Under the pieces are notes generated by a model, which saw only the letters and a program-made list of their open reading frames with translations, was not told the origin of the DNA and searched no databases. This document shows positions 1-64,000 of a stretch of DNA of 64,000 nucleotides, piece after piece. Positions within the stretch are counted from its first letter, which is position 1; every line of letters begins with the position of its first letter. The translations under genes were made by a program, and so were the position numbers. Where the stretch lies: positions 2,079,662 through 2,143,661 of the forward strand of contig NZ_FOAF01000001.1 in assembly GCF_900109575.1 (NCBI RefSeq), in the 5' to 3' direction. The DNA comes from Olivibacter domesticus. Lineage in GTDB: Bacteria > Bacteroidota > Bacteroidia > Sphingobacteriales > Sphingobacteriaceae.

Positions 1-1
1 T

Positions 2-1375
2 GCTGTAAAAATAAGAGTGTTTTTAAATGATGTTAGTGTAAATTTCCTCGTAAACATCTTCATTGTTACCTTTTCATTTCTGATGATGTTCACATATTAT
101 TGGAAGTTAGGTCTACTTATGCTTACCGTCATTCCACTGTATCTTTTAGTATATTTCATTGCCAATAAGCTCAACAGAAAAGTGCAGCGAACACTTATGG
201 AAGATTCCGCAGAGCTGGAATCTCAATTAGTAGAAAGCCTGAATGCGGTTCGTACCATCAAACAATTCGGCGCTGAATCTTATGCGAATGAAAAAACCGA
301 AACTAGATTTGTCAAATTATTAAAAACAGGTTATCAATCAAACCTAAACACACTTTTTGCTAGTACTTCATCTGAATTCATATCCCGCTTAATCACCATT
401 GCTCTCCTATGGGTAGGGGCTACCTATGTATTAAAAAATCAAATCACACCTGGAGAACTTTTATCGTTTTATACACTTATCAGCTATTTTACGACACCTG
501 TCACTGCTTTAATAAACATGAATAAGACGGTGCAAGATGCTGCTATTGCCACTGATCGATTATTTGAAATTTTAGATCTTGAATGTGAAGAGGATAATAG
601 CGATATCGAACTGACTAAAGACAAAATAGGTGATATTCAATTTAAAAATATATCTTTTAGATATGGAAGCCGAGCGAATGTTTTTGATGATTTGTCTCTC
701 AATATACAAAAAGCAAAATTTACGGCAATCGTCGGCGAAAGTGGTTCAGGGAAATCAACACTCATTTCCATTTTGCAACATATTTATCCCGTACAAGGGG
801 GAACGATAACTATTGGAAAATATGATCTAAAGCATATTAAAAATGCTTCTCTACGGCAAATCGTTTCTGTTGTACCACAACATATTGACTTGTTTTCAGG
901 GAATGTTGCATCAAATATTGCGCTTGGCGATTATACTCCCGATATGCAAAGAATTATTGATATTACTACTCAACTCGGAATAATTGACTTCATTGAATCT
1001 TTACCTCAAGGATTCTACACAAACATCGGCGAAAATGGTTTATCCCTATCTGGTGGTCAACGACAACGAATTGCGATTGCACGAGCGCTGTATCGTAACC
1101 CTGAAATATTAATTTTAGATGAAGCTACCTCCTCTTTGGACTCCACTTCAGAAAAATTTGTTTTAAATACGATCGATCATTTAAAAAGAGATAACAAAAC
1201 AATTATTGTCATAGCGCATAGGTTAAGTACCTTATATAATGCCGATAAAATTATTGTATTAGATAAAGGAAAAGTAATTGAACAAGGAACCCATCAAGAA
1301 TTGCTTTTGACGGATAATTCTATGTATTCAAATTTATGGAAGCTGCAATCGCAACAATTAATTCTTAAGAATTGA
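2..1375 (+). CDS. Bacteriocin/peptide-type ABC exporter, C-terminal part (5' end outside window)
   Basis: ATP-driven inner-membrane exporter subunit in which the membrane domain is fused to the ATPase. The frame is open to the left edge (AVKIR precedes the GTG at 17), so the start, and probably an N-terminal C39 peptidase domain, lie outside. Visible are the last transmembrane helices, then a complete nucleotide-binding domain: Walker A GESGSGKST (nt 734-760), signature LSGGQ (nt 1046-1060), Walker B ILILDEATSSLD and the H-loop IAHRLST. The membrane part (AVKIRVFLNDVSVN, YYWKL) resembles peptidase-containing bacteriocin or double-glycine-leader exporters, which is why I favour peptide export over lipid export. 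Weak inverted repeats just after the stop (1372-1407) may end transcription against the convergent acyltransferase gene. The ABC exporter call is certain; the substrate is inferred. Confidence 0.93.
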   Translation, partial: AVKIRVFLNDVSVNFLVNIFIVTFSFLMMFTYYWKLGLLMLTVIPLYLLVYFIANKLNRKVQRTLMEDSAELESQLVESLNAVRTIKQFGAESYANEKTETRFVKLLKTGYQSNLNTLFASTSSEFISRLITIALLWVGATYVLKNQITPGELLSFYTLISYFTTPVTALINMNKTVQDAAIATDRLFEILDLECEEDNSDIELTKDKIGDIQFKNISFRYGSRANVFDDLSLNIQKAKFTAIVGESGSGKSTLISILQHIYPVQGGTITIGKYDLKHIKNASLRQIVSVVPQHIDLFSGNVASNIALGDYTPDMQRIIDITTQLGIIDFIESLPQGFYTNIGENGLSLSGGQRQRIAIARALYRNPEILILDEATSSLDSTSEKFVLNTIDHLKRDNKTIIVIAHRLSTLYNADKIIVLDKGKVIEQGTHQELLLTDNSMYSNLWKLQSQQLILKN

Positions 1376-1414
1376 TCACTGTCAAAGATCAAGTTATTTT
1401 ATAACTATTTTTGC

Positions 1415-2599
1415 TTATTGGATTAAAATTGGCTCATCAACTATAGGTTTTTGCATTTTCTTGCGTAATATTTTATTCTTCCACCTCATAAAAGGGTGTT
1501 CTATTATACGATTTAGTAATAAAGCAACCAAAATGGAGATAAAGGCACAAATCAAAACGCGCCAATTACTATTGCTCGGAATGCCTAAATGATCAAGCGG
1601 TCTTTGCAAGAGATGATTTAAAAATTTATGACATAGGTAAACGCCATAAGAAAGGGCGGCGATAAGGGTACTTAGTTTCCATCTGAGACGGTATAAAAAA
1701 CAAGATGGACACAACACCGCAAGCACCATGAAGCCATATGATACAGCGATCAGCGGATATCCAATTAGCGTCGGCCAAAAATCTAACCTATCATTTTTCA
1801 AGAAAAAATAAGCTATTGTAATTAATATTACTCCTACTATAAATAACCTATTCCCCCATTTTGCCAATCGCTTCTTTACTTCTGGATAGAAAGTTAAAAG
1901 AGCCGCAATGCTAACACCCACTAATAAACCATCCAAACGATTGTATGTCGGGTAATACACCCATTTATTATAAGTAACAAATCTACCTTCAGTTATACCG
2001 TGATCATAATATGGTTTCATAAAGTAAAGCCAACTTAAACCTCTCACTATTGCGCAGGACAGAAACAAAGCAACTAAGATATAAACTGCTTTTTTTTGAT
2101 ATTTCCCACTTAATACAGCGGTTATTGTTAGTGGTAACAGTAAATAAAACTGTTCTTCGATGCAAAGTGACCAAGCATGTGAAAAGGTGCCTTCGTTTCC
2201 AAAATCGAGATCGAAATTTTGAGTGAACGTCATAAATTGCCAAAAGGGAGCTATACCATCCCGTTCTCGAACGGTGGGAAACAGGAAATAAATAAATACA
2301 ACAAAAAAATATGCCGGCAGGATACGAAAGAACCGGCTAATATAGAAGTGTTTAAAGTTGATAGTATGATCATGCTTTACCTGCCGGAATAATTGCTCGC
2401 CAATTAAATAACCGCTAAGCACAAAGAAAAGGTCTACGCCTGTCCACCCAAACAAACCAACTACATCCACCCATTGTGGACGTTCATAAGCTCTATAATG
2501 ACACAAAAAAACCAAGATAATTGCAATAGCCCTTAAGTGGTCCAAGCCAGCCAAGTGCTTTCCCTCTGTGTCAGTTAATTTTTTCCAGTACAACATCAA
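1415..2599 (-). CDS. Acyltransferase 3 family membrane protein (OafA/YrhL type)
   Basis: Integral membrane O-acyltransferase of the acyltransferase-3 family, which acetylates or acylates surface glycans, peptidoglycan or macrolides on the far side of the inner membrane. The N-terminus carries the family signature GLDHLRAIAIILVFLCHY with Arg23 and His34, followed by the second motif DLFFVLSGYLIG (about 56-67). The remaining roughly 300 residues form about ten hydrophobic helices, and the protein ends in a basic cytoplasmic tail. The length (394 aa) is normal for a stand-alone member without an SGNH domain. It is convergent with the ABC exporter and has no evident glycan-synthesis partner, so the acceptor cannot be named. 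The start MMLYW is the only one that keeps the full first helix. Confidence 0.93.
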   Translation of the reverse strand: MMLYWKKLTDTEGKHLAGLDHLRAIAIILVFLCHYRAYERPQWVDVVGLFGWTGVDLFFVLSGYLIGEQLFRQVKHDHTINFKHFYISRFFRILPAYFFVVFIYFLFPTVRERDGIAPFWQFMTFTQNFDLDFGNEGTFSHAWSLCIEEQFYLLLPLTITAVLSGKYQKKAVYILVALFLSCAIVRGLSWLYFMKPYYDHGITEGRFVTYNKWVYYPTYNRLDGLLVGVSIAALLTFYPEVKKRLAKWGNRLFIVGVILITIAYFFLKNDRLDFWPTLIGYPLIAVSYGFMVLAVLCPSCFLYRLRWKLSTLIAALSYGVYLCHKFLNHLLQRPLDHLGIPSNSNWRVLICAFISILVALLLNRIIEHPFMRWKNKILRKKMQKPIVDEPILIQ

Positions 2600-2813
2600 A
2601 TCATTTATAAATGGTCTTCATACTTATTAATCGTAAATACGACATGCAATTTAACCTTTAGAAATTAATCAAGCAAGACATATACTTTTATTATGTATTT
2701 ATAGATGTAACACTATCCTTTTGTACTTTATCGTTATATTAGCATAATATGAGTAATGTAACTATAAAGACATTTTTAAAAAACAGCTAGTCCTAACTAT
2801 ATAAGAAAAACAA

Positions 2814-3620
2814 ATGAAAATGCCCGTGTCTTTAGTATTATCTAGTGGTGGTGCGAGAGGGATCGCTCACATTGGTGCTATCAAAGTGTTGGAGGAACAA
2901 GGATATAAAATTAATTCCATTGCCGGCTCATCTATTGGTAGCCTTATAGGCGGCTTACATGCAATGGGAAGATTAGACGATTTTACTGATTGGTTACAGA
3001 CATTAACGAAACGAGATGTTTTTAACCTAATGGACTTTACGTGGAGTAGTGCAGGTGTCATGAAAGGAGAACGTGTTTTTAATAAAATAAAATCATTTAT
3101 ACCTGATATGCTTATTGAAAATATGCCTATCCCATTTGCTGTAGTATCAACGGATATTTTACATCATCGAGAAATTGTATTTACCACAGGCAGCTTTTTT
3201 GACGCTGTTAGGGCTTCTATTGCTATTCCTGGTGTATTCACTCCCGTAAATTATATGGATAACACACTTGTAGATGGCGGTGTGGCTAACCCTCTCCCTC
3301 TTAACCATCTTCAGCACGCCCATGCTAAGCCTGTAATTGCGATAAATCTAAATGCACCTGAAGAAGACGAATTTTCTTTGCTTAAGGCGAGCAACAAGTA
3401 CGGTGGCTACCTCACAATGACGCAAAAGGCCGTACTCACCATGTTAGGAAAAATAACAGAGCTATCCATTGCCCTATATAAACCCGATATAGTGGTTGAT
3501 ATTCCAAGAAACGTTGTGGGAATATGGGATTATCACAAAACAGAACTTCTCGTTGAAGTAGGCAGACAGAGGACGTTAAAAGCGTTGATAGATTACAAAA
3601 AACAGCTAGCGGCCTCTTAA
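2814..3620 (+). CDS. Patatin-like phospholipase (RssA/YchK type)
   Basis: Probable serine acyl hydrolase using a Ser-Asp dyad. The N-terminus has the oxyanion glycine loop SSGGARGIAHIG (10-21), the nucleophile elbow GSSIG (38-42, Ser40) and the catalytic DGG (Asp154, in LVDGGVANPLP). No signal peptide is present, so a cytoplasmic protein is likely, as for the small bacterial patatins. The length (268 aa) fits the RssA-like subgroup rather than the long outer-membrane PlpD type. The gene ends 36 nt before the downstream DinB gene, so the two may be cotranscribed. The natural lipid substrate cannot be deduced. Confidence 0.93.
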   Translation: MKMPVSLVLSSGGARGIAHIGAIKVLEEQGYKINSIAGSSIGSLIGGLHAMGRLDDFTDWLQTLTKRDVFNLMDFTWSSAGVMKGERVFNKIKSFIPDMLIENMPIPFAVVSTDILHHREIVFTTGSFFDAVRASIAIPGVFTPVNYMDNTLVDGGVANPLPLNHLQHAHAKPVIAINLNAPEEDEFSLLKASNKYGGYLTMTQKAVLTMLGKITELSIALYKPDIVVDIPRNVVGIWDYHKTELLVEVGRQRTLKALIDYKKQLAAS

Positions 3621-3656
3621 TGCGGGGCCTAATATACTCAAAATCGTACTATTAAA

Positions 3657-4178
3657 ATGGAAAAATTAGAGGTTTGGATGCGTGGTCCTATCAAAGATAT
3701 ACCCGATCTTTTACAACCCGTAGCACATGCGCTTTTGCAGGTAGACGAAGAATTATTTGCATTATTTGAGAATTTTCCAAGAGAAAGACTGTGGTTACGC
3801 CCAATGGGATTGGCCTCTATTGCATTTCACCTTCAGCATATTCCTGGGGTTATTGATCGAATGCTCACTTACGCAGCGCAAAATCCCTTATCCGAAGAAC
3901 AACTCCGCTATTTAGAGCTGGAAGGAAAAAAGGACGATCGCATTGATGGTATATATTTATTAAACCGCTTACATCAACAGATAATAGTCGCTATAGAGAC
4001 GTTAAAGAACACAAAAGAAACAGCATTGTCAGCGCATCGGACACTCGGTAGGAAAAAAATTCCAACCACATTAATAGGCCTTTTATTTCATGCGGCAGAA
4101 CACGCACAAAGGCATGTTGGCCAAGCTATTGTTACAAGAAAAATTGTATTAGCGGATCATCACACTAATTCCGAATGA
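3657..4178 (+). CDS. DinB/YfiT-like four-helix protein
   Basis: Member of the DinB/YfiT superfamily, small four-helix-bundle proteins that bind a divalent metal and are often thiol-dependent transferases or of unknown function (unrelated to DNA polymerase IV). The expected metal triad is visible: His in HLQHIPG (58-61), and His149 and His153 in HAAEHAQRHVGQ. The length (173 aa) is typical. The 3' end overlaps the convergent second DinB gene by 14 nt. Cotranscription with the upstream patatin gene is plausible (36 nt gap). The family is well supported; the substrate is unknown. Confidence 0.88.
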   Translation: MEKLEVWMRGPIKDIPDLLQPVAHALLQVDEELFALFENFPRERLWLRPMGLASIAFHLQHIPGVIDRMLTYAAQNPLSEEQLRYLELEGKKDDRIDGIYLLNRLHQQIIVAIETLKNTKETALSAHRTLGRKKIPTTLIGLLFHAAEHAQRHVGQAIVTRKIVLADHHTNSE

Positions 4179-4650
4179 TATCAGTATCAGGAGGCACGCA
4201 ACCTTGAAACCGGCACATAGTCATGATTTGCCCCTTATGATGAAATTCATGGGTAATCACATGGGTGAAAATTTTTATCGCTCCTAAGCATATCTTTTGC
4301 CCACCTAATAATCTTCCATGAAATTCATTGGATTCATATCTGTTTTCCAAAAACGTTAAAAATCGATCAACAATTTTATCAACCTGATCATAAATTTTAA
4401 AAATATCAATAATTTTACTTACTTTGCCCACATCCCAGTACATATGCGTTTCCTTTAAAGCGAAAATAGTAAGCCAGTATACATATGTATTAGCGGTATG
4501 AATTAATAAATCACAAGGAGATTTGTTATCAAATAGTGCCACAGAATCCTTGAACTTAGCCTCCAAATTTTCCTCTATAAATACGAGCATTACCTTTCTC
4601 GCCCGCACAATCTCTTCATACTGTTTTACAAATATATCTTCCATAATCAA
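4165..4650 (-). CDS. DinB family protein (second copy)
   Basis: A second DinB-superfamily protein, 161 aa, without a signal peptide. Candidate metal ligands are His51 (LLIHTANTY), His134 and His138 (HVITHEFHHKGQ), the C-terminal HxxxH arrangement being characteristic. It faces the preceding DinB gene tail to tail with a 14-nt overlap. The two proteins share the motif layout but little sequence, so they look like different subfamilies rather than a recent duplication. The start MIMED lies 36 nt from the divergent ATPase ORF's first possible start. Function unknown beyond probable metal-dependent transferase chemistry. Confidence 0.85.
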   Translation of the reverse strand: MIMEDIFVKQYEEIVRARKVMLVFIEENLEAKFKDSVALFDNKSPCDLLIHTANTYVYWLTIFALKETHMYWDVGKVSKIIDIFKIYDQVDKIVDRFLTFLENRYESNEFHGRLLGGQKICLGAIKIFTHVITHEFHHKGQIMTMCRFQGCVPPDTDIIRN

Positions 4651-4743
4651 AAAAATTATTCGCTCATATAGGCGGATTTAGCAGTAATGTACTGTATTAC
4701 AAAAGGATATTTAACCTTTAAAGATACCCATAAATTGACAAAT

Positions 4744-5313
4744 ATGATTAAATATAATCCATTCTTCTTTATACTTACCGGAGGCCCAGGATCTGGTAAA
4801 ACATCTCTTTTAGAAGAACTTAAAGAGAGAGGCTATACAATCGTTCATGAAACAGGTAGAACTGTTATACAGCAACAGGTAGCAATCAATGGAGACGCTT
4901 TGCCATGGAAAGACACCCGACTTTTCGCACAACAAATGTTAGCTTCTGATATAAGCAATTACCTTCTTCACGATGGTGCTACAAGCATTATCATATTTGA
5001 TCGAGGTATTCCTGATGTATTAGGATATGCTTCACTAAGCGAAATAGATCAAGTTGTTCCTTATAGAAAACAGGCGAGTCAGTTTCTGTATAACAAATAT
5101 GTATTTATATTGCCTCCCTGGGAAACCATTTATGTAAATGATAATGAACGAAAACAGGATTTTACAGTGGCCACTAAAACCCATAAAGTCATGTATGAAA
5201 CATATAAGAAACTTGGATATCATTTAATTGATCTTCCAAAGGTCAGCGTTAGTAAAAGAGCCGATATCTTGATAAAAATAGCCGAATCGATCATAAAAAC
5301 AAAAGGCCTCTAA
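4744..5313 (+). CDS. P-loop ATPase/kinase-like protein (AAA_28 type)
   Basis: Small P-loop NTPase. With the start at MIKYN the Walker A GGPGSGKT sits at residues 13-20 after a beta strand, the usual position for this family. Then come HETGRTVIQQQ and a hydrophobic strand ending in IIFDRGIPD, a kinase-like DRG/Walker-B-type motif seen in AAA_28 proteins. An earlier in-frame ATG at 4687 would add 19 residues (MYCITKGYLTF...) with no family counterpart, so 4744 is preferred. Related proteins are annotated only as ATPase or putative kinase, and the phosphate acceptor is not known. It is a single-gene unit followed by a roughly 110-nt gap. Confidence 0.8.
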   Translation: MIKYNPFFFILTGGPGSGKTSLLEELKERGYTIVHETGRTVIQQQVAINGDALPWKDTRLFAQQMLASDISNYLLHDGATSIIIFDRGIPDVLGYASLSEIDQVVPYRKQASQFLYNKYVFILPPWETIYVNDNERKQDFTVATKTHKVMYETYKKLGYHLIDLPKVSVSKRADILIKIAESIIKTKGL

Positions 5314-5427
5314 CCGGGGAGATTAGAGACCTTTAACCAATTATAAACCTAAATTATGATGGTACAAATATAAGGGCTGCGCCTCTGAACACCAAATATC
5401 CATCAATATTTAACAATGTTTTAACAT

Positions 5428-5748
5428 TTACTCAAGCACAACGGCTGTTCCACTGGCCGTCACCATTAACATACTACCTCCACTCCCTACCGTTTCATAG
5501 TCCAGATCAACTCCAACAACTGCATTGGCGCCCAATGATGACGCGTATTGTTGCATCTCAAACACTGCAGTATCTTTTGCTTCACGTAGTACTTTCTCAT
5601 AAGAGCTCGATCTACCACCTACAAAATCTCGAATCCCTGCAAAAATATCTCTAAAGAAATTGGCTCCAATAATGGTTTCACCACTTACCAGTCCTATATA
5701 TTTTACTATTTTTTTGCCTTCAACATTAGGCGTTGTCGTTACTAGCAT
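5428..5748 (-). CDS. YbjQ family protein (UPF0145)
   Basis: Small cytoplasmic protein of the YbjQ/UPF0145 family, which forms pentameric beta-rich barrels and is called a putative heavy-metal-binding domain, though the function is not established. Family hallmarks are [11 protein letters not shown] at the N-terminus, [19 protein letters not shown], the [13 protein letters not shown] helix, and [15 protein letters not shown] near the end. The length (106 aa) matches full-length members. A terminator hairpin at 5806-5843 lies just upstream and separates it from the next minus-strand gene. Confidence 0.92.
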
Positions 5749-5805
5749 ACTTTTTCCTTTTTGAAGTTAGATGAGGCAATCTTTTTAATTGTTACATGTT
5801 ATTTT

Positions 5806-5843
5806 AAAAAAAAAGTGTCATCCTTTCTTTATCTGGATGACAC
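5806..5843 (-). terminator. Intrinsic terminator after the secreted coiled-coil protein gene
   Basis: Perfect 9-bp inverted repeat GTGTCATCC (5815-5823) / GGATGACAC (5835-5843) with an 11-nt loop. On the minus strand the stem is followed by nine U residues (A tract 5806-5814). On the plus strand it is followed by a less perfect T-rich run, so it may work both ways. Confidence 0.85.
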
Positions 5844-5869
5844 CTTTGTTTTTTTGAAAATTTACTTAT

Positions 5870-6499
5870 TTAAAGGCTAATTTTTTTTGCTTCCTGTAGT
5901 TTTCCTGCATAGTAAATGGCCGCTTTCTCATTTTTAGAATTGCTTTCCAGTAACATTTTTTGCGACTCTTCTATTTTGCCTGCTAACTTTTCGAGGGAGG
6001 GTGTACTTTCTTCGTTAAGCTGTTTTTTGCACTTTGCCTTAAGATATTTAAGCTGGCGTGCATGCTCTTGTAACTCTCTCTGCATATTGTTAGCTAATGC
6101 TTTTTGTTCCTTCAATTCGGCTGCTGCACGATTTTTATGTTTACGAGCATACTCTTTCTTTAGTCGTTGAACGGCCTTTTCAGATTCGGCATTAGTTTTG
6201 CCATTATTTGTATCATTATTCAGCAAGCCATAAAAATATTCGTAATCTTTGTCTATCTCGGTATGATTTCCTTTAGAATTACGGATCGCCTGTTGTGCTG
6301 TTTTAAATTGGGACTGTAACATTTCCAAATTATAAAGTTGCACTTCTATTTTCTGTTTTAATTCTTCTTCATAATTGGTGTTTGTTTTTGTATTTGCTAC
6401 CGTAGCGGTCGCACTTAATTTATTACTTAACGTACTACCATTGGCCTGTGCACTTACTAAGGATGTACCTAAAAGTGCGGCAATTAATAAAGTTTTCAT
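5870..6499 (-). CDS. Secreted charged helical protein of unknown function
   Basis: I do not recognise a family. From the ATG at 6499 the protein begins MKTLLIAALLGTSLVSAQA, a clean Sec signal peptide. An upstream in-frame ATG at 6550 would place 17 polar residues before the signal and run through an inverted repeat, so it is rejected. The mature part (about 190 aa) is strongly charged and predicted almost wholly helical (runs of E, K, Q, with repeated LKEQKALANN-like heptads), consistent with a periplasmic coiled coil. It has no cysteines outside one near the C-terminus and no enzymatic motif. A 9-bp inverted repeat (6516-6542) lies immediately upstream of the start and a terminator follows the stop. 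Confidence 0.72.
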   Translation of the reverse strand: MKTLLIAALLGTSLVSAQANGSTLSNKLSATATVANTKTNTNYEEELKQKIEVQLYNLEMLQSQFKTAQQAIRNSKGNHTEIDKDYEYFYGLLNNDTNNGKTNAESEKAVQRLKKEYARKHKNRAAAELKEQKALANNMQRELQEHARQLKYLKAKCKKQLNEESTPSLEKLAGKIEESQKMLLESNSKNEKAAIYYAGKLQEAKKISL

Positions 6500-6515
6500 T
6501 TCAATAATTTTTAAT

Positions 6516-6542
6516 GATTCCTTCTTAATTATCGAAGGAATC
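6516..6542 (-). promoter_or_regulatory. Inverted repeat in the leader of the secreted coiled-coil gene
   Basis: Perfect arms GATTCCTTC (6516-6524) and GAAGGAATC (6534-6542), 9-nt spacer, ending 17 nt before the chosen ATG at 6499. There is no U tract, so this is not a terminator. It could be an mRNA leader hairpin or an operator. Which of the two cannot be decided from sequence. Confidence 0.45.
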
Positions 6543-6835
6543 GATCCCATTTAATTAATTCTTTATATTTGTTGCCGGCCGGGCATTATAAGCGTATAAC
6601 GAATCTTTATCTCCTCTCTAAGCTGTTACGCTTTTATACATAAGACGTCACTATCAGAAAAACGTTGCAAGTTTTAGTTATTTTTTTCGTACTTTTCTAC
6701 CAACGGTATGTTTTTCCCTACCAACCCCTCAGAAGAATCTTCCTAATTTTTTAAAGTGATTTAATATTTATGTTTATTAGTAATTAATGATAGCTCTCTA
6801 AGAGGAGCATATAAGATATTTTACAGACCTTTCGA

Positions 6836-6866
6836 TTTGAAATACGAACAAATATCCTTATGTTTG
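6836..6866 (+). promoter_or_regulatory. Bacteroidota-type promoter for the SnoaL/DUF4440-like gene
   Basis: TTTG at 6836-6839, exactly 19 nt spacer, then TATGTTTG (6859-6866) matching TANNTTTG. Predicted transcription start near 6873, about 20 nt before the ATG at 6895. This is one of the best promoter matches in the window. Confidence 0.75.
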
Positions 6867-6894
6867 GGTTATAAACTTAAAACAATCGAGATAC

Positions 6895-7335
6895 ATGTTC
6901 AAGCAAAAAGTTGTCCTTTTATTAGCCATGATGGTAACAGGAACACTCGTACATAGCCAATCTTTAACAGAAAAAAAATTACTAAAAACCGTAGATGAAC
7001 TTCGGCAAGCTATGCTTAATGGCAACAGAAAAGCGTTGGACGCTATTGCAGCCGATAATCTAAGCTATTGGCATTCTGGAGGAAATTTAGAAGATAAAGC
7101 GACCTTTATTGAAAGTTTAGCAAGTGGTAAGTCGGATTTTGTTACACTTGATTTGACAGATCAAACTACGACGATATCGAATGATGTAGCTACCGTACAC
7201 CACATATTAACAGCTAAAACGAATGATGGCGGAAAACCTGGTAATGTAAGAATAGGCGTATTGCTTGTATTTCAAAAGTACGGTGAAGATTGGAAATTAT
7301 TTGCACGACAAGCTTTCAAATTACCAACACAATAA
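6895..7335 (+). CDS. Secreted NTF2-like (SnoaL/DUF4440) protein
   Basis: Small alpha+beta cone-fold protein of the NTF2-like superfamily, exported by an N-terminal signal peptide (MFKQKVVLLLAMMVTGTLVHSQ). The mature part has the usual layout: a first helix (VDELRQAMLNGNRKALDAI), the strand LSYWHSGGNLEDKATFIESL and a closing beta sheet ending VLLVFQKYGEDWKLFARQAFKL. Proteins of this type bind small hydrophobic ligands or act as isomerases or hydrolases; nothing here fixes a substrate. It is a single-gene unit with its own promoter (6836-6866), converging on the endonuclease V gene with one nucleotide between the stops. Confidence 0.85.
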   Translation: MFKQKVVLLLAMMVTGTLVHSQSLTEKKLLKTVDELRQAMLNGNRKALDAIAADNLSYWHSGGNLEDKATFIESLASGKSDFVTLDLTDQTTTISNDVATVHHILTAKTNDGGKPGNVRIGVLLVFQKYGEDWKLFARQAFKLPTQ

Positions 7336-7336
7336 A

Positions 7337-8053
7337 TCAAAATAGTGTTTGCTGATTGATGTAATGGAACCCTTCTTTAAGTTGTCCGGTCCTAAATAAA
7401 TTGACATGCTCATGGGCTCTTCTAGTAGGTTCTAATAATCGATATTTTCCCATACAGTGCTTGGCAATTTGTAAACATTCATCAAAATCCATATTATTTC
7501 CGGGTGAGACAAATACCGGACTAACTTTATCTTTAGTGCGTAATACGAAACCTAAAAGTTCATCCTTTGCTCGAAGTGTCGCATAAGCCCCTTTTAGCAA
7601 AGGGGGTTCTTCATATTTACCATAAAGTTTCTTTTTGGCGCACCCCATTGTTGGTATGGACACAAGTGTCCCAAAATGCGCTGCTATCCCCATTCTTCTT
7701 GGATGGGCTATACCATGCCCGTCTACCATAATAATATCTGGTTTTAATTCAAGTTGATCTAACGCCATCATTAAGGCCGGAATTTCCCTAAAAGCTAAAT
7801 AGCCTGGAACGTACGGAAAAGTTGTTTTGCTTTTAATTAATGAATAAGCTATCGGTGTAAGTGTTTGATAATCTAGCAAAACAATACCAGCGTAAATCAC
7901 CTCACTAAATCGATTGAGAGAAATATCTGCACCACCTATAATATGTATCTCTTTTTTTAGGGAAGAAATATTTAAATTTTCCCTTAATCGTTTCTGAATG
8001 GAAGTTGCCTCAACTATGCTCAATGAATCATAAAAAGAAGGAGAAATTTGCAT
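7337..8053 (-). CDS. nfi: Endonuclease V (deoxyinosine 3'-endonuclease)
   Basis: DNA/RNA repair nuclease that cuts the second phosphodiester bond 3' to deoxyinosine (and inosine in RNA in some homologues). With the start MQISPSF at 8053 the catalytic residues fall in order: Asp43 in GGADISL, Glu in YVPGYLAFREIP, Asp in IMVDGHGIAHPRRMGIAAH, and Lys in GCAKKKLYG, matching E. coli Nfi D35, E89, D110 and K139. The start was chosen because its ATG lies one nucleotide after the stop of the upstream DUF763 gene; the longer frame would begin deep inside that gene. The tight coupling implies cotranslation with DUF763. Confidence 0.93.
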   Translation of the reverse strand: MQISPSFYDSLSIVEATSIQKRLRENLNISSLKKEIHIIGGADISLNRFSEVIYAGIVLLDYQTLTPIAYSLIKSKTTFPYVPGYLAFREIPALMMALDQLELKPDIIMVDGHGIAHPRRMGIAAHFGTLVSIPTMGCAKKKLYGKYEEPPLLKGAYATLRAKDELLGFVLRTKDKVSPVFVSPGNNMDFDECLQIAKHCMGKYRLLEPTRRAHEHVNLFRTGQLKEGFHYINQQTLF

Positions 8054-8054
8054 C

Positions 8055-9263
8055 TTAGTTAAACAGACAAAGTTGCGTATTTGTTTCTTTTGGGCGAGTA
8101 GACCTACCATATACCGTACGCCCTCCGTATTTCCATGAATCGGCTCTTTCTCGCGCTATCACTTCTTCAAGATTGTTGTTTGGCACAAATGATCGTTCTC
8201 TTTCTAAAGAGACTTTCGCTAGGTTTTTAATTGCTTCCGACTTCTCTCTAAATCCAATTTTTGCTTTTTCTAACGCTTTCTGCAATACCATTATTGCCTC
8301 GTCGTAAGTATTAGTAGGTACTGGAAAAGGATGACCATCCTTCCCGCCATGTGCAAAAGAAAACCGGGCAGGGTCATCAAATCTACTTGGCGTACCATGA
8401 ATAATTTCACTAACAAGTGTAAGCGACTGAATCGTTCTCGGACCAACCCCCTCTAACAACAATAATTGCTCTATAGTATTAATATCTCGTTCCTGCGCTA
8501 ATGTCAATATAGCTCCTAACCTTTTTAAATTAACATCTTTAGTCGAAACTTCGTGATGATTTGGCATAATAATGCTTCTTGCCTCCTTAAGTATATATGC
8601 CGGGTCTTCCCTACTTATTGCCAAAATCCCTTGTTGTGTACTGCTGGCTTTCCTATCGGTAAGATTCAGTATTTGTCCTTGATTTTGACCATAAATAAAA
8701 CTATGTGGCTCCTCTACGAAGGATTTTATTTGTTGAGAATGCCAATGGTAACGTCTTGCCATTTTACTTTTTGTATTCATACCTTGCTGAATAACGGACC
8801 AGTCGCCATCTTTACTTAAAATGAAAGAGTGTAAATAGAGCTGAAAACCATCCTGTATAGCTGTGTTATCAACTTTTGCTGCTAGCTTGCTATTTCTAAC
8901 CAGTATATCACCATTAAGTCCAATTTGGTTAGCTATTTTAATAAGCTCATTTGGTGTTTGTAGCGAATGTTTACCCCTACCTCCACATATATAAATGCCC
9001 AACTCGGTTGAACGTCTGTTTATCGAGCTTTTTAAAGCTCCCATCACAGACGTGGTAATACCGGAAGAGTGCCAGTCCATCCCTAAAACACAACCTAAAG
9101 ACTGAAACCAACAGGGATCGCTCATTTTGCTTAAAAGTGCTTGCCTCCCATATTCTATAATAATTGCTTCAACAATTGCCCCTCCCAATGAACTCATCCT
9201 TTGTGCCAACCATTTGGGAACATGTCCATAATGCAAGGGTAAATCAGCATGGCCATTTCTCAT
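8055..9263 (-). CDS. DUF763 family protein with helix-hairpin-helix motif
   Basis: Full-length DUF763 protein. The family signature is obvious at the N-terminus: RNGHADLPLHYGHVPKWL, then ARMSSLGGAIVEAII-like helix and GMDWHSSGITTSVMGALK. A helix-hairpin-helix-like stretch LLLLEGVGPRTIQSLTLVSE lies around residues 268-288, followed by FSFAHGGKDGHPFPVP, also typical of the family. No biochemical function is established that I know of. The HhH element and direct coupling to endonuclease V (1 nt between stop and start) point to a nucleic-acid repair or processing role, which is inference. The 402-aa length is normal; no signal peptide, so cytoplasmic. Confidence 0.9.
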   Translation of the reverse strand: MRNGHADLPLHYGHVPKWLAQRMSSLGGAIVEAIIIEYGRQALLSKMSDPCWFQSLGCVLGMDWHSSGITTSVMGALKSSINRRSTELGIYICGGRGKHSLQTPNELIKIANQIGLNGDILVRNSKLAAKVDNTAIQDGFQLYLHSFILSKDGDWSVIQQGMNTKSKMARRYHWHSQQIKSFVEEPHSFIYGQNQGQILNLTDRKASSTQQGILAISREDPAYILKEARSIIMPNHHEVSTKDVNLKRLGAILTLAQERDINTIEQLLLLEGVGPRTIQSLTLVSEIIHGTPSRFDDPARFSFAHGGKDGHPFPVPTNTYDEAIMVLQKALEKAKIGFREKSEAIKNLAKVSLERERSFVPNNNLEEVIARERADSWKYGGRTVYGRSTRPKETNTQLCLFN

Positions 9264-9404
9264 AATAAATCAAATAAACGAAAGCAATTTACTAAAAAAA
9301 ATAGCAAATATAAAATTGTTATTTTTATTTTTATATTGCACCATTCAACTATCTATGTATAAAAAATAAATAATTTACATCAACTAGTAAGAAGATTTAT
9401 CTAA

Positions 9405-9860
9405 ATGAAATTATTAACCACGTTATTCTTTAGTGCAGCTGTTTTTCTTTCTTTAAATAAGATACAAGCGCAGCAAAAACCAGTCTTAAAATTAAACCAT
9501 ATTGCCATTTATGTGGAGAACCTAGAGAAAAGTACTTCTTTTTACAAAGATGTATTACAATTAGCTGAGATCCCTGAGCCCTTTCACGACGGTTTACATA
9601 CTTGGTTTACCCTTGGGGGAGCTGGAAACCTACACCTCATCCAAGGAGCCAAACATGGGGTCGAAAGAGAAAAAAACGACCATCTTTGTTTCAGTATCGA
9701 AGATATCGAAGCATTTATAAAAAATCTTCAGAAACACAGCGTAACATATTTTGATTGGCCAGGAAATAAAGGTAAGGTTACTACGCGAGTGGATGGCGTA
9801 CATCAAATATATTTCCAAGATCCTGATGGTCATTGGATTGAAATTAACGATGAAGCCTAG
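9405..9860 (+). CDS. Secreted VOC (glyoxalase/bleomycin-resistance fold) protein
   Basis: Vicinal-oxygen-chelate fold protein: LNHIAIYVENLEKSTSFYKDVLQL (first beta-alpha-beta-beta-beta unit, candidate metal ligand His32), HLCFSIEDIEAFIKNL and the terminal QDPDGHWIEIND with the conserved Glu ligand. Unlike most VOC enzymes it starts with a signal peptide (MKLLTTLFFSAAVFLSLNKIQAQ), so it should act in the periplasm. One domain of about 125 aa implies a dimer, as in glyoxalase I. The substrate is unknown; glyoxalase I activity is one possibility but would be unusual outside the cytoplasm. Ends in a bidirectional terminator shared with the convergent sugar permease gene. Confidence 0.88.
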   Translation: MKLLTTLFFSAAVFLSLNKIQAQQKPVLKLNHIAIYVENLEKSTSFYKDVLQLAEIPEPFHDGLHTWFTLGGAGNLHLIQGAKHGVEREKNDHLCFSIEDIEAFIKNLQKHSVTYFDWPGNKGKVTTRVDGVHQIYFQDPDGHWIEINDEA

Positions 9861-9861
9861 G

Positions 9862-9903
9862 TTACTGTTAGTTATTTGTTATTGGTTGTTCGTTATTAGC
9901 TAG
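9862..9903. repeat. Low-complexity GTTATTGGTTGTT-type repeat
   Basis: Short degenerate direct repeats of GTTATT(G/T) words just after the VOC stop codon. The same wording (TTATTGGTTGTTAGTTATTGG) recurs at about 41996-42034, so it is a repeated intergenic word in this genome rather than chance composition. Confidence 0.4.
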
Positions 9904-9930
9904 GACTCAAACAAGAAAGTCAGTACAACA

Positions 9931-9967
9931 AAAAGGCCAATTAGCTTTTGACTAATTGGCCTTTTTT
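9931..9967. terminator. Bidirectional terminator
   Basis: Perfect inverted repeat AAAAGGCCAATTAG (9931-9944) / CTAATTGGCCTTTT (9952-9965) around a 7-nt loop, with a T run to 9967 on the plus side and A run on the left for the minus strand. It lies between the convergent VOC and sugar-permease genes and serves both. Confidence 0.92.
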
Positions 9968-9984
9968 ATATCAACTAATTATTA

Positions 9985-11409
9985 TTAATGTCCTCCTGCT
10001 ATTGGCCCCACATGTTCGATATTTTTAAACTTTTTAGAGCAATAAATCCCAAAAACAAAAATATAAATGTAACAAACAATAGGCAATATTAACGACAATT
10101 GAACGCCAATCTGATCAGCCAATGCACCTTGTATAACTGGTATAATTGCTCCTCCAAGGATTGCCATAACAAGCAGGGATGAGCCCTGGCTAGTATACTT
10201 CCCTAAGCCAGCAATAGACAAGGTGTAAATATTCGAGAACATAATGGAATTAAAGATACCTATTCCCAAGATCGAATACATCGCGTACGCGCCCGTATTT
10301 ATTGTACTTGAAGCAAGCAATAGTACATTTATACCGGCAAATATAGCCAAAGTTCTAGCTGGGGCAGCTTTACCGATCAAGAAACCTGCTAAGTTTAGTA
10401 CAATAAATATCAAAAAGAAACTGACCTGGTCAAAAGTTAATTCCACTAAACTAAAAATTAACAGGAATACCAATGTAGCCGTTCCGATCATATAGATGAT
10501 TTTCTTGCTAAAATTAATGTTGTGATTTAAATAAATAGCACCTAAGAACCTGCCAATCATTGCTCCTCCCCAGTATAAAGCAAGGTAGTTTTTACTTACA
10601 GATTCTGTCAGTCCCATTATTTGCTCTTGTTCCAAAAAGCTAATGATAAAGCTACCGATAGCTACTTCAGCACCAACATAGCAGAATATACCTAAGACGC
10701 CTAAACGTAAATGCACAAACTTTAATGCGCCCAAGCCCTTCACTTCTTTCTCTTCTTCTGACATTTCAAAGGACGGTAGTTTAACAGCCGAAATAAACAC
10801 GGCTACCAACAATAAGATTCCCGCGAAAATAATATAGGGGATACGTGTTGCTTGTGGACTAATAGTACCACCATTAGAGAAAAATTCGAAAATCAAATGT
10901 CCGCCTAAAACGGGTGCAATAGTAGTACCTAAAGAGTTAAATGCCTGCGTCAAATTTAGTCGACTTGAGGCACCGTTTTCTGGGCCTAATAGAGAGACAT
11001 AGGCATTTGCAGTGATCTGCAAAATTGTAAATCCTAGTCCAAGAACAAACAAAGCCGTTAGAAACAATCCATACAAGGAAGAAGTAGCTGCTGGCCAGAA
11101 TAATACACAACCAAAGGCTGATAATATAATTCCTGCGATGATTGACTTCTTATAGCCAATCTTATTGACAGGATCACCCCATTTAGAGGAGATTATAAAA
11201 TAAGCTAACGATCCTATGAAATAAGCCCCAAAAAAACAAAACTGAACCAACATGGATTCAAAGAAGGTCAGATTGAATAACTGCTTAAGATAAGGAATAA
11301 GAATATCATTCATGCAGGTAATGAACCCCCACATAAAAAATAATATTGTTAAGGTGATTAGCGGTATAACATATCGCTGGTTGTTCGAGGTGGTTTGGAT
11401 ATTGCTCAT
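9985..11409 (-). CDS. fucP: Sugar MFS transporter, FucP (L-fucose:H+ symporter) type
   Basis: Twelve-helix major facilitator permease of the FHS family. Starting at MSNIQTT the first helix contains TLTILFFMWGFITCMNDILIPYLK, the FHS signature with the Asn-Asp pair that carries sugar and proton binding residues in FucP. Later helices include LTQAFNSLGTTIAPVLGG and SNIYTLSIAGLGKYTSQGSSLLVMAILGGAIIPV, also family hallmarks. An in-frame ATG 17 codons upstream gives a polar extension and is rejected. L-fucose is the family archetype, but homologues also take glucose, galactose or N-acetylglucosamine. GH95 fucosidase-type genes at 44-49 kb make fucose plausible; nagA at 21-22 kb leaves GlcNAc open. 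Confidence 0.9.
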   Translation of the reverse strand: MSNIQTTSNNQRYVIPLITLTILFFMWGFITCMNDILIPYLKQLFNLTFFESMLVQFCFFGAYFIGSLAYFIISSKWGDPVNKIGYKKSIIAGIILSAFGCVLFWPAATSSLYGLFLTALFVLGLGFTILQITANAYVSLLGPENGASSRLNLTQAFNSLGTTIAPVLGGHLIFEFFSNGGTISPQATRIPYIIFAGILLLVAVFISAVKLPSFEMSEEEKEVKGLGALKFVHLRLGVLGIFCYVGAEVAIGSFIISFLEQEQIMGLTESVSKNYLALYWGGAMIGRFLGAIYLNHNINFSKKIIYMIGTATLVFLLIFSLVELTFDQVSFFLIFIVLNLAGFLIGKAAPARTLAIFAGINVLLLASSTINTGAYAMYSILGIGIFNSIMFSNIYTLSIAGLGKYTSQGSSLLVMAILGGAIIPVIQGALADQIGVQLSLILPIVCYIYIFVFGIYCSKKFKNIEHVGPIAGGH

Positions 11410-11531
11410 GAAAATACGTTTAATATAGCCTACATTCAATCTTAGTTGAAAGTACGGCACGAATATACATTTTTGAATTTAAAAAAAATTCAATTATGCC
11501 TAATATATCAATTTAAAACGTATTAGCAGAT

Positions 11532-12482
11532 CTATTTTGACTGAAATTGCGAGCCCTGAATCGCACCGCGTCGCTCCAGTTCTTTATCAATATATGTTTG
11601 GATACTGGATTTGCCCAGCCCCCAATTAGGAGCAATCAATAACTCCTGATCTGCCAAACCAAAAAGACGTTGTATAATAATATCCGGCCTAAGAAGGGGA
11701 ATAAAAGCACATAAAAACTCGGTGTACTCTTCTAAGCTAAATACATGAAATGGATTTCTTTTATACTGCACCCCCATAATCGATCCTTCAACAATATGGA
11801 GGTGATGTAGTTTAATGAATTTAATCTGAGGAAACCTATTGATTTCGTCAGCATATTTTAGCATCATTTCTTTCGTTTCCCAAGGAAAACCAAAAATAGT
11901 ATGAACACAAATATCTAAAGAGCTATTTTGAACTAAGTTAAGTGCTTTTTCTAATTCTCCGTGTGAACAACCTCTGTTAATTTTCTGGAGTGTTTCATCA
12001 TAAATAGATTCCATGCCCATCTCTAAGTCAACATCGTATCTATCTGAATAGCTCTCTAAAAGTGCTATTTTTTCAAAATCAATACAATCTGGCCGTGTTC
12101 CAACAGAAAGGCCAACTACATGCTCTGGAGCAATGCTTAACGCCTCATCATACATCGCTTTCAGGTAATGTACCGGTGCATAAGTATTCGTATTCGGTTG
12201 GAAATAAATTACAAATTTCTCTGCACGATAACCATTAACTGCTCGCTCTATTCCCTGTTCCACCTGTTCACGTATAGTAGGCAGTTTCCGCGCACTGTCG
12301 GGTGTAAAAGAGTCTACATTACAATAGGAACAGCCACCAAATCCCTTGCTTCCGTCACGATTTGGACAAGTAAAATTACCATCTACGATAATTTTGAAAA
12401 CCCGCTTATCATGATACTTTTTCTTAAGGTATGCACCATAATGGTTATAGGGTTTAACGCCCGAATCTAGTAATGTAGCCAT
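11532..12482 (-). CDS. TIGR01212-family radical SAM protein (YhcC type)
   Basis: Radical S-adenosylmethionine protein with a non-canonical long cluster motif Cys39-X11-Cys51-X2-Cys54 (CPNRDGSKGFGGCSYC), exactly the TIGR01212/YhcC pattern. Other family features are YFQPNTNTYAP, LSVGTRPDCI (SAM-contact strand), DLEMGMESIYDETLQKINRGC and HTIFGFPWETKEMM. The length (316 aa) is normal. The reaction is not known. It has a clear promoter with the -7 element at 12491-12498, only 8 nt before the ATG, so the mRNA is probably leaderless or nearly so. Single-gene unit. Confidence 0.92.
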   Translation of the reverse strand: MATLLDSGVKPYNHYGAYLKKKYHDKRVFKIIVDGNFTCPNRDGSKGFGGCSYCNVDSFTPDSARKLPTIREQVEQGIERAVNGYRAEKFVIYFQPNTNTYAPVHYLKAMYDEALSIAPEHVVGLSVGTRPDCIDFEKIALLESYSDRYDVDLEMGMESIYDETLQKINRGCSHGELEKALNLVQNSSLDICVHTIFGFPWETKEMMLKYADEINRFPQIKFIKLHHLHIVEGSIMGVQYKRNPFHVFSLEEYTEFLCAFIPLLRPDIIIQRLFGLADQELLIAPNWGLGKSSIQTYIDKELERRGAIQGSQFQSK

Positions 12483-12490
12483 AATTCCTG

Positions 12491-12522
12491 CAAAGGTAAC
12501 TATTTGGAATTATAATAAACAA
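12491..12522 (-). promoter_or_regulatory. Promoter of the YhcC-type radical SAM gene
   Basis: On the minus strand TTG (12522-12520), 21-nt spacer, TACCTTTG (12498-12491). The ATG begins at 12482, so a start point 5-8 nt downstream of the -7 box leaves almost no 5' UTR. Confidence 0.65.
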
Positions 12523-12584
12523 TCAACTAGCTAAACTGTTAAGATAGTGATAGTCAATTCCACTAACGATAATCGGAAGTCGAT

Positions 12585-12770
12585 ATGAAAAAAGGACAAA
12601 AAGTAACTGGTACACAAGATGCCGGAAAAAATGTTTTTATGGGAGGTTCCACCTCTGATAAATCGTTTAAAGATCAAAAAATACTTAAAAGACATCAAGG
12701 GCTGCCTAACGCTGGGGGTCGTTCTCCAGATTCAGGAGCGAGAACAGACAATGAAAAGAACAAAAATTAA
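12585..12770 (+). CDS. Small basic hydrophilic protein, unknown
   Basis: A 61-aa ORF encoding a Lys/Gly/Ser-rich polar protein without cysteine, signal peptide or hydrophobic segment (pieces: GTQDAGKNVFMGGSTSDKS, KRHQGLPNAGGRSPDSG). I do not recognise a family. It is favoured as real because it fills a gap between genes, has an ordinary codon pattern and ATG, and its composition (low hydrophobicity, no rare-residue clusters) is unlike random AT-rich translation. It could be an intrinsically disordered or nucleic-acid-binding small protein. Confidence is limited by its length. Confidence 0.55.
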   Translation: MKKGQKVTGTQDAGKNVFMGGSTSDKSFKDQKILKRHQGLPNAGGRSPDSGARTDNEKNKN

Positions 12771-12835
12771 TTAACCTTATTTATCCACAAGATCAAGTAA
12801 GCCAAGCTCCTTTACTAAAAGGAGTGATTATTTAC

Positions 12836-12843
12836 TAAATTTG
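12836..12843 (+). promoter_or_regulatory. Probable -7 element ahead of the 43-aa ORF/SDR gene
   Basis: TAAATTTG matches TANNTTTG. No good TTG at the proper distance upstream. The predicted start point around 12850 would give a roughly 20-nt leader for the ORF at 12870 and cotranscription with the SDR gene. Confidence 0.35.
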
Positions 12844-12869
12844 CCGTTAGTTCCAACTATCAAACAATA

Positions 12870-13001
12870 ATGGCAAGAAAAACGCAAAGACAGACGGGGA
12901 GTATTAACGATATAAAATGCTCTTCGAAGAAGTATTCTATTAAAGATAATAATCCCCGTCCATTAGATACTTTATTATCCACTTCACACCTAAGAAAATA
13001 A
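12870..13001 (+). CDS. Possible 43-aa basic small protein
   Basis: Short ORF MARKTQRQTGSIND...HLRK, ending 8 nt before the SDR gene start and preceded by a TANNTTTG element. It is basic (net positive) and polar, with one Cys. No family is recognised. The close spacing to the next gene and the promoter position suggest translation, but the length is short enough for a chance ORF in AT-rich DNA; it might alternatively be a leader of the downstream gene. Confidence 0.35.
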   Translation: MARKTQRQTGSINDIKCSSKKYSIKDNNPRPLDTLLSTSHLRK

Positions 13002-13009
13002 GCTTAAAG

Positions 13010-13810
13010 ATGAACGCTTTAATAATTGGCTGTGGTTGGGTGGGTACTATTTTCGCGAAAGAACTTCACCGCTTAAACTACGAAGTGCACGGCACAACTA
13101 CATCCGCTGAAAAAGCTTACCGAATGGCTTCTGTCGGAATGATTTCGTATGTTTTAGATTTCTCTCAGGAACATCCCCCACTAGACCATATTTTGACTTC
13201 TATTAATTTCGACCTTATCTTAGTGAGTGTACCGGCAAAGAAAATAGAGACATATACTAGCTGTTCAGCTAAATTTGAAAGATTAAGCACTTTTCTTCAG
13301 ACATTAAAAAGTAACTGCGTCATTTATTTGAGCTCCGTTGGCATTTACCCTGCTTTGAACAAAATTATCCATGAATATACCGTTCCTGCAGATCAACTAG
13401 ATACAAAGTTATATCATGCAGAATTTATACTTTCCTCTAAATTGGAAAAGCTAAATATTCTACGATTGGGCGGCATCTTTGGCGCTGATAGAATTCCAGG
13501 CAAACATTTTAGTGGCAAGGTATGTAAAGTAGGCAACCAACCTGCCAATTATATCCATGTGGACGATATTTGCAATATACTGCTCACACTCCGCAAACAG
13601 GAAATACAGAGAGAAATACTTAACGCTGTGTCACCATCACATCCATTAAAAGCAGCTATTATTAGCGCGATGGTTGCTAAATACGGTTTCTCGCCACCTA
13701 TAGCATTTGAGGATACGGAAGCGGAAGAGCAGAAAAAAATAGTTTCATCGGAGAAGCTTATAAAACGATTAAATTACACCTTCCTATACAAATCACCTAC
13801 AGACTATTAA
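13010..13810 (+). CDS. NAD(P)-binding SDR-like protein (YeeZ-type epimerase/dehydratase)
   Basis: Extended short-chain dehydrogenase-like protein. A Rossmann nucleotide loop sits at the very N-terminus (ALIIGCGWVGTIFAKEL, Gly7-X-Gly9-X2-Gly12), followed by GTTTS where the adenine-ribose phosphate is usually held, so NADP is likely. The strand VIYLSSVGIYP (SDR Ser position) is present, and NYIHVDDICNILLTL is typical of the epimerase branch. The catalytic YxxxK is not clear (a Tyr-Xaa-Ala variant, YHAEFILSSK), as in YeeZ-type members. The length (266 aa) fits. The substrate is unknown. Confidence 0.82.
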   Translation: MNALIIGCGWVGTIFAKELHRLNYEVHGTTTSAEKAYRMASVGMISYVLDFSQEHPPLDHILTSINFDLILVSVPAKKIETYTSCSAKFERLSTFLQTLKSNCVIYLSSVGIYPALNKIIHEYTVPADQLDTKLYHAEFILSSKLEKLNILRLGGIFGADRIPGKHFSGKVCKVGNQPANYIHVDDICNILLTLRKQEIQREILNAVSPSHPLKAAIISAMVAKYGFSPPIAFEDTEAEEQKKIVSSEKLIKRLNYTFLYKSPTDY

Positions 13811-13818
13811 GCATCGTT

Positions 13819-14745
13819 TTATTTCATACCAAACGCGCTTAATACAGCCTTACCCCTCCAAGATTGTGGTGTATCTAATCCTAATATCCAAGCGATGGTG
13901 GCGGCCGTATCATACGTAATGATTACATCTTTTATCTCATGTCCTTTTTTTATTCCAACGCCATTTATCACCCATGGAATCTGCACTTCATCTAGTGATT
14001 TTCCACCATGCCCTTTATCTTTCCCTCCATGATCGGCAGACAATATGATGATTGTTTCATCCGCTATCCCAGCGGCTTTTACAGCATTTACTATTTCTCC
14101 TATCCGCTGGTCTACTTCCTTAAGTTTAGTATAATAAGCAGGTGTTCTATGCCCTATTTCATGCCCAGTATGATCTGGTTCATCGAAATGAATAAAGGTA
14201 AATAAAGGCTTCTCTTCTTGGATCACTTTGACGGCCTCTTTCAAGCAAAGATCCTCATTATCATTCGTAGGAATAACCTTTGTGATCGCATCTTTTTCGA
14301 TTAGGTGTCCTATTCCAGGCCAGCTATATACCGCAGCAGTTACTGACTGTTTTTTTTGCTGCCTGATTACGCTAAAGATACTGGGGAACAGCTTATATGT
14401 TGTAGTATCCGCTGACGGAATTTCAGGTGTTTTACTTCCCCATTCTGTATAACCGTGTAATGTGGGGCTGGCTCCCATCAACATGGAAGCCCAATTGACT
14501 GCACTGGAAGATGGCAGAACAGAACGTGCTTTTAGAGACCATGCGCCTGTTTCCATTAATTTTTTAAGATTGGGCATGTCAGCTTCAGGCAAGGCGTAAG
14601 CACCAAAACCGTCGCATCCAATGAGAACAATATGTTTTGCCTTGCTCACCTGAGCATTTATCGGTAATGCTATAGCGAGCAAAAATAATGTATAAAGGAG
14701 TTTTCTCTTTGAGACGATGTTAAGATATTCTCTAATCTGTACCAT
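13819..14745 (-). CDS. Secreted type I phosphodiesterase/nucleotide pyrophosphatase-like enzyme
   Basis: Alkaline-phosphatase-superfamily hydrolase. After a signal segment (KRKLLYTLFLLAIALPINAQ) come the metal ligand Asp45 (IGCDGFGAYAL), the nucleophile loop LPSSSAVNWASML (aligning with the NPP motif PTxTxPN, so the nucleophile would be Ser81 instead of Thr), FDEPDHTGHEIGHRTP (Asp and His ligands) and LSADHGGKDKGHGG (Asp, His, His). It probably hydrolyses a phosphodiester or pyrophosphate in the periplasm or at the cell surface. The first ATG puts about 15 polar residues before the hydrophobic core, acceptable for a signal peptide. The replacement of Thr by Ser is known in some phosphatases of the superfamily; the substrate is open. 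Confidence 0.88.
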   Translation of the reverse strand: MVQIREYLNIVSKRKLLYTLFLLAIALPINAQVSKAKHIVLIGCDGFGAYALPEADMPNLKKLMETGAWSLKARSVLPSSSAVNWASMLMGASPTLHGYTEWGSKTPEIPSADTTTYKLFPSIFSVIRQQKKQSVTAAVYSWPGIGHLIEKDAITKVIPTNDNEDLCLKEAVKVIQEEKPLFTFIHFDEPDHTGHEIGHRTPAYYTKLKEVDQRIGEIVNAVKAAGIADETIIILSADHGGKDKGHGGKSLDEVQIPWVINGVGIKKGHEIKDVIITYDTAATIAWILGLDTPQSWRGKAVLSAFGMK

Positions 14746-14869
14746 ATTCCTAGCTAAGCTAATTGTCTTACTTAAATACGTTAATGACGCTAATCTAATA
14801 CTTTAATATTACTTAACAAAGTTTATTATATTTAAAATTAAACACAACCGATTGCTTAAAATTTATGGC

Positions 14870-14902
14870 AAAAAAAAGCCTAAAAGTGAATTTCTTTTAG
14901 GC
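14870..14902 (-). terminator. Terminator of the acyl-ACP desaturase gene
   Basis: Stem GCCTAAAAG (14878-14886) / CTTTTAGGC (14894-14902), 7-nt loop; on the minus strand it is followed by eight U residues (A run 14870-14877). It lies 25 nt past the stop. Confidence 0.88.
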
Positions 14903-14926
14903 CTCTCTTCAATAAAATATTTAATA

Positions 14927-15928
14927 TTATCTTCCTCCGTGAATCCATTTAAAGCTATAATGTTTTTCGGGGTTTTTCATACGGTCAGCTATGCGAAGTA
15001 AGCGATCAGGTAATCGCATTAAGTAATCTCGTGCTTTCTCACCCGCTTCGTTCAGATTGGTCATCGCATCCACCTTCCATTCAGTTAACAACTCTTTCAT
15101 AATATCTACATAATCAACAGCCGTATAAACACCCAACCGTTGAGCAGCATCTGAAAAATGCGAAAACAATTCACTTTGTGGTTCACCAGATTCACGTAAA
15201 AAATGTGCAGGCATCACGATCTTCTTTTTCATCATATCTTCAAAAGCGACAAGCACCTCGCTTGCATCCACTTCTGCTGCCTTTGAAATAAATGATATAT
15301 AAGCTTTTGCATGGCGAGCTTCGTCAGAAGCAATCACTCCACACATTTTAGCTAACAACTTATCTCCAGATTGTTTTGCCAATCCAGCCACTCTTCTATG
15401 TGATATATTAGTAGCAATTTCCTGAAAAGAAGTATAAATAAAATTGCGGTAAGGATCCCTGCCGGTACCAATATCAAAACCGTCTCGTAGCAGGTATTGA
15501 ACAGAAATTTCAAACTGTCTCATATCTACCCTTCCGGATAAGAATATGTATTTATTAAGTAGATCACCGTGGCGGTTTTCCTCGGCAGTCCAAGCTCTCA
15601 CCCATTTCATCCAGCCCCCCTGTTCGTGCTTTTCTACATCATCAACCATCGTCAACCACGATTCGTAGGTTGGCAACGCTTCTTCAGTGACCGTATCCCC
15701 AATTAATACCGCCACTAAATCATACGGTAACTCTTTTGCGCTGTCCTGTAGATCCTTAATCTCTTGAAAAAATGTATCTCTTGAAGCATCTGGCAAGAAA
15801 TCAGCAGGCTGCCACATTTCTTCAACAGGCTTTAAGTACTCACTCATCTCATTGAGCATGTACGGCTCAAGATAGCTCATCACTTCTTTTCTCGATCCCT
15901 CGTGTATTGGTTGCATGGTATTTTCCAT
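14927..15928 (-). CDS. Acyl-ACP desaturase (soluble di-iron, stearoyl-ACP type)
   Basis: Soluble ferritin-like di-iron desaturase that introduces a cis double bond into acyl-ACP, for membrane unsaturated fatty acids. Iron ligands are visible in two pairs: AEENRHGDLL and DEARHAKAY, with additional Glu in LPTYESWL and FQEIATNISHRR. The length (about 333 aa) fits the plant-like/actinobacterial family. A -7 promoter box (15938-15945) overlaps the first in-frame ATG (15940), so translation more likely begins at the ATG at 15928 (MENTMQPI) or 15916. Needs a ferredoxin and reductase from elsewhere; the 2Fe-2S reductase at 26.4 kb is one conceivable donor, which is speculation. Single-gene unit with its own terminator. 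Confidence 0.93.
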   Translation of the reverse strand: MENTMQPIHEGSRKEVMSYLEPYMLNEMSEYLKPVEEMWQPADFLPDASRDTFFQEIKDLQDSAKELPYDLVAVLIGDTVTEEALPTYESWLTMVDDVEKHEQGGWMKWVRAWTAEENRHGDLLNKYIFLSGRVDMRQFEISVQYLLRDGFDIGTGRDPYRNFIYTSFQEIATNISHRRVAGLAKQSGDKLLAKMCGVIASDEARHAKAYISFISKAAEVDASEVLVAFEDMMKKKIVMPAHFLRESGEPQSELFSHFSDAAQRLGVYTAVDYVDIMKELLTEWKVDAMTNLNEAGEKARDYLMRLPDRLLRIADRMKNPEKHYSFKWIHGGR

Positions 15929-15937
15929 ATATAGTGA

Positions 15938-15945
15938 CAAATATA
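15938..15945 (-). promoter_or_regulatory. Probable -7 promoter element of the desaturase gene
   Basis: TATATTTG on the minus strand (TANNTTTG). No good TTG is found 17-23 nt upstream. It rules against the ATG at 15940 and leaves the ATG at 15928 nine nucleotides downstream. Confidence 0.45.
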
Positions 15946-16180
15946 AGTATATGGATATAAAATAACGATTGACCTATCAACTTACATTTTAAACAATATA
16001 CCTATTTTAAAAATCAACAATCTATCTGTCAATATGTTGTATGAAAAAATCAGTTTCGCTTAAAATTAAAAAGTGTAGAATATCATTTTTTTATTCCTAA
16101 AATTGGCCCTTCTTATAAAAATCAACTCGGCTGTCATCTCAAAAAGCTATGTTCATTAAGCAAAGATCAGCAAGTAGCTA

Positions 16181-17494
16181 TCATTTTAATTTGCTAATAT
16201 TCAAAACTGGCCTGTATGATTTAGGAATAGGTTGCTTTACGTTTTTTTCTGCATGAAGTTTATCTCGCATTTCAATACTCGATAGTTTTTTTTCCTTTTC
16301 TGCAATTGTTTTTTTGTTCTTTTTACCTTTTTTTCTTTTTCCCCACCAAATTATGAAACCCGTTATGGGCAAACTAGCACCTATTAGTGATGCGAAGAAA
16401 GCTATTACTTTTCCAGGTAGACCTAAAATGGAGCCTACATGGATGTCATAATTCATTTTTCGTAACTTAACGCCGAAGGAAGCATTTTCAAAATTGGCGC
16501 CGTAAACTTCGTGTGCAGGCATTTTCGCTAATGTATGTTGATCAAAAGAATAAGCTACATGATCGTAATATTTACCGGCGCTCGGATAGATCGTAATATT
16601 AATGAGCGACTTTGCTTTGCTTGTGTCCGGGAAATTGTAATAAAAACCTTCTGCGTCTGGATGTTGTGATAGCACTTTATTCCAAGCTAAGTCCATTGCT
16701 TTTTGAGGCGTATAATGTTTTCCTAATTGAAGTGAATCAGATTCATGGCGAGCAAAGTCGGGAATTGATTTTCCGCCAGACGTACTCCAATATAAACCCT
16801 TGCTGAACCATTCTATTCCATATACCATACCCGTACAAGCAATAGCAAATACAATGAGTAAAGAATAAAAACCGAGCACATTATGTAAATCATAATTAAC
16901 GCGCTTAAATGTTCCCTTCCATTTTATTAAGAAACTTTTTTCGCGCGTACTTTTAGTCCACTTTTTTGGCCACCATAAAACCATTCCCGTAATAAGTGTT
17001 ATCACAAAAATCAATGTACTATAGTTAACAATGGGCCGGCCTATCTCCCATGGTAGCCATAGAAATCGATGCCCATTCAGAATAAATCTAAAAAAATCGA
17101 CCTCACCTTGTTTTCGCTCATTTACACTGATTATTTCGCCTGAATAAGGATTGATTCTAAGTGAAGTCCCTCCTCTTCGTCCTTCACCAAGTCCAAGATA
17201 TATTGCTCTTCCTTGTTGATAAGTGGCATATGCCACCTTTTTTTCTGGAAACTTTTCTTGCGCTATCTTCTGAAGTTGCGAAGGCGACAGCACCGGTTTA
17301 TCTTGATAAGCTATCCTCGTTTCTGGTTCTAAAACATAAGCGGTAATTTCATCCTGAAACACCCAAATACATGCCGTGATACAAACGATCACCATAATGA
17401 TACCCGTAACGAGGCCCAGCCAAAGATGCAACCAAGCAGAGACACGATAAAAAAGTGATCTAGATGTCGATTTTTTAGGTATGTTATTCATCAT
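16181..17494 (-). CDS. PepSY-associated transmembrane protein (iron-uptake operon)
   Basis: Inner-membrane PepSY-TM protein, 437 aa. The first helix (RVSAWLHLWLGLVTGIIMVIVCITACIWVFQDE) carries the family HxxxG-type pattern, followed by a periplasmic PepSY-like part (LSPSQLQKIAQEKFPEKKVAYATY...), a second helix pair near GRPIVNYSTLIFVITLITGMVLWWPKKW, a conserved YDLHNVLGFYSLLIVFAIACTGM helix, and a last helix near LIGASLPITGFIIWWGKRKKG. The tail is rich in Lys. Proteins of this kind sit with siderophore receptors and are proposed to reduce or release iron from imported ferric chelates, with the helix His residues as possible haem ligands. It is third in an operon, 24 nt after the DUF4374 gene. 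Confidence 0.9.
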   Translation of the reverse strand: MMNNIPKKSTSRSLFYRVSAWLHLWLGLVTGIIMVIVCITACIWVFQDEITAYVLEPETRIAYQDKPVLSPSQLQKIAQEKFPEKKVAYATYQQGRAIYLGLGEGRRGGTSLRINPYSGEIISVNERKQGEVDFFRFILNGHRFLWLPWEIGRPIVNYSTLIFVITLITGMVLWWPKKWTKSTREKSFLIKWKGTFKRVNYDLHNVLGFYSLLIVFAIACTGMVYGIEWFSKGLYWSTSGGKSIPDFARHESDSLQLGKHYTPQKAMDLAWNKVLSQHPDAEGFYYNFPDTSKAKSLINITIYPSAGKYYDHVAYSFDQHTLAKMPAHEVYGANFENASFGVKLRKMNYDIHVGSILGLPGKVIAFFASLIGASLPITGFIIWWGKRKKGKKNKKTIAEKEKKLSSIEMRDKLHAEKNVKQPIPKSYRPVLNISKLK

Positions 17495-17518
17495 ACAACA
17501 ATTGCACGTTACAAAATA

Positions 17519-18757
17519 CTAGTAGTTTAATTTATGAATGGCCGTAATCGTTCCTCCCTCCACTTGCAGCCCTTTTTTTGCGGTTCCCAGATTCGCATCG
17601 AACACATAAATATAACTTCCAGCACTCGCTGAGGTAATACCTATATATCCACGTATACCGTCTAACGGTGCGTAATTATTTATTGTCGTTACACTTGTAA
17701 TATCATCTGGCGTACCAGTAACCCATCTAAAGGTTTTATCCAACACGTCTACAACAGCAAATTTTCGTTTTGATCCAGTGACACTATTGGGTTCAGCGTA
17801 CATGTTTAAAATAAATTTATTCTCGCCCAAGTAAGTCCAAGCAGCTATATGATGTCCACCAGAAACCTCTTGCACATTGAAAAAATAATTCAGATCAAAT
17901 GCCGAAGTAGTTCTATTTATACGCACTATTGCAGAAGGATTTTTGGTTGTAACCACCGAATTATTTGTAGCAGCGGCTGGTGAAAATGCATAGACTTCCC
18001 CGCTTTCCGTTTCAACCAGTCCGTTATTAAAATATGCACCAATATAACTTGTACGATTATCGCGTATAACCTTTTCCACCTTTAGTTCAGGATAAGAAAG
18101 TACTGCTACCCAGCTACTATCAGGATAGGCTGTTCCAAAAGCATCACCGCAGCAACCTTTAATACTCATATAAGGTGCAAACACCTTATTCCCAACCTGC
18201 GTTGCCCATGTAAAATGCGCCCGTTCTCCATTTCCTGCCAATTGTACAATATTTATTTGCTCTTCACCAACTACCCTATATTGCCTTGCGTCTACGCGAT
18301 ACATTTGAGAAAACTCATTCCCAGAACGCGGCACTTTCATAAGAAGAATATCATCCTCAACAGGTGCAAACACTTGTACCGTTTCTGATTTAAAATCGGA
18401 AACCTTTACAAGCTTGCCGAGCGAATCCATCCGATAGGTTGTAACAGCACCTGGATTTCCTTGCCCATATAATAAGCTGAAGAATCTATTCTTATGCGTA
18501 ACATAATACCTATAAGACCCATCTTGTTCAATACCGTTGCCTTGTGTGGTAATTTTTCCGTTCTCCAAGTCATCTGCCAACAATAAATAATCGGCAACTC
18601 CTTGGGTTCCTACAGGAGTTGCTGTAACCACGAATTTAGACTTACCTGTCAAGACGTCCTCACCATCGTTAATAGTAAAATATTCCAAGGGCTTATCACA
18701 GCCAAGTATCGCCACAGCTGCGATCACTGATAAGAAAACTTTATTGATCTTTCTCAT
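17519..18757 (-). CDS. DUF4374 lipoprotein
   Basis: Secreted lipoprotein of the DUF4374 family. The start MRKINKVFLSVIAAVAILGCDK (ATG 18757) gives a proper lipobox (AILGC); the longer frame adds eight unrelated residues. The mature protein (about 390 aa) is a beta-rich repeat protein with segments such as VTTYRMDSLGKL, GYIGITSASAGSYIYVFD and a C-terminal VEGGTITAIHKL, consistent with a propeller. It is the middle gene of the TonB receptor-DUF4374-PepSY set. Such proteins are assumed to help bind or pass on the substrate of the receptor, but no activity is established. Confidence 0.9.
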   Translation of the reverse strand: MRKINKVFLSVIAAVAILGCDKPLEYFTINDGEDVLTGKSKFVVTATPVGTQGVADYLLLADDLENGKITTQGNGIEQDGSYRYYVTHKNRFFSLLYGQGNPGAVTTYRMDSLGKLVKVSDFKSETVQVFAPVEDDILLMKVPRSGNEFSQMYRVDARQYRVVGEEQINIVQLAGNGERAHFTWATQVGNKVFAPYMSIKGCCGDAFGTAYPDSSWVAVLSYPELKVEKVIRDNRTSYIGAYFNNGLVETESGEVYAFSPAAATNNSVVTTKNPSAIVRINRTTSAFDLNYFFNVQEVSGGHHIAAWTYLGENKFILNMYAEPNSVTGSKRKFAVVDVLDKTFRWVTGTPDDITSVTTINNYAPLDGIRGYIGITSASAGSYIYVFDANLGTAKKGLQVEGGTITAIHKLNY

Positions 18758-18805
18758 GATATTTTTTTGATATAAAATCAACCGTACGAATAGCTGATTA
18801 TTTTT

Positions 18806-21190
18806 TTAATAGTTATTTAAAAAATAGCGCAACTTTAGATAAAATCCGCGACCCGGCTTTTGTAAGGAGAAATTGTCATATAATCTATTGTCAACAATAT
18901 TCTTACACTCAAAGGCTATATTATATTTACCATCATTCATGGTGTACATCACATTGACATCCTGATTCCACTGTCTAGGTATATCACGCTTTGTGAGCTC
19001 GTCTCCCTGGCTTGGCCACGATAAATAATAAGCATGCACATACAAAACATTATAGCCAAAACTTAGTACATTCCCTTTCTTACCAACATTATTAAAAAAC
19101 AAGGAAGCATCGGCATTGCCAAACAGATACGGCATATTAGGTATGCGATCTCTGTAGAGCGGGCTTTCCATTGTATAACCGTCTTCGAATTTTGTATTAT
19201 TGCGAAGATTTTGATAGGTCATATTAACCCCAGCGGTAAATACTTTCTTGAATGAATACCTGATTTCTCCATCAACTCCTAAATTGGTAACGTCTGCAAG
19301 ATTTCCCATCACCTGTTTTGTTTCGTTGGGGTTTAGCCGGGGCCTTATAAAGTCGGTTGCATACCTATAAAGCAGATTTCCATCTATACTGAAGTGATGT
19401 ATATGGTCAATATGAGTTTGGTAGCTAAAACCAACATTAATATTATCGCTCTTTTCTGGTTTAAGATCTATATTACCTTCTAAATTGATTAGGTCGCCAA
19501 ATAACTCATCCGTTTCGGGCAAACGATAGCTTTTTTCATAAGAGGCTTTTAGTTGAAAAGAAGGCGTAAGAAAATAACTAGTTGCCAAACCATATCCTAG
19601 TTTATTGAAGCTACTTTTTTGCTCGAGGTATGCCACGTCTCCCCATCCTCCACTTGGATTATAACTCTGGGAATACTTGTTCTGCTGAGAGAAGTATTTG
19701 ACAAAAACTGATGTATTCCATTTTTCATTTGCTGCATACTTATAGCCTAACCCCATTATATTTTTAATATTCTTACGAGGTTGATCATATTTAGTATTCT
19801 CCGGGAATAATTGATCCGAACCCGTTCTATTAAAAGTACTCAATACATTGTTAAAGTTGAATGCATGTTTTTCGTTGATGTTATAGGAAAGATTTGCTGT
19901 CGCGATTCCATTATTATTTTTATACTTATACATCGAACGTTCCCGCTCACTTCCTTCGCCGGCATACTCCTTCACCTGTTGCAACCAATTATAGCGGCGG
20001 TAAGCTGTATCTATATTTTGTTCCTCTCCTAAATTGATGTTTCCAGTGATCCTTAAATCTAACCCGTCAACAAATAAATTCTTTTTTAAATATTTTAAGC
20101 TCGGCATTACAATATTTCCCTTTCTGTGCCAAGCACCGAAAACGCTCTCCATTCGAGCACCTGTCTGGACCTCCGCATAGTTCTTGCCTAGGGTAATCCC
20201 CAATAAAAGCTGATCGGCATACTTCTTATCTACCACACCCACATTGGCTATCACGGTTTCATTGTGATAGTTATCGTGAAATCGCTTTACTTTTATATTT
20301 TGGTAAACTTGCTGCGTGTACAAATCGGCTTCGGTTACTGTTACCTTATAATCATTATCCGAGTAATTCTGAAAAGCATTCAATCTAAAGGTAAGTCCCG
20401 ATCGAGCAGTGTAAGCTAAATTTACTGCAGATCTGTGGGTATTAAAGGACCCAAATGAATAAGATGCATCAATATAATTTTGACGATTACTAGCCGTTAC
20501 GATATTTACCGCTCCTCCCAGGGCATCAGATCCAAGCCATACCGGTACAACGCCCTTATACACCTCCACGCGCTCAGCCAAATTGATCGGAATATTATTT
20601 ATCTGAAAGGAAGAACCGAAATTATCCATTGGCACCCCATCGATAAAGAATTTTACCTGCTTACCTGTAAATCCATTTAGCGAGAAATTGAAGCTTGAAC
20701 CTACACCCCCATTTTCCCTGACCCTCACCCCAGAAACACGATCAAGTGCATGGGATAAGTCAAGCGTAGTATTATGTAGCTTACTGGCGTCCAGTGCCGT
20801 AACATTATAGGCTTGTCTATTTACTTCTTGCTGCTCTGTTCTACCGAGTACAGCAACCTCATCCATTTGGTTTATACTTTCCTCTAGTATAAAATCTACC
20901 ACCACCTGATCATTCGAATGAATCGAAATAGACTTTTCCTCTTTTTTATACCCTAAAGCGGAAACGGTTATTAACTGTTTTCCCTCCTTTAGGTTTTTTA
21001 TTTCATAAGTACCCTGATGATTACTTGTAGTTCCAGTGCCGGCTCTGAGGTAGACGGATGCTCCTGAAATAGAGCGCCCGTTTTTGTCTTTGATATTTCC
21101 GGAAATAGATCCTGATAAAGACTGTTGGGCATAGCTTGAAAAAAAACAGACACATAAGTATCCGTACAGCAAAATTTTCTTAATTTGCAT
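18806..21190 (-). CDS. TonB-dependent outer-membrane receptor, siderophore type
   Basis: Outer-membrane active transporter, 794 aa. Order: signal peptide (MQIKKILLYGYLCVCFFSSYAQ), a carboxypeptidase-regulatory-like beta domain (GNIKDKNGRSISGASVYLRAGTG, about 30-110), a TonB-box-like stretch (MDEVAVLGR), the plug domain (about 125-235, with VFFIDG-like FFIDGVPMD and GSDALGGAVNIVT), then a 22-strand barrel ending in an aromatic terminus (GFYLKLRYFLNNY). The length is that of siderophore/haem receptors, shorter than SusC-type. It heads an operon with DUF4374 and PepSY genes, which supports ferric-chelate uptake. A clear promoter and a hairpin leader precede it. Confidence 0.94.
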   Translation of the reverse strand: MQIKKILLYGYLCVCFFSSYAQQSLSGSISGNIKDKNGRSISGASVYLRAGTGTTSNHQGTYEIKNLKEGKQLITVSALGYKKEEKSISIHSNDQVVVDFILEESINQMDEVAVLGRTEQQEVNRQAYNVTALDASKLHNTTLDLSHALDRVSGVRVRENGGVGSSFNFSLNGFTGKQVKFFIDGVPMDNFGSSFQINNIPINLAERVEVYKGVVPVWLGSDALGGAVNIVTASNRQNYIDASYSFGSFNTHRSAVNLAYTARSGLTFRLNAFQNYSDNDYKVTVTEADLYTQQVYQNIKVKRFHDNYHNETVIANVGVVDKKYADQLLLGITLGKNYAEVQTGARMESVFGAWHRKGNIVMPSLKYLKKNLFVDGLDLRITGNINLGEEQNIDTAYRRYNWLQQVKEYAGEGSERERSMYKYKNNNGIATANLSYNINEKHAFNFNNVLSTFNRTGSDQLFPENTKYDQPRKNIKNIMGLGYKYAANEKWNTSVFVKYFSQQNKYSQSYNPSGGWGDVAYLEQKSSFNKLGYGLATSYFLTPSFQLKASYEKSYRLPETDELFGDLINLEGNIDLKPEKSDNINVGFSYQTHIDHIHHFSIDGNLLYRYATDFIRPRLNPNETKQVMGNLADVTNLGVDGEIRYSFKKVFTAGVNMTYQNLRNNTKFEDGYTMESPLYRDRIPNMPYLFGNADASLFFNNVGKKGNVLSFGYNVLYVHAYYLSWPSQGDELTKRDIPRQWNQDVNVMYTMNDGKYNIAFECKNIVDNRLYDNFSLQKPGRGFYLKLRYFLNNY

Positions 21191-21241
21191 CGCTTTTAAT
21201 GTTGACTAAGTGTTAAAAGTTTCCCTGACAAAAAGTTAGGT

Positions 21242-21270
21242 GGGCTATACAGGTACGAACTGTATGGCCC
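21242..21270 (-). promoter_or_regulatory. Hairpin in the leader of the TonB receptor operon
   Basis: Inverted repeat GGGCTATACAG / CTGTATGGCCC (about 21242-21270, one G-U pair, 7-nt loop) located between the predicted start point (about 21276) and the receptor ATG at 21190. On the minus strand it has no immediate U tract; on the plus strand five T follow, but no plus-strand gene enters it. It may be an mRNA-stabilising or regulatory leader, or an operator. Confidence 0.5.
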
Positions 21271-21282
21271 TTTTTGTTAGCG

Positions 21283-21315
21283 CAAAGATAACATCTTATT
21301 TAGATTAATTACAAA
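21283..21315 (-). promoter_or_regulatory. Promoter of the TonB receptor/DUF4374/PepSY operon
   Basis: On the minus strand TTTG (21315-21312), 21-nt spacer, TATCTTTG (21290-21283). Predicted start near 21276, giving an 86-nt leader. No convincing Fur box is visible. Confidence 0.7.
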
Positions 21316-21372
21316 TAATTTCAAATTTAAAAAAATATTGCTTTTATGGCCTTCTTTGCTTGTAGGCAAGGG

Positions 21373-22485
21373 TTACAATAAATCCAATACTTCAAAATGA
21401 TTGAGTTCATTATCAAACAAGGTAAACTTTGCTGGGTAGTTTGCTGCTAATTTTCCTATTGTATTAGACAAACCAAGGGCTTTAGCCGGTCTTATTGTGG
21501 CCATTTCAACCGCTTCTTTTACAGTCAGGTTTAATTCGTTTACCGCATTTCGTACCGCATCGGGAAGCGATATGTTTGCACCGGCTAAATTTCCATCACT
21601 ATTTATATATTCATCGTTTATCAATTTTGCATCAAACTCTTCCCACGTAAAGGAGGTTTTCTTTTTCCTCAAAAAAAGTGCATCCGAAATAAGAAACAGT
21701 TTGTCTTTTTTAATTTGATGGGCAATCTTTGCAGCAGCGAAGTCAACATGTCTACCATCCAAAACAATTGGTGCATAAACATCCGGATGGTCAAAGGTGG
21801 CGCCCACCAATCCGGGAGCTCTATGTAAAAAAGGTGACATTGCATTGAATAGATGCGTCACCTGCTGAATTCCAAGGCTGAAAGCGCTACTTGCCTCTTC
21901 ATAAGTAGCATTTGAATGGCCGGCAGCCAAGGCAACCCCACTTTTCAATAAATATTTCAAGGTATATTCGTCAAACATTTCGGGTGCAATTGTCATTTGC
22001 AAAATCGTACCATTCGCATACTCAATCAGCTCTTGAATGAGCTCTTTATTTGGTTTCTGAATATATTTAGTGAGGTGTGCTCCCCTCTTTATCGGGTTTA
22101 AGAAAGGACCTTCCAAGTGCATTCCCAATACACCACTTTTTGGATGCTGTATACAATAATTTTTAATTGCATCAATTCCTCTAAAAATATTATCCTTAGA
22201 AGATGTTATCAGCGTAGGAAGCAGATACCCCACACCATCTAACGTGCTTGAAGCCTCCATGTCTGCTATACATTCTTCTGTCGGATTGGCTGTAAAATGA
22301 TAATTTGCGCCCCCATTTAACTGGATATCAAAAAAACTTGCGCTAATATTTTCGACCACTTCATCCGCACTTGATTGATATCCCGAGCTTATATTTTTTA
22401 TTTTGCCGTGTGCACATGTGATAATTTGATTTTCCAGTACATCATCTCCAGTGTATATCTTGTGGGCGAATACTTTAAATTCCAT
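21373..22485 (-). CDS. nagA: N-acetylglucosamine-6-phosphate deacetylase
   Basis: Amidohydrolase-superfamily enzyme that removes acetate from GlcNAc-6-P in amino-sugar catabolism and cell-wall recycling. Motifs: FFDIQLNGGANYHF in place of the HxH motif (as in E. coli NagA), the metal ligand Glu in GMHLEGPFLNPIKRGAH, AAGHSNATYEEA and THLFNAMSP (His ligands), and the catalytic Asp in LISDALF. The length (370 aa) is standard. No nagB or PTS gene adjoins it, so GlcNAc-6-P must be made by an unlinked kinase. The FucP-like permease at 10-11 kb is a possible GlcNAc importer. Divergent from the amidohydrolase-QEGLA cluster. Confidence 0.95.
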   Translation of the reverse strand: MEFKVFAHKIYTGDDVLENQIITCAHGKIKNISSGYQSSADEVVENISASFFDIQLNGGANYHFTANPTEECIADMEASSTLDGVGYLLPTLITSSKDNIFRGIDAIKNYCIQHPKSGVLGMHLEGPFLNPIKRGAHLTKYIQKPNKELIQELIEYANGTILQMTIAPEMFDEYTLKYLLKSGVALAAGHSNATYEEASSAFSLGIQQVTHLFNAMSPFLHRAPGLVGATFDHPDVYAPIVLDGRHVDFAAAKIAHQIKKDKLFLISDALFLRKKKTSFTWEEFDAKLINDEYINSDGNLAGANISLPDAVRNAVNELNLTVKEAVEMATIRPAKALGLSNTIGKLAANYPAKFTLFDNELNHFEVLDLL

Positions 22486-22680
22486 TGTAAATGTTTTTGA
22501 TTTCAGTAAAGATAAAAGCTTCTATTGAAATCACCTAAATCTAAAGAAAAGACATCTAAAACAGCTTTTGCATGGGGTATATAAAGCAATCTGCTTTAAG
22601 CAAACAAACATGCGGTCTTCATGTTTATATGGATGGTGAATAACGCAGGATCAAGACATATAAAAATGACTTAAAGAAAT

Positions 22681-23472
22681 ATGGAGGATCGACTATTAAT
22701 TAAGGCACGAAACAGTCCTATCATTGCTACAGCAATACATGACGGCCATTTTATTCCAAAAGAATTCCTTGATAATATGTCGCTTGAGGAACATGAGCGC
22801 AGCCACGAAGAAGATCCTTATACCGGTTTTATGGCAGATCTACCCGTTAACACAGTGATTGCTGAAAATTCCCGCTTTTTAGCAGATTTAAATCGCCCTA
22901 GAAATAAATGTATTTATAAAACACCTGATGATGCTTGGGGACTAACCGTCTGGAAACAACCGCTCTCAACACAAAAAGAGCAGCAGCTGCTTGATTATTA
23001 CGACACCTTTTATACAAAAATAAAGCAACTGCTGGAAAACATAATAAACCAACATGGCTGCCTCTTGGTACTCGACATACATACTTATAATTATAGGCGA
23101 CAAAACCCGCAGGAGAAAGCGTCTAAACAGCAAAATCCAGAAATCAATATTGGCACAAAAAACAACCTCCCCCATGCCCGTGCATTAATAGACACCTTTA
23201 TTGATTTTCTTTCTCAAAGCAAAATCTATGGACACAGACCCGATGTTAGAGAAAATATAAAATTCCAAGGCGGTGAATTTTCTAAATGGATAGCTAACTA
23301 TTACGGTCAATATGGTTGTGTACTCTCAATAGAATTCAAAAAAACATTTATGGATGAATGGACAGGGCGCGCAAACATAAAACACTTAATGGATATTCAG
23401 GCTACGTTAAAAGACAGTATTCCATTATTAAAAAAAGAACTTAAGAAGTTTAAAAGCTTAACAGCTCTATAG
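22681..23472 (+). CDS. N-formylglutamate amidohydrolase-like protein
   Basis: FGase-fold (PF05013-type) zinc amidohydrolase. Motifs: IIATAIHDGHFIP (first metal His), DLNRPRNK (substrate-side Arg), LLVLDIHTYNYRR (DxHxY metal motif), FQGGEFSKWIANYYG and LSIEFKKTFMDEWTG (Glu and basic residues). No histidine-utilisation (hut) gene is near, so the family name probably does not describe its true substrate. It is the first gene of a cluster: 10 nt before the QEGLA peptidase gene, then the ATP-grasp gene. The arrangement implies hydrolysis of an amide or N-blocked amino acid connected with those two enzymes (inference). Confidence 0.87.
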   Translation: MEDRLLIKARNSPIIATAIHDGHFIPKEFLDNMSLEEHERSHEEDPYTGFMADLPVNTVIAENSRFLADLNRPRNKCIYKTPDDAWGLTVWKQPLSTQKEQQLLDYYDTFYTKIKQLLENIINQHGCLLVLDIHTYNYRRQNPQEKASKQQNPEINIGTKNNLPHARALIDTFIDFLSQSKIYGHRPDVRENIKFQGGEFSKWIANYYGQYGCVLSIEFKKTFMDEWTGRANIKHLMDIQATLKDSIPLLKKELKKFKSLTAL

Positions 23473-23482
23473 CAGCATTACT

Positions 23483-25327
23483 ATGGTAGAAAAAAACGAA
23501 AAGCTACTGAATCAAATACTTGACAAATTAAAAAAAGGCGATCCAATGCGCGTGTCTTTACCGCACAAGGGCATTTTAAAAATGGATAAACCTGTGCCCT
23601 TTTTAATAGTTTATCGTATCCCACCCAATGGAAAAGATAATTTCACTTATAATTTGGGTCGTACAGAATCTTCTTACTTAATAGCTCCAGAAAGTGAAAA
23701 AGGTACTATAGAACCGTTTATAAAAGCAATAACTAACTACCTAGCAGATTATTTTGGCAGCTTTATGTTAGTAGAAGTATGGTTGTCACCGCAAATAGCC
23801 GATTATGATTTCACTATTCATCTTAATCAAAAAGGTGCGCTGAGCATGGCAACGAAGCTCACAGACGAATTAAGCAGCTTACGTATAGGAAACAAATATA
23901 TTTCGGCCAATCTTGATAAGCAGAAAACTGCCGTAGCCCCCCCTTATTACCCACCTTTAATTGATAAAAAGGAGGGTAATCAATCGGGCATTGTACAAGT
24001 TGGCATAGAAATAGCGCCAAATTTTAACGATGCTGTAACAGGAAAACCTTATCCCTTGTTTACAAGAGAGTTGCGAACCTCTTTTGGGAAAGCACTGCGG
24101 AAAAGCCTATTTGAATTTGTAAGAACAAATACCTCTTATAATGCTACCCATTTTGAAATGTTGGGCACCACCATACTCGATGATAAAGTATGGGAGATAG
24201 ATAACGAATTAGCAGAATATAGTAATTTATTTGATTTTCTCTTGCTGGTCACTCCTATCAATGTAGCAGATGCATGGAAGAACTTTTCAAAAAGTAATTA
24301 CCTTAAAATGCCGGCATTTCACTATAGGCCAATGCCGATAGAACCTGAATTAATTAAACGCAAAATATATAACTTACCCATAGAAGACATCTCCGATCCT
24401 ACAATAGCTTTTCTATTTCGTGATAAAAGAAAAGAAATTGATAGGATGCTTAATATGATGTTAGAAAGAGAAAAACCTGATTTTATGCACAGCAGTTTAC
24501 AGCTGTTTGGCAATATCGACGAGCATTTATTAGATGTAGCTAAAGCTATTTTAGTTGCTGCCGAACCGAATCCGGAAAAAGAGAATGAGGAGTTGCTAAA
24601 TGCGCAGGAGTTTGCTTCAATGGCCGAGATGGAGCTAAACTGGCTAAAGCAGCAAGATAACAATATTCTTACGGCTGTTAGAGTACGTGATGATGTGGAA
24701 GGCATCATGGTATCTAGAGGAACACTGAATATAAATAAAAATTATACGGTACCTAAACGCAGAGCCATTGCCTTAATTCAGCATGAAATAGGTACGCATG
24801 TAGTTACTTACTATAATGGCAAGGCGCAACCTTTAAAGCTATTTTATATTGGCGTACCGGGATATGAACAATTACAAGAAGGCCTCGCTGTTTTTTCAGA
24901 GTATCTTTGTGGCGGACTAACAAATGACCGCTTAAGAATCTTGGCTGCACGGGTTGTTGCTGTTAATAATATGATTTCTGGCAACTCTTTTGTTGATACG
25001 TTCTTTTTATTAACAGATAAATATCAATTCACACCCGAAACAGCCTTTCACGTCACCATGCGTGTTTATAGAGGCGGGGGGCTCACCAAGGATGCCGTTT
25101 ATCTAAAAGGACTTTTAAATCTCCTCGAATATATTAAACAAGGAAAAGAGTTAGCTCCTCTATTGATCGGAAAGATTCGACAAGATTATATTCCAGTTAT
25201 AAACGAGTTAACATTTCGCGGACTTTTAGCCAAAATACCCATTACACCGAGGTATCTAAGTGCACCTTATTTAAAACCTATGAACAATATAAAAAAAGGA
25301 GGAAATATTTTTAGTATGCTGAACTAG
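23483..25327 (+). CDS. QEGLA-motif metallopeptidase (DUF1704/MATCAP family)
   Basis: Zincin-type peptidase of the family annotated as 'flavohemoglobin expression-modulating QEGLA motif protein', homologous to the eukaryotic tubulin carboxypeptidase MATCAP (KIAA0895L). The zinc motif HEIGTH is at 434-439 (IQHEIGTHVVTYYNG), and the third ligand/glutamate lies in the eponymous QEGLAVFSEYL (465-475, Glu466). The N-terminal 300 residues form a separate alpha/beta part (IVYRIPPNG..., LVEVWLS) and the C-terminus has VTMRVYRGGGLTKDAVYLKGLL. The length (614 aa) is that of the long bacterial form. No signal peptide. It is the second gene of the amidohydrolase-peptidase-ATP-grasp cluster, so it may trim what the ligase adds. 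Confidence 0.88.
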   Translation: MVEKNEKLLNQILDKLKKGDPMRVSLPHKGILKMDKPVPFLIVYRIPPNGKDNFTYNLGRTESSYLIAPESEKGTIEPFIKAITNYLADYFGSFMLVEVWLSPQIADYDFTIHLNQKGALSMATKLTDELSSLRIGNKYISANLDKQKTAVAPPYYPPLIDKKEGNQSGIVQVGIEIAPNFNDAVTGKPYPLFTRELRTSFGKALRKSLFEFVRTNTSYNATHFEMLGTTILDDKVWEIDNELAEYSNLFDFLLLVTPINVADAWKNFSKSNYLKMPAFHYRPMPIEPELIKRKIYNLPIEDISDPTIAFLFRDKRKEIDRMLNMMLEREKPDFMHSSLQLFGNIDEHLLDVAKAILVAAEPNPEKENEELLNAQEFASMAEMELNWLKQQDNNILTAVRVRDDVEGIMVSRGTLNINKNYTVPKRRAIALIQHEIGTHVVTYYNGKAQPLKLFYIGVPGYEQLQEGLAVFSEYLCGGLTNDRLRILAARVVAVNNMISGNSFVDTFFLLTDKYQFTPETAFHVTMRVYRGGGLTKDAVYLKGLLNLLEYIKQGKELAPLLIGKIRQDYIPVINELTFRGLLAKIPITPRYLSAPYLKPMNNIKKGGNIFSMLN

Positions 25328-25385
25328 CTTCTCAAATCACTAGATTAAATAAATTAAATAATACACTAAAAACCATTTGGCCCCC

Positions 25386-26375
25386 ATGAACATTGTCTTT
25401 GTCGTAAATCAAGTAATGAAAGAAACTCCCGAGTATACTACCACGGGCTTAGCTTTACAGGCCCATAAAATGGGTCATAACGTTCACTATATGGGGATAG
25501 GAGATTTAGCTTATCTCGAGAGTGAGGCCATGGGTGGATTGGCCCGCAGCGTGCCTGACAAACAATTCCGAACGCCGGAGACCTTTATCGAGGCGGTAAA
25601 ATCTGTTGAAAAGATTAAACTTGAAGGCCGCGATATAGATGTATTGATCCTTCGTAATGATCCTTCGGCAGATATAGATAAGCGACCTTGGGCGCAAAAT
25701 GCGGGCATCGTTTTTGGGCAGCTGGCACAAAAACAGGGCATCGTTGTTTTGAATGATCCTACGAGCTTATCACAGGCCTCTAATAAAATGTATTTTCAGT
25801 ATTTTCCTAAACAAGTCCGCCCGAAAACAATCATTACGAGAAGTGTAGCTGATATTGAAGATTTTTATAAAGCCAATGGCAGCAAAATAATTTTGAAGCC
25901 GCTACAAGGTTCGGGGGGACGGAATGTGTTCTTAATTAATAAACAAGAAGTCAAGAATTTAAACCAAATTGTAGATGCCATTTGCCGTGATGGCTTTGTT
26001 GTAGCCCAAGAATACCTATCAGCTGCTAAAAACGGGGATATCCGTTTATTTTTATTAGACGGCGAGCCGATTGTTGTAAACGGACATTATGCAGCAATAC
26101 ACAGACAACAGAAAAAGGGCGAGATAAGAAGTAACATTCATCAGGGTGGAAGCGCAGGCAAAGCAAGGATAACTAAACGTATAAAGCAGATCATTGATTT
26201 GGTGGGGCCTAAGTTAAAAGAGGACGGAATGTTTCTAACTGGGCTTGATATTGTTGGAGATAAATTGATGGAAGTGAATGTATTTAGTCCAGGGGGACTG
26301 GTACATGCTTGTGGATTATACGGTGAAGACTTCTATACACCGGTGATTAAGGCCATCGAGGCGAAAGTTAAATAA
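25386..26375 (+). CDS. ATP-grasp ligase, glutathione-synthetase-like
   Basis: ATP-grasp amide/peptide ligase resembling GshB. Starting at MNIVFVVNQ (ATG 25386; a TTG at 25377 is less likely) it has the N-terminal domain with LILRNDPSADIDKRPWA and IVVLNDPTSLSQASNKMY (GshB-like substrate-binding strands), then the ATP-grasp domain: KIILKPLQGSGGRNVF (phosphate-binding loop), FVVAQEYLSAAKNGDIRLFLLDGEP, and the metal-binding EVNVFSPGG. True glutathione synthesis is doubtful because no gshA is linked and most Bacteroidota lack glutathione, so ligation of an amino acid to another acceptor is favoured. It is the third gene of the cluster, 58 nt after the QEGLA gene. Confidence 0.87.
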   Translation: MNIVFVVNQVMKETPEYTTTGLALQAHKMGHNVHYMGIGDLAYLESEAMGGLARSVPDKQFRTPETFIEAVKSVEKIKLEGRDIDVLILRNDPSADIDKRPWAQNAGIVFGQLAQKQGIVVLNDPTSLSQASNKMYFQYFPKQVRPKTIITRSVADIEDFYKANGSKIILKPLQGSGGRNVFLINKQEVKNLNQIVDAICRDGFVVAQEYLSAAKNGDIRLFLLDGEPIVVNGHYAAIHRQQKKGEIRSNIHQGGSAGKARITKRIKQIIDLVGPKLKEDGMFLTGLDIVGDKLMEVNVFSPGGLVHACGLYGEDFYTPVIKAIEAKVK

Positions 26376-26427
26376 TTTTGACAAAATTCAGCTACCTTCG
26401 AATAACAGAAAGAAGCAATACAATACA

Positions 26428-27471
26428 GTGATTCACATCTATAGGTTACGAATAAAAAAAATTATTGAGGAAACGCAGGACGCGAAATCGTTTATTTTAG
26501 AAAATTTAGATAAAAAAACGCTGCATTATCATGCAGGGCAGTTTTTAACGTTATTATTTGAACAGACAAACGGAACTGAAGTCAGAAGAAGTTATTCTAT
26601 TAGCTCTTCCCCGGTACTTGATAAAGAGCTTGCTATTACTGTAAAAAAAATAGCAAACGGAGAGTTCTCGAGAAGGCTAGCAGACAAAGCGAAAGTGGGC
26701 GATATATTAATGAGTATTGGCGCATCCGGTTTGTTCACTTTACCAACTACTATAAAATCTAACGATCGCTTTTGTTTTATGGCAGCGGGTAGTGGTATAA
26801 CACCTATTTTCTCCCTTATAAAGACATTATTACATAACAACCCGACCACCTCAATTCTACTAATATATAGCAATACCAGCCAAAGCTCAACTATATTTTT
26901 TAATCAACTTACGGAGCTAAGGGAATCATTTCAAAATCGTTTTGCCATTGAGTTTCTTTTTAGTCACTCAACGAAAATTTTCGAAAGTCGACTTACCCAT
27001 TCCGTAATCGATCTATTAATTGATAGATATGCCCTTTACGAACATAATAACACAATTTTTTATTTATGTGGACCATATGCATACATGCGTATGGTTTCTA
27101 TAAAATTACGAGCAGACGGCATTGATGCTGAAAGGATAAAGAAAGAGTTATTTATTATAGATACACCTTCATTTAAATTAGTCGAACCGCCCGACCAAGA
27201 GGCTCATGAAGTAACCATATTTCTAAACAAGCAACGATACTCCATCGAGGTAAAGTATCCTACATCCATCTTACAAAGTGCGAAAAAGCGGCAGATTCCT
27301 ATACCTTACAGCTGCGAAAATGGACAATGTGGTGCTTGTGCGGCGCTCTGTACCAAAGGTAAGGTTTGGATGAGGTATAATGAGGTACTCGGTAATAAGG
27401 CATTAGCTGAGGGCTATATTCTTACATGTACAGGTTACCCAATTGATGGACCTGTTGAATTAACTTTATAA
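26428..27471 (+). CDS. Ferredoxin-NADP reductase-like flavoprotein with C-terminal 2Fe-2S domain (PaaE type)
   Basis: Three-domain electron-transfer protein: FAD-binding barrel (RRSYSISSSP, the RxYS motif), NAD(P)-binding domain (FMAAGSGITPIFSLIKTLL and FYLCGPYAYMRM), and a plant-type ferredoxin domain with Cys-X4-Cys-X2-Cys (SCENGQCGACAALC) plus a distal Cys (ILTCTGYP). Such reductases feed oxygenases or desaturases. It starts with GTG (26428). No paa genes are near, so phenylacetate degradation is unlikely; the 52-nt gap after the ATP-grasp gene allows cotranscription with that cluster. The acyl-ACP desaturase at 15 kb is another possible electron acceptor, unproven. Confidence 0.9.
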   Translation: MIHIYRLRIKKIIEETQDAKSFILENLDKKTLHYHAGQFLTLLFEQTNGTEVRRSYSISSSPVLDKELAITVKKIANGEFSRRLADKAKVGDILMSIGASGLFTLPTTIKSNDRFCFMAAGSGITPIFSLIKTLLHNNPTTSILLIYSNTSQSSTIFFNQLTELRESFQNRFAIEFLFSHSTKIFESRLTHSVIDLLIDRYALYEHNNTIFYLCGPYAYMRMVSIKLRADGIDAERIKKELFIIDTPSFKLVEPPDQEAHEVTIFLNKQRYSIEVKYPTSILQSAKKRQIPIPYSCENGQCGACAALCTKGKVWMRYNEVLGNKALAEGYILTCTGYPIDGPVELTL

Positions 27472-27543
27472 ATAAATGATATAACAAATCACACACGAGT
27501 TCCAAACACCTCATCATAGTTCTTTGCTATGTCAGATTCACTA

Positions 27544-27879
27544 TCAGTGAACGGAAGTTTTGGAAAATAGATTGATAACAATTACCCCTGCGATAATAAG
27601 TAATATACCCAATATCGCTGGTAAATCAGGTACCTGTTTAAATAGCAAAATACCTGTAACACTTATCAGAATGATGCCCACACCTGACCAAAGCGCATAA
27701 GCAATCCCGATTGGCATTGATTTTAACGTCAAACTTAAGAAATAAAAAGCCCCAACATACCCGATAATAGTAATCGCTGTAAATAAAGGTTTTGTAAATT
27801 GTTCAGAAGTTTTCAAAGAAGTAGTAGCAATTGTCTCTAACAGAATAGCGACCATTAAAAACAGGTACGATTTGTTCAT
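27544..27879 (-). CDS. Small multidrug resistance (SMR/EmrE type) transporter
   Basis: Four-helix proton antiporter subunit of the SMR family, acting as an inner-membrane dimer to export quaternary ammonium compounds or related cations. The essential membrane Glu is present in helix 1 (VAILLETIATTSLK, Glu15 or so). Helices follow as TAITIIGYVGAFYFLSLTL, IAYALWSGVGIILISVTGILLF (the SMR GxG packing motif region) and AILGILLIIAGVIVINLF. The length (111 aa) is standard. Its leader contains a terminator hairpin and a mini-ORF ending in an ATGA overlap with this start codon, which suggests regulation by attenuation. Confidence 0.93.
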   Translation of the reverse strand: MNKSYLFLMVAILLETIATTSLKTSEQFTKPLFTAITIIGYVGAFYFLSLTLKSMPIGIAYALWSGVGIILISVTGILLFKQVPDLPAILGILLIIAGVIVINLFSKTSVH

Positions 27880-27965
27880 AACAAGCAGTTCTTGTGTTCA
27901 AATTTAAGTAAACAGCCTAGAAGTATAATGAAAAAAGGCAAGTAAGATTTCTCTATACTTGCCAT
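27876..27965 (-). CDS. Possible 29-aa leader peptide of the SMR gene
   Basis: ORF MASIEKSYLPFFIILLGCLL followed by nine more residues, whose TGA overlaps the SMR ATG (ATGA). Its first ten codons make up the terminator hairpin 27937-27963, so translation would melt it. The peptide has a hydrophobic core. A second overlapping ORF (ATG at 27975, 23 codons, MKNHGKYRE...) starts slightly upstream. It may be chance; the coincidence of hairpin, mini-ORF and stop/start overlap is what makes it worth noting. Confidence 0.35.
   Translation of the reverse strand: MASIEKSYLPFFIILLGCLLKFEHKNCLL
27931..27963 (-). promoter_or_regulatory. Terminator-like hairpin in the SMR leader (candidate attenuator)
   Basis: On the minus strand GGCAAGTA (27963-27956), loop, TACTTGCC (27944-27937), then six U (27936-27931): a textbook intrinsic terminator. 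No minus-strand gene ends upstream of it; the nearest gene on the right is divergent. It therefore lies between the SMR promoter (28005-28012) and the SMR start, as an attenuator would. Confidence 0.6.
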
Positions 27966-28004
27966 GGTTTTTCATGTGTGTTTAATCTATTCGATTTAAC
28001 CCAA

Positions 28005-28012
28005 CAAAGATA
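28005..28012 (-). promoter_or_regulatory. -7 element of the SMR gene promoter
   Basis: TATCTTTG on the minus strand (TANNTTTG). A matching TTG at the -33 position is not clear. The predicted start point near 27998 gives a leader of about 120 nt that contains the hairpin at 27931-27963. Confidence 0.45.
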
Positions 28013-28164
28013 CAATTTATTATGCATACATAAAAATAGTTGTTTTCAGTGATTTTCAAGATCATAGACCTTGTTTGCATTATACTTAGTGTAAATATTA
28101 TGCGGATGAAATAGTATCTTTACGCCCTAGACATCCTACTTTATTCAATACTTTCTACTAAAAA

Positions 28165-30225
28165 ATGATAAACATAAAACGACTTTTCCAGCTTAGTTTA
28201 TGTTTTCTGCTCCATACATTAGCTGTTGATAGCAGGGCGCAGAACATCAGCGATTCTCTGAGTAATGAGTTAAAAAACAAGCAGCTAAAGCCCGGCGAAA
28301 AAGTAATGATTATGGGTAAATTAGCCCATAGACTATATTTCCAGAACGAAGAAAAGCAAGCCGATTCCTTATTGCAACTAGCACTTCTCACTGCTAACAC
28401 ACTAAAAGACGGTCAATACAGTGCTTATATTTATGCCATTAAAGCCTTTCAAAGTCGGATCACCGAAAAGGATAAATCGATCACAAGAGAACTACTTGAT
28501 AGTGCAACTTTCTTTGCTAAGAGAACCTCCAATAATACCATCAAAGGCTACGTTTTTTATTGTAGTGGGTGGATTGATAGCAGAGATGGAAAACCGAATG
28601 AAGCGATCAATTTTTTTCTAAAAGGAATAAAAATATTAGACAAAGAACACACCTTACAAGATTTAAAATATAAAGCTAATATCTATTCTGAACTAGCTGC
28701 GATCTATTCGGAATGGGAAGACACTGAAAATTTTGGAAAATACGTGCGGATGGGGCTTTCTAATGCATTAGAAAGTCACGATATAGACAATAAGGCTTCT
28801 TCTCAACAAATGCTTGCCAGCTATTTTGAACAACGCTATCTTAAAGACAGCACTGATAGAGCACTACTAGATTCAGCGCTGTATTATAACAAAGAAGCTA
28901 TTGCAACCATTCGAAACAATACAGAACGTATAAGACTTCTTTCTCAATTACCATTTACTGCTATGAATGTTGCCAACTTGTACGCACAACATTTCCCGCC
29001 AAGCTATCGCGATAGTATTCATATGTATCTCGATATAGCTTTACAAAAAGGGATAGAAACAAAGCAATACACAGTAGTGGCCAACAGTTATGGAATGATG
29101 AGTGATTTGGCCCTTGCAGAAAACAAATTAGATGAAGCAGAAAATTTACTCAATAAAGCCGCTGGCGTTATCACGCAAGATAACATGCCAGATCAGCATA
29201 CCTTGTCGCAAGTATTTCTAAATTTATCTAAAATTGCTGAACGAAAAAAAAACTATAGATCGGCCCTACAATATTACAAGCAACATAGTGATGTTCACCA
29301 ATCCATTTTTGATGCAGAAAAAATGCGTATTGGTAAAAGTTTGGCGGCTAAGTATGAAGCCGAAAAAAAAGAGCAACAACTGGCCACGATGCAGCATAAA
29401 ATCGGCTTATCGAAGAAGCTAAATACTGTTTATTTTGTGTTGGCCATTACCTTTCTTTTTGCGCTGCTACTACTGTATTACGCCTACCTCCAAAGAAATA
29501 AAACGTTAAAACAACAGGGGCTTGTTCACCAACTGGAAATTGAAAAAATAAACCAAGAACATCGAATATCCTTGCTTTCTGCGATGTTAGAAGGACAAGA
29601 AAGCGAGCGGTCAAGACTAGCACGTGATTTACATGACGGACTAGGAGGGTTAATTTCTGGTATAAAATTAGATTTAGCTGAACGCACAAATTCATTAACA
29701 TTGCAAGAATCAAAATCGATCTTCATACCTGTCTTACAACACATTGATGATGCTATTCAAGAGCTACGTAGAATTGCACACAGTATGATGCCAGAACTAT
29801 TGCTTAAAGCAGGTTTATCAGAGGCCTGTAAGGAGTATTGTAGAAATTTAAAGAAAGCGCATTTTGAGGTTGTTTGTCAGGTATTTAATTTTAAGGGGAT
29901 GGATAAAGAACGGGAGGTGGTACTTTACAGAATCATGCAAGAATTACTAACAAATGTAGTTAAGCACGCACATGCCAAAAAAGTATTAGTACAGCTTCAG
30001 CAAAGCGACGATTTAATAAACCTTACCGTTGAAGATGATGGAAGGGGTTTTGATCTAAACGACGAAAAGAATAAACAGGGTGCAGGATGGAGAAATATAC
30101 AATCGAGAGTTCAATATTTAAAAGGGGTCATCGAAGTATATTCTGACTCCAAAAAAGGAACAACTGTGACTGTAGAATGTAAATCCAGCGAGAAAAAAAG
30201 AGAAAAATTTGCGCTCACTCCCTGA
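28165..30225 (+). CDS. TPR-containing sensor histidine kinase (HisKA_3/NarL-partner type), first copy
   Basis: Sensor kinase of a two-component system. Order: signal peptide (KRLFQLSLCFLLHTLAVDSRAQ), about 360 residues of tetratricopeptide-like helices in the periplasm, one membrane helix (VYFVLAITFLFALLLLYYAYL, about 417-438), a coiled-coil linker, the HisKA_3 dimerisation domain with phospho-acceptor His490 (RLARDLHDGLGG), and a HATPase domain with N-box ELLTNVVKHAH and G1 DDGRGFD. The G2 box reads GAGWRNI, with Trp where Leu is usual. Followed after 71 nt by a paralogous kinase and then a NarL-type regulator. Confidence 0.93.
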   Translation: MINIKRLFQLSLCFLLHTLAVDSRAQNISDSLSNELKNKQLKPGEKVMIMGKLAHRLYFQNEEKQADSLLQLALLTANTLKDGQYSAYIYAIKAFQSRITEKDKSITRELLDSATFFAKRTSNNTIKGYVFYCSGWIDSRDGKPNEAINFFLKGIKILDKEHTLQDLKYKANIYSELAAIYSEWEDTENFGKYVRMGLSNALESHDIDNKASSQQMLASYFEQRYLKDSTDRALLDSALYYNKEAIATIRNNTERIRLLSQLPFTAMNVANLYAQHFPPSYRDSIHMYLDIALQKGIETKQYTVVANSYGMMSDLALAENKLDEAENLLNKAAGVITQDNMPDQHTLSQVFLNLSKIAERKKNYRSALQYYKQHSDVHQSIFDAEKMRIGKSLAAKYEAEKKEQQLATMQHKIGLSKKLNTVYFVLAITFLFALLLLYYAYLQRNKTLKQQGLVHQLEIEKINQEHRISLLSAMLEGQESERSRLARDLHDGLGGLISGIKLDLAERTNSLTLQESKSIFIPVLQHIDDAIQELRRIAHSMMPELLLKAGLSEACKEYCRNLKKAHFEVVCQVFNFKGMDKEREVVLYRIMQELLTNVVKHAHAKKVLVQLQQSDDLINLTVEDDGRGFDLNDEKNKQGAGWRNIQSRVQYLKGVIEVYSDSKKGTTVTVECKSSEKKREKFALTP

Positions 30226-30296
30226 AAATAGGGGTTTTACTAATTGGCAGCGCATTCTTTTTTGAAAACTGGTAACTTGCAACAAATATCGGGTTC

Positions 30297-32285
30297 ATGC
30301 TAAAGATAATTGTTTTATGGTTGTTAACTATCATCCCTGCATTTTCCTCAGGCCTACAAAAACAGTCATCCTCCCTGGTAGACAGTTTACGGAATGAACT
30401 TAAGTTTGCGACATCAGACACCACAAAATCACATTTACTTGTAAGCATAGGCAATCAACTCAGTTCTTCCGATAGCTTAATAGGCTCGAAGACCTTACAA
30501 GAAGCTTTAAAATATGCCATCAAGTCAGGAGACCCATATTATATAGCAAATGTATATACCGCTATTGGTAGATTTAATCAGTTTTATAACATTATAGATA
30601 GGGCAAAAAGTTTTTACAAAAAGGCAGAAATACTGTTGACTAAAGATGCTGCTAATACGCGCAATCAGAAGCTATTATTACTCATAAAACAAAATTATTT
30701 AAGTTTAAGAGCAAAAGAAAACCCAAATGAAGCATTGAAGGAAGCACTATCGCTAATTCCATTAGCAGAGAAGGTGGGCGATCAGGTAACCTTAGGAAAT
30801 ATTTACAATAATATAGGTGTCTGGTTTATGAACATTTCGGCCTACGAAAAAGCAATCGACTATTTCAAAAAAAGTGTTTCAGTAAAACTAATTGAACCGC
30901 GGCAATATGCACGCTTCGCCTATTCGTTTATTAATCTAGCCGCTTGCAATTATCGCCGGGATCGGATAGATTTAATGCCCCCCTACCTTGATGAAGCAAA
31001 AAAAAATATGTTGAAGGCCAATGATCGCCAAGAGGTTTGGGCATGGTATTATAACTACTGTGGTCTTTATGCCTATGAAAAGAAGCAATACAAACGAGCA
31101 GAAAAGGATCTTTTGAATGGCCTGTCCATTGCGAAAAAGGAGAATGACGCACTCGCACAAAGCAATTTGTTAGGCACATTGGTTAAAATTAACCAAGCAA
31201 CAGGTAATTACCCTCTTGCCCTAAGGTACGCAGAAGCGAACTATCATTTGAGGTTAGATGCTAAGAATAACTATTTAGGTATGCTTGAAAGCATTGCTGA
31301 AATTAATGGAAAGCTTGGCCGCTATAGGGAAGCTTATCAAGCCATGCGCACATACACCGTATTATCTGACAGTATCCAAACATCTGAAAAGACTTCTAAC
31401 CTGAATGAAATAGCACAAAAATTTGAAGCTGCTGATAAAGAGCGGCAAATACTTCAATTACAGCATGACAATGAAGTTAAGTCATTTGCGCTTCAAAAAA
31501 ACGGCCTTTATACAGGTCTATTAACAGCGGTGTCTCTTCTATTGTTAACCTTAGTTATCTTGTATTTTCAGTTTAATCGTCATCATAAAAAGCAATTAAG
31601 GCAGCATAAACAACTCCATCAATTAGAGATGGAGAAAATTGGTCAGAAAAACAAAATCTCCCTCCTTTCTGCAATGCTTGATGGACAGGAATCAGAAAGA
31701 ACAAGAATAGCTCGTGATTTACATGATGGACTTGGGGGATTTTTATCGGCCTTGAAAATTGAACTTTCAGGCACCTTTAAAACAGATGTAACAGATCAGC
31801 TCCTTGCCACAGATACGTTAAACAGAATAGATTATGCCGTTGACGAGTTAAGGTTTATATCGCAGAATCTGATGCCTGAAACGCTCATCAAATACGGATT
31901 AGGAGAGGCAATTAAATCGTATTGCGCTCGAATGCGTAACAAGGGTGTACAGCTCTTATGCCAGCTATTTCACTATAGCAAGGATCTAAGCCAAGATAAA
32001 GAACTGATTTTATATAGGATTATGCAAGAATTGGTAACAAATGCCATTAAGCATGCACAGGCGACAACTATCTTTGTACAGCTTTTGAAAAGTGATAACA
32101 AAGTGACCTTAACAATAGAAGATAATGGAAAAGGCTTTGACAAAAGCCTTTTACTAAAAAACCGAGCCGGTAGCGGATTAACAAATATAATGTCAAGAAT
32201 TGAGTATATCGACGGTGAGCTTGACATACATTCTGAGCCTGGCAATGGAACAACTTTCACCATAGAATGCATTATAACATCATGA
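30297..32285 (+). CDS. TPR-containing sensor histidine kinase, second copy
   Basis: Paralogue of the preceding kinase, 662 aa. It has a signal peptide (MLKIIVLWLLTIIPAFSSG), a periplasmic TPR array (for example NNIGVWFMNISAYEKAIDYFKKSV), one membrane helix (GLYTGLLTAVSLLLLTLVILYFQF), the linker LSAMLDGQESERTR, phospho-acceptor His476 (ARDLHDGLGGFLS), N-box ELVTNAIKHAQ, G1 DNGKGFD and G2 SGLTNIMSRI. The catalytic half is much closer to the first copy than the sensor half, as expected after duplication and sensor divergence. Its stop overlaps the response-regulator start (ATGA at 32282-32285). Confidence 0.93.
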   Translation: MLKIIVLWLLTIIPAFSSGLQKQSSSLVDSLRNELKFATSDTTKSHLLVSIGNQLSSSDSLIGSKTLQEALKYAIKSGDPYYIANVYTAIGRFNQFYNIIDRAKSFYKKAEILLTKDAANTRNQKLLLLIKQNYLSLRAKENPNEALKEALSLIPLAEKVGDQVTLGNIYNNIGVWFMNISAYEKAIDYFKKSVSVKLIEPRQYARFAYSFINLAACNYRRDRIDLMPPYLDEAKKNMLKANDRQEVWAWYYNYCGLYAYEKKQYKRAEKDLLNGLSIAKKENDALAQSNLLGTLVKINQATGNYPLALRYAEANYHLRLDAKNNYLGMLESIAEINGKLGRYREAYQAMRTYTVLSDSIQTSEKTSNLNEIAQKFEAADKERQILQLQHDNEVKSFALQKNGLYTGLLTAVSLLLLTLVILYFQFNRHHKKQLRQHKQLHQLEMEKIGQKNKISLLSAMLDGQESERTRIARDLHDGLGGFLSALKIELSGTFKTDVTDQLLATDTLNRIDYAVDELRFISQNLMPETLIKYGLGEAIKSYCARMRNKGVQLLCQLFHYSKDLSQDKELILYRIMQELVTNAIKHAQATTIFVQLLKSDNKVTLTIEDNGKGFDKSLLLKNRAGSGLTNIMSRIEYIDGELDIHSEPGNGTTFTIECIITS

Positions 32286-32905
32286 TAAAAGTTATTATAA
32301 TCGATGATCATCCCATCGTGATAGATGGACTTCAGAATTTATTTTTCAATCATGCCGATATTGAATTAGTCGGTGCCTATAAAACGGGCCAGGAGGCACT
32401 AGATGCCTTAAAGAAGCTGGAAACCGAGGTTATTCTGCTGGATATAAATTTACCTGACATGAATGGCATTAATTTATGTAACGATTTGAAAAAACTCTAT
32501 CCTCAATTAAAGATAATAGCCCTGAGTTTACATAACGAACACGCGGTTATTCGAAGTATGCTGCAAAATGGGGCACTCGGTTATGTCATCAAAAATGCTC
32601 CTGGCAATGAGATTTTGGAAGCCATTCATGAAGTAGCTCGTGGGCACAAGTATCTTTGTTCTGCCACCCGTGCTACCATGACAAATGCCGAGGCAGACCA
32701 GCATATAACGGTTCCACTTATTACGAGAAGAGAAAAGGAAGTGTTACAGCTAATAGGTAAGGGATTAACCACGCAACAAGTTGCCGATAAACTATTTATT
32801 AGTCCTCATACAGTAGAAAGCCACAGAAAGAAGTTGATGGAAAAGTTTGAAGTGGGCAATATCATCTCGGTCATTAAACTCGCTACCGACTATAGACTGC
32901 TGTAG
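32282..32905 (+). CDS. Response regulator, NarL/FixJ (LuxR-HTH) family
   Basis: DNA-binding response regulator. From the ATG at 32282 the receiver domain has the acidic pocket IIIDDHP (Asp8, Asp9), phospho-acceptor Asp54 (VILLDINLPDMNG), and Lys in GYVIKNAPG; the C-terminal LuxR-type HTH reads LTTQQVADKLFISPHTVESHRKKLMEKF. The start is chosen because it forms the 4-nt ATGA overlap with the kinase stop; the earlier in-frame ATG at 32267 is inside the kinase gene and adds five residues. It is presumably phosphorylated by one or both of the kinases. The regulon is not deducible. Ends at a strong terminator. Confidence 0.95.
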   Translation: MIKVIIIDDHPIVIDGLQNLFFNHADIELVGAYKTGQEALDALKKLETEVILLDINLPDMNGINLCNDLKKLYPQLKIIALSLHNEHAVIRSMLQNGALGYVIKNAPGNEILEAIHEVARGHKYLCSATRATMTNAEADQHITVPLITRREKEVLQLIGKGLTTQQVADKLFISPHTVESHRKKLMEKFEVGNIISVIKLATDYRLL

Positions 32906-32917
32906 TTGGAAGAGCCC

Positions 32918-32974
32918 TTTTACAATTAACAAGACTCAACAGCACCTAACAGACGAGTCTTGTTAATTGTAAAA
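32918..32974. terminator. Bidirectional terminator between the regulator and PBP1C genes
   Basis: Perfect 20-bp inverted repeat: arms 32918-32937 (TTTTACAATTAACAAGACTC) and 32955-32974, with a 17-nt loop. The outer ends are T4/A4 so either strand gets a short U run. It sits between convergent stops (32905 and 32979). Confidence 0.88.
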
Positions 32975-32978
32975 TAAC

Positions 32979-35357
32979 CTATTCGTTAATTATTTCTATT
33001 CTCCGGTTAATTTCATATCCGGCCTCATCCGTTACAGTAATAAAATACAAGCCTGACTTCACTTTAAGTGGCATTTCATGAAAAGTCTGCGTAGATCCTA
33101 AAAATTCATTATTTGCATACCAAAACAACTTCATTTTAGGTTGGGTATGCGCTACTTTTAATATAAAAGGCTGTACCTCACCGCTAAAATCCTTCGTTAG
33201 GTATATCTTACTATCAAAATCTTTCGGATAAATAAAGTCCATGCTTATACTGGAGGAAATAATGCAATCCTCTCTGTACGGAGGTAACACCTGGTAATCC
33301 GCATGTTTACTCTTATAATACCACTCCATCACAGGAGGCAAAACAAACCATACCTTATTAATAATTTTATCGACAGGTTCGCATCCGCTGTTCACCCTAT
33401 ATCGTTCAGTTTGATCTAAATGTATGAGCTGATGGTATGAACAGGTTTTTGTGCGAAGACCATTTACAGGAATCAATGCTTTTATTTTGGGACAATTATC
33501 TTGCGCTAAACTTCCACTTATGGCACAAAGGTCCTCCTCCACCAGGTTACCGAATGGTGTAACAAACCAGCTAGACCTTGGCAATAACCTAAATACATCA
33601 AAGAGCAATGGTGCTGCATTTCCTACACCTGTAAGCTGAGGCCTACCCTCTCCTGTGGCATTACCCACCCATACCCCAACAACATAATCTTTCGTAGTGC
33701 CAATAGCCCAAGCATCCCGATTACCAAAACTAGTTCCTGTTTTCCAGGCAATTTCCAAAGCAGAGTCATAAAATCTCCAAGCTTCATCACCTTCTGGTCG
33801 GTTTACTTCCTTCATAGCATTGTATGTTAACCATATCGATCCGGCGCCCAATACAGGCTCTTGCTGTTTAATACTGCCAAAATCCAGCTTCGTTTTGGCA
33901 TAAATATTTAAATCCGAAAATTCATTTGCTCTGTATGCTTCTTTGGTATTATAATAATTAAGCGTTGAAGAAAGATTAGCATACGTTTTGCAGAGATCCC
34001 AAAGATTAGACTCGGCACCTCCTAAAATAAGCGATAATCCATAATGATTAGGATGCTTATTAATGTTTTTCAGACCAAAATGTTGGAGTTCCTCATAAAA
34101 CTTATAGATCCCATATTGTTGAAGCATCAGCACACTGGGTATATTTAACGAGCGGGAAAGTGCCATATGTGCTGGAACCGCTCCATCATACGTTCGATTG
34201 AAATTTTCCGGACTATAACCCGCTATCTGCGTAGGCACATCTGCAACCAGTGTATTAGGCAATATTTTCCCATTGTTTAACATGCCTGCATAAAGCAACG
34301 GTTTCAGGATGCTGCCTGTACTCCTTGGTGCGCTTATAATATCAACATCCTTTTGATGCCACTGATCGGTTGGAGCATTACCTACATAAGCAAGCACGTT
34401 CCTACTTTTTACATCTATTACCAAAACGGCCAAATTATAAACCTCATTTTGCTTATACTGTAAATAATAATGCGACGCTAATTGGTTTACCCTTTGCTGT
34501 AACTCCATTTTAAGGGTCGACTGTAGCCGTTTCCCCTCGTTGGTTTGCGTTACTTTACTTAATAGATGAGGTGCTATTTGTGGTAAATTAAAAGGTTTTT
34601 GAGGTAAGGCCTCTTCTAATGATAGGGCATAAGTAAGCGAGTCTATTATATTCCTCTCATATAGTTTGTACAATAGGCCATTACGTTTCTTACGCAGAAC
34701 AGATTGATTTTTACCTGGATATATTAAACTAGGTGCGTTTGGGAGCACTGTTAACGTCGCTGTCTCCGCCCATGAAAGCTGATTCGGCTTTACGCCAAAA
34801 TAACGCCATGAAGCCATTTCCAGACCAACTACATTCCCGCCAAAGGGAGCATGCGCACTGTAGAGGTTCAGTATTTTATCTTTACTATAACGTAACTCGA
34901 GTCGCGTAGCCAATATCAGCTCAACAAGCTTTTCAAAATATGTCCGCCGCTTATGTTCTCTCGAGAGGCGGATTACCTGTTGTGTTATGGTACTTCCTCC
35001 CCTAACAATTCTTTTAGCCTTATTATTTTGCATAAAAGCCTTCACCATCGCCACTGGATTAAAACCTAGATGGTGGTAAAAATACTGATCTTCGTAATTT
35101 ACAATACAGTGCTTAAATTTTTCCGGTATCGTATCCTGTTCTGGAAATCGCCATTGTCCATCCCTTGCTATTTTCGCCCCCAGCAATTCACCTTCTGCAC
35201 TCTCCAGTACAGTAACATAAGGCGTGTCGAATAAGGTTCTTGGAAGACAGAAATAGTATACTCCTAATATGAATAACATTAAGATGCTTTTCACTTTGTT
35301 GTGAAACATCCAATTTTTAAGGATATTTAATTTATCTTTTAGTTTTTTCAGTAACAT
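32979..35357 (-). CDS. pbpC: Penicillin-binding protein 1C (bifunctional class A PBP)
   Basis: Inner-membrane anchored peptidoglycan glycosyltransferase/transpeptidase. Order: short cytoplasmic basic segment, membrane helix (SILMLFILGVYYFCLP, 24-39), GT51 domain with catalytic Glu89 (NYEDQYFYHHLGF) and RGGSTITQQ (119-127), transpeptidase with Ser349-X2-Lys352 (STGSILKP), SLN (403-405) and KTG (539-541), and the PBP1C-specific C-terminal beta domain (about 690-792). The N-terminal layout is standard. The gene follows the alpha-2-macroglobulin gene by 150 nt on the same strand, reproducing the yfhM-pbpC arrangement of Enterobacteria. The role is thought to be cell-wall repair coordinated with the trapping of attacking proteases. 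Confidence 0.95.
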   Translation of the reverse strand: MLLKKLKDKLNILKNWMFHNKVKSILMLFILGVYYFCLPRTLFDTPYVTVLESAEGELLGAKIARDGQWRFPEQDTIPEKFKHCIVNYEDQYFYHHLGFNPVAMVKAFMQNNKAKRIVRGGSTITQQVIRLSREHKRRTYFEKLVELILATRLELRYSKDKILNLYSAHAPFGGNVVGLEMASWRYFGVKPNQLSWAETATLTVLPNAPSLIYPGKNQSVLRKKRNGLLYKLYERNIIDSLTYALSLEEALPQKPFNLPQIAPHLLSKVTQTNEGKRLQSTLKMELQQRVNQLASHYYLQYKQNEVYNLAVLVIDVKSRNVLAYVGNAPTDQWHQKDVDIISAPRSTGSILKPLLYAGMLNNGKILPNTLVADVPTQIAGYSPENFNRTYDGAVPAHMALSRSLNIPSVLMLQQYGIYKFYEELQHFGLKNINKHPNHYGLSLILGGAESNLWDLCKTYANLSSTLNYYNTKEAYRANEFSDLNIYAKTKLDFGSIKQQEPVLGAGSIWLTYNAMKEVNRPEGDEAWRFYDSALEIAWKTGTSFGNRDAWAIGTTKDYVVGVWVGNATGEGRPQLTGVGNAAPLLFDVFRLLPRSSWFVTPFGNLVEEDLCAISGSLAQDNCPKIKALIPVNGLRTKTCSYHQLIHLDQTERYRVNSGCEPVDKIINKVWFVLPPVMEWYYKSKHADYQVLPPYREDCIISSSISMDFIYPKDFDSKIYLTKDFSGEVQPFILKVAHTQPKMKLFWYANNEFLGSTQTFHEMPLKVKSGLYFITVTDEAGYEINRRIEIINE

Positions 35358-35506
35358 TTATTTATGATGCTCCGACGGCTTAATCAACATCAAGTCGATC
35401 TGACTTTCGCTAAAGATTCAAACCCACATAAAATTCCCTGATGATACTTAAATTTTATCGTTCATCTATCCACTTGATCTTACAACTGGTAACGCACAAC
35501 GCACAA

Positions 35507-38500
35507 CTACCTGGCCACCTGAACCCACTGTCCTTTTGTTCTTACCAGGAATGAGTTATCATACATCGCTTCACATTGAATGCCAGGCAAATAATATCTC
35601 CCTAAATAAGAAGCATTCAGTAGAATTTGGAAAGTACGACTTTCACTGCCATTCAGCGCAAAATAGAAGGAAGTTCTGTCGTCTCTAATATCCATATAAT
35701 CAGCTTTATTTTGTCCGAAAGCGCCATAATCTGTGTAGCGTGTATTTACAATTTCCCATCCCGAAGGGATAATCTGCGTAAGTGCAATGTTTTCTACGCG
35801 ATCTAAACTTTGGTTTTTCACCGTGACAAATGCAATAAATTCGGTTCCTTGGTTAAGAGACGTAATATCTATTGCATCCCCTTTTCTATTTTTAAATTGC
35901 AGAGTAGCACTCAAGTTGCGTTGTATTACCTGTTCTCGGCCAACCGGAAGTACGCCACTATTCAACACCTTTACATAGATTGTATTTTTATCTTTATTCT
36001 TCAAGACAATGCTATTAGCTCCTGTTTTTACCTCTAGCTTCCGATCTGCAAAAGCTTTTGCTGTTTGAATCTGTTGATTCTTACCATTAGCTGTATACTG
36101 TACATTCACCCCCTTGCCTCCATTCATTTTTGCAAATCTTGATATTGCATATAAGCTATAGGAAGTAGTTTGCGTACTCATCCACGTGCCTGATGACAGA
36201 TCTTTTGCAATCTTCGTGGCCAAAGGAAATGCTTTCGCCGTTTGCTTCAACAAAAGCAAGGTTTCCAGCGCCATCGCTCTATTGCGTTCCGGCGAACCGT
36301 AGTAGAAATAACTATAAGTACTATTGGTATTATCGATACTACTTTTACTTAACAAATCATTACCTGCATTTTTTTGTCCCGCAATGACATATGCCGCCGC
36401 CAACCGTAAGCGCGTTTCGTTAGAAATACCCACCGTTTCACGTAAACGATTCATGGAGGCTAAATCGGGAGATCCCGCTAAAGCAAGCGTATACAAACGG
36501 TATGCTTGCGCGAAATCACTTCCTTGATGTGTTTCTATTCGCCATTGCTTCGAAGCTTTTTGTTGATAAGCGATCCACTTACCCTTAAAGTCAACAGGCA
36601 ATATATACCCCTTTGCTTCCGCTTCGATTAAGAAGTGCCCCGCATAGGAAGTCGACCAATCATCAGCCACAGTTAATCCAGACCAATAAGCGAACCCACC
36701 ATTCGTCAGTTGAAAATTAGCTAACTTATTAATACCAGCAACCACATTTCGTTGAATGCTTTCTTGCTTGCTCTTATCTAGATCTATCACATCATTGATA
36801 TACAGCTGTGGAAAAACACTCGAAGTAGTTTGTTCTAAACAACCATGTGGGTATTGGATCAGGTAATTCAAACGGCTATTAAAATCGATAGAAGGGAAGG
36901 ATGAGACCTCTAGTCGTGCTGCGTTGCTACCGGTTACGCCAAAAGTTTCCCAGTTAATTGTTCTTTGTTCATTCGCTTTCAACACCAGTTCTTTATAGTC
37001 ATTAGTAACCGGATTAGGATTTGTAATATCTATTTCCACCGGATAAGAAGACCTCTCTTTGCCGGAAGTAGCAATTACTTCTATTTTGCCAATGCCTGTA
37101 CCATCCCCTACTTCCAAATCAAAGTAAACCATCTTTTCTTCCGGTTGAGCAAAACTTACCGTATTGGTATTTCCACCTATAATTTTGAGTCCTTTACTTG
37201 TTTTGACTTCAACGGTAGCATTTTTAACGTGATTCTCCATAGCAAACAAGGTAACAGGCAGAGTAACCTTTTCAGATGGAGATATTTTTCTTGGTAAAGA
37301 CGCCAATACCATTAACGGACTTCGAACAGGACTCGCTTTTTCTGTACTGCCATAGGCGCTCTTGGTTACATCTCCTGCCACTACCATTGTTCTAACAGAT
37401 CCAATATAATTGGGTATCTTCACCTTATGGGTATTACTTCCATTCTTCGGAAGATTAAAAGGGCCTAAATAGATAACTACAGGTTTAAAGCGATCGGCAT
37501 TTTTTGCTTCTCCTCCACCAATATCTTCGTCTCCACCAATGCTGAACACCTGATTAACCTTTCCACCATATGCACCAATTACATCATTATACACATCCCA
37601 GGTTTTAACGCCTAACGCCTCTCGCGCATAAAATTTATTCCAGGCATTCGGTGTTTTAAAACGCGTAAGATCTAGCAATCCTTCATCTACGATAGCCACA
37701 GTGTAAGTCATGGCGCTACCCTTCTTTTCTTTAATATTGATATTAACTGTTTGCTCCGGTCTGAGCACATCCGGCATTGAGAGCAAAGGCTCTAAAATCG
37801 TTTCCTTATCTAACACCTCAACCGGAATGATACCATACAGCCGGATTGGCGCATCGTTTAGCGTAGATGCATGTGGTTGTAGCAATGAAATATTAACATA
37901 CACATTGGGAGCCATTTTGGCGCTAATAGGTACTTCTAATTGTGTTTCTCCTTTTTGAGTTTCTACCCAATGCGTTTCTATTACCTGCGATCCATTTTCA
38001 ATAGATACCAAGGCCCTACTTCCCACACTTGAAGGGAACGAAATTTTCATTTTTTCTCCTACATTATAGCTTGTTTTATCTGTCGAAAACACCAGCATGT
38101 TAGCGTTGGTCCCATCTGTGTTCTTGGTTTTGGCCGACCAATAAGGCCAATCTATCAAGACCGTTTCCCCAGTAGCATGTCCTCCATCCAAGTCTGTTAC
38201 ATGAATAAAATACCTGCCCCAATCATTTTCATTGATGGTAAATTGTATGCTCGTTTTCCCATTTGCGCCAGTGCTCACTTTAAAACTTTCGGCAGGTGTT
38301 TTACTTGACGCGGCACTAAAACTAGATAAGTTATCATTTGATGCATCCCACCACCAACGCCATTCAACTTTATAAACCTTCACTTCAATATTTGCAGTGG
38401 CTTTCGGTTTTCCATGTTCATCCACAGAGACGATGTCAAAACGATTTAACTTGCCTGTCTCTAGCATGCCATACTTATTTGGCTCAGGTGATTTAAGACC

Positions 38501-41014
38501 TAAATAGGTATGATATGGTGAATACGTAGCGGCTGCTACGTCCGTACTGAAATCACCGCCATTTTCATAAACCTTTGTTATAAACGCTGCTTTTAACATG
38601 CCCGGAGCTTGCCCATGGAGTTGCGGCTTAATGCCTATGGTTGCCTTTCCAGCTTCATCTAGATTACCCGAAAATACATTGATTTCTTCTGTACTAAAGT
38701 TACGGGCCGGGTCATCAAACACATAATTGTTGAACCCTTTGAAGCTCGTTTTCATCTGGTAAAACTTTGCCTGCATTTCTGCTTTGAGATTTTTGGCAAT
38801 CGCTCCATGTAACCAAAACACGGCTATCTGATCCGTCGTGTTCTGATTGGCAGATAATATTTTTCCTGCCAGATTGTTTTTAATCTTCAGCCTATTAGGC
38901 TTAATTGTTTCTACTTTAATTTGTTTATAAAATTTAGCCCCGCCAACACTTATCACCGCTTCCCAATTGCCCGTTGGTGCTTCCTGTTTAGTAGGTACTG
39001 TAAAACTATAGTGATTATGCTCATTGTATTTCTGCACCTGTTGGTTAACCAATTTACCATTAGGATCTGTTAGGCGTAACTTTACTGGATGTGTTGATGG
39101 CAGTTTATTAGCCTGGTCATTTAACATAAACGAAAGGTGCAGGGTATCACCAGGCCTCCAAACACCACGCTCTCCATAGATAAACCCTTTTAAACCTTTT
39201 TGTAATTCATTGCCTGAAACATCAAAATTGCTAAGCGACAACGAAAGTCCTTCATCCAGTTTGACATAAGTACTATTATTACCTTCTTTTACAACAACAA
39301 AATAACCACGTTTTATATGCTCTAATGTAGCAGTCCCCTCCTTATCGGTATTTATTTCACCGACCTTTTGCTTTTGATAATCGTACAAAGCAATTACTGC
39401 CCCTGCTATTGGTTTAGTCGTAACGATATTGTTTACTGCAAAGAAGTAACTGCCATTTTTACCCATTTTAGCAATCACGCCTAAATCTGTAGCCAATACA
39501 TTAGTTGATACTTTATTATCATAATAATAATAGGAGTTCGAACAAGGGTCTTCCCTTTCTTGCCAGTTATAATCATCATAATAAGGGTAATCTCCATCTA
39601 CATTGCCCCGTTCATTCTCCTGTTCCTCTTCTAAATCTACTTCATCATTTGTATCTGGTTCATCTACAGGCGAGGTGTTACCGCATGGATAGATAGAATA
39701 TGCCTTCTTATAACTAAATTCCACATGATAGATCGCTCCGGGATCTGGTTTTATCAATTCAGATAAGTCTAAGGCAAAAACATTCCATTTTCCATTATTA
39801 TATAATTTATTCTGCGTTAAGGCTAATCTTTTTTTGGCAATTGGTAATGCCACCTTTCTCAGATTATAGTTCCCATTTATTTCATTATCTTGTAGGAACT
39901 GTAAGATGTTATCTTGATAAATCTTATAAATCTTTACATCTATGGCTTTTAAATTTGCAGCTTCAAAGTTGATCTTCAGATTATTTGAGCTGGGCAGCAG
40001 CGTACCGTTTTTAAGCATACGAACGCCTGGTTTAGTCTGCTCAAATATTATTTTTTTAGCATAGCCTTTTTTCAACTTCTGTCCTTCAGTATTTTCAATA
40101 CCTTGAAAAACTTCCAATAGACGCTCTCCTTTGATGATATCTCCAGAAAAAACCTTTAGCACATTTCCATCAACGGCATAGGTAAGGTTCCGTGCAGAGT
40201 CGATTGTCACCAAACCCTCAAAATTCTGGTTTTTCTTAAGCGGATCAGAAAAATTCACCAGCAGCATTTGCCCATTATCTTCTGCTATAGATGTTTTTAA
40301 CACCTTAAAGTTACCTTTAGCGGCAATGTCAAAAGTCTCCTCCCCCTTTTGTTCAATATCCAAGTCATCACCATTCCAGGCTATCTTAATTTTACCATCC
40401 GTTTTTGGCCTTCGTATACTATCGATAATAAAGCGGAATTCCGATCCAGATTTTACAGCGTCAAAACGAACAGGTAGGCGTTTACCTTCTTGTTCAGCAT
40501 AAACAAGTTTAGCAGCTGATCTAGCATCTAAATTATCGCTGGTGCGAAGTGTAGCATTTAGGAACTGCCAGTCTTGATTATATGATTGCAGTTCTTTTGT
40601 GACCACTACAAAGTCTTGCTTAATGGTTTTTACAGTAAAATTGAAAGTGGCCAGCTCTTTAGGGACATCGATAATATCGCCGAGGTTTAGAGAGACCTGA
40701 TATTCGGTATCCTGTTTAAGGCGTTCCTTCGGTTTAAAAACCAATGTGTTTTGAGAAAGAGCAATGACTTTCCCTTCCATTTTCGGATTTATTTTGAAAA
40801 GACTTTTATCTAATTCCTGATTCGGGGTCCATTCTTTTTTGTTGAATGCTAACACCACACGAACGTCCGATTCTGATGAAACAACTCCCGAGGTAAATTC
40901 AATAATGTACTTCTTGAACAAAGAAAAGTCTGAGTTAAAATCACCCGCATTTTTTTTATTACAAGAAAGCATTAGAAATGCCAAACAAGCTATGAGGTAT
41001 TTAGTTCTTTTCAT
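35507..41014 (-). CDS. Alpha-2-macroglobulin family lipoprotein with intact thioester motif
   Basis: Very large (1835 aa) periplasmic protease-trapping protein. It begins with a lipoprotein signal (MKRTKYLIACLAFLMLSCNK, lipobox LMLSC), then macroglobulin-type beta domains, a bait-like region, and the thioester domain with the CLEQ motif (Cys1392-Gln1395, in YPHGCLEQTTSS), so covalent trapping should be possible. The helical alpha/alpha toroid follows (about 1400-1680) and a receptor-binding-like C-terminus. An acidic, Tyr-rich low-complexity stretch (DEPDTNDEVDLEEEQENERG and on, about 455-500) interrupts the N-terminal domains. The gene precedes pbpC on the same strand. Confidence 0.93.
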   Translation of the reverse strand: MKRTKYLIACLAFLMLSCNKKNAGDFNSDFSLFKKYIIEFTSGVVSSESDVRVVLAFNKKEWTPNQELDKSLFKINPKMEGKVIALSQNTLVFKPKERLKQDTEYQVSLNLGDIIDVPKELATFNFTVKTIKQDFVVVTKELQSYNQDWQFLNATLRTSDNLDARSAAKLVYAEQEGKRLPVRFDAVKSGSEFRFIIDSIRRPKTDGKIKIAWNGDDLDIEQKGEETFDIAAKGNFKVLKTSIAEDNGQMLLVNFSDPLKKNQNFEGLVTIDSARNLTYAVDGNVLKVFSGDIIKGERLLEVFQGIENTEGQKLKKGYAKKIIFEQTKPGVRMLKNGTLLPSSNNLKINFEAANLKAIDVKIYKIYQDNILQFLQDNEINGNYNLRKVALPIAKKRLALTQNKLYNNGKWNVFALDLSELIKPDPGAIYHVEFSYKKAYSIYPCGNTSPVDEPDTNDEVDLEEEQENERGNVDGDYPYYDDYNWQEREDPCSNSYYYYDNKVSTNVLATDLGVIAKMGKNGSYFFAVNNIVTTKPIAGAVIALYDYQKQKVGEINTDKEGTATLEHIKRGYFVVVKEGNNSTYVKLDEGLSLSLSNFDVSGNELQKGLKGFIYGERGVWRPGDTLHLSFMLNDQANKLPSTHPVKLRLTDPNGKLVNQQVQKYNEHNHYSFTVPTKQEAPTGNWEAVISVGGAKFYKQIKVETIKPNRLKIKNNLAGKILSANQNTTDQIAVFWLHGAIAKNLKAEMQAKFYQMKTSFKGFNNYVFDDPARNFSTEEINVFSGNLDEAGKATIGIKPQLHGQAPGMLKAAFITKVYENGGDFSTDVAAATYSPYHTYLGLKSPEPNKYGMLETGKLNRFDIVSVDEHGKPKATANIEVKVYKVEWRWWWDASNDNLSSFSAASSKTPAESFKVSTGANGKTSIQFTINENDWGRYFIHVTDLDGGHATGETVLIDWPYWSAKTKNTDGTNANMLVFSTDKTSYNVGEKMKISFPSSVGSRALVSIENGSQVIETHWVETQKGETQLEVPISAKMAPNVYVNISLLQPHASTLNDAPIRLYGIIPVEVLDKETILEPLLSMPDVLRPEQTVNINIKEKKGSAMTYTVAIVDEGLLDLTRFKTPNAWNKFYAREALGVKTWDVYNDVIGAYGGKVNQVFSIGGDEDIGGGEAKNADRFKPVVIYLGPFNLPKNGSNTHKVKIPNYIGSVRTMVVAGDVTKSAYGSTEKASPVRSPLMVLASLPRKISPSEKVTLPVTLFAMENHVKNATVEVKTSKGLKIIGGNTNTVSFAQPEEKMVYFDLEVGDGTGIGKIEVIATSGKERSSYPVEIDITNPNPVTNDYKELVLKANEQRTINWETFGVTGSNAARLEVSSFPSIDFNSRLNYLIQYPHGCLEQTTSSVFPQLYINDVIDLDKSKQESIQRNVVAGINKLANFQLTNGGFAYWSGLTVADDWSTSYAGHFLIEAEAKGYILPVDFKGKWIAYQQKASKQWRIETHQGSDFAQAYRLYTLALAGSPDLASMNRLRETVGISNETRLRLAAAYVIAGQKNAGNDLLSKSSIDNTNSTYSYFYYGSPERNRAMALETLLLLKQTAKAFPLATKIAKDLSSGTWMSTQTTSYSLYAISRFAKMNGGKGVNVQYTANGKNQQIQTAKAFADRKLEVKTGANSIVLKNKDKNTIYVKVLNSGVLPVGREQVIQRNLSATLQFKNRKGDAIDITSLNQGTEFIAFVTVKNQSLDRVENIALTQIIPSGWEIVNTRYTDYGAFGQNKADYMDIRDDRTSFYFALNGSESRTFQILLNASYLGRYYLPGIQCEAMYDNSFLVRTKGQWVQVAR

Positions 41015-41068
41015 CTGTTTATTTTTTTGTTTATTTATTCATTATTGCGTGCTTCTAAAGGCATTATT

Positions 41069-41076
41069 CAAAAGTA
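41069..41076 (-). promoter_or_regulatory. Possible -7 element ahead of the alpha-2-macroglobulin gene
   Basis: TACTTTTG on the minus strand fits TANNTTTG, 55 nt before the start. No -33 TTG is found at the expected distance, so support is weak. Confidence 0.3.
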
Positions 41077-41083
41077 TTTATTT

Positions 41084-41175
41084 TCAAAGGCATTCATGAG
41101 CTCGGTTCATGCTGCCTTCGGCGGTTTAGTGGTCAGATGGAGCCTTTGATGAATAAACCCCGAAGGGCTCATGAA
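41084..41175. repeat. Nested inverted-repeat element in the A2M/DoxX intergenic region
   Basis: Three sets of arms within about 90 nt: TTCATGAGC (41093-41101) / GCTCATGAA (41167-41175), CCTTCGG (about 41115-41121) / CCGAAGG (41160-41166), and TCAAAGGC (41084-41091) / GCCTTTGA (about 41139-41146). Composition is GC-richer than the surroundings. No coding potential. It resembles a REP- or MITE-like palindromic unit; a related word (TTTCATGAGGGCT) occurs again near 41216. Confidence 0.45.
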
Positions 41176-41335
41176 CACAAAAGCCAATTAAAATTTGTGA
41201 ATAAATAATTATTTTTCATGAGGGCTAAAGCCGTTATCGATCTTCTCGCTACTATTGAAGAACTAATTTTATTGCGGAAATAAAAGAGTTAAGGCAGCAA
41301 TATACATAGACCCCAATTTATAACCCTCCTTTGTT
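41176..41335. other. Intergenic region without recognised function
   Basis: The rest of the 460-nt gap between the A2M and DoxX genes. AT-rich, no ORF of note, no tRNA-like fold seen; contains one more partial copy of the CATGAGGGCT word at about 41217-41228. Confidence 0.4.
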
Positions 41336-41339
41336 TCAT

Positions 41340-41370
41340 AAAAAAAGCCACCTCCCGTAGAAGGTAGCTT
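41340..41370 (-). terminator. Terminator of the DoxX gene
   Basis: Stem AAGCCACCT (41345-41353) / AGGTAGCTT (41362-41370) with one mismatch, followed on the minus strand by U7 (A run 41340-41346). It lies about 105 nt past the DoxX stop. Confidence 0.7.
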
Positions 41371-41476
41371 AGTCCATGTTATGAAATTATATTATTAAAA
41401 ATCATTTTAACAGCTTTATTACAATCAACAAAGCTAAAACAAACGCCGTTCATAAGAAATACCTGAAAATAGGTAT

Positions 41477-41923
41477 TTAAAACCAACGCTTGGATCCTGG
41501 TCTTCTCATTTCATGATCTAAAGAATAAGGGCCAGATCCAATAACGAAGAACACTAACAATAATATGAGCGCTACAAGCGATAGCCAAAATTCCGAGTTC
41601 ATGAAGCTAAATCCGTTTGTAATATTTACAAAAAAGACAGCTCCAAAAAGAATGGGTAATTGAAAAGCCACAGCTACCCTTGTCACCAGCCCAAGCGCAA
41701 TAAATATTCCACCAACTAAATGCGCGAAAGCAATGTAATGTACCGCAGACCATATAGATAATTGAAAATTCGTGCTTTCCATTAGCCGAGCTACAGAATC
41801 AGTATCCGCAATAAAGCTTACGCCTTTTGCAAAAATCACCACACCTAATATAATGCGCATTATATCTAGCCAGCGGGGATGATGTCTATCACCCCAAAGT
41901 TCTATCCTATGGATTAGGTTCAT
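41477..41923 (-). CDS. DoxX family membrane protein
   Basis: Four-helix inner-membrane protein of the DoxX family (148 aa). Helices: WLDIMRIILGVVIFAKGVSFI (with the family's Arg and Lys near the membrane face), HYIAFAHLVGGIFIALGL, VAVAFQLPILFGAVFFVNI and LSLVALILLLVFFVIGSG. Members are linked to redox or organic-acid metabolism, but no single function is agreed. A canonical Shine-Dalgarno (AAAGGAGG, 41936-41929) precedes the ATG by 5 nt, which is unusual in this window. Single-gene unit with a terminator downstream. Confidence 0.9.
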   Translation of the reverse strand: MNLIHRIELWGDRHHPRWLDIMRIILGVVIFAKGVSFIADTDSVARLMESTNFQLSIWSAVHYIAFAHLVGGIFIALGLVTRVAVAFQLPILFGAVFFVNITNGFSFMNSEFWLSLVALILLLVFFVIGSGPYSLDHEMRRPGSKRWF

Positions 41924-41928
41924 GATAA

Positions 41929-41936
41929 CCTCCTTT
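41929..41936 (-). promoter_or_regulatory. Strong Shine-Dalgarno of the DoxX gene
   Basis: Minus-strand AAAGGAGG, five nucleotides (TTATC) before ATG at 41923. It decides the start. Most other genes here have no such motif, as usual for Bacteroidota. Confidence 0.75.
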
Positions 41937-41989
41937 CTAATTGGTTATATAAAGATAAGGAAAATAAAATCGGAAAAACGAATTTATTT

Positions 41990-42215
41990 GAGTTAAGTTA
42001 TTGGTTGTTAGTTATTGGTTATTGGTTTGGTATCGAGATATCAAGATGTAAGTAACAAGTATCAAGATTATAGGAGTTACGAGTTATCAGTTCCGAGCTG
42101 TGCGTATAAAGTACCAGTTATTCTTGCGTCAATTACCGATCACTGCCCAACGATTTAACCAATATCTACTCGACTATTTAACTACTCAAAACTATTTAAC
42201 TACTCAACTATTTAC
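41990..42215. repeat. Low-complexity, repeat-rich intergenic region
   Basis: Two blocks of degenerate repeats: TTATTGGTTGTTAGTTATTGG-type words (41996-42034; also at 9862-9903) and ACTATTTAACTACTCAA-type words (42171-42213). No ORF, hairpin terminator or promoter is convincing. Probably decayed or slippage-generated spacer DNA between the DoxX and cysM genes. Confidence 0.5.
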
Positions 42216-42227
42216 TATTATCCCAAT

Positions 42228-43103
42228 TTACCCAAAAAGATCGCTGCTTAAATAGCGATCACCTCTATCACAAGCGATGAAAACAATTAAACCAGATTCC
42301 AACTCACTGGCTATTTGCAGTGAAGCAGATAGTGCCCCCCCCGTACTCATTCCCACAAATATACCTTCTTCCTTGGCCATTTGCCTGGCTTGAAAGGTAG
42401 CATCCTGTTGTGAAATATCTATTACTCGATCTACCCGTTTTGGATCATAAATTTTTGGCAGGTACTCTATTGGCCAGCGCCTAATCCCTGGAATAGAAGA
42501 TTCTTCCGTAGGTTGGCAGCCAATTATCTGAATAGCTGGATTTTTTTCCTTCAAGAACATAGAATTGCCCATAATACTTCCTGTTGTACCCATTGCACTT
42601 ACAAAATGAGTAATCTGTCCGTTGGTATCTTTCCATATTTCCGGACCAGTAGTATGGTAATGCGCTAAATAATTATCGGGATTTGCAAACTGATTTAAAA
42701 CAAAATAACCTTTTTCAGTGGCCTTTTCTTCTGCATAATCCCTACAAGCCTCTATAGATTCAAGAAGCGTTACTTTTGCCCCATACGCTTCCATGGTTAA
42801 GGTACGCTCTCTTGTTGAACTAGAAGGCATTACCAACTCAATTTCTAGGCCATATATCGCTGCAATCATGGCAAGGGCTATCCCTGTATTACCACTAGTT
42901 GCTTCAACTAAACGGGTTCCTTCTTTAATTTCCCCACGCTCCATCGCACTCTTTATCATATTAAGGGCAGCTCTATCTTTTACGCTTCCACCGGGGTTAT
43001 TTCCTTCAAGTTTGACAAAGATACGCACCTTTGGGTTTGGATTTAAGCGTTGAAGTTCTACAAGCGGAGTATTCCCTATATATGTTATAATATTTCCCAT
43101 CAT
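42228..43103 (-). CDS. cysM: Cysteine synthase (CysM/O-acetylserine sulfhydrylase)
   Basis: PLP-dependent beta-replacement enzyme making L-cysteine from O-acetylserine and sulfide (or thiosulfate). The PLP lysine is Lys42 in GGSVKDRAALNM, preceded by YIGNTPLVEL; the phosphate-binding glycine loop is in SAMGTTGSIMGNS, and the substrate loop is EATSGNTGIAL. The short length (291 aa) and lack of the CysK C-terminal extension favour CysM. It lies 34 nt after cysE on the same strand, so the last two steps of cysteine synthesis form an operon. Confidence 0.95.
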   Translation of the reverse strand: MMGNIITYIGNTPLVELQRLNPNPKVRIFVKLEGNNPGGSVKDRAALNMIKSAMERGEIKEGTRLVEATSGNTGIALAMIAAIYGLEIELVMPSSSTRERTLTMEAYGAKVTLLESIEACRDYAEEKATEKGYFVLNQFANPDNYLAHYHTTGPEIWKDTNGQITHFVSAMGTTGSIMGNSMFLKEKNPAIQIIGCQPTEESSIPGIRRWPIEYLPKIYDPKRVDRVIDISQQDATFQARQMAKEEGIFVGMSTGGALSASLQIASELESGLIVFIACDRGDRYLSSDLFG

Positions 43104-43137
43104 TTACTGTTATTTAAAACTGCATCTCTTTGAAAGC

Positions 43138-43947
43138 TTATGCTCGGTTCGGCTCTATGACTTTTATAGTTGATTGGTGATATACGGTAGAACCTGGCGG
43201 AACACTTTTTGTAATCCAGACATTTCCTCCTATAACACAATCATGGCCAATAACAGTATCTCCTCCCAAAATTGTAGCACCCGCATAAATAATTACATGA
43301 TCCTCTAAAGTGGGATGCCTCTTGGTATTGGCCATAAACTTTTCAACACTAAGGGCTCCTAAGGTTACCCCTTGATAAAGCTTTACATGATTTCCTATTA
43401 CAGTTGTTTCACCTATTACAATACCGGTTCCATGGTCTATATACAAATATTCACCAACCTGAGCACCTGGATGAATATCAATACCTGTAAGAGAATGCGC
43501 ATGTTCTGTAAGTATACGCGGAATAAGCGGAACTTCTAATTTTAGCAGCGCATGTGCAATCCTGTATAATGAAATGGTTAAAAACCCAGGATAAGTACGT
43601 ATGATTTCGAAAGTGCTGATAGATGCCGGATCACCATTTAAAATAGCTTCGACATCGGTATTCATGATCCTATATAATTCGGGCACATCTTCGAAAAAAC
43701 GTCTCGCAATAGATTGATTATTACATTCTTTACAAGCTTTTGTTGCGTCCATAAGTCGAACCAGCTCATTTTCCAACTGAAGAAAACGGGTTCTTATTTC
43801 ACTTAAGGTATAGCTAGGAGAAGCCACCCGCTCAGGATAAATTAAATCCAGTAGATTAAATGCCCATTCTGCTATAATCTTATTAGAAGGGACCGCCTCT
43901 ACATGCCGCTGCTTTTCGTATAAATGCTGAAGAAATTCTTCGCCCAT
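43138..43947 (-). CDS. cysE: Serine O-acetyltransferase
   Basis: Hexapeptide-repeat acetyltransferase producing O-acetylserine for cysteine synthesis. From the ATG at 43947 (MGEEFLQHLYEK) it has the N-terminal helical domain, then the left-handed beta helix: GIDIHPGAQVGEYLYIDHGTG, VIGETTVIGNHVKLYQGVTLGA, KRHPTLEDHVIIYAGATILGG and VIGGNVWITKSVPPGSTV; the catalytic His is in DHGTG. A frame extends 38 codons further upstream, but those residues (basic, IQILYLTNKSVRR) have no family match, so the shorter start is chosen. The C-terminus ends in VIEPNRA and lacks the usual CysK-binding Ile, so a tight cysteine-synthase complex is uncertain. Operon with cysM. Confidence 0.94.
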   Translation of the reverse strand: MGEEFLQHLYEKQRHVEAVPSNKIIAEWAFNLLDLIYPERVASPSYTLSEIRTRFLQLENELVRLMDATKACKECNNQSIARRFFEDVPELYRIMNTDVEAILNGDPASISTFEIIRTYPGFLTISLYRIAHALLKLEVPLIPRILTEHAHSLTGIDIHPGAQVGEYLYIDHGTGIVIGETTVIGNHVKLYQGVTLGALSVEKFMANTKRHPTLEDHVIIYAGATILGGDTVIGHDCVIGGNVWITKSVPPGSTVYHQSTIKVIEPNRA

Positions 43948-44100
43948 TTTGGTTTTATTAGAATAATAGATTTTATTCTGTAAAGGACGGAAATTTATTG
44001 CATTTCTTCTAACACTTTTGTTTGTTAAGTATAATATTTGTATTTTTTTCTCTATTTGCACATAAATGCACTACTCTTTTATTGGAGATTTTAATAGAAA

Positions 44101-46383
44101 TCAGTCTATGCCCATCAGCTCAACTGTCTCATTTTTGGTTGTTTCAAACTGCAATAAATCACCCGATAATACCTCTGCTTTCCTGCCATTCCGCGTTAAT
44201 TGCACTTTTGCAGATTGCCAAGGATTTTCCATCTTACAATTTCTTCCTTTTTCACTAAATAGCCTCAAGCTAGTAACATACTTGTTTTTTAAAGAAGCGC
44301 TTACCAAAAATGCGCCGTAGGCCCTCAGGTTCACAAAACTAGCATCTTTGTGCCTGTTCCAATTTGGAAATAGTCGTAACGTCCCTTCATAACTTTGAAG
44401 CAGCATTTCATTGATAGTCAACGGAACGGCAGTCAATGTTTCGATACCCCCTCCAGCAGCATTAATCCACAGATTAGGATAAGCATCTACCGCAATACGA
44501 TCTTTCAATTGTTTTAATATTTCTTCATTGTCATAGCCAACCCGAACCGCTCCAGGGAAACATGTTTCTACACCATTTCCCAAGGTATTGCCCCAGGTTC
44601 CTGGTTCGCCCATATCCTCTTTCCAATGCGCAACATCGCCTAGTAAAATAGTATTGAGTTCTGGTGTGCTTAAAGGCCCCGCAACACCTCCCGGTAAAAT
44701 TAAACCATGTATAGAGACACGTTTCAGGCCTCGGGCTTGCGACTGATGTGCTGAAGGACTGCTCTCTACATTTTTCAAGCTTGACCGGCCATCAAGCTCT
44801 CCAAGCGGAAATCTACTTAAATGTGTTAGTATATGCTGCCATTTCTTTCTTCTTGCCTCATCTTCATTCAAAAAGACACTTACATCCATTATACCTTTAA
44901 ACAGCATTTTCACTAAACCTAAAGAGAGAGTTGAATTGACATCTCCTAACTGATCACGCCATAGTCCTTTATTTTTCAGGTTAGGCATTACTTCATTATA
45001 ATGGTCCATATAAATCACATACCTCCCCTTTTCAAAGGCCAAGTAATCTTCCCAAAAATCAGCACATGCCAGCATGTATGGATATATTTTTTGTGCGTAA
45101 TCTTTGTCATAAGTACTATAGAACCTCATGAGCATATTTCCGACCCCGAAAACAGCATTTATTTTTTGACCTAAAAATTTAAGCCCTCCATCAATTGTAT
45201 TTTCGGTTGTTCCATAACGTTTTTTCATCTCTTCGGCTGTTAGGGGCCAACGTGTTGTAACCAACCCCTTCGGGCCAATACCTACAGGATAATAAAGACC
45301 TCTTGTGTGCAGACGTTCCATTGCATGTACTCGTCCGTGAGCCATGTAATCCAACAAGGGCTGATCATAATTCTCTACTTGATTAAGGTGATTAGACGAA
45401 TAAGATGCCCAATAGGGTGCCTGATAGTTATAATTTAAGTGATAATCACCTCCCCAAGCAGCAGAGTCTTGTGTAACAAACGGCCCCCAAATACCAGGTG
45501 CAAACTTTCCTGCCCTTGACGAGCAAGCAAACAAATATTGTGAACCATAGTAGTATTTCTCAAGTGTTGTGTCTCCAATCGCTATGTGAGAACCTCGCCA
45601 AAATTGTTTCCACCAGTTCAAGTGTTCATTTTTCATGCGCTGTATGGTTTTTGCGTTCATCGCCTGTGCACTATTAATGGCCTCTTCTAGCCAATCCGAA
45701 TGGTCTTGATTCGTAACCAACGTTACAGTAACCCATGTTTTCTTACCTGGTTTTAGCTTAAGCCACTGATCTTGCGCTAGCTCAGCTCCAACAGTCTTCA
45801 TAGCCAAAGCAACATGAGCAGGCCATTCCACTAGTGCTGTCTTCTCAAAAGAACGACTAACCCATTTTACATCACCACTATTTCCAGCGGCTAGCAAGGA
45901 GGTATTTCCTTCTTTCGCCCATAGTTGAAGATTTACCTTGCAGGCCTTATTAGCAGAGATCTCTATGACAACACTATTATGCGTAGCAGCAACCCAAGCA
46001 TCAAGGTCGACTTTTATATTCTTCGTTTTAAACTCCGCTTCGATAATTCCCTTCTCCAGCACCTGCTCCGCATAATAAGAAGCACCATCCAGTTCAGCAA
46101 TTGAAATATTCAGTCCGCCCGGTAAAGCAATCCCTCCACCGGGATATACGGGATAGGCACGCCAAAAATCATTCTTTCCAAAATATAATGTTAATCTATC
46201 TGGTTTACCACCTAAGGTTAAACCAATATCACCATTCCCAGCTAATGGTGCATCTGGTGTTTTAGAAGTTGGTACTCTTTGCGGTGCTGAAGTAAATATT
46301 GCCTTATAATCAGCAACCTGTGCTGTTGCACATAAACAACTAACTGCAACGAAAGCGATTAAGATAAAGTACGTTTTTAACAT
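44101..46383 (-). CDS. GH95-related secreted glycoside-hydrolase-like protein (diverged)
   Basis: Large secreted protein (760 aa; signal MLKTYFILIAFVAVSCLCATAQ) with the GH95/DUF5703-like architecture: an N-terminal beta domain with DAPLAGNGDIGLTLGG and LTLYFGKNDFWR, a central alpha/alpha barrel (YLFACSSRAGKFAPGIWGPF, WGGDYHLNYNYQAPYW) and a C-terminal NEMLLQSYEGTLRLFPNW. Where true GH95 enzymes have the FQIDGNFG-type Asp motif, it has LWINAAGGGIET, so the fucosidase base/Asp arrangement is altered. It is therefore probably a hydrolase of another specificity or inactive. It sits 32 nt after the GH95 gene on the same strand. Confidence 0.75.
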   Translation of the reverse strand: MLKTYFILIAFVAVSCLCATAQVADYKAIFTSAPQRVPTSKTPDAPLAGNGDIGLTLGGKPDRLTLYFGKNDFWRAYPVYPGGGIALPGGLNISIAELDGASYYAEQVLEKGIIEAEFKTKNIKVDLDAWVAATHNSVVIEISANKACKVNLQLWAKEGNTSLLAAGNSGDVKWVSRSFEKTALVEWPAHVALAMKTVGAELAQDQWLKLKPGKKTWVTVTLVTNQDHSDWLEEAINSAQAMNAKTIQRMKNEHLNWWKQFWRGSHIAIGDTTLEKYYYGSQYLFACSSRAGKFAPGIWGPFVTQDSAAWGGDYHLNYNYQAPYWASYSSNHLNQVENYDQPLLDYMAHGRVHAMERLHTRGLYYPVGIGPKGLVTTRWPLTAEEMKKRYGTTENTIDGGLKFLGQKINAVFGVGNMLMRFYSTYDKDYAQKIYPYMLACADFWEDYLAFEKGRYVIYMDHYNEVMPNLKNKGLWRDQLGDVNSTLSLGLVKMLFKGIMDVSVFLNEDEARRKKWQHILTHLSRFPLGELDGRSSLKNVESSPSAHQSQARGLKRVSIHGLILPGGVAGPLSTPELNTILLGDVAHWKEDMGEPGTWGNTLGNGVETCFPGAVRVGYDNEEILKQLKDRIAVDAYPNLWINAAGGGIETLTAVPLTINEMLLQSYEGTLRLFPNWNRHKDASFVNLRAYGAFLVSASLKNKYVTSLRLFSEKGRNCKMENPWQSAKVQLTRNGRKAEVLSGDLLQFETTKNETVELMGID

Positions 46384-46415
46384 GACTTAACCATTCTATT
46401 TATATATTGCACCAT

Positions 46416-48845
46416 TTAACGAACTACCTCAAGGTTACCATCAAATTTCATTTTCTCACCTTTACCTAATGTCAAAGAGATTTTTTTATCTCCGTAAATT
46501 AATTGAGTAGGCCTTCCTAAAGTGGAAACGATGGTCAATTCTTTGAGCGAGCCATTTTCCCAACTTATATCGACTTCATAACCACCTCGACTTTTAACAC
46601 CACTTATTTGGCCTGTATGCAATGATTTGGGTAAGGCGGGTAATAATTTTATCATATGATTATTAGAAAACAATAACGCTTCTATCATTGCCGCACTAAA
46701 ACCAAGATTTGCATCAATTTGAAATGGAGGCCATTTTAATGCGCTTGTTTCCGTTGGAATATAATCATCGTGATAAGTGAAAAGGTTTTCTCCTGTTTTG
46801 TGTTGAAGGAGGAGATTTAAGCACTCCCATAAACTTTCGCTATTTTGAAGGCGTGCATAAATATTGGCCATATGCGCTAAAGACCAACCTGTTTGCGAGC
46901 TTAACCCTACAACCAGCCGCTTATCTACAGCCGTCTTAAAGGCCTTTAAAAGTTCCTCATCATTGGTTTTGCTGATTTCCAATCCGGGAAATAGGGGATA
47001 TATATGCGATTGATGCCGATGGTGGTAATTATCTTTAAAATCAGGATGCATCCATTCCCTTATCGCACCATCTTCATTTACCTGATAAGGAGGGATTTTT
47101 GCCAGCATCTCTTTCCATTTCACAACGTGCTCTTGTTCAATATTTAAATATTGACATGCTTCCAACAGGTTGTTAAGTACTTCCTTCATAATAGCAAAAT
47201 CAATAGTAGCATTGATACTTGCTTGGCCTTTTTGTCCACCAGCAATATTTTCGGGCGAATCGGAGGGCATCATCATCAATTTTCCCTGAGCATCCTCCTG
47301 TACAAAATCTTCATAAAACAGTGCCACCTCCTTCATAAATGGAATCGCACGTTCCTTTAGAAATACTTCATCACCTGTATAAAGCCAATAATCATAATAA
47401 AATTGGGCAATCCACCCCGCCCCACCGGTCCAATTCACATCTTGGGTAAGGGCCTTTGTTTTTAAACCATAACCCGGAATCATCCTGATTGGAAAAAGGA
47501 TGCCCCTTGTTCCAAAATATTGCCGGGCATTTGTTCTGAAGTCGGGCATTGCACCTTCTATCAAATTAAATACCGACAATAATAATTCAGGCATATTGCC
47601 TTGCAAAGCTTGCCAGTAGTTCATCTGTAAGTTTTCGTTAAGAAAAAAAGAACCCTGCCAGGGAGGTGAATAGAGGCCATTCCAAACACCCTGTAAATTC
47701 GCAGGCAGTCCGTTTGGATTTGTACTTGCGATCAATAGATATCTTCCATAATTAAACATCCGTTCGGCCAAAGCGGTAGACATGCCCCTTATTTTAGCAT
47801 CCTTCAACAGTTGTTCATTTGATAATAACCTGTCCTTGCCCGCTGCCAAATCTAATCGCACTCGCTGAAATAATTCTTTATGAATCTTTGTATGTTCCTG
47901 TAATAAAGCATCGTAGTCGGTCTTCATGAATGCGAGCGACTGTTTTAATTGGTTAAATTGATTTTGGGCATTTCCTTCATAAAACATCTTCATCAACACC
48001 ACTATGTTGTCTGCCTTCGTAACTTGGAGCATATCATCATGCCCTGGAGACTTAACAACTTGCATGTTACCATTTTCGGCAACAATCCGCACCACCATCC
48101 CAAATGCTTGCCCATCATCATTACGTGAAGCCTTTATAAAAATGTAGCCTTCAGGACTTGCTACAGCGGGTGAAAAGGTGAGTCCTATTTTCTCTGGCGC
48201 TGTTAAAACACCCTTGTTATAGGCATCTTTAAGATCATGTGGTTGCAACGCAAAATTCACCGTTAAACCCTGTCGTTCGGATGCCGATAACCTAAGAACA
48301 ATGGCATCATCCGTACGAGAGACAAATAAAGAACGATCGAAATTAGTTGCTCCTTCTTGCCACGAAACGGAGGCTTCTCCTGTTTCAAAATCTAATTGGC
48401 GCCTGTATTTTTGCGGCACATCCTTTGACCGCTGTTTTATTTTTAAATCGAACCCAGGTTGGAATTCACCTGTTGAACTTGTAGCATAGCCACTTTTCTT
48501 AATTTTATCCAGGTAAAAATCTTCTGCTTCCTTGTACTTACCTTCAGCCATCATCTTTCTCATTACGAGAAGGTTGATAGAGAAATTAGGCACTTGCTTA
48601 TTTAAATGATTTTTACGATAAAAATATCGCTTATGATTAAGCATGACTGTTTCATCCGATATATTCCCATAAAGCATGGCTCCGACATCACCACTCCCCG
48701 CAGGTAAAGCATTATGCCAGTCGGTAGCGGCCTGTTCCATATACATGCCATAGTAGGAATTTTGATCGGTCGATGCCTTGCTTTGAAAGGTAATAAAAAT
48801 GAGAAAAAAGAAGAAGTACCAGCATGGTTGGTTTACAGTCATCAC
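46416..48845 (-). CDS. GH95 family glycoside hydrolase (alpha-L-fucosidase/galactosidase type)
   Basis: Secreted inverting glycosidase, 809 aa, with a signal segment at the N-terminus (WYFFFFLIFITFQSKAS). GH95 motifs: WHNALPAGSGDVGAMLYG, NLQGVWNGLYSPPWQGS, FLNENLQMNYWQA (the two catalytic-base Asn positions of bifidobacterial AfcA), MPSDSPEN (acid Glu position), HRHQSHIYPLFPG and WPPFQIDANLGFSAAMIEALL (Asp position). All expected catalytic positions are kept. The family acts on alpha-1,2-L-fucosides or alpha-L-galactosides. First gene of a two-gene unit with a good promoter (49004-49032). The FucP-like permease is unlinked (10-11 kb). Confidence 0.93.
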   Translation of the reverse strand: MMTVNQPCWYFFFFLIFITFQSKASTDQNSYYGMYMEQAATDWHNALPAGSGDVGAMLYGNISDETVMLNHKRYFYRKNHLNKQVPNFSINLLVMRKMMAEGKYKEAEDFYLDKIKKSGYATSSTGEFQPGFDLKIKQRSKDVPQKYRRQLDFETGEASVSWQEGATNFDRSLFVSRTDDAIVLRLSASERQGLTVNFALQPHDLKDAYNKGVLTAPEKIGLTFSPAVASPEGYIFIKASRNDDGQAFGMVVRIVAENGNMQVVKSPGHDDMLQVTKADNIVVLMKMFYEGNAQNQFNQLKQSLAFMKTDYDALLQEHTKIHKELFQRVRLDLAAGKDRLLSNEQLLKDAKIRGMSTALAERMFNYGRYLLIASTNPNGLPANLQGVWNGLYSPPWQGSFFLNENLQMNYWQALQGNMPELLLSVFNLIEGAMPDFRTNARQYFGTRGILFPIRMIPGYGLKTKALTQDVNWTGGAGWIAQFYYDYWLYTGDEVFLKERAIPFMKEVALFYEDFVQEDAQGKLMMMPSDSPENIAGGQKGQASINATIDFAIMKEVLNNLLEACQYLNIEQEHVVKWKEMLAKIPPYQVNEDGAIREWMHPDFKDNYHHRHQSHIYPLFPGLEISKTNDEELLKAFKTAVDKRLVVGLSSQTGWSLAHMANIYARLQNSESLWECLNLLLQHKTGENLFTYHDDYIPTETSALKWPPFQIDANLGFSAAMIEALLFSNNHMIKLLPALPKSLHTGQISGVKSRGGYEVDISWENGSLKELTIVSTLGRPTQLIYGDKKISLTLGKGEKMKFDGNLEVVR

Positions 48846-48930
48846 GGCTATACAAGATTAAATTTAAAAAAACACATATGAAGTAGTCTAAAAAACATCA
48901 TTTGACCATCATTTTGAGCAGAGTATACCG

Positions 48931-48960
48931 CTCCATTTCGCTACGCTGCTGTCGAGGTGA
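48931..48960. repeat. Candidate dispersed intergenic repeat
   Basis: CTCCATTTCGCTACGCTGCT followed by GTCGAGGTGA, GC-richer than its surroundings. It resembles a widely scattered Bacteroidota intergenic word of the type TCTCC-ATTTCGCTGCGCT-GTCGAGATGAC. Only one copy is in this window, so it rests on recollection of the pattern. Confidence 0.35.
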
Positions 48961-49003
48961 TAAGAAACGACATTTAGACAGCACTTAGTTTATAATTATG
49001 AAG

Positions 49004-49032
49004 CAAATCTACGAAAAGCCAATTGCTGCAAA
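49004..49032 (-). promoter_or_regulatory. Promoter of the GH95 gene pair
   Basis: On the minus strand TTTG (49032-49029), 17-nt spacer, TAGATTTG (49011-49004). The predicted start near 48997 gives a leader of about 150 nt, within which the repeat at 48931-48960 lies. Confidence 0.6.
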
Positions 49033-49155
49033 GGGGTAAAAAATGGTCAATTTATATGTAAAAACTGTTCATTCTGCTTATGATCAGTCTGTTAAAAACT
49101 GTTAAACAACTACTTAACAATAGTTTATGATTATATATTTGAAAAAAAACCAGTC

Positions 49156-49791
49156 ATGATACTTTGCCCTCCTTTCTTTTTCCTGACATCTCTTTTTATA
49201 TTCTTAAGCTATCATCAACTTAATGCTCAATATATAATCAATAAAAATCAAACCAAACTAGTGCCTTATAAGACCTTTGAATTTGACACGCTATCCAATG
49301 GCCCTATTGTATCTCGCTATCTAGACACACTACAAAATAAGCAGAAAACAATTTTACTTAATGAGGTAAATATTTATTCCAGACCAACCTACAAAACAGA
49401 TTCTTTATCACTTAGAAAAGACTTTTCTCCTGTTTTCAACTATAGAAGGCCAACATTTACCTCCATTTTTTCGAACACTTCTTCTGCCAGAAGTGCTAAT
49501 AGTACATCATCTATACTCACATTAGACGTATTGAGGGTCGTCTCGCTCTTTGGAAAGAAAAAAGATAAAACATATAAACTACAGCAGCTTTTAATAGAAG
49601 AAGAGAAAGAACGTTACATTGATCATATCTTTTCAAAAAGCGAAATAAAAAAGCTCACCCATTTAACGGACGACTCTCTCACGTTGTTCATAGAACAGTA
49701 TAGAGCGGGTATATACCCGCTTGAAGATCAATACAACCGTCTTATGTATATCAAAAAATCATTAGCTGAATTTAAGAAGAAAACACCATGA
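49156..49791 (+). CDS. Secreted protein of unknown function
   Basis: I do not recognise a family. The N-terminus is a signal peptide (CPPFFFLTSLFIFLSYHQLNAQ). The mature part (about 187 aa) has a beta-like first half (LNEVNIYSRPTYKTDSLSLR, a phrase reminiscent of 'hypothetical' Bacteroidota proteins that carry a carboxypeptidase-like surface loop), a Ser-rich centre (NTSSARSANSTSS) and a helical, charged C-terminus (LQQLLIEEEKERYIDHIFSK...). No metal or catalytic motif. Its stop overlaps the start of the esterase gene by the ATGA arrangement, so the two are translationally coupled. Confidence 0.75.
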   Translation: MILCPPFFFLTSLFIFLSYHQLNAQYIINKNQTKLVPYKTFEFDTLSNGPIVSRYLDTLQNKQKTILLNEVNIYSRPTYKTDSLSLRKDFSPVFNYRRPTFTSIFSNTSSARSANSTSSILTLDVLRVVSLFGKKKDKTYKLQQLLIEEEKERYIDHIFSKSEIKKLTHLTDDSLTLFIEQYRAGIYPLEDQYNRLMYIKKSLAEFKKKTP

Positions 49792-50636
49792 AAATTTTTC
49801 CATTACTACTATTAATTTGCCTGCATTGGGCATGTTCATCGCGCCCGGCGGCAGATCAAGCGACCTCTAATAAGCAAGTAGACACCCTCAATATCTATTC
49901 AAAATCGGTACAAGACTCTTTCTTTGTAAGTATCCAATTACCGTCAGAATATACAGACTCTACCAGCAAAAAATACCCTGTTGCCTTCGTTCTAGATGGC
50001 AATTTCTACTTTCCCACATTAGCACCACTCGTTAAACAATATGAAATAACAGGACTTCTACCGCCTATTATTTTGGTTAGCATCGGCTATAGAAATATCA
50101 TGGAAATGGATTCTTTGCGAACAAGAGATTATTTATATCCAAAAGCGCTTCCGGCCGACGAGGTTAGTCTTTCGGGTGGAGCAGAAAAGTTCCTTCATTT
50201 TATCAACCAAGAGTTATTGCCTTTGGTAGATAAAAAGTACAGGACAAAACAAGTCGACAGGACCATCCTCGGACATTCATTCGGTGGTTATTTCACCCTT
50301 TTTGCTTTGCTTCAACAAATAGAAACAAACAATACGCATTTTCAACATATTGTAAGTGCCAGTCCAACGCTTTGGTATCACGATGCTTACTTAAATAAAT
50401 TACCATCGGCTTTAAATACGAGTCGACTCTCAGATTCTTTATCAATTTTTATAACGGCTGGCAGTTTGGAAGACAAGACGTGGACCATTGCTCCTATCGA
50501 ACATTTGGCGCAGCAGTTAACGAAAACAACCAATAAGAGAATAGGTCTTAAGCATATTTTATATAACGAGTTGGATCATATGGATACTGGACAACTAAGT
50601 TTTATTAAGGCCTTGCAAAATATTTATATAGAATAA
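49788..50636 (+). CDS. Lipoprotein esterase, alpha/beta hydrolase (IroE/esterase D-like)
   Basis: Cell-envelope serine esterase. The signal ends in a lipobox (LLLICLHWACSS), so it is lipid-anchored. The alpha/beta-hydrolase core shows YPVAFVLDGNFYFPTLAPLV (first strand), the nucleophile elbow GHSFGGYF (Ser in TILGHSFGG), and the catalytic Asp/His region FITAGSLEDK... and LDHMDTG. It resembles the putative-esterase family that includes enterobactin esterase IroE and S-formylglutathione hydrolase. In a genome with a siderophore-type TonB operon, ferric-siderophore ester hydrolysis is plausible, not shown. Coupled to the unknown secreted protein upstream. Confidence 0.88.
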   Translation: MKIFPLLLLICLHWACSSRPAADQATSNKQVDTLNIYSKSVQDSFFVSIQLPSEYTDSTSKKYPVAFVLDGNFYFPTLAPLVKQYEITGLLPPIILVSIGYRNIMEMDSLRTRDYLYPKALPADEVSLSGGAEKFLHFINQELLPLVDKKYRTKQVDRTILGHSFGGYFTLFALLQQIETNNTHFQHIVSASPTLWYHDAYLNKLPSALNTSRLSDSLSIFITAGSLEDKTWTIAPIEHLAQQLTKTTNKRIGLKHILYNELDHMDTGQLSFIKALQNIYIE

Positions 50637-50665
50637 GGAATTTAAATTCTTTTGCGTAAAATATA

Positions 50666-50751
50666 GGCAAAAAAATATCCGAGATGACCAACCATAAAGT
50701 AATTGATTGATCATCTCGGACTTATAGAAAGACCCAAATTGCCTTTTTTTG
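50666..50751 (-). terminator. Terminator after the Old Yellow Enzyme gene
   Basis: Perfect 10-bp stem TCCGAGATGA (50678-50687) / TCATCTCGGA (50711-50720), followed on the minus strand by TATTTTTTT. An outer GGCAA/TTGCC pair (50666-50670 / 50739-50743) with a T run to 50751 on the plus strand may let it end the esterase transcript too. Confidence 0.75.
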
Positions 50752-50758
50752 AAGTATT

Positions 50759-51859
50759 TTACACCAATTGAGCAAGTGCTTCTCTCGAGAAACCTTTTAA
50801 TTCCGCTGAGCGGTCATCCCTTATCTTCTGTGCCCAGTTAGGATCAGACAGCAAAGCCCTACCAACCCCTACTAAATCAAAATCACCTCTATCAAGTCTA
50901 CGGGTGAGTTCTTCAAGAGAACTTGGAACAGAGCTTTCGCCTCGGAAAGCTGCAAGGAACTCTCCCGAAAGACCAACAGATCCGACTGTTATAGTTGCTT
51001 TTCCTGTAATCTTTTTTGCCCACCCAGCAAAATTAAGGTCCGATCCTTCAAACTCAGGTTCCCAGAAACGACGTTGAGAACAGTGAAAAATGTCTACACC
51101 AGCATCGGCCAAAAGCGTTAACCAGGCATCCATTTCCAATGGCGTTTTAGCTAGTTTATTATTGTAATCAGAGGATTTCCATTGTGACAAACGTAAAATA
51201 ATGGTAAAATCTTCGCCAACCTGCCGCTTAACTTCCTTAATAACGTCTACTGCAAATTTAGAGCGCTCTATCAACGTTTTCCCACCATAAATATCGGTAC
51301 GGTCGTTCGTTGCCTCCCAAAAAAATTGATCGATAAGATACCCATGTGCACCATGTATTTCAACACAATCAAAACCCAGACGCTTAGCGTCAGCTGCAGC
51401 ACGGCCATAGGCTAAAATGGTCTCCGCTATATCCGTTTCATTCATCGCCTTACCGTTTGCAAACCCAGGTTTATTGAAACTAGAAGCACCTTCAAATGGT
51501 TCAGCGGGATGCCACCCAGAATGATGATTTTCCATGATACCCATATGCCAGATCTGAGGTCCCATAGCACCACCAGCGGCGTGCACTTCGTTAATAACAT
51601 GTTGCCAACCCGCCAATGACTCTTCACCATAAAAGTGAGGTATATTGGGATCGTTTGATGACGCTACCCGGTTTATTACCGTACCTTCCGACAAGATCAA
51701 GCCAACATCCCCTGCCGCCCTTTTAGCGTAATAAGATGCTACATTTTCCGTAGGCACTCCGTTAGGAGAAAATGAACGGGTCATAGGAGCCATAACGATC
51801 CTGTTCTTTAGATTTAGTGATTTTAGCTTAAAAGGTTTAAACAAATTTATTGTACTCAT
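50759..51859 (-). CDS. Old Yellow Enzyme family NADH:flavin oxidoreductase
   Basis: FMN-dependent ene-reductase, TIM barrel, 366 aa. Motifs: NLKNRIVMAPMTRSFSPNGVP (FMN-binding N-terminus), GLILSEGTVI, QIWHMGIMENHHSGWHP, and HGAHGYLIDQFFWEATNDRTDIYGG (the active-site and FMN-contact segment typical of OYE/12-oxophytodienoate reductase), then GVGRALLSDPNWAQKI. It probably reduces electrophilic enones or nitro compounds with NAD(P)H. It lies 16 nt after an ArsR-type regulator gene, so expression is likely to be induced by the electrophile or thiol-reactive agent that regulator senses. Confidence 0.94.
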   Translation of the reverse strand: MSTINLFKPFKLKSLNLKNRIVMAPMTRSFSPNGVPTENVASYYAKRAAGDVGLILSEGTVINRVASSNDPNIPHFYGEESLAGWQHVINEVHAAGGAMGPQIWHMGIMENHHSGWHPAEPFEGASSFNKPGFANGKAMNETDIAETILAYGRAAADAKRLGFDCVEIHGAHGYLIDQFFWEATNDRTDIYGGKTLIERSKFAVDVIKEVKRQVGEDFTIILRLSQWKSSDYNNKLAKTPLEMDAWLTLLADAGVDIFHCSQRRFWEPEFEGSDLNFAGWAKKITGKATITVGSVGLSGEFLAAFRGESSVPSSLEELTRRLDRGDFDLVGVGRALLSDPNWAQKIRDDRSAELKGFSREALAQLV

Positions 51860-51875
51860 ACGTTCTGTTTTTATA

Positions 51876-52178
51876 TTATAATGTAGATTTTACAAGATCA
51901 CTTAAGGCTTCAAAAGCTTTTTCATTCCGCTTATAATAGGTCCACTGTCCTATTCTTGTCGACTGCAAGAGACCTGCCTTCATAAGTATGCCTAGGTATT
52001 CAGAAACGGTCGACTGTGTTAAGCCGCATTTCTGTTGAATTTGTCCAACACACACACCCACCTCATGAAAATCGGCATGTTCCTGTGGTGGAAAATACTT
52101 TTCTGGTTCCTTAAGCCATGCCAGGATTTGGAGCCTTGACTTGTTGGAAAGTGCTTTAAAAATCTCTAACTGATCCAT
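51876..52178 (-). CDS. ArsR/SmtB-family HTH regulator
   Basis: Small winged-helix repressor. From the ATG at 52178 it reads MDQLEIFKALSNKSRLQILAWL, then the recognition helix region GLTQSTVSEYLGILMKAGLL and the wing RIGQWTYYKRNE. Cys residues in VGVCVGQIQQKCG might sense thiol-reactive compounds or metals. A longer frame (to 52214) is rejected because its extra codons overlap the -7 and spacer region of the promoter. Probably represses its own two-gene unit with the Old Yellow Enzyme, by analogy with NemR-like/ArsR-OYE pairs. Confidence 0.92.
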   Translation of the reverse strand: MDQLEIFKALSNKSRLQILAWLKEPEKYFPPQEHADFHEVGVCVGQIQQKCGLTQSTVSEYLGILMKAGLLQSTRIGQWTYYKRNEKAFEALSDLVKSTL

Positions 52179-52182
52179 GCAA

Positions 52183-52214
52183 CAAATGTATATCGATTTT
52201 TCCCGATATCCCAA
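52183..52214 (-). promoter_or_regulatory. Promoter of the arsR-type/OYE operon
   Basis: On the minus strand TTG (52214-52212), 21-nt spacer, TACATTTG (52190-52183), then only four nucleotides to the ATG at 52178. The mRNA is probably leaderless. Confidence 0.65.
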
Positions 52215-52328
52215 TTAAGAAATAAATCATGACGCTCACTTGATAATTAGTCGTTTACATCAGTGATAATTTTTCACGAAAAAAAATCTACCAGTAAACC
52301 AGTAGAAAAAAACACTGATATTCCGGAA

Positions 52329-52359
52329 TTGTAAGGTTTTTTGGGTCTATATACCTTTG
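52329..52359 (+). promoter_or_regulatory. Promoter of the small lipoprotein gene
   Basis: TTG (52329-52331), 20-nt spacer, TACCTTTG (52352-52359). The predicted start near 52366 gives an 83-nt leader to the ATG at 52449. Confidence 0.65.
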
Positions 52360-52448
52360 GAACAATCTTTATGAATGGTTAGAAGACATTTTGAATGGGA
52401 TGTATTCAGGAGATTTGGAATCGAAAAATTAAACTTATTAAAAAATCT

Positions 52449-52901
52449 ATGAAAAAATTTTTAATTACTTGTTTTATTGCTGTAAACATTTTAGCGCTAG
52501 GAGCTTGTTCGGATAAGGATGATCCAGAGCCAGGAATGGAAACAAAAACTGCAAAATTTACCATTACAGCTGAGGGTGTAGGGGAAAATGAATTAGCAGA
52601 TTTCACATTTGTAGGGTCAACAGGTACCCAAGAAAATAGTATCTGGAAAGTGGATGGAAATGTTAGAACGAATGAACCACTTGTAGACTTTGATGCTGCG
52701 AGCTTTCCAACCAAAAAGACATATGTTATTGAATCGAATATGCCAATTGTAACATGTTCCGCTAGTATCAGCTGTCTAAATTTTGATAACATACCAATTA
52801 AAATCAGTTACAAGGCTGAGGTTAATGGCAAAGTAGTAAAGGAAGAGAGTCAAACTATTTCTGGTGAAGGCGGTAAATACAGTATTCAATATCAATATTA
52901 A
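52449..52901 (+). CDS. Small lipoprotein of unknown function
   Basis: The start MKKFLITCFIAVNILALGACSDKDD gives a lipobox (LALGAC); the frame extends 18 codons further up but these follow no signal pattern. The mature part (about 130 aa) looks beta-rich (TAKFTITAEGVGENELADFTF..., KISYKAEVNGKVVKEESQTISG), with two Cys (VTCSASISCL) that could form a disulfide. It has no recognised domain; the size and immunoglobulin-like strand pattern resemble many Bacteroidota outer-surface lipoproteins. It has its own promoter and terminator (52965-52993). Confidence 0.8.
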   Translation: MKKFLITCFIAVNILALGACSDKDDPEPGMETKTAKFTITAEGVGENELADFTFVGSTGTQENSIWKVDGNVRTNEPLVDFDAASFPTKKTYVIESNMPIVTCSASISCLNFDNIPIKISYKAEVNGKVVKEESQTISGEGGKYSIQYQY

Positions 52902-52964
52902 TCTAAAAATCTAGTGGGTACAGAGGTTAGCATGCCAGCTACCCTTCGCTTTATATTGAATAGA

Positions 52965-52993
52965 AAAGGCTAGACATAAAACATCTAGCCTTT
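52965..52993 (+). terminator. Terminator of the small lipoprotein gene
   Basis: Perfect 10-bp stem AAAGGCTAGA (52965-52974) / TCTAGCCTTT (52984-52993), 9-nt loop, trailing T-rich sequence. Confidence 0.85.
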
Positions 52994-53153
52994 CTTATAA
53001 TCAGAAAAAACAGTAATTAATGACTTATCCTTTACATCGAAGAAGTCATTGTAATATAAAATTATCTGCTTATCCCCAACCATCTGTTATTTACCTCGAA
53101 AATTCATTATCTTCATGGCTTAACACTGCGTGTGCTTTTCCAATTGATATAAT

Positions 53154-53675
53154 ATGCAAGAGAATCCAAACGCTGAAACGATCGAGACCAAAAGATTGAA
53201 CCTATCTGAAGTAAATTTCACGCATGCAGCTTTTATTTTTGAATTATTGAATACACCGGGATGGCTCGCATTTATCGGAGAAAGAAATATCAAATCACTG
53301 GAAGATGCAGGTAACTATATTCAAAAAATTCAAGAGAGCACCATCGTTAACTATTGGGTTGCTAGCTTAAAAGAAGGGGGTGCACCGATAGGCATCATAA
53401 CCTACATCAAGAGAGATTATCTAGAACATTGGGATATAGGTTTTGCTTTTTTGCCAGCATATGGAAAACTAGGATACGCCTATGAGGCTGCAAAAAGAAT
53501 ATTAAAGGAGGTTTTAAAAAATCCATTCTCCAACTATATTGTTGCAACGGTTATACAAGAGAATACCCTTTCTATTAAACTATTAGAGAAATTAGGATTA
53601 ACTTTTCAGGAAGAGATTGAACGCGACGGCAAGTTATTGTGCCTTTATGGGAAACATATCGATAAACTAGCTTGA
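53154..53675 (+). CDS. GNAT family N-acetyltransferase (RimJ/RimL-like)
   Basis: Acetyl-CoA-dependent N-acetyltransferase (173 aa). The GNAT pattern is visible as ETKRLNLSEV at the start, IGIITYIKRDYLEHWDIGFAFLP (strand 4), the CoA loop region AYGKLGYAYEAAKRILKEVL (a GxxG/A variant), and the final VIQENTLSIKLLEKLGLTFQEEI. It resembles the RimJ/RimL subgroup used on ribosomal protein termini, but such proteins are also used on small molecules or antibiotics. The substrate is not deducible. A truncated gene follows 7 nt after the stop. Confidence 0.88.
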   Translation: MQENPNAETIETKRLNLSEVNFTHAAFIFELLNTPGWLAFIGERNIKSLEDAGNYIQKIQESTIVNYWVASLKEGGAPIGIITYIKRDYLEHWDIGFAFLPAYGKLGYAYEAAKRILKEVLKNPFSNYIVATVIQENTLSIKLLEKLGLTFQEEIERDGKLLCLYGKHIDKLA

Positions 53676-53682
53676 GCGACGG

Positions 53683-53877
53683 ATGGCTAAAGATTCAAAA
53701 TTTGCGCAAGCACGTGAAAACACAAGCGAATTTGGTCATGCGAGCCACATGGCCAAATGTATTCGTAACGCGGTACGAGTAGCATTGGGAGAGCTGCACT
53801 ACTTATTTCACGACACCACCTTGGTGAATCGTCTTACTAAACGCGTAAAATGCAATGGACGTAATAAAAGTTTATAA
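53683..53877 (+). pseudogene. Fragment of a Bacteroidota 'RENxxEFG' hypothetical gene
   Basis: The 64-aa ORF reads MAKDSKFAQARENTSEFGHA with LVNRLTKRV downstream. This matches the middle of a longer family (roughly 150-230 aa) common in Bacteroidota, whose members carry '...DPxFARTRENxxEFGxA...' about 40-50 residues in and RLTK later. Both the N-terminal part (GTLxDLTFYKT-like) and the C-terminal half are missing here: in-frame codons upstream read LERR and then a stop, and the reading frame ends shortly after RLTKRV. It is therefore a remnant, or at most a minimal derivative. Family recognition is from memory. Confidence 0.55.
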
Positions 53878-53918
53878 CAAACTTTAAGGATAGAGGCGAG
53901 CAATCAAAAAGAAAGATA

Positions 53919-55067
53919 TTATTTCTTTATAGCTACCATTTTCAAGCATACCGGCATCGGCACCTTGATTTCTTCTCCAGTTGGCCTAAGCGCCCCTGTA
54001 TCTGGATTACGCTTAAACAATACAATATTGTTTGTATCCTGATTTGCTGCCAACAGGAAATTACCAGAGGGGTCAATCATAAAATTACGCGGTGTTTTAC
54101 CTCCGCTTGATTGTTGCCCTTTATATTGAAGTTTTCCACTCGTATCAATAGCATAATATACGATATTGTTCAGATCACCTCGGTTAGAAGCATACAAGAA
54201 CTTACCGTCAGGCGATACATGGATATCGGCACCGGATATAACGCCTTTAAATCCTTCTGGCAACGTGGAGATTGTTTGCATCTCGGTCAGCTTTCCATTG
54301 CTATAATCGTAAGCAGTTACTTTTCCGTCCAATTCGTGTATGAGATAAACCCATTTACCATTGGGGTGAAAAGTGATATGCCTAGGTCCGGAGCCAGGTG
54401 AAAGCGCTACATGAGATGGACTAGCTTTTTTCAGTGGCAAGGCAGCCTCCACATCATATTTATAAATCTTAACTTGATCAATACCTAAATCGGGTACATA
54501 CAAATATTGGTTATCAGGCGAAAATTCCGTACAATGCACGTGGGGTTTATCCTGACGGCTTTTATCAACACTAGAACCGGTATGTTGTATGGTTTGCAGC
54601 GGAACGCCTACCCTCCCATCTCCCGCTATAGGTAATACGGATAAACTCCCACTGGCGTAATTGCCAACCAACACATGCCTACCGTTATCATCTGTATTGA
54701 TATAGCAAGGACCGTTACCTCCTATCGCTTCATAATTCAGGAATGTTAGCTCGCCAGTGGCATGATTCAATTCAAAAGCACTTACACCTCCTTTTCTATC
54801 CGATCCAGTTTCGCCTACCGCATATACATGTGTTTTATCAGGTGCGATCGATAAATAAGATGGATTGTTCTTACTTTTAGCGGTACTTACATGTCTTACA
54901 GTACCCAACTGTGGATCAAATTTGTACACATAAATACCTTCGCTCTGTGTTTTCGTATAAGTCCCAATCAATAAATACTGTGGAGTTTCTGGCTTCATCG
55001 TATCTTGGGCATCCACCAGCCATGGTAATGGCAAAAGTATAGCAAGGAGAAATAGTAGTTTATACAT
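53919..55067 (-). CDS. Secreted lactonase (YbhE/6-phosphogluconolactonase-like beta-propeller)
   Basis: Seven-bladed propeller lactonase family (PF10282-like). Signal peptide MYKLLFLLAILLPLPWLVDAQ. Propeller motifs include YLLIGTYTKTQSEGIYVYKFD, NPSYLSIAPDKTHVYAVGE, HVHCTEFSPDNQYLYVPDLG, GSGPRHITFHPNGKWVYLIHE and KTPRNFMIDPSGNFLLAANQD, the His, Glu and Arg residues usual in this family among them. Cytoplasmic YbhE hydrolyses 6-phosphogluconolactone; an exported copy more likely acts on sugar lactones in the periplasm. The length (382 aa) is standard. Divergent from mnmE. Confidence 0.92.
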   Translation of the reverse strand: MYKLLFLLAILLPLPWLVDAQDTMKPETPQYLLIGTYTKTQSEGIYVYKFDPQLGTVRHVSTAKSKNNPSYLSIAPDKTHVYAVGETGSDRKGGVSAFELNHATGELTFLNYEAIGGNGPCYINTDDNGRHVLVGNYASGSLSVLPIAGDGRVGVPLQTIQHTGSSVDKSRQDKPHVHCTEFSPDNQYLYVPDLGIDQVKIYKYDVEAALPLKKASPSHVALSPGSGPRHITFHPNGKWVYLIHELDGKVTAYDYSNGKLTEMQTISTLPEGFKGVISGADIHVSPDGKFLYASNRGDLNNIVYYAIDTSGKLQYKGQQSSGGKTPRNFMIDPSGNFLLAANQDTNNIVLFKRNPDTGALRPTGEEIKVPMPVCLKMVAIKK

Positions 55068-55254
55068 CGGTCATTTTGTTTCGAGAATAAAAATAGGTAA
55101 AATAGCTGGAAAACAGCTATCAATAACCATTAATTCGTTTATGAAGAGGGGCTTTTATTATTCGTACGCAAGCCCCCTCCCTTGCATTACATGACGAGAG
55201 GGCAGTCTTTGCCATTTGGGCAAATTTATCCGACAATCATTTATTTAAAAAACT

Positions 55255-55262
55255 TATCTTTG
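55255..55262 (+). promoter_or_regulatory. -7 promoter element of mnmE
   Basis: TATCTTTG (TANNTTTG) ends five nucleotides before the ATG at 55268. No good -33 TTG at the right spacing. Suggests a leaderless or very short leader mRNA. Confidence 0.45.
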
Positions 55263-55267
55263 TATAT

Positions 55268-56653
55268 ATGTCATTAGAAAGCTTGCAAGCAGAAAACACA
55301 GACACTATTGTTGCCTTAGCAACACCGTCTGGAAGTGGTGCTATAGCGGTTATACGCTTGTCTGGTCCAAACGCGTTAACTATTGTAAATAGCGTTTTCA
55401 AAGGGAAAGATCTAAGACAACAAGCAAGTCATACCATTCATTTTGGAACGATAAGAGATGAGGGCGATAAAATTATTGACGAAGTACTTGTATCCTTGTT
55501 TATAGCGCCTCATTCCTATACAAAAGAGCATGTAGTGGAGATCTCCACGCATGGCTCCAAATATATTATTGAAAGTATCATAAAACTGTTCATCCGGAAA
55601 GGTGCTCGTGCCGCAAAAGCCGGAGAATTCACGTTACGTGCTTTTTTAAATGGCAGTATGGATCTTTCACAAGCGGAAGCCGTGGCCGACGTTATTGCTT
55701 CCAATTCCGCTGCTTCCCACCAGGTAGCCATGCAGCAAATGCGTGGTGGCTTTTCGAATGAGTTAAAACAACTACGGGAGCAATTAATACACTTTGCCTC
55801 GATGATTGAGTTAGAACTCGATTTCTCAGAGGAAGATGTGGAGTTTGCTAATAGGCTACAGTTAAGAGATCTTGTTTTACAAATAAATAAAGTATTACAT
55901 CGATTAATCGTTTCTTTTGAACAGGGGAATGTGCTAAAAAATGGAGTGCCCGTGGTAATAGCTGGCAAACCAAACGTAGGTAAATCAACCCTATTAAATG
56001 CCCTTTTAAATGAAGAGAGAGCTATTGTCTCCGAAATTGCCGGTACCACAAGAGATACGATCGAAGATGAAATCAATATACAAGGGATAACTTTTCGATT
56101 CATCGACACCGCTGGTATTCGGGACACTTTCGATATTATAGAAGCAAAGGGAGTGGAACGTACACGTCAGAAGATGTTACAAGCCAGGTTGATTATTTAT
56201 ATGGTTGACCCCGTTCAAGATGCATTCGATGAAGTAGCTATACAGGTTGCCGACATCATTACACTTCAAATACCATTTGTGTTGCTTATCAACAAAAAAG
56301 ATTTATTGACTGCCACGCAGTTGGAACAGTACCAGCCATTTAATCCTATATTTATATCGGCTAAAAATGAGGAAGGTGTGGAAGAGCTGAAAGAAGAGCT
56401 TCTCAACCAGGTAAGTTTAAAGGATATCAGTGTGGATGATGTATTGGTTACGAATATACGCCATGTAGAGGCACTTCAAAATACGCAAGCATCGTTAGAT
56501 AAGGTCTTAAATGGAATAGACAATCCCATTACATCCGATTTTTTGGCATTGGACATAAGGCAGGCGCTTCATCACCTAGGAACGATCACAGGCCAGGTGA
56601 GTACCGATGATTTACTCGACAATATCTTCAGTAAATTCTGTATCGGTAAATAA
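55268..56653 (+). CDS. mnmE: tRNA modification GTPase MnmE
   Basis: Tetrahydrofolate-dependent GTPase that, with MnmG, puts the carboxymethylaminomethyl group on U34 of several tRNAs. Visible: N-terminal folate domain (DTIVALATPSGSGAIAVIRLSGP), helical domain, G domain with G1 GKPNVGKS (233-240), G2/G3 GTTRDT and FIDTAGIRDT, G4 NKKD, and the C-terminal CIGK whose Cys is the conserved catalytic residue. The length (461 aa) is normal. A -7 promoter element ends only 5 nt before the ATG. No mnmG is linked. Confidence 0.97.
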   Translation: MSLESLQAENTDTIVALATPSGSGAIAVIRLSGPNALTIVNSVFKGKDLRQQASHTIHFGTIRDEGDKIIDEVLVSLFIAPHSYTKEHVVEISTHGSKYIIESIIKLFIRKGARAAKAGEFTLRAFLNGSMDLSQAEAVADVIASNSAASHQVAMQQMRGGFSNELKQLREQLIHFASMIELELDFSEEDVEFANRLQLRDLVLQINKVLHRLIVSFEQGNVLKNGVPVVIAGKPNVGKSTLLNALLNEERAIVSEIAGTTRDTIEDEINIQGITFRFIDTAGIRDTFDIIEAKGVERTRQKMLQARLIIYMVDPVQDAFDEVAIQVADIITLQIPFVLLINKKDLLTATQLEQYQPFNPIFISAKNEEGVEELKEELLNQVSLKDISVDDVLVTNIRHVEALQNTQASLDKVLNGIDNPITSDFLALDIRQALHHLGTITGQVSTDDLLDNIFSKFCIGK

Positions 56654-56724
56654 ACCTATCAAACAACTAAAAACACCGACCCTGCCGGCAGGAACTCTAA
56701 AAGCAGTCTTTCGTGCACTTCTGA

Positions 56725-58092
56725 TCAAAATTTAAATCCTAAGAGCGAACTGATAAAAAAACCATCTTTATGCTGTGGTATCACGTCATTGATAAAATCC
56801 CCTGTCTTAAAATATTGCACGCCAGCACTGTAGCTTAGAAACCTGTTGATCTGCCAGGATACCGTAGAAATATATGCTGTGCCAATATATCGGCTGTCTG
56901 AATTTGAGGAACCCAGGCTAAGCGTACCATCTGGGCGATAAATACCGTCGTGCAGGGATTGCCGCCAGGAGAAGACCGCCTCTAAGGAAAGTAGCACTTT
57001 TCTAGCCGGGCTCCAAGTCAGATTGGGATGAATAGAAAGCAGGTTTCCCGGGCCAGCCTGTGGGTTCATACCGAAATAGCCGCCGTTCGGATATAAGGCG
57101 TTAAATGTACCCAGTTTACCGTCGCCCTTGGTATCGTCGCCTGAAATAAAATCGCTCCGGAGCTTGACTGTCGGTGCTCCATTCAGGTTAGCAAAGCGAT
57201 AACCGATATCCATTGAACCGCCCCAAGCGCGGATATCAGCCGCGCCAAACTTGCCCAGCTGGTAACCGATCTCAAAATTGTAGAGCAGTTCATTTCCGTT
57301 CGCCCACAATCGAGTACCGACGGTATGGCGGGTTTCAGTGGCAACACCATCATCAAACCCGGCCTCAGCTCGGTCGATACCCATATAATAGAGGTCGATA
57401 TTGAGCATTTTAGCCACAGCATGTGTGCTGTAAATACCCCAAAGGCTCGATTTTCGATTAATAGGATTATCAAACACACCGGTCTTTACGCGGCCAGCCG
57501 CCATGACGAAAGCATCCACATTCCATTTTGGGGAAGTATATGCAACCTTGCCTCCGTCGAAATATAAACGAAGATTGGGGCCTTCGCGAACATCGAGCAG
57601 CCGGCCGCTACCGTACTGCAATTCCTGGCGCCCTAACCGAATGGTTACCCTATCATCCATTCCCTTGTAAGGGATCAGGTCTATGAAAAGATTCTGAACA
57701 TTCAGTTGATCTTCATCGATGGGCCGCGGTCCGTTCTTTCGCCCGTTCTCCAAGCCGCTTCTTAACTGCCCGAAGATCCTGATCCTGTCACTTAGATGCA
57801 GATCGGCATGCAGCTGATACCGCTGTAGCAAGAAAATATTTCTGCCGACATTCCTTGCACCCCAGTCTTCGTGCTGTGCCCGATCCAATTCAGCCCGTAG
57901 CTCGCCACCGAAGGATACATAGGTTTTACCGCTTTTCGACAGCGGCAGGTATTTCAAGCTGTTGTAAAAGGTCCGGGTACTATCCTTCAAAGCTGAATAA
58001 TCTTCATTAAAACGTAACAGTTTGAAATTTTGGGCATAGGAAAATTTTGCCAATATTAAGAGACTTACTAGTAATACAGTTTTTAGTTTCAT
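56725..58092 (-). CDS. Alginate-export-type outer-membrane porin (AlgE-like)
   Basis: Outer-membrane beta-barrel of the alginate-export family (PF13372-like), 455 aa. It begins with a signal peptide (MKLKTVLLVSLLILAKFSYAQ), then VSFGGELRAELDRAQHEDWG, an LRSGLENGRK motif with RIFGQLRSG, VTIRLGRQELQYGSGRLLDVREGPN and a final SLLGFKF aromatic terminus. Members often work as sugar, hydrocarbon or polysaccharide channels; alginate synthesis genes are absent here. Its codon composition is more GC-rich than the neighbours. Two Crp/Fnr-type palindromes at 58331-58369 lie upstream. Confidence 0.87.
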   Translation of the reverse strand: MKLKTVLLVSLLILAKFSYAQNFKLLRFNEDYSALKDSTRTFYNSLKYLPLSKSGKTYVSFGGELRAELDRAQHEDWGARNVGRNIFLLQRYQLHADLHLSDRIRIFGQLRSGLENGRKNGPRPIDEDQLNVQNLFIDLIPYKGMDDRVTIRLGRQELQYGSGRLLDVREGPNLRLYFDGGKVAYTSPKWNVDAFVMAAGRVKTGVFDNPINRKSSLWGIYSTHAVAKMLNIDLYYMGIDRAEAGFDDGVATETRHTVGTRLWANGNELLYNFEIGYQLGKFGAADIRAWGGSMDIGYRFANLNGAPTVKLRSDFISGDDTKGDGKLGTFNALYPNGGYFGMNPQAGPGNLLSIHPNLTWSPARKVLLSLEAVFSWRQSLHDGIYRPDGTLSLGSSNSDSRYIGTAYISTVSWQINRFLSYSAGVQYFKTGDFINDVIPQHKDGFFISSLLGFKF

Positions 58093-58330
58093 TAGCCATA
58101 TATGTTATTGATTGATCTCTTGATCCGTTTTGGTTGGGATCGTTTTCTTTTCATCGTGCATCGTTTTGATTCCCAAAGGAGGGTTCACACCGTTCGCATA
58201 TTTACATCCCGTTCAAATCATTTTTTTCAGCTTTTTAGAACGGTAATCAATGGAAATATGGATCCCGTGTACTACATGAACATCGTTATAAGATGCCGCA
58301 CAAATCTCGACAATCGGGATGCAACAGAAC

Positions 58331-58346
58331 GTAGATATTTGTAGGA
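58331..58346. promoter_or_regulatory. Partial copy of the GTAGACA palindrome (site 1)
   Basis: GTAGATATTTGTAGGA, matching the reverse complement of site 3 over 13 of 16 positions. It begins 23 nt before site 2, i.e. about two helical turns. Confidence 0.4.
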
Positions 58347-58353
58347 AAAGTAA

Positions 58354-58369
58354 GTAGACAAATGTCTAC
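58354..58369. promoter_or_regulatory. Perfect palindrome, candidate Crp/Fnr operator (site 2)
   Basis: GTAGACA-AA-TGTCTAC: two perfect 7-bp arms with a 2-nt spacer. It lies upstream of the alginate-export porin gene (262 nt from its start). Confidence 0.55.
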
Positions 58370-58451
58370 TATTTTAATTGAGGCAAGAAAATAGAGGGGG
58401 GCTAAACAACTCTTGCTGGCGATTGTCACGGCATCAACTATCCATTTGGCG

Positions 58452-58476
58452 ATAGGCAGAAAAATATTCTGCCTAT
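58452..58476 (-). terminator. Hairpin after the Crp/Fnr gene
   Basis: Stem ATAGGCAGAA (58452-58461) / TTCTGCCTAT (58467-58476), loop 5 nt, 20 nt past the regulator's stop. No U tract on the minus strand, so terminator activity is only likely, not clear. Confidence 0.45.
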
Positions 58477-58496
58477 TAAGACAAGAAATAACAATG

Positions 58497-59081
58497 TTAT
58501 TTTAAATTGTGTCGGCGTTTGACACGGCTTAACGTATCTTTATTGATACCGAGATAAGAAGCAATGATATGTTGAGGAAAACGACTAACAAGCTCGGGAT
58601 AACAATGAGCAAAATCTATATAACGCTTTTCAGCAGTGAAACTTATTGCCGCTGTGAGGCGTCGTTCATTGGCCATGATGTTACGTTCGTCGAGCTTGTT
58701 CATCATTTGCCGAAAGGCAGGAACCTTTTTCTCCAACTCCTTAGCGTTATCTAAAGTCATACAAAGCAAGTCGCATTGCTCCAAAGCATCGATATGGAAT
58801 CGGCTTGGCGTTTGATTTATAAAACTTTCACGGTCGCCCATCCACCAATCCTCGATCCCAAGCCTCACAATATGTTCCAGACCCTTATCATCAACGAAAT
58901 ACATCCGCATCGCACCTTTTACAATAAATGCAAATTTCTTACAAACGTCTCCGTCCTGTAAAATGTATTTCCTTTTTCCTAATCTGATTGGCTTAAAATT
59001 CTGCTTTATCAATACCTTATCCTCCCCTGTTAATGGTTGTGAGCTAAATTTTCCCAGATAATTAATGTAAGCGTCGTACAT
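58497..59081 (-). CDS. Crp/Fnr-family transcriptional regulator
   Basis: 194-aa regulator: N-terminal cyclic-nucleotide-binding-type beta barrel (RKYILQDGDVCKKFAFIVKGAMRMYFVDDKG) with a helical linker, and a C-terminal HTH (FPQHIIASYLGINKDTLSRVKR, about 167-188). There is no FNR-type N-terminal Cys cluster, so iron-sulfur sensing is unlikely; the ligand is unknown. It is flanked by three copies of one palindrome (58331-58369 and 59252-59267), a typical sign of autoregulation plus neighbour control. Many Bacteroidota regulators of this group respond to unknown signals. Confidence 0.92.
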   Translation of the reverse strand: MYDAYINYLGKFSSQPLTGEDKVLIKQNFKPIRLGKRKYILQDGDVCKKFAFIVKGAMRMYFVDDKGLEHIVRLGIEDWWMGDRESFINQTPSRFHIDALEQCDLLCMTLDNAKELEKKVPAFRQMMNKLDERNIMANERRLTAAISFTAEKRYIDFAHCYPELVSRFPQHIIASYLGINKDTLSRVKRRHNLK

Positions 59082-59251
59082 ATAACCCTTGCGTCTATTT
59101 TAAGTAGTAGAAGAATATTTGTGTTGTGCTAATATACGATAATTTGAAATTTATTACTAGATCCGTCACTAAAAACACAACACAATCAATTGAATTTCTG
59201 ATCGTTACAATTTTAACCTTCCATACTCGATCGTCACCTTAACCGTATTTT

Positions 59252-59267
59252 GTAGACAAATATCTAC
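59252..59267. promoter_or_regulatory. Palindrome, candidate Crp/Fnr operator (site 3)
   Basis: GTAGACA-AA-TATCTAC, one mismatch between arms. It lies between the divergent regulator (171 nt to its ATG) and the secreted protein gene at 59395 (128 nt). Confidence 0.5.
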
Positions 59268-59394
59268 GTTATTTTGCCTGTACACTTTCTTTACAATTTG
59301 GCAGATTCGTGCCTCTTTTGTTAAAACAATATCATTCTCGGTACGGAGTAAAGCATTTATCTTATATTTGTATAGGTTGATTGCACTACCAATT

Positions 59395-60021
59395 ATGAAA
59401 CATCTACTATCAATCCTATTATTTGCCTGCTGCAATATTAGTTGGGCGCAACAGATGGACGAGTTAAGAACCGACAGCACCTTAGCCATCCCTCAACTGC
59501 AATTTGACGCCAATGGAGAGCTAAAAATTACTGCATCGGCCACTTCTTCCCAGAGCGATTTTGACTTTTTAGTAGGAAAATGGAAAATGTATAACCGCAG
59601 GCTGAATAAGCGGCTTGAAAACTGTAAGGACTGGACAGCGTTTGTATCCTTCGATGAAAATCAGAAAATATTAAGTGGCACGGCAGATATTGACACCTAT
59701 TCCACTACTGAGATGCCCGGGCTGGAAGGTAAACATTTTGAAGGACTCACGCTTCGCCTTTTCAATCCCCAAACGAAATTATGGAGCTTATATTGGGTAG
59801 CCAGCAATGTGGGTGTACTAGACCCTCCGGTGGTAGGTTCATTTGAAAACAATGTTGGTCATTTCTTCACAAACGACATTATCAATGGAAAACAAGTAAT
59901 CGTAATGTTCCGGTGGGATGCACGTAATAAAGAGCGCCCTGTCTGGAGTCAAGCATTTTCTCCCGATAAGGGTAAGACCTGGGAATGGAACTGGTATAAT
60001 GTTTCAGAGCGGATTAAATAA
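59395..60021 (+). CDS. Secreted DUF1579-like protein
   Basis: Start chosen at MKHLLSILLFACCNISWAQQ (ATG 59395), a signal peptide; the nine codons upstream are not hydrophobic in the right place. The mature domain has DFDFLVGKWKMYNRRLNKRL, LSGTADIDTY, FEGLTLRLFNPQTKLWSLYW and TWEWNWYNVSERI, the spacing of the lipocalin-like DUF1579 family. These proteins have no agreed function. An operator-like palindrome lies 128 nt upstream, so it may belong to the Crp/Fnr-controlled set. Confidence 0.7.
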   Translation: MKHLLSILLFACCNISWAQQMDELRTDSTLAIPQLQFDANGELKITASATSSQSDFDFLVGKWKMYNRRLNKRLENCKDWTAFVSFDENQKILSGTADIDTYSTTEMPGLEGKHFEGLTLRLFNPQTKLWSLYWVASNVGVLDPPVVGSFENNVGHFFTNDIINGKQVIVMFRWDARNKERPVWSQAFSPDKGKTWEWNWYNVSERIK

Positions 60022-60051
60022 CCTACATCGTTCGATTTTACCGAAGACATA

Positions 60052-60543
60052 TTAAAGCACGATTATCCGCGTGTCGGAACTCCATTTGTAATCTTCAGCA
60101 CATATATATCCCCGTAACCATAGTTGGTTTTTAATTTTTCTCAAGTAAAAACCTTTAGGAAAATCCTCTTTGTTGGATAATGGTTTCGAAAAGATCAAGA
60201 TAGAATCCGGTGGGTGTTGATTTTTTGAATCCTTAATGGAATTAATTTGATCTGTATATGCCAACCTAATATATGGCGCTAACCCAGCTGGGCAATGTTT
60301 GAATCCGAAATCAACGATAGCACCAGCGATTTCCATATAATTTACAGGTATAGAGAAATTTAAGTCCGCCAGACTTAATTCGGTTACGACTATTTTTGAA
60401 TCTTTTCGTTCGAAATTAAACTGCAAATTATCCAAAAGCGTAAGCGCGTAATTATTGAGAAGTATTTGATTTTCTGATAATAATTTGAATAAGGATGTTT
60501 TATCGAGAGATTGATAAATAATTGTTTTTTTGCTTATTGCCAT
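60052..60543 (-). CDS. Protein of unknown function
   Basis: Start taken at MAISKKTIIYQSL (ATG 60543); a longer frame to 60606 adds 21 residues without support. The protein (163 aa) has no signal peptide or membrane helix. Segments such as LSLADLNFSIPVNYMEIAGAIVDFGFKHCPAG and FPKGFYLRKIKNQLWLRGYI look like an alpha+beta cytoplasmic fold. I see no known motif. It converges on the DUF1579-like gene with a 30-nt gap. Confidence 0.6.
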   Translation of the reverse strand: MAISKKTIIYQSLDKTSLFKLLSENQILLNNYALTLLDNLQFNFERKDSKIVVTELSLADLNFSIPVNYMEIAGAIVDFGFKHCPAGLAPYIRLAYTDQINSIKDSKNQHPPDSILIFSKPLSNKEDFPKGFYLRKIKNQLWLRGYICAEDYKWSSDTRIIVL

Positions 60544-60690
60544 TTCCGTATTGCGTTTTTCACCCAAATATACATCGGATTTCAGTTTCAAAAAAAGTGC
60601 AGGCATTTATGAATTTTAAAGGGGAAAAAATAGTGTCATATATGTTGCTTTTTTACTAGATTTGATAGTAAGTTACCTAAAATTAAACCT

Positions 60691-61245
60691 ATGGATCAGG
60701 CAGAAAAGACCATGCTGGATAATCTGTACAAGAATACTGGCAAGACACTGGAACAATGGATAATCATTGTAAAACAAAAGAATTTTGCCAAGCACGGAGA
60801 GATCCTCAAATTCTTGAAAGAAGAGCATTCCTTTACACATGGTTTTGCTAATCTTGTAGCGCTTAAATCGCGAGGTACTGATGCTGGTTCTGTGGAAAAT
60901 AAGGATGAGCTGATCGCGAAACAGTACAAAGGAAAGGAACATTTAAAACCGTTGTACGATAAATTACTTACCGAGATATTAAAATTCGGGAAAGATATTG
61001 AAGTTGCTCCTAAAAATGCGTATGTGAGTTTGAGGCGAAAAAAGCAATTTGCCATCTTACAAGCGGCCACCAAAACAAGATTTGAAATAGGGTTGAATCT
61101 GAAAGGCCAGAAACCTGAAGGAATATTGGAAGCAATCAATACCCCTAATGCCATGTGTTCGCATAAGATTAACCTCAGCGACGAAAAGGACATTACTCCC
61201 GAAATCATCAATTGGCTAAGGGCCGCTTACCAAGAAGCACTATAA
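60691..61245 (+). CDS. DUF4287/DUF5655 domain protein
   Basis: Two-part cytoplasmic protein, 184 aa. The N-terminal DUF4287 part reads MLDNLYKNTGKTLEQWIIIVKQK and KFLKEEHSFTHGFANLVAL; the C-terminal DUF5655 part contains YKGKEHLKPLYDKLLTEILKFG, APKNAYVSLRRKKQFAILQAATKTRFEIGLNLKG and INWLRAAYQEA. DUF5655 is related to bacterial restriction-linked or DNA-associated modules, but no function is settled. Full length for the family. Single-gene unit. Confidence 0.85.
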   Translation: MDQAEKTMLDNLYKNTGKTLEQWIIIVKQKNFAKHGEILKFLKEEHSFTHGFANLVALKSRGTDAGSVENKDELIAKQYKGKEHLKPLYDKLLTEILKFGKDIEVAPKNAYVSLRRKKQFAILQAATKTRFEIGLNLKGQKPEGILEAINTPNAMCSHKINLSDEKDITPEIINWLRAAYQEAL

Positions 61246-61539
61246 TTTAAATGATCTCTTTGGTTACATAAATCTAAGTCATTTATTAGTTAAATGGCAT
61301 ACGCAGCTATTACTCAAAATTAAAATTTCACTAACAATTGAATGCATAAAAGTACGCCAGTTAGATTTAAAATATTGTTAGGTGCTACCACCAAAGCCTG
61401 TTTGAATCAATCAAATAAATGAACAGACTGAATATATTATCTTATTCGGGACAATCTTACATTTAGCATTAATATTTTCAGCTATTCTGGAATTCCGAAA
61501 ACCAAGAAAAGAGTAGGAATTATTAAAAAAAACTTTATT
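61246..61539. other. Intergenic region upstream of the terpene synthase gene
   Basis: 294 nt, AT-rich, no ORF of note. No clean TANNTTTG promoter found; a TACATTTA variant near 61458 is the best candidate. Confidence 0.35.
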
Positions 61540-62481
61540 ATGGGCGCATTTTCACCTTCTCAGCTTTCTTATTCGTATCCGGATCTTATTAATCCAAGCT
61601 TTATTGCGATGGAAGAATATGCAGCAAGGGTCATAGATGAATACACGGAAATTGACAACCGGTTGAGAGAGAAGATTAAGCAAGCAAGCCCAGGAGAGTT
61701 AATTGCCAAATTCTATCCTTTTGCAAACTCAGAACAAGTCAATACGATAATCAGATACCTGGTATATACTTTTGTGATTGAAGATACATATTCGATGCTG
61801 CCGTTTAATATACTGCAAGATAAGTGCAAGCGAGTTAATAGTTTCATTAGTGAAAACATTGTTCAGCAAAACGATGAAATGGTTATCAAGCAACTTAATC
61901 GTTGTTTGCAGGATACCGAAAAGCTACATGCCTCCCCTCAATGGTTGGCAAGATTCAAAAAGCATAACCATGAATTTATAGACTCGATCTTAACGGAGAC
62001 CACCTATTATAAAGAGGGTATTCCAATCCGCTATCCTAGCATCGAGGAATGTATAAAATATAGAGAGGACCAAGTTGCAGGCTACCCATTTATCGATTAT
62101 GTTGACCTAACGTTGGATACGGCTCTACCGGAGATGGTATTTCAGCACCCCCATATTCAACGTTTGTGGAAACTAATCATACATTTTATTATTTACGTGA
62201 ACGACTTATATTCAATAGAGAAAGATATTTATAATAAGGAGATCATGAATGTCTCCTTGGTCATCCAACATATAGAAAAATGCAGCTTGGAAGAAGCTCA
62301 GTTCAAAACCCTTCAAATGCATAATGAAGCCCTCGAAGAATTCGAAAGATTATGCTCCTCTCTTCCGGATTTTGGTAAGTACAATGACCAAGTAAACATT
62401 TATATTGAACGTCTACAGCTGGTTGTTCAGGGTAACCTTTCCTGGCACAAGATGTCTCGGCGCTACTTTGAATATAGGTAA
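61540..62481 (+). CDS. Class I terpene synthase
   Basis: Bacterial type I terpene cyclase, 313 aa. The NSE triad is intact: NDLYSIEKD (Asn221, Ser225, Asp229); an Arg lies 46 residues before it (Arg175, YREDQ), the known pyrophosphate-sensor spacing; and the C-terminal RY pair (Arg308-Tyr309, in WHKMSRRYFE) is present. The Asp-rich motif is degenerate: IEDTYSML (Glu81-Asp82) where DDxxD/E is usual, the third acidic residue being absent. So it is a genuine cyclase fold with unusual metal binding. The product (sesqui- or diterpene) cannot be told. No prenyltransferase, P450 or other tailoring gene adjoins. Confidence 0.85.
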   Translation: MGAFSPSQLSYSYPDLINPSFIAMEEYAARVIDEYTEIDNRLREKIKQASPGELIAKFYPFANSEQVNTIIRYLVYTFVIEDTYSMLPFNILQDKCKRVNSFISENIVQQNDEMVIKQLNRCLQDTEKLHASPQWLARFKKHNHEFIDSILTETTYYKEGIPIRYPSIEECIKYREDQVAGYPFIDYVDLTLDTALPEMVFQHPHIQRLWKLIIHFIIYVNDLYSIEKDIYNKEIMNVSLVIQHIEKCSLEEAQFKTLQMHNEALEEFERLCSSLPDFGKYNDQVNIYIERLQLVVQGNLSWHKMSRRYFEYR

Positions 62482-62537
62482 AATACATTACAGCTAATCA
62501 AAATAGTTTAGCTACAAATATGGATGTATCGATTAAT

Positions 62538-63053
62538 TCAGATACCTCGCCTCGCTTTGTCCATTCGGATCATGGCACCAAAATTCAATTGCTTTTCCAT
62601 CGCTTCTAAGGTGAGAGCTATTCTTTTAGCCCTGGTCTCTTCTGCTTTTGCTTGGTTTATCCAATTAATAAAATAATGTTGATGTGATTTGGCCAATGCC
62701 AAAAAACGCTCCATCCAGATTACTTCCTCGCCTAAACAGATTTCAAGATCTTCGGGCATTTCAATTTTAAAATCTTTGTCTTCTTCCAACATCACGGCTA
62801 CCTGTGCACCTTCTTCCTTTTTAATTTTCTTCCTTAATGTAGCCTTTAATGCTAAAATAAAATCACCCTCCCCCATTGGGGTGAGGGCTAATCCTTTCAC
62901 TTCTTCCTGATCTATCTTTCCTTTTACGCGAAAACTCTTCCGATAATCTGGTTTAATCTGCCCTGCTAAGTCTTTTGGGATTTCTATGTAAGACCAGCCA
63001 GATTTTTCTCCTTTATTACCAAATTTAAGTATCTCTGCGCTAAAGGTTATCAT
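62538..63053 (-). CDS. DUF1905/YdeI-OmpD-associated family protein
   Basis: 171-aa cytoplasmic protein of two modules. DUF1905 (MITFSAEILKFGNKGEKSGWSYIEIP, GKIDQEEVKGLALTPMGEGDF) at the N-terminus, then a YdeI/OmdA-like C-terminal helical part (MPEDLEICLGEEVIWMERFLALAKSHQHYFINWINQAKAEETRAKRI). The family is called a bacteriocin-protection protein in some annotations, with thin evidence. Single-gene unit; the next minus-strand gene (RND adaptor) is upstream in the strand sense but starts beyond the window. Confidence 0.85.
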   Translation of the reverse strand: MITFSAEILKFGNKGEKSGWSYIEIPKDLAGQIKPDYRKSFRVKGKIDQEEVKGLALTPMGEGDFILALKATLRKKIKKEEGAQVAVMLEEDKDFKIEMPEDLEICLGEEVIWMERFLALAKSHQHYFINWINQAKAEETRAKRIALTLEAMEKQLNFGAMIRMDKARRGI

Positions 63054-63105
63054 ATTCTAATCGCAACAATTTCCAATGTTATCTATAGATGGTGATAAGG
63101 TAAAA

Positions 63106-64000
63106 TTAATTTACTTTCTCTTTCGCTACCTTCTCCACTACATCACCATCTTTTAACGTTTTACTGATGGCATTAAATGGTCGGATTACCACTTCTTGTC
63201 CGTCTTTCAGCCCCGTCAATATTCTGATATACGTATCATCCTGAATGCCGGTGGTCACTTCCACCTGTTTCACTTTACTTGTTTTCGCATCAAACACAAA
63301 TACATATTCTTTAACATTCGTTTTAAATCCATCGTCCTTCTTTTCGTCATTTGCTGTACTGTCTTTTTTAGCGGCAGCATCTTCCCTGGTCGTAACCGCT
63401 TGGATTGGAACAGATAAACCATTATCCTTTTCGGTATGGATGTCCACCGTAGCCGACAGGCCCGGTTTAAAGGGCGACGGATTGGGTCTATCCGGTTTCA
63501 ACAAGTCTTCGTAAGAGCTAGGTAAAATACGTACCTTAACCGTAAAGTTAGTTACCTGATCAGTTGTAGTCGTCGTAGTTGTAGACGAAGATGCCAATGC
63601 ATTAGCGGAAGAAGAACTGGCAATTTCTGTCACCTGCCCTTTAAACTTTCTACCACGAAAAGCATCAATTTCAATTTCTGCTGTATTGTTTAAGGAAACG
63701 CGCGTGATGTCACTTTCGTTGACGTCGACATTTACTTCCATCGAAGATAAATTAGCAATCCGCATAATTTCGGTACCTGCCATTTGCGCGGTACCAACTA
63801 CCCGTTCGCCTTGCTCTACACTCAGTACAGATACTACCCCATCTACCGGCGCATAAATAGTAGTCCTTGCAAGGTTATCGCCTGCTTCCTTCACTGCTGC
63901 TTGCGATTGATCGATGCCATAACGGGAACCGATTACATTTTGTCTTTGTGATTCTACACTTGCTTTTGCGCCTTCATAATCCGTTCGCGCCTTATCATAT
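63106..64000 (-). CDS. RND/MacA-type periplasmic adaptor (membrane-fusion) protein, C-terminal part
   Basis: The frame is open to the right edge (YDKARTDYEG... precedes the GTG at 63894), so the signal peptide and start lie outside. Visible: the end of the coiled-coil hairpin (DYEGAKASVESQRQNVIG), the biotinyl-lipoyl-like half (TIYAPVDGVVSVLSVEQGERV), the beta-barrel domain with ANLSSMEVNVDVNESDIT, a Ser/Thr-rich loop (SSSTTTTTTT) and the membrane-proximal domain (VFVFDAKTSKVKQVEVTTGI). It should join an inner-membrane pump (probably MacB-like or RND) to an outer-membrane channel. The Thr-rich loop and the Lys/Asp-rich insert (about 63370-63310) are not usual in the family. Confidence 0.9.
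   Translation of the reverse strand, partial: YDKARTDYEGAKASVESQRQNVIGSRYGIDQSQAAVKEAGDNLARTTIYAPVDGVVSVLSVEQGERVVGTAQMAGTEIMRIANLSSMEVNVDVNESDITRVSLNNTAEIEIDAFRGRKFKGQVTEIASSSSANALASSSTTTTTTTDQVTNFTVKVRILPSSYEDLLKPDRPNPSPFKPGLSATVDIHTEKDNGLSVPIQAVTTREDAAAKKDSTANDEKKDDGFKTNVKEYVFVFDAKTSKVKQVEVTTGIQDDTYIRILTGLKDGQEVVIRPFNAISKTLKDGDVVEKVAKEKVN

Follow-up and report, generated by a model that had tools for sequence, protein, structure and literature searches.

Three adjacent genes of Olivibacter domesticus encode an FGase-family protein, a QEGLA peptidase and an ATP-grasp ligase, and the names in use for them (formylglutamate amidohydrolase, flavohemoglobin-modulating QEGLA protein and glutathione synthetase) suggest unrelated jobs. 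Do these genes belong together and, if so, what would they do in common? They reside in a 64,000-nucleotide stretch of DNA, here called the window. A preliminary description of it had proposed that the ligase adds an amino acid to a protein or small molecule and the peptidase removes it, as TTL and MATCAP do with the tyrosine of tubulin.

All three genes were confirmed at their stated positions (Table 1). Their open reading frames (22681-23472, 23483-25327 and 25377-26375) are all on the plus strand, and the orientation and the gaps of 10 and 58 nt given in the preliminary description were reproduced, the second gap being counted from an ATG at 25386. The mechanical start of the ATP-grasp frame is a TTG at 25377, and the invariant M4 of its relatives suggests that the ATG is to be favoured. 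The motifs HEIGTH and QEGLA also lie where they had been reported, at peptidase residues 434-439 and 465-469. The absence of hut and gshA genes nearby holds as well, as Pfam and NCBIfam profiles detected no hut gene among the six genes between 21373 and 27879, and the γ-glutamylcysteine-ligase families PF04262 and PF04107 are missing from the whole genome. Promoter and terminator scans gave counts of 21 and 8, against 18.2 (sd 4.8) and 4.5 (sd 2.5) in shuffles.

Table 1. Features of the cassette and its downstream neighbour, in window coordinates.
Feature	Position	Strand	Basis
FGase-family zinc-hydrolase-fold gene, 263 aa, not HutG	22681..23472	+	PF05013 E 7e-25
Long QEGLA (MATCAP-family) peptidase gene, 614 aa	23483..25327	+	PF08014 E 9e-88
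Peptidase N-terminal domain, residues 1-236, apparently degenerate FGase-like	23483..24190	+	hhalign vs FGase alignment
HEIGTH, HExxxH metal site, peptidase residues 434-439	24782..24799	+	Invariant residues, TMCP likeness
QEGLA motif, peptidase residues 465-469, E466 presumed third metal ligand	24875..24889	+	Invariance, MATCAP alignment
ATP-grasp ligase, GshB/RimK type, class A, 329 aa from ATG	25386..26375	+	PF02955 E 8e-49
R251-S252-N253, putative ligase substrate loop (numbering from TTG)	26127..26135	+	RimK-like RSN, not RGN
Flavin/2Fe-2S reductase, judged outside cassette	26428..27471	+	Neighbourhood comparison

The gene-neighbourhood survey was positive: among 64 Bacteroidota genomes with a PF08014 match, an ATP-grasp gene lies within the QEGLA cluster in 63 and an FGase-family gene in 61, and the three are thus anything but rare neighbours. 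FGase and QEGLA genes overlap or are less than 60 nt apart in 62/64 cases, and QEGLA and ligase genes in 53/61 (mechanical starts; counted without L060 and without L092 and L097, whose trio frames are broken). All these counts leave out the duplicates L062, L082 and L089, taken as equal to L002, L001 and L087 (same record or species). L087 is Sinorhizobium meliloti 1021, whose trio lies on pSymB, and L089 is another record from S. meliloti. In a sample of 296 genomes the trio-type ligase gene is present in 15, all of them among the 16 QEGLA genomes (hypergeometric 3e-24), and at genus level in 14, all within the 15 QEGLA genera of 140 (2e-18), both values being uncorrected for kinship; the association exceeds chance. 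Rhizobial plasmids carry the trio in identical gene order, which was intact in 6 of the 13 plasmid records opened out of 127 matching, and 50,697 phage records yielded one weak match. The trio is a conserved unit, inherited together in a mostly fixed order, and the genomes indicate that its three genes work together.

Not every locus requires the complete set, since two clusters have no FGase gene but keep the ligase (L059 and L061), three QEGLA genes occur without partners (L047, L094 and L095) and no ligase gene is in view of the fused FGase-QEGLA protein of L127. In one case (L101) an FGase gene occurs without QEGLA. The QEGLA gene is accompanied most faithfully by that of the ligase, and two clusters (L052 and L053) contain two different ligases each.

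The downstream reductase gene, put forward earlier as a possible fourth member, was rejected: a relative follows the trio in three of five genomes of the genus (the window, L001 and L063; not L002 and L081), and no relative was found at the loci searched outside it. Across 51 loci, surveyed before 23 further loci were added, the recurring neighbours were a YihY-type membrane gene, an SDF symporter, a rhodanese and RND efflux genes, which mostly represent family-level synteny. The YihY-type gene occurs in eight clusters of the window's family and on one plasmid, and besides it none of the neighbours in these loci recurs across distant clusters with conserved placement. The Na+:dicarboxylate symporter gene (SDF, Pfam-tested on one) precedes the ligase in six clusters of a single family and could be shared synteny. 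Around 74 QEGLA loci, the flanking 700 nt on both sides were also searched for same-strand small ORFs of 20-120 aa that might encode an acceptor, carrier or precursor. Each of the ten largest groups is confined to one genus, and the idea of a flanking gene for a carrier or a precursor peptide was discarded on this basis. Judged by eye, these groups resemble antisense frames of neighbouring genes.

The first protein is a member of the FGase family (PF05013, 88.9 bits, cut-off 28.9), and it scores only 36.5 bits against the HutG equivalog TIGR02017, whose cut-off is 278.75. A single-sequence PDB search with it returned no relative and its profile reached 2q7s at E 1.3 only, while its structure model (pLDDT 95) is nearest to 2q7s (E 1e-13) and 2odf (E 1e-8), followed by 5onj (E 1e-4). 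The fold neighbours include N-formylglutamate amidohydrolase, poly-gamma-glutamate hydrolase and M14-type carboxypeptidases. Residues H20, E43-E44-D45, H134 and E218 are invariant across 26 FGase rows, and we infer that they bind zinc or take part in catalysis. In four records, which come from two phyla, FGase and QEGLA are fused in one protein (L051 in Bacteroidota, L093 and L128 in Photobacterium, L127 in Vibrio). These fusions, which are new here, mixed the two families in a first HMM round, and clean models were used instead.

The QEGLA peptidase (PF08014, 295 bits, cut-off 27) is a relative of MATCAP by sequence and fold, as had been claimed. A single-sequence PDB search with the protein found no relative, whereas its profile matches human MATCAP 7z5g at E 1.6e-9 and Foldseek gives E 5.8e-9, with TM by target of 0.62-0.70 over the MATCAP chains. 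H434, E435, G437 and H439, as well as Q465, E466, G467 and A469, are invariant in alignments of 20 and of 34 rows, and the QEGLA motif aligns with EEGLA of human MATCAP. TMCPs carry an identical extended HExxxH, according to the accessible part of PMC10499314. Against the NCBIfam QEGLA equivalog TIGR02421 (cut-off 338.65), the window peptidase (325.6 bits) and the standalone L047 (269.2) fall short, and the fused L051 (381.3) passes. The N-terminal 236 residues of the long QEGLA proteins look like a degenerate FGase domain that has lost the zinc histidines and is probably catalytically dead. They align with the FGase family in hhalign at 94% probability (E 2e-7; four control pairs all under 1%), and a fold search with the complete QEGLA model also lists FGase 2q7s (E 2e-3); residues 1-236 alone gave no match by FGase HMM or Pfam. 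W100 (34/40 QEGLA rows) occupies the position aligned to FGase H134, and R45 (35/40 rows) lies near that of H20, judged by eye. This domain, too, looks new here.

By sequence, the ligase is of the GshB/RimK type and not TTL. GSH-S_ATP PF02955 matches at E 8e-49, RimK PF08443 at E 4e-17, PF02951 matches also, and E. coli GshB 1gsa is matched at E 4.5e-40, whereas no Pfam TTL family is found at E up to 0.001; the likeness to TTL claimed earlier stops at the ATP-grasp fold. The RimK family and equivalog cut-offs of 143.4 and 331 bits are not reached (83.5 and 53.5), nor are those of the glutathione synthase equivalogs (209.5 against 272, 192.9 against 299.05), and PRK12458, an NCBIfam subfamily named glutathione synthetase, is narrowly passed (409.3 against 408). 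In a tree of 75 rows, the window ligase falls among the class A rows (the tree and the residue counts leave out the short pieces L084 and L092 and keep the broken-frame row L097). S252 is found in 71/71 trio-type ligases, with glycine in both of the two Bacteroidota GshB; at this loop position E. coli GshB 1gsa has G and RimK 7qys has S. R223 and N301 align with R189 and N262 of RimK, which contact polyglutamate according to the available portion of PMC10092738. They do not single out glutamate ligation, as GshB has both residues.

As a tentative reading, to which we assign a probability of roughly 45%, the trio may be a reversible amide-ligation cassette, analogous to RimK/RimB or TTLL/CCP but using hydrolases that are not related to theirs; its target, the residue and the direction of the reaction are inferred. 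At the expense of ATP, the ATP-grasp enzyme would couple an amino acid, most probably glutamate, to the carboxyl group of an acceptor. This acceptor may be a small peptide or the tail of a host protein. The QEGLA metallo-carboxypeptidase would trim such residues singly from the free C-terminal end, and the active FGase-fold enzyme would cleave an amide refractory to the carboxypeptidase, for example an N-acyl bond, a gamma-linked one or that of the glutamyl residue added first. The degenerate domain of the QEGLA protein probably serves as the docking half for the active FGase, by which both hydrolases would act as one complex. The loci with an incomplete trio, the FGase gene without QEGLA, the absence of an acceptor gene in the flanks searched, the presence of R223 and N301 in GshB and the class B ligase that exceeds a glutathione synthase cut-off are counted against this reading.

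The idea of amino-acid addition on a TTL and tyrosine model was only partly upheld: the conserved trio and the MATCAP kinship stand, the TTL likeness does not, and TMCP, RimK and the FGase fold neighbours shift the likely residue to glutamate, which is a better fit than tyrosine. Polyglutamate chains, too, are shortened by TMCP/MATCAP enzymes, as stated in the accessible text of PMC10499314. Poly-gamma-glutamate hydrolases are among the fold matches of both the QEGLA model (3a9l, E 2e-3) and the FGase model (5onj). These points, together with the S252 loop, R223/N301 and the symporter, are resemblances between families that carry little weight individually, and enzymes with other substrates likewise figure in the fold lists (carboxypeptidase A, DapE and purine nucleoside phosphorylases). 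A bolder version, which we regard as unlikely, would make the trio a bacterial forerunner of the tubulin code, that is, a mobile cassette glutamylating protein C-termini, with a MATCAP-family peptidase removing the modification and a complex held by paired active and dead FGase domains, MATCAP having arisen from bacterial reversible glutamylation.

Other explanations need to be weighed against reversible ligation. In a small-molecule pathway, which we consider possible but doubtful, the product of the ligase would be a conjugate or short peptide, for instance an osmolyte or a stress solute, which the hydrolases would recycle, with no protein modified. The synthesis of N-acetylglutaminylglutamine amide, which employs a ligase and a peptidase, offers a parallel. 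The cassette seems self-sufficient, given the lack of an acceptor ORF in the flanks of the 74 loci and its occurrence on large plasmids, the two ligases of L052 and L053 would suit a product with two bonds, and a QEGLA gene of Photobacterium damselae shows a 27.5-fold change in a low-salinity transcriptome (PMC10308900, accessible part). Yet the known substrates of the peptidase family are protein tails, as far as the available text of PMC10499314 goes, and besides the YihY-type gene no further gene recurs with conserved placement in the 51 loci. Salvage of amino acids, with the hydrolases releasing glutamate from peptides that are blocked or carry an N-formyl group, and the ligase incidental or storing the product, would agree with the FGase family name and the symporter in six clusters. 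It is improbable, considering the distance of the window gene from HutG and the fidelity of the ligase, which is retained even where FGase is missing.

The combination of an ATP-grasp ligase with zinc peptidases is also the pattern of LysW/LysX and graspetide systems, in which a small partner protein would be loaded. For graspetides it is described in the accessible part of PMC8939145. A carrier-protein or ribosomal-peptide system of this kind is nevertheless quite improbable here, as none of the ten largest small-ORF groups in the 700-nt flanks of the 74 loci spans several genera and intergenic room is scant in most clusters. The reading to which we give least credence, and consider very improbable, is that the ATP-grasp protein acts as a glutathione synthetase, with the hydrolases serving the turnover of glutathione or of glutathione conjugates. 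The PF02955 and PF02951 matches and the name of PRK12458 speak for it, and so does the class B ligase, which scores 283.9 bits against the NCBIfam glutathione synthase cut-off of 272. However, glutathione by the usual route is unlikely in a genome that has neither of the γ-glutamylcysteine-ligase families searched, and the role was rejected for this organism, in line with the non-glutathione function expected earlier. Across the 16 QEGLA genomes, PF04262 occurs in none, PF04107 in six, and ten lack both. Further, the RSN loop replaces RGN throughout, and the GshB-type genes of the Bacteroidota L102 and L103, each near a gene of the GCS2 family, make up a clade of their own, that of L102 passing the equivalog cut-off.

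Should the proposed reversible-ligation cassette act on protein tails, bacteria would have a second ligate-and-trim system in addition to RimK/RimB, and the MATCAP peptidase family would gain a bacterial setting of reversible modification; if it makes a small conjugate, an unnamed metabolite pathway would exist in Bacteroidota and Pseudomonadota. Among the matches listed for DUF1704, QEGLA or MATCAP combined with ATP-grasp or N-formylglutamate, accessible in part and with most subscription journals outside the scope, no paper describes the trio, and the matches listed for locus tags and gshB2 hold nothing on it. A 2009 review of ATP-grasp amidoligase neighbourhoods by Iyer and colleagues may refer to the link, which would lower the novelty. 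The accessible text of PMC4431377 does not mention peptidase or formylglutamate, and a term search of that of PMC13269789 found no mention of bacteria.

Several known systems resemble the trio in part. The FGase model shares the fold of N-formylglutamate amidohydrolase and poly-gamma-glutamate hydrolase (2q7s, 2odf, 5onj), but the gene is far under the HutG cut-off, and no poly-gamma-glutamate synthesis gene is present among the neighbours scanned by profile (21373-27879). With GshB, the ligase has its domain architecture and the 1gsa match in common, and differs in its separate clade, in RSN for RGN and in a genome without the γ-glutamylcysteine-ligase families. The TTL/TTLL cycle with CCP and TMCP likewise opposes a ligase to carboxypeptidases, and TTL has an ATP-grasp fold, but the window ligase has no TTL-family match, and the likeness to the CCP side (FGase model to carboxypeptidases 4a37 and 4b6z) is at fold level only. 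One of the carboxypeptidases in this cycle is of the MATCAP family, according to the accessible part of PMC10499314. RimABK also co-encodes an ATP-grasp ligase with a peptidase, as 63/64 QEGLA genomes do, the target being ribosomal protein S6, from which the protease removes the glutamate that the ligase adds, and ligase-protease hybrids being known (PMC11957791 and PMC10092738, in the parts available). RimB, however, is a retropepsin-like aspartic protease, where the window has two metallohydrolase-type proteins, the window ligase stays under the RimK cut-offs, and the genome has its own rimK elsewhere, beside a PF05618 gene. The closest likeness of the peptidase is to MATCAP/TMCP (PF08014), with which it shares HExxxH, the EGLA glutamate, KDxxYLxG and the overall fold; it differs in being bacterial, in its long form with the apparently degenerate FGase domain, and in being genetically tied to a ligase and an FGase.

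An ORF and motif check confirmed the three open reading frames, strand, gaps and motifs of the preliminary description, and Pfam matched the three products to FGase, MATCAP and GSH-S_ATP/RimK. All three proteins scored under every NCBIfam equivalog cut-off listed, the ligase passing only the subfamily model PRK12458 (409.3 bits, cut-off 408). The nearest named relatives found for the peptidase gene, at 80% identity, were from Olivibacter, and no description of the trio as a set was found in the open-access literature searched. The earlier proposal of a ligate-and-trim system is right in outline, in that the ligase, the amidohydrolase and a MATCAP-related peptidase do form a conserved unit, but it overreached in drawing a parallel with tyrosine and TTL, an identity that the models tested did not give the ligase, and in its possible fourth gene, the reductase, which neighbourhood counts exclude from the unit.

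Features of the window and of loci read for comparison
Feature	Location	Strand
N-acetylglucosamine-6-phosphate deacetylase gene, divergent from trio	21373-22485	-
FGase-family gene	22681-23472	+
QEGLA/MATCAP peptidase gene	23483-25327	+
ATP-grasp ligase gene (class A)	25386-26375	+
Flavin/2Fe-2S reductase gene	26428-27471	
Small multidrug resistance (SMR) family transporter gene	27544-27879	-
Tandem pair of similar sensor-kinase-like genes (first: TPR + histidine-kinase domains), then response-regulator-sized gene	28165-32905	
RimK system (L099)	G000:C10, about 1863022	
Two nearby ATP-grasp-like proteins (L100)	G000:C10, about 883001	
Trio-type FGase gene	L101:7252-8058	
Weak QEGLA-like match, Pseudomonas phage Y1	OQ572403.1, 63470-64642	

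Of 296 Bacteroidota genomes, 16 carry a match to the peptidase family PF08014, as do 51 of 201 genomes in the window's family; together these are 64 different genomes, and the neighbourhood was tallied in every one. The order FGase, QEGLA, class A ligase was found in 54 of these. The ligase of L084 is truncated by a contig end. Two clusters (L052, L053) carry two ligases each, in the order class B ligase, FGase, QEGLA, class A ligase, and five have class B ligase, FGase and a short QEGLA, one of them with an FGase-QEGLA fusion (L051); other genes separate class B ligase and FGase in L052 and L055. FGase was absent from the cluster in two genomes (L059, L061), and QEGLA stood without partners in one (L047). 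Among the 296 genomes, strong ligase matches (E < 1e-100) occurred in 15, spread over six families and every one a QEGLA genome; the next matches, 5e-62 (L103) and 6e-61 (L102), were both GshB-type genes, that of L102 scoring above the glutathione synthase equivalog cut-off. Strong FGase matches (E < 1e-70) occurred in 14 genomes, of which 13 were QEGLA genomes and one, G128, was not. Hypergeometric probabilities of co-occurrence with QEGLA, kinship ignored, were 3e-24 for the ligase and 5e-19 for FGase, and 2e-18 for the ligase at genus level. At L101, neither QEGLA nor a trio-type ligase lay within the 16 kb read. Among the neighbourhood loci compared, the deacetylase was seen divergent from the trio in the window, L001, L002 and L063; the tandem kinases had grouped relatives in just L001 and L063.

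Beyond the phylum, a plasmid tblastn search matched 127 records, of which 13 were opened. The trio was intact in the window's order in six (L087, L088, L089, L090, L091, L096) and split into several frames in two (L092, L097), rhizobial-plasmid copies whose broken frames reflect decay or sequencing error. Fused FGase-QEGLA accompanied a class B ligase in two records (L093, L128) and had no ligase in view in one (L127), while two held QEGLA alone (L094, L095). Both fusion domains were matched by Pfam in L051, L093 and L127, and by models built in this analysis in L128. A third, standalone QEGLA type of 424-445 aa occurs in L047, where it adjoins RND-efflux-like genes (by eye), and in L094 and L095, with ligase and FGase not in view. 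The phage match has 25.9% identity (E 8e-12). In a low-salinity transcriptome of Photobacterium damselae, a QEGLA gene is listed as changing 27.5-fold (PMC10308900).

In the 614-residue peptidase, the PF08014 match starts at residue 266. Pfam scored residues 1-236 below threshold against a single, unrelated domain, and they escaped detection by an FGase HMM. Profile-profile alignment of 40 N-terminal domains of this kind with 42 FGase proteins nevertheless gave a probability of 94% (pairwise E 2e-7), against 0.0-0.8% for four control profile pairs. The domain is probably not an enzyme, since it has W at the position aligned to the invariant FGase H134 and R near that of H20 (by eye). The peptidase structure model (pLDDT 86.9, pTM 0.64) had human MATCAP as its top PDB fold match (E 5.8e-9), followed by carboxypeptidases such as 5e3x and 3hq2; matches above E 0.001 included poly-gamma-glutamate hydrolase 3a9l and FGase 2q7s (both E 2e-3) and other folds, e.g. 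nucleoside phosphorylases. This listing is silent on which domain matched, and the FGase kinship of the N-terminus therefore rests mainly on the profile-profile alignment. One QEGLA form has a degenerate FGase domain built in and the other is fused to a genuine FGase, which suggests that these hydrolases may act as a physical pair.

In a 75-row ligase tree, class B (8 rows) and GshB (2 rows) stand apart as clades; class A (63 rows) requires either a single change, as in 48% of bootstrap trees, or two, and its deepest branches are only partly resolved. The substrate loop has the sequence RSN in all 71 trio-type ligases examined and RGN in both GshB rows and E. coli GshB. Ligase R223 and N301 align with RimK R189 and N262, which touch polyglutamate (PMC10092738), but both residues occur in GshB as well. 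All class A rows but the broken-frame copy L097 have N at position 301 (62 of 63).

A usual glutathione operon is unlikely for the trio because the first enzyme is missing from the genome, a whole-genome search having found neither PF04262 nor PF04107. Across the 16 QEGLA genomes, PF04262 was found in none and PF04107, a family that includes other ligases too, in six, leaving ten without both. HutG identity of the FGase gene was ruled out by the models tested. Nor is the trio the organism's RimK system, which sits at a separate locus, where rimK (S6-glutamate ligase, 409.8 bits, cut-off 331) adjoins a PF05618 gene scoring under the RimB cut-off; genes resembling rpsL and rpsG are adjacent (named by eye). 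The ATP-grasp-like proteins of L100, open frames of 330 and 357 aa, resemble a peptide-maturase pair (by eye).

For glutamate as the residue handled, the TMCP, fold, RimK and symporter evidence amounts to pointers, not proof. TMCP proteins, the eukaryotic MATCAP family, are described as detyrosinases that also trim added glutamate chains, sparing the branch-point glutamate, and a Tetrahymena relative as a deglutamylase (PMC10499314). The FGase model has N-formylglutamate amidohydrolases, the poly-gamma-glutamate enzyme 5onj and metallo-carboxypeptidases as fold neighbours at E <= 0.001, with weaker neighbours acting on other substrates. In six clusters, all from one family, a sodium:dicarboxylate symporter-type gene lies upstream of the class B ligase (Pfam checked on L048). 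In the known RimK system, glutamate is added by RimK and taken off by RimB (PMC11957791).
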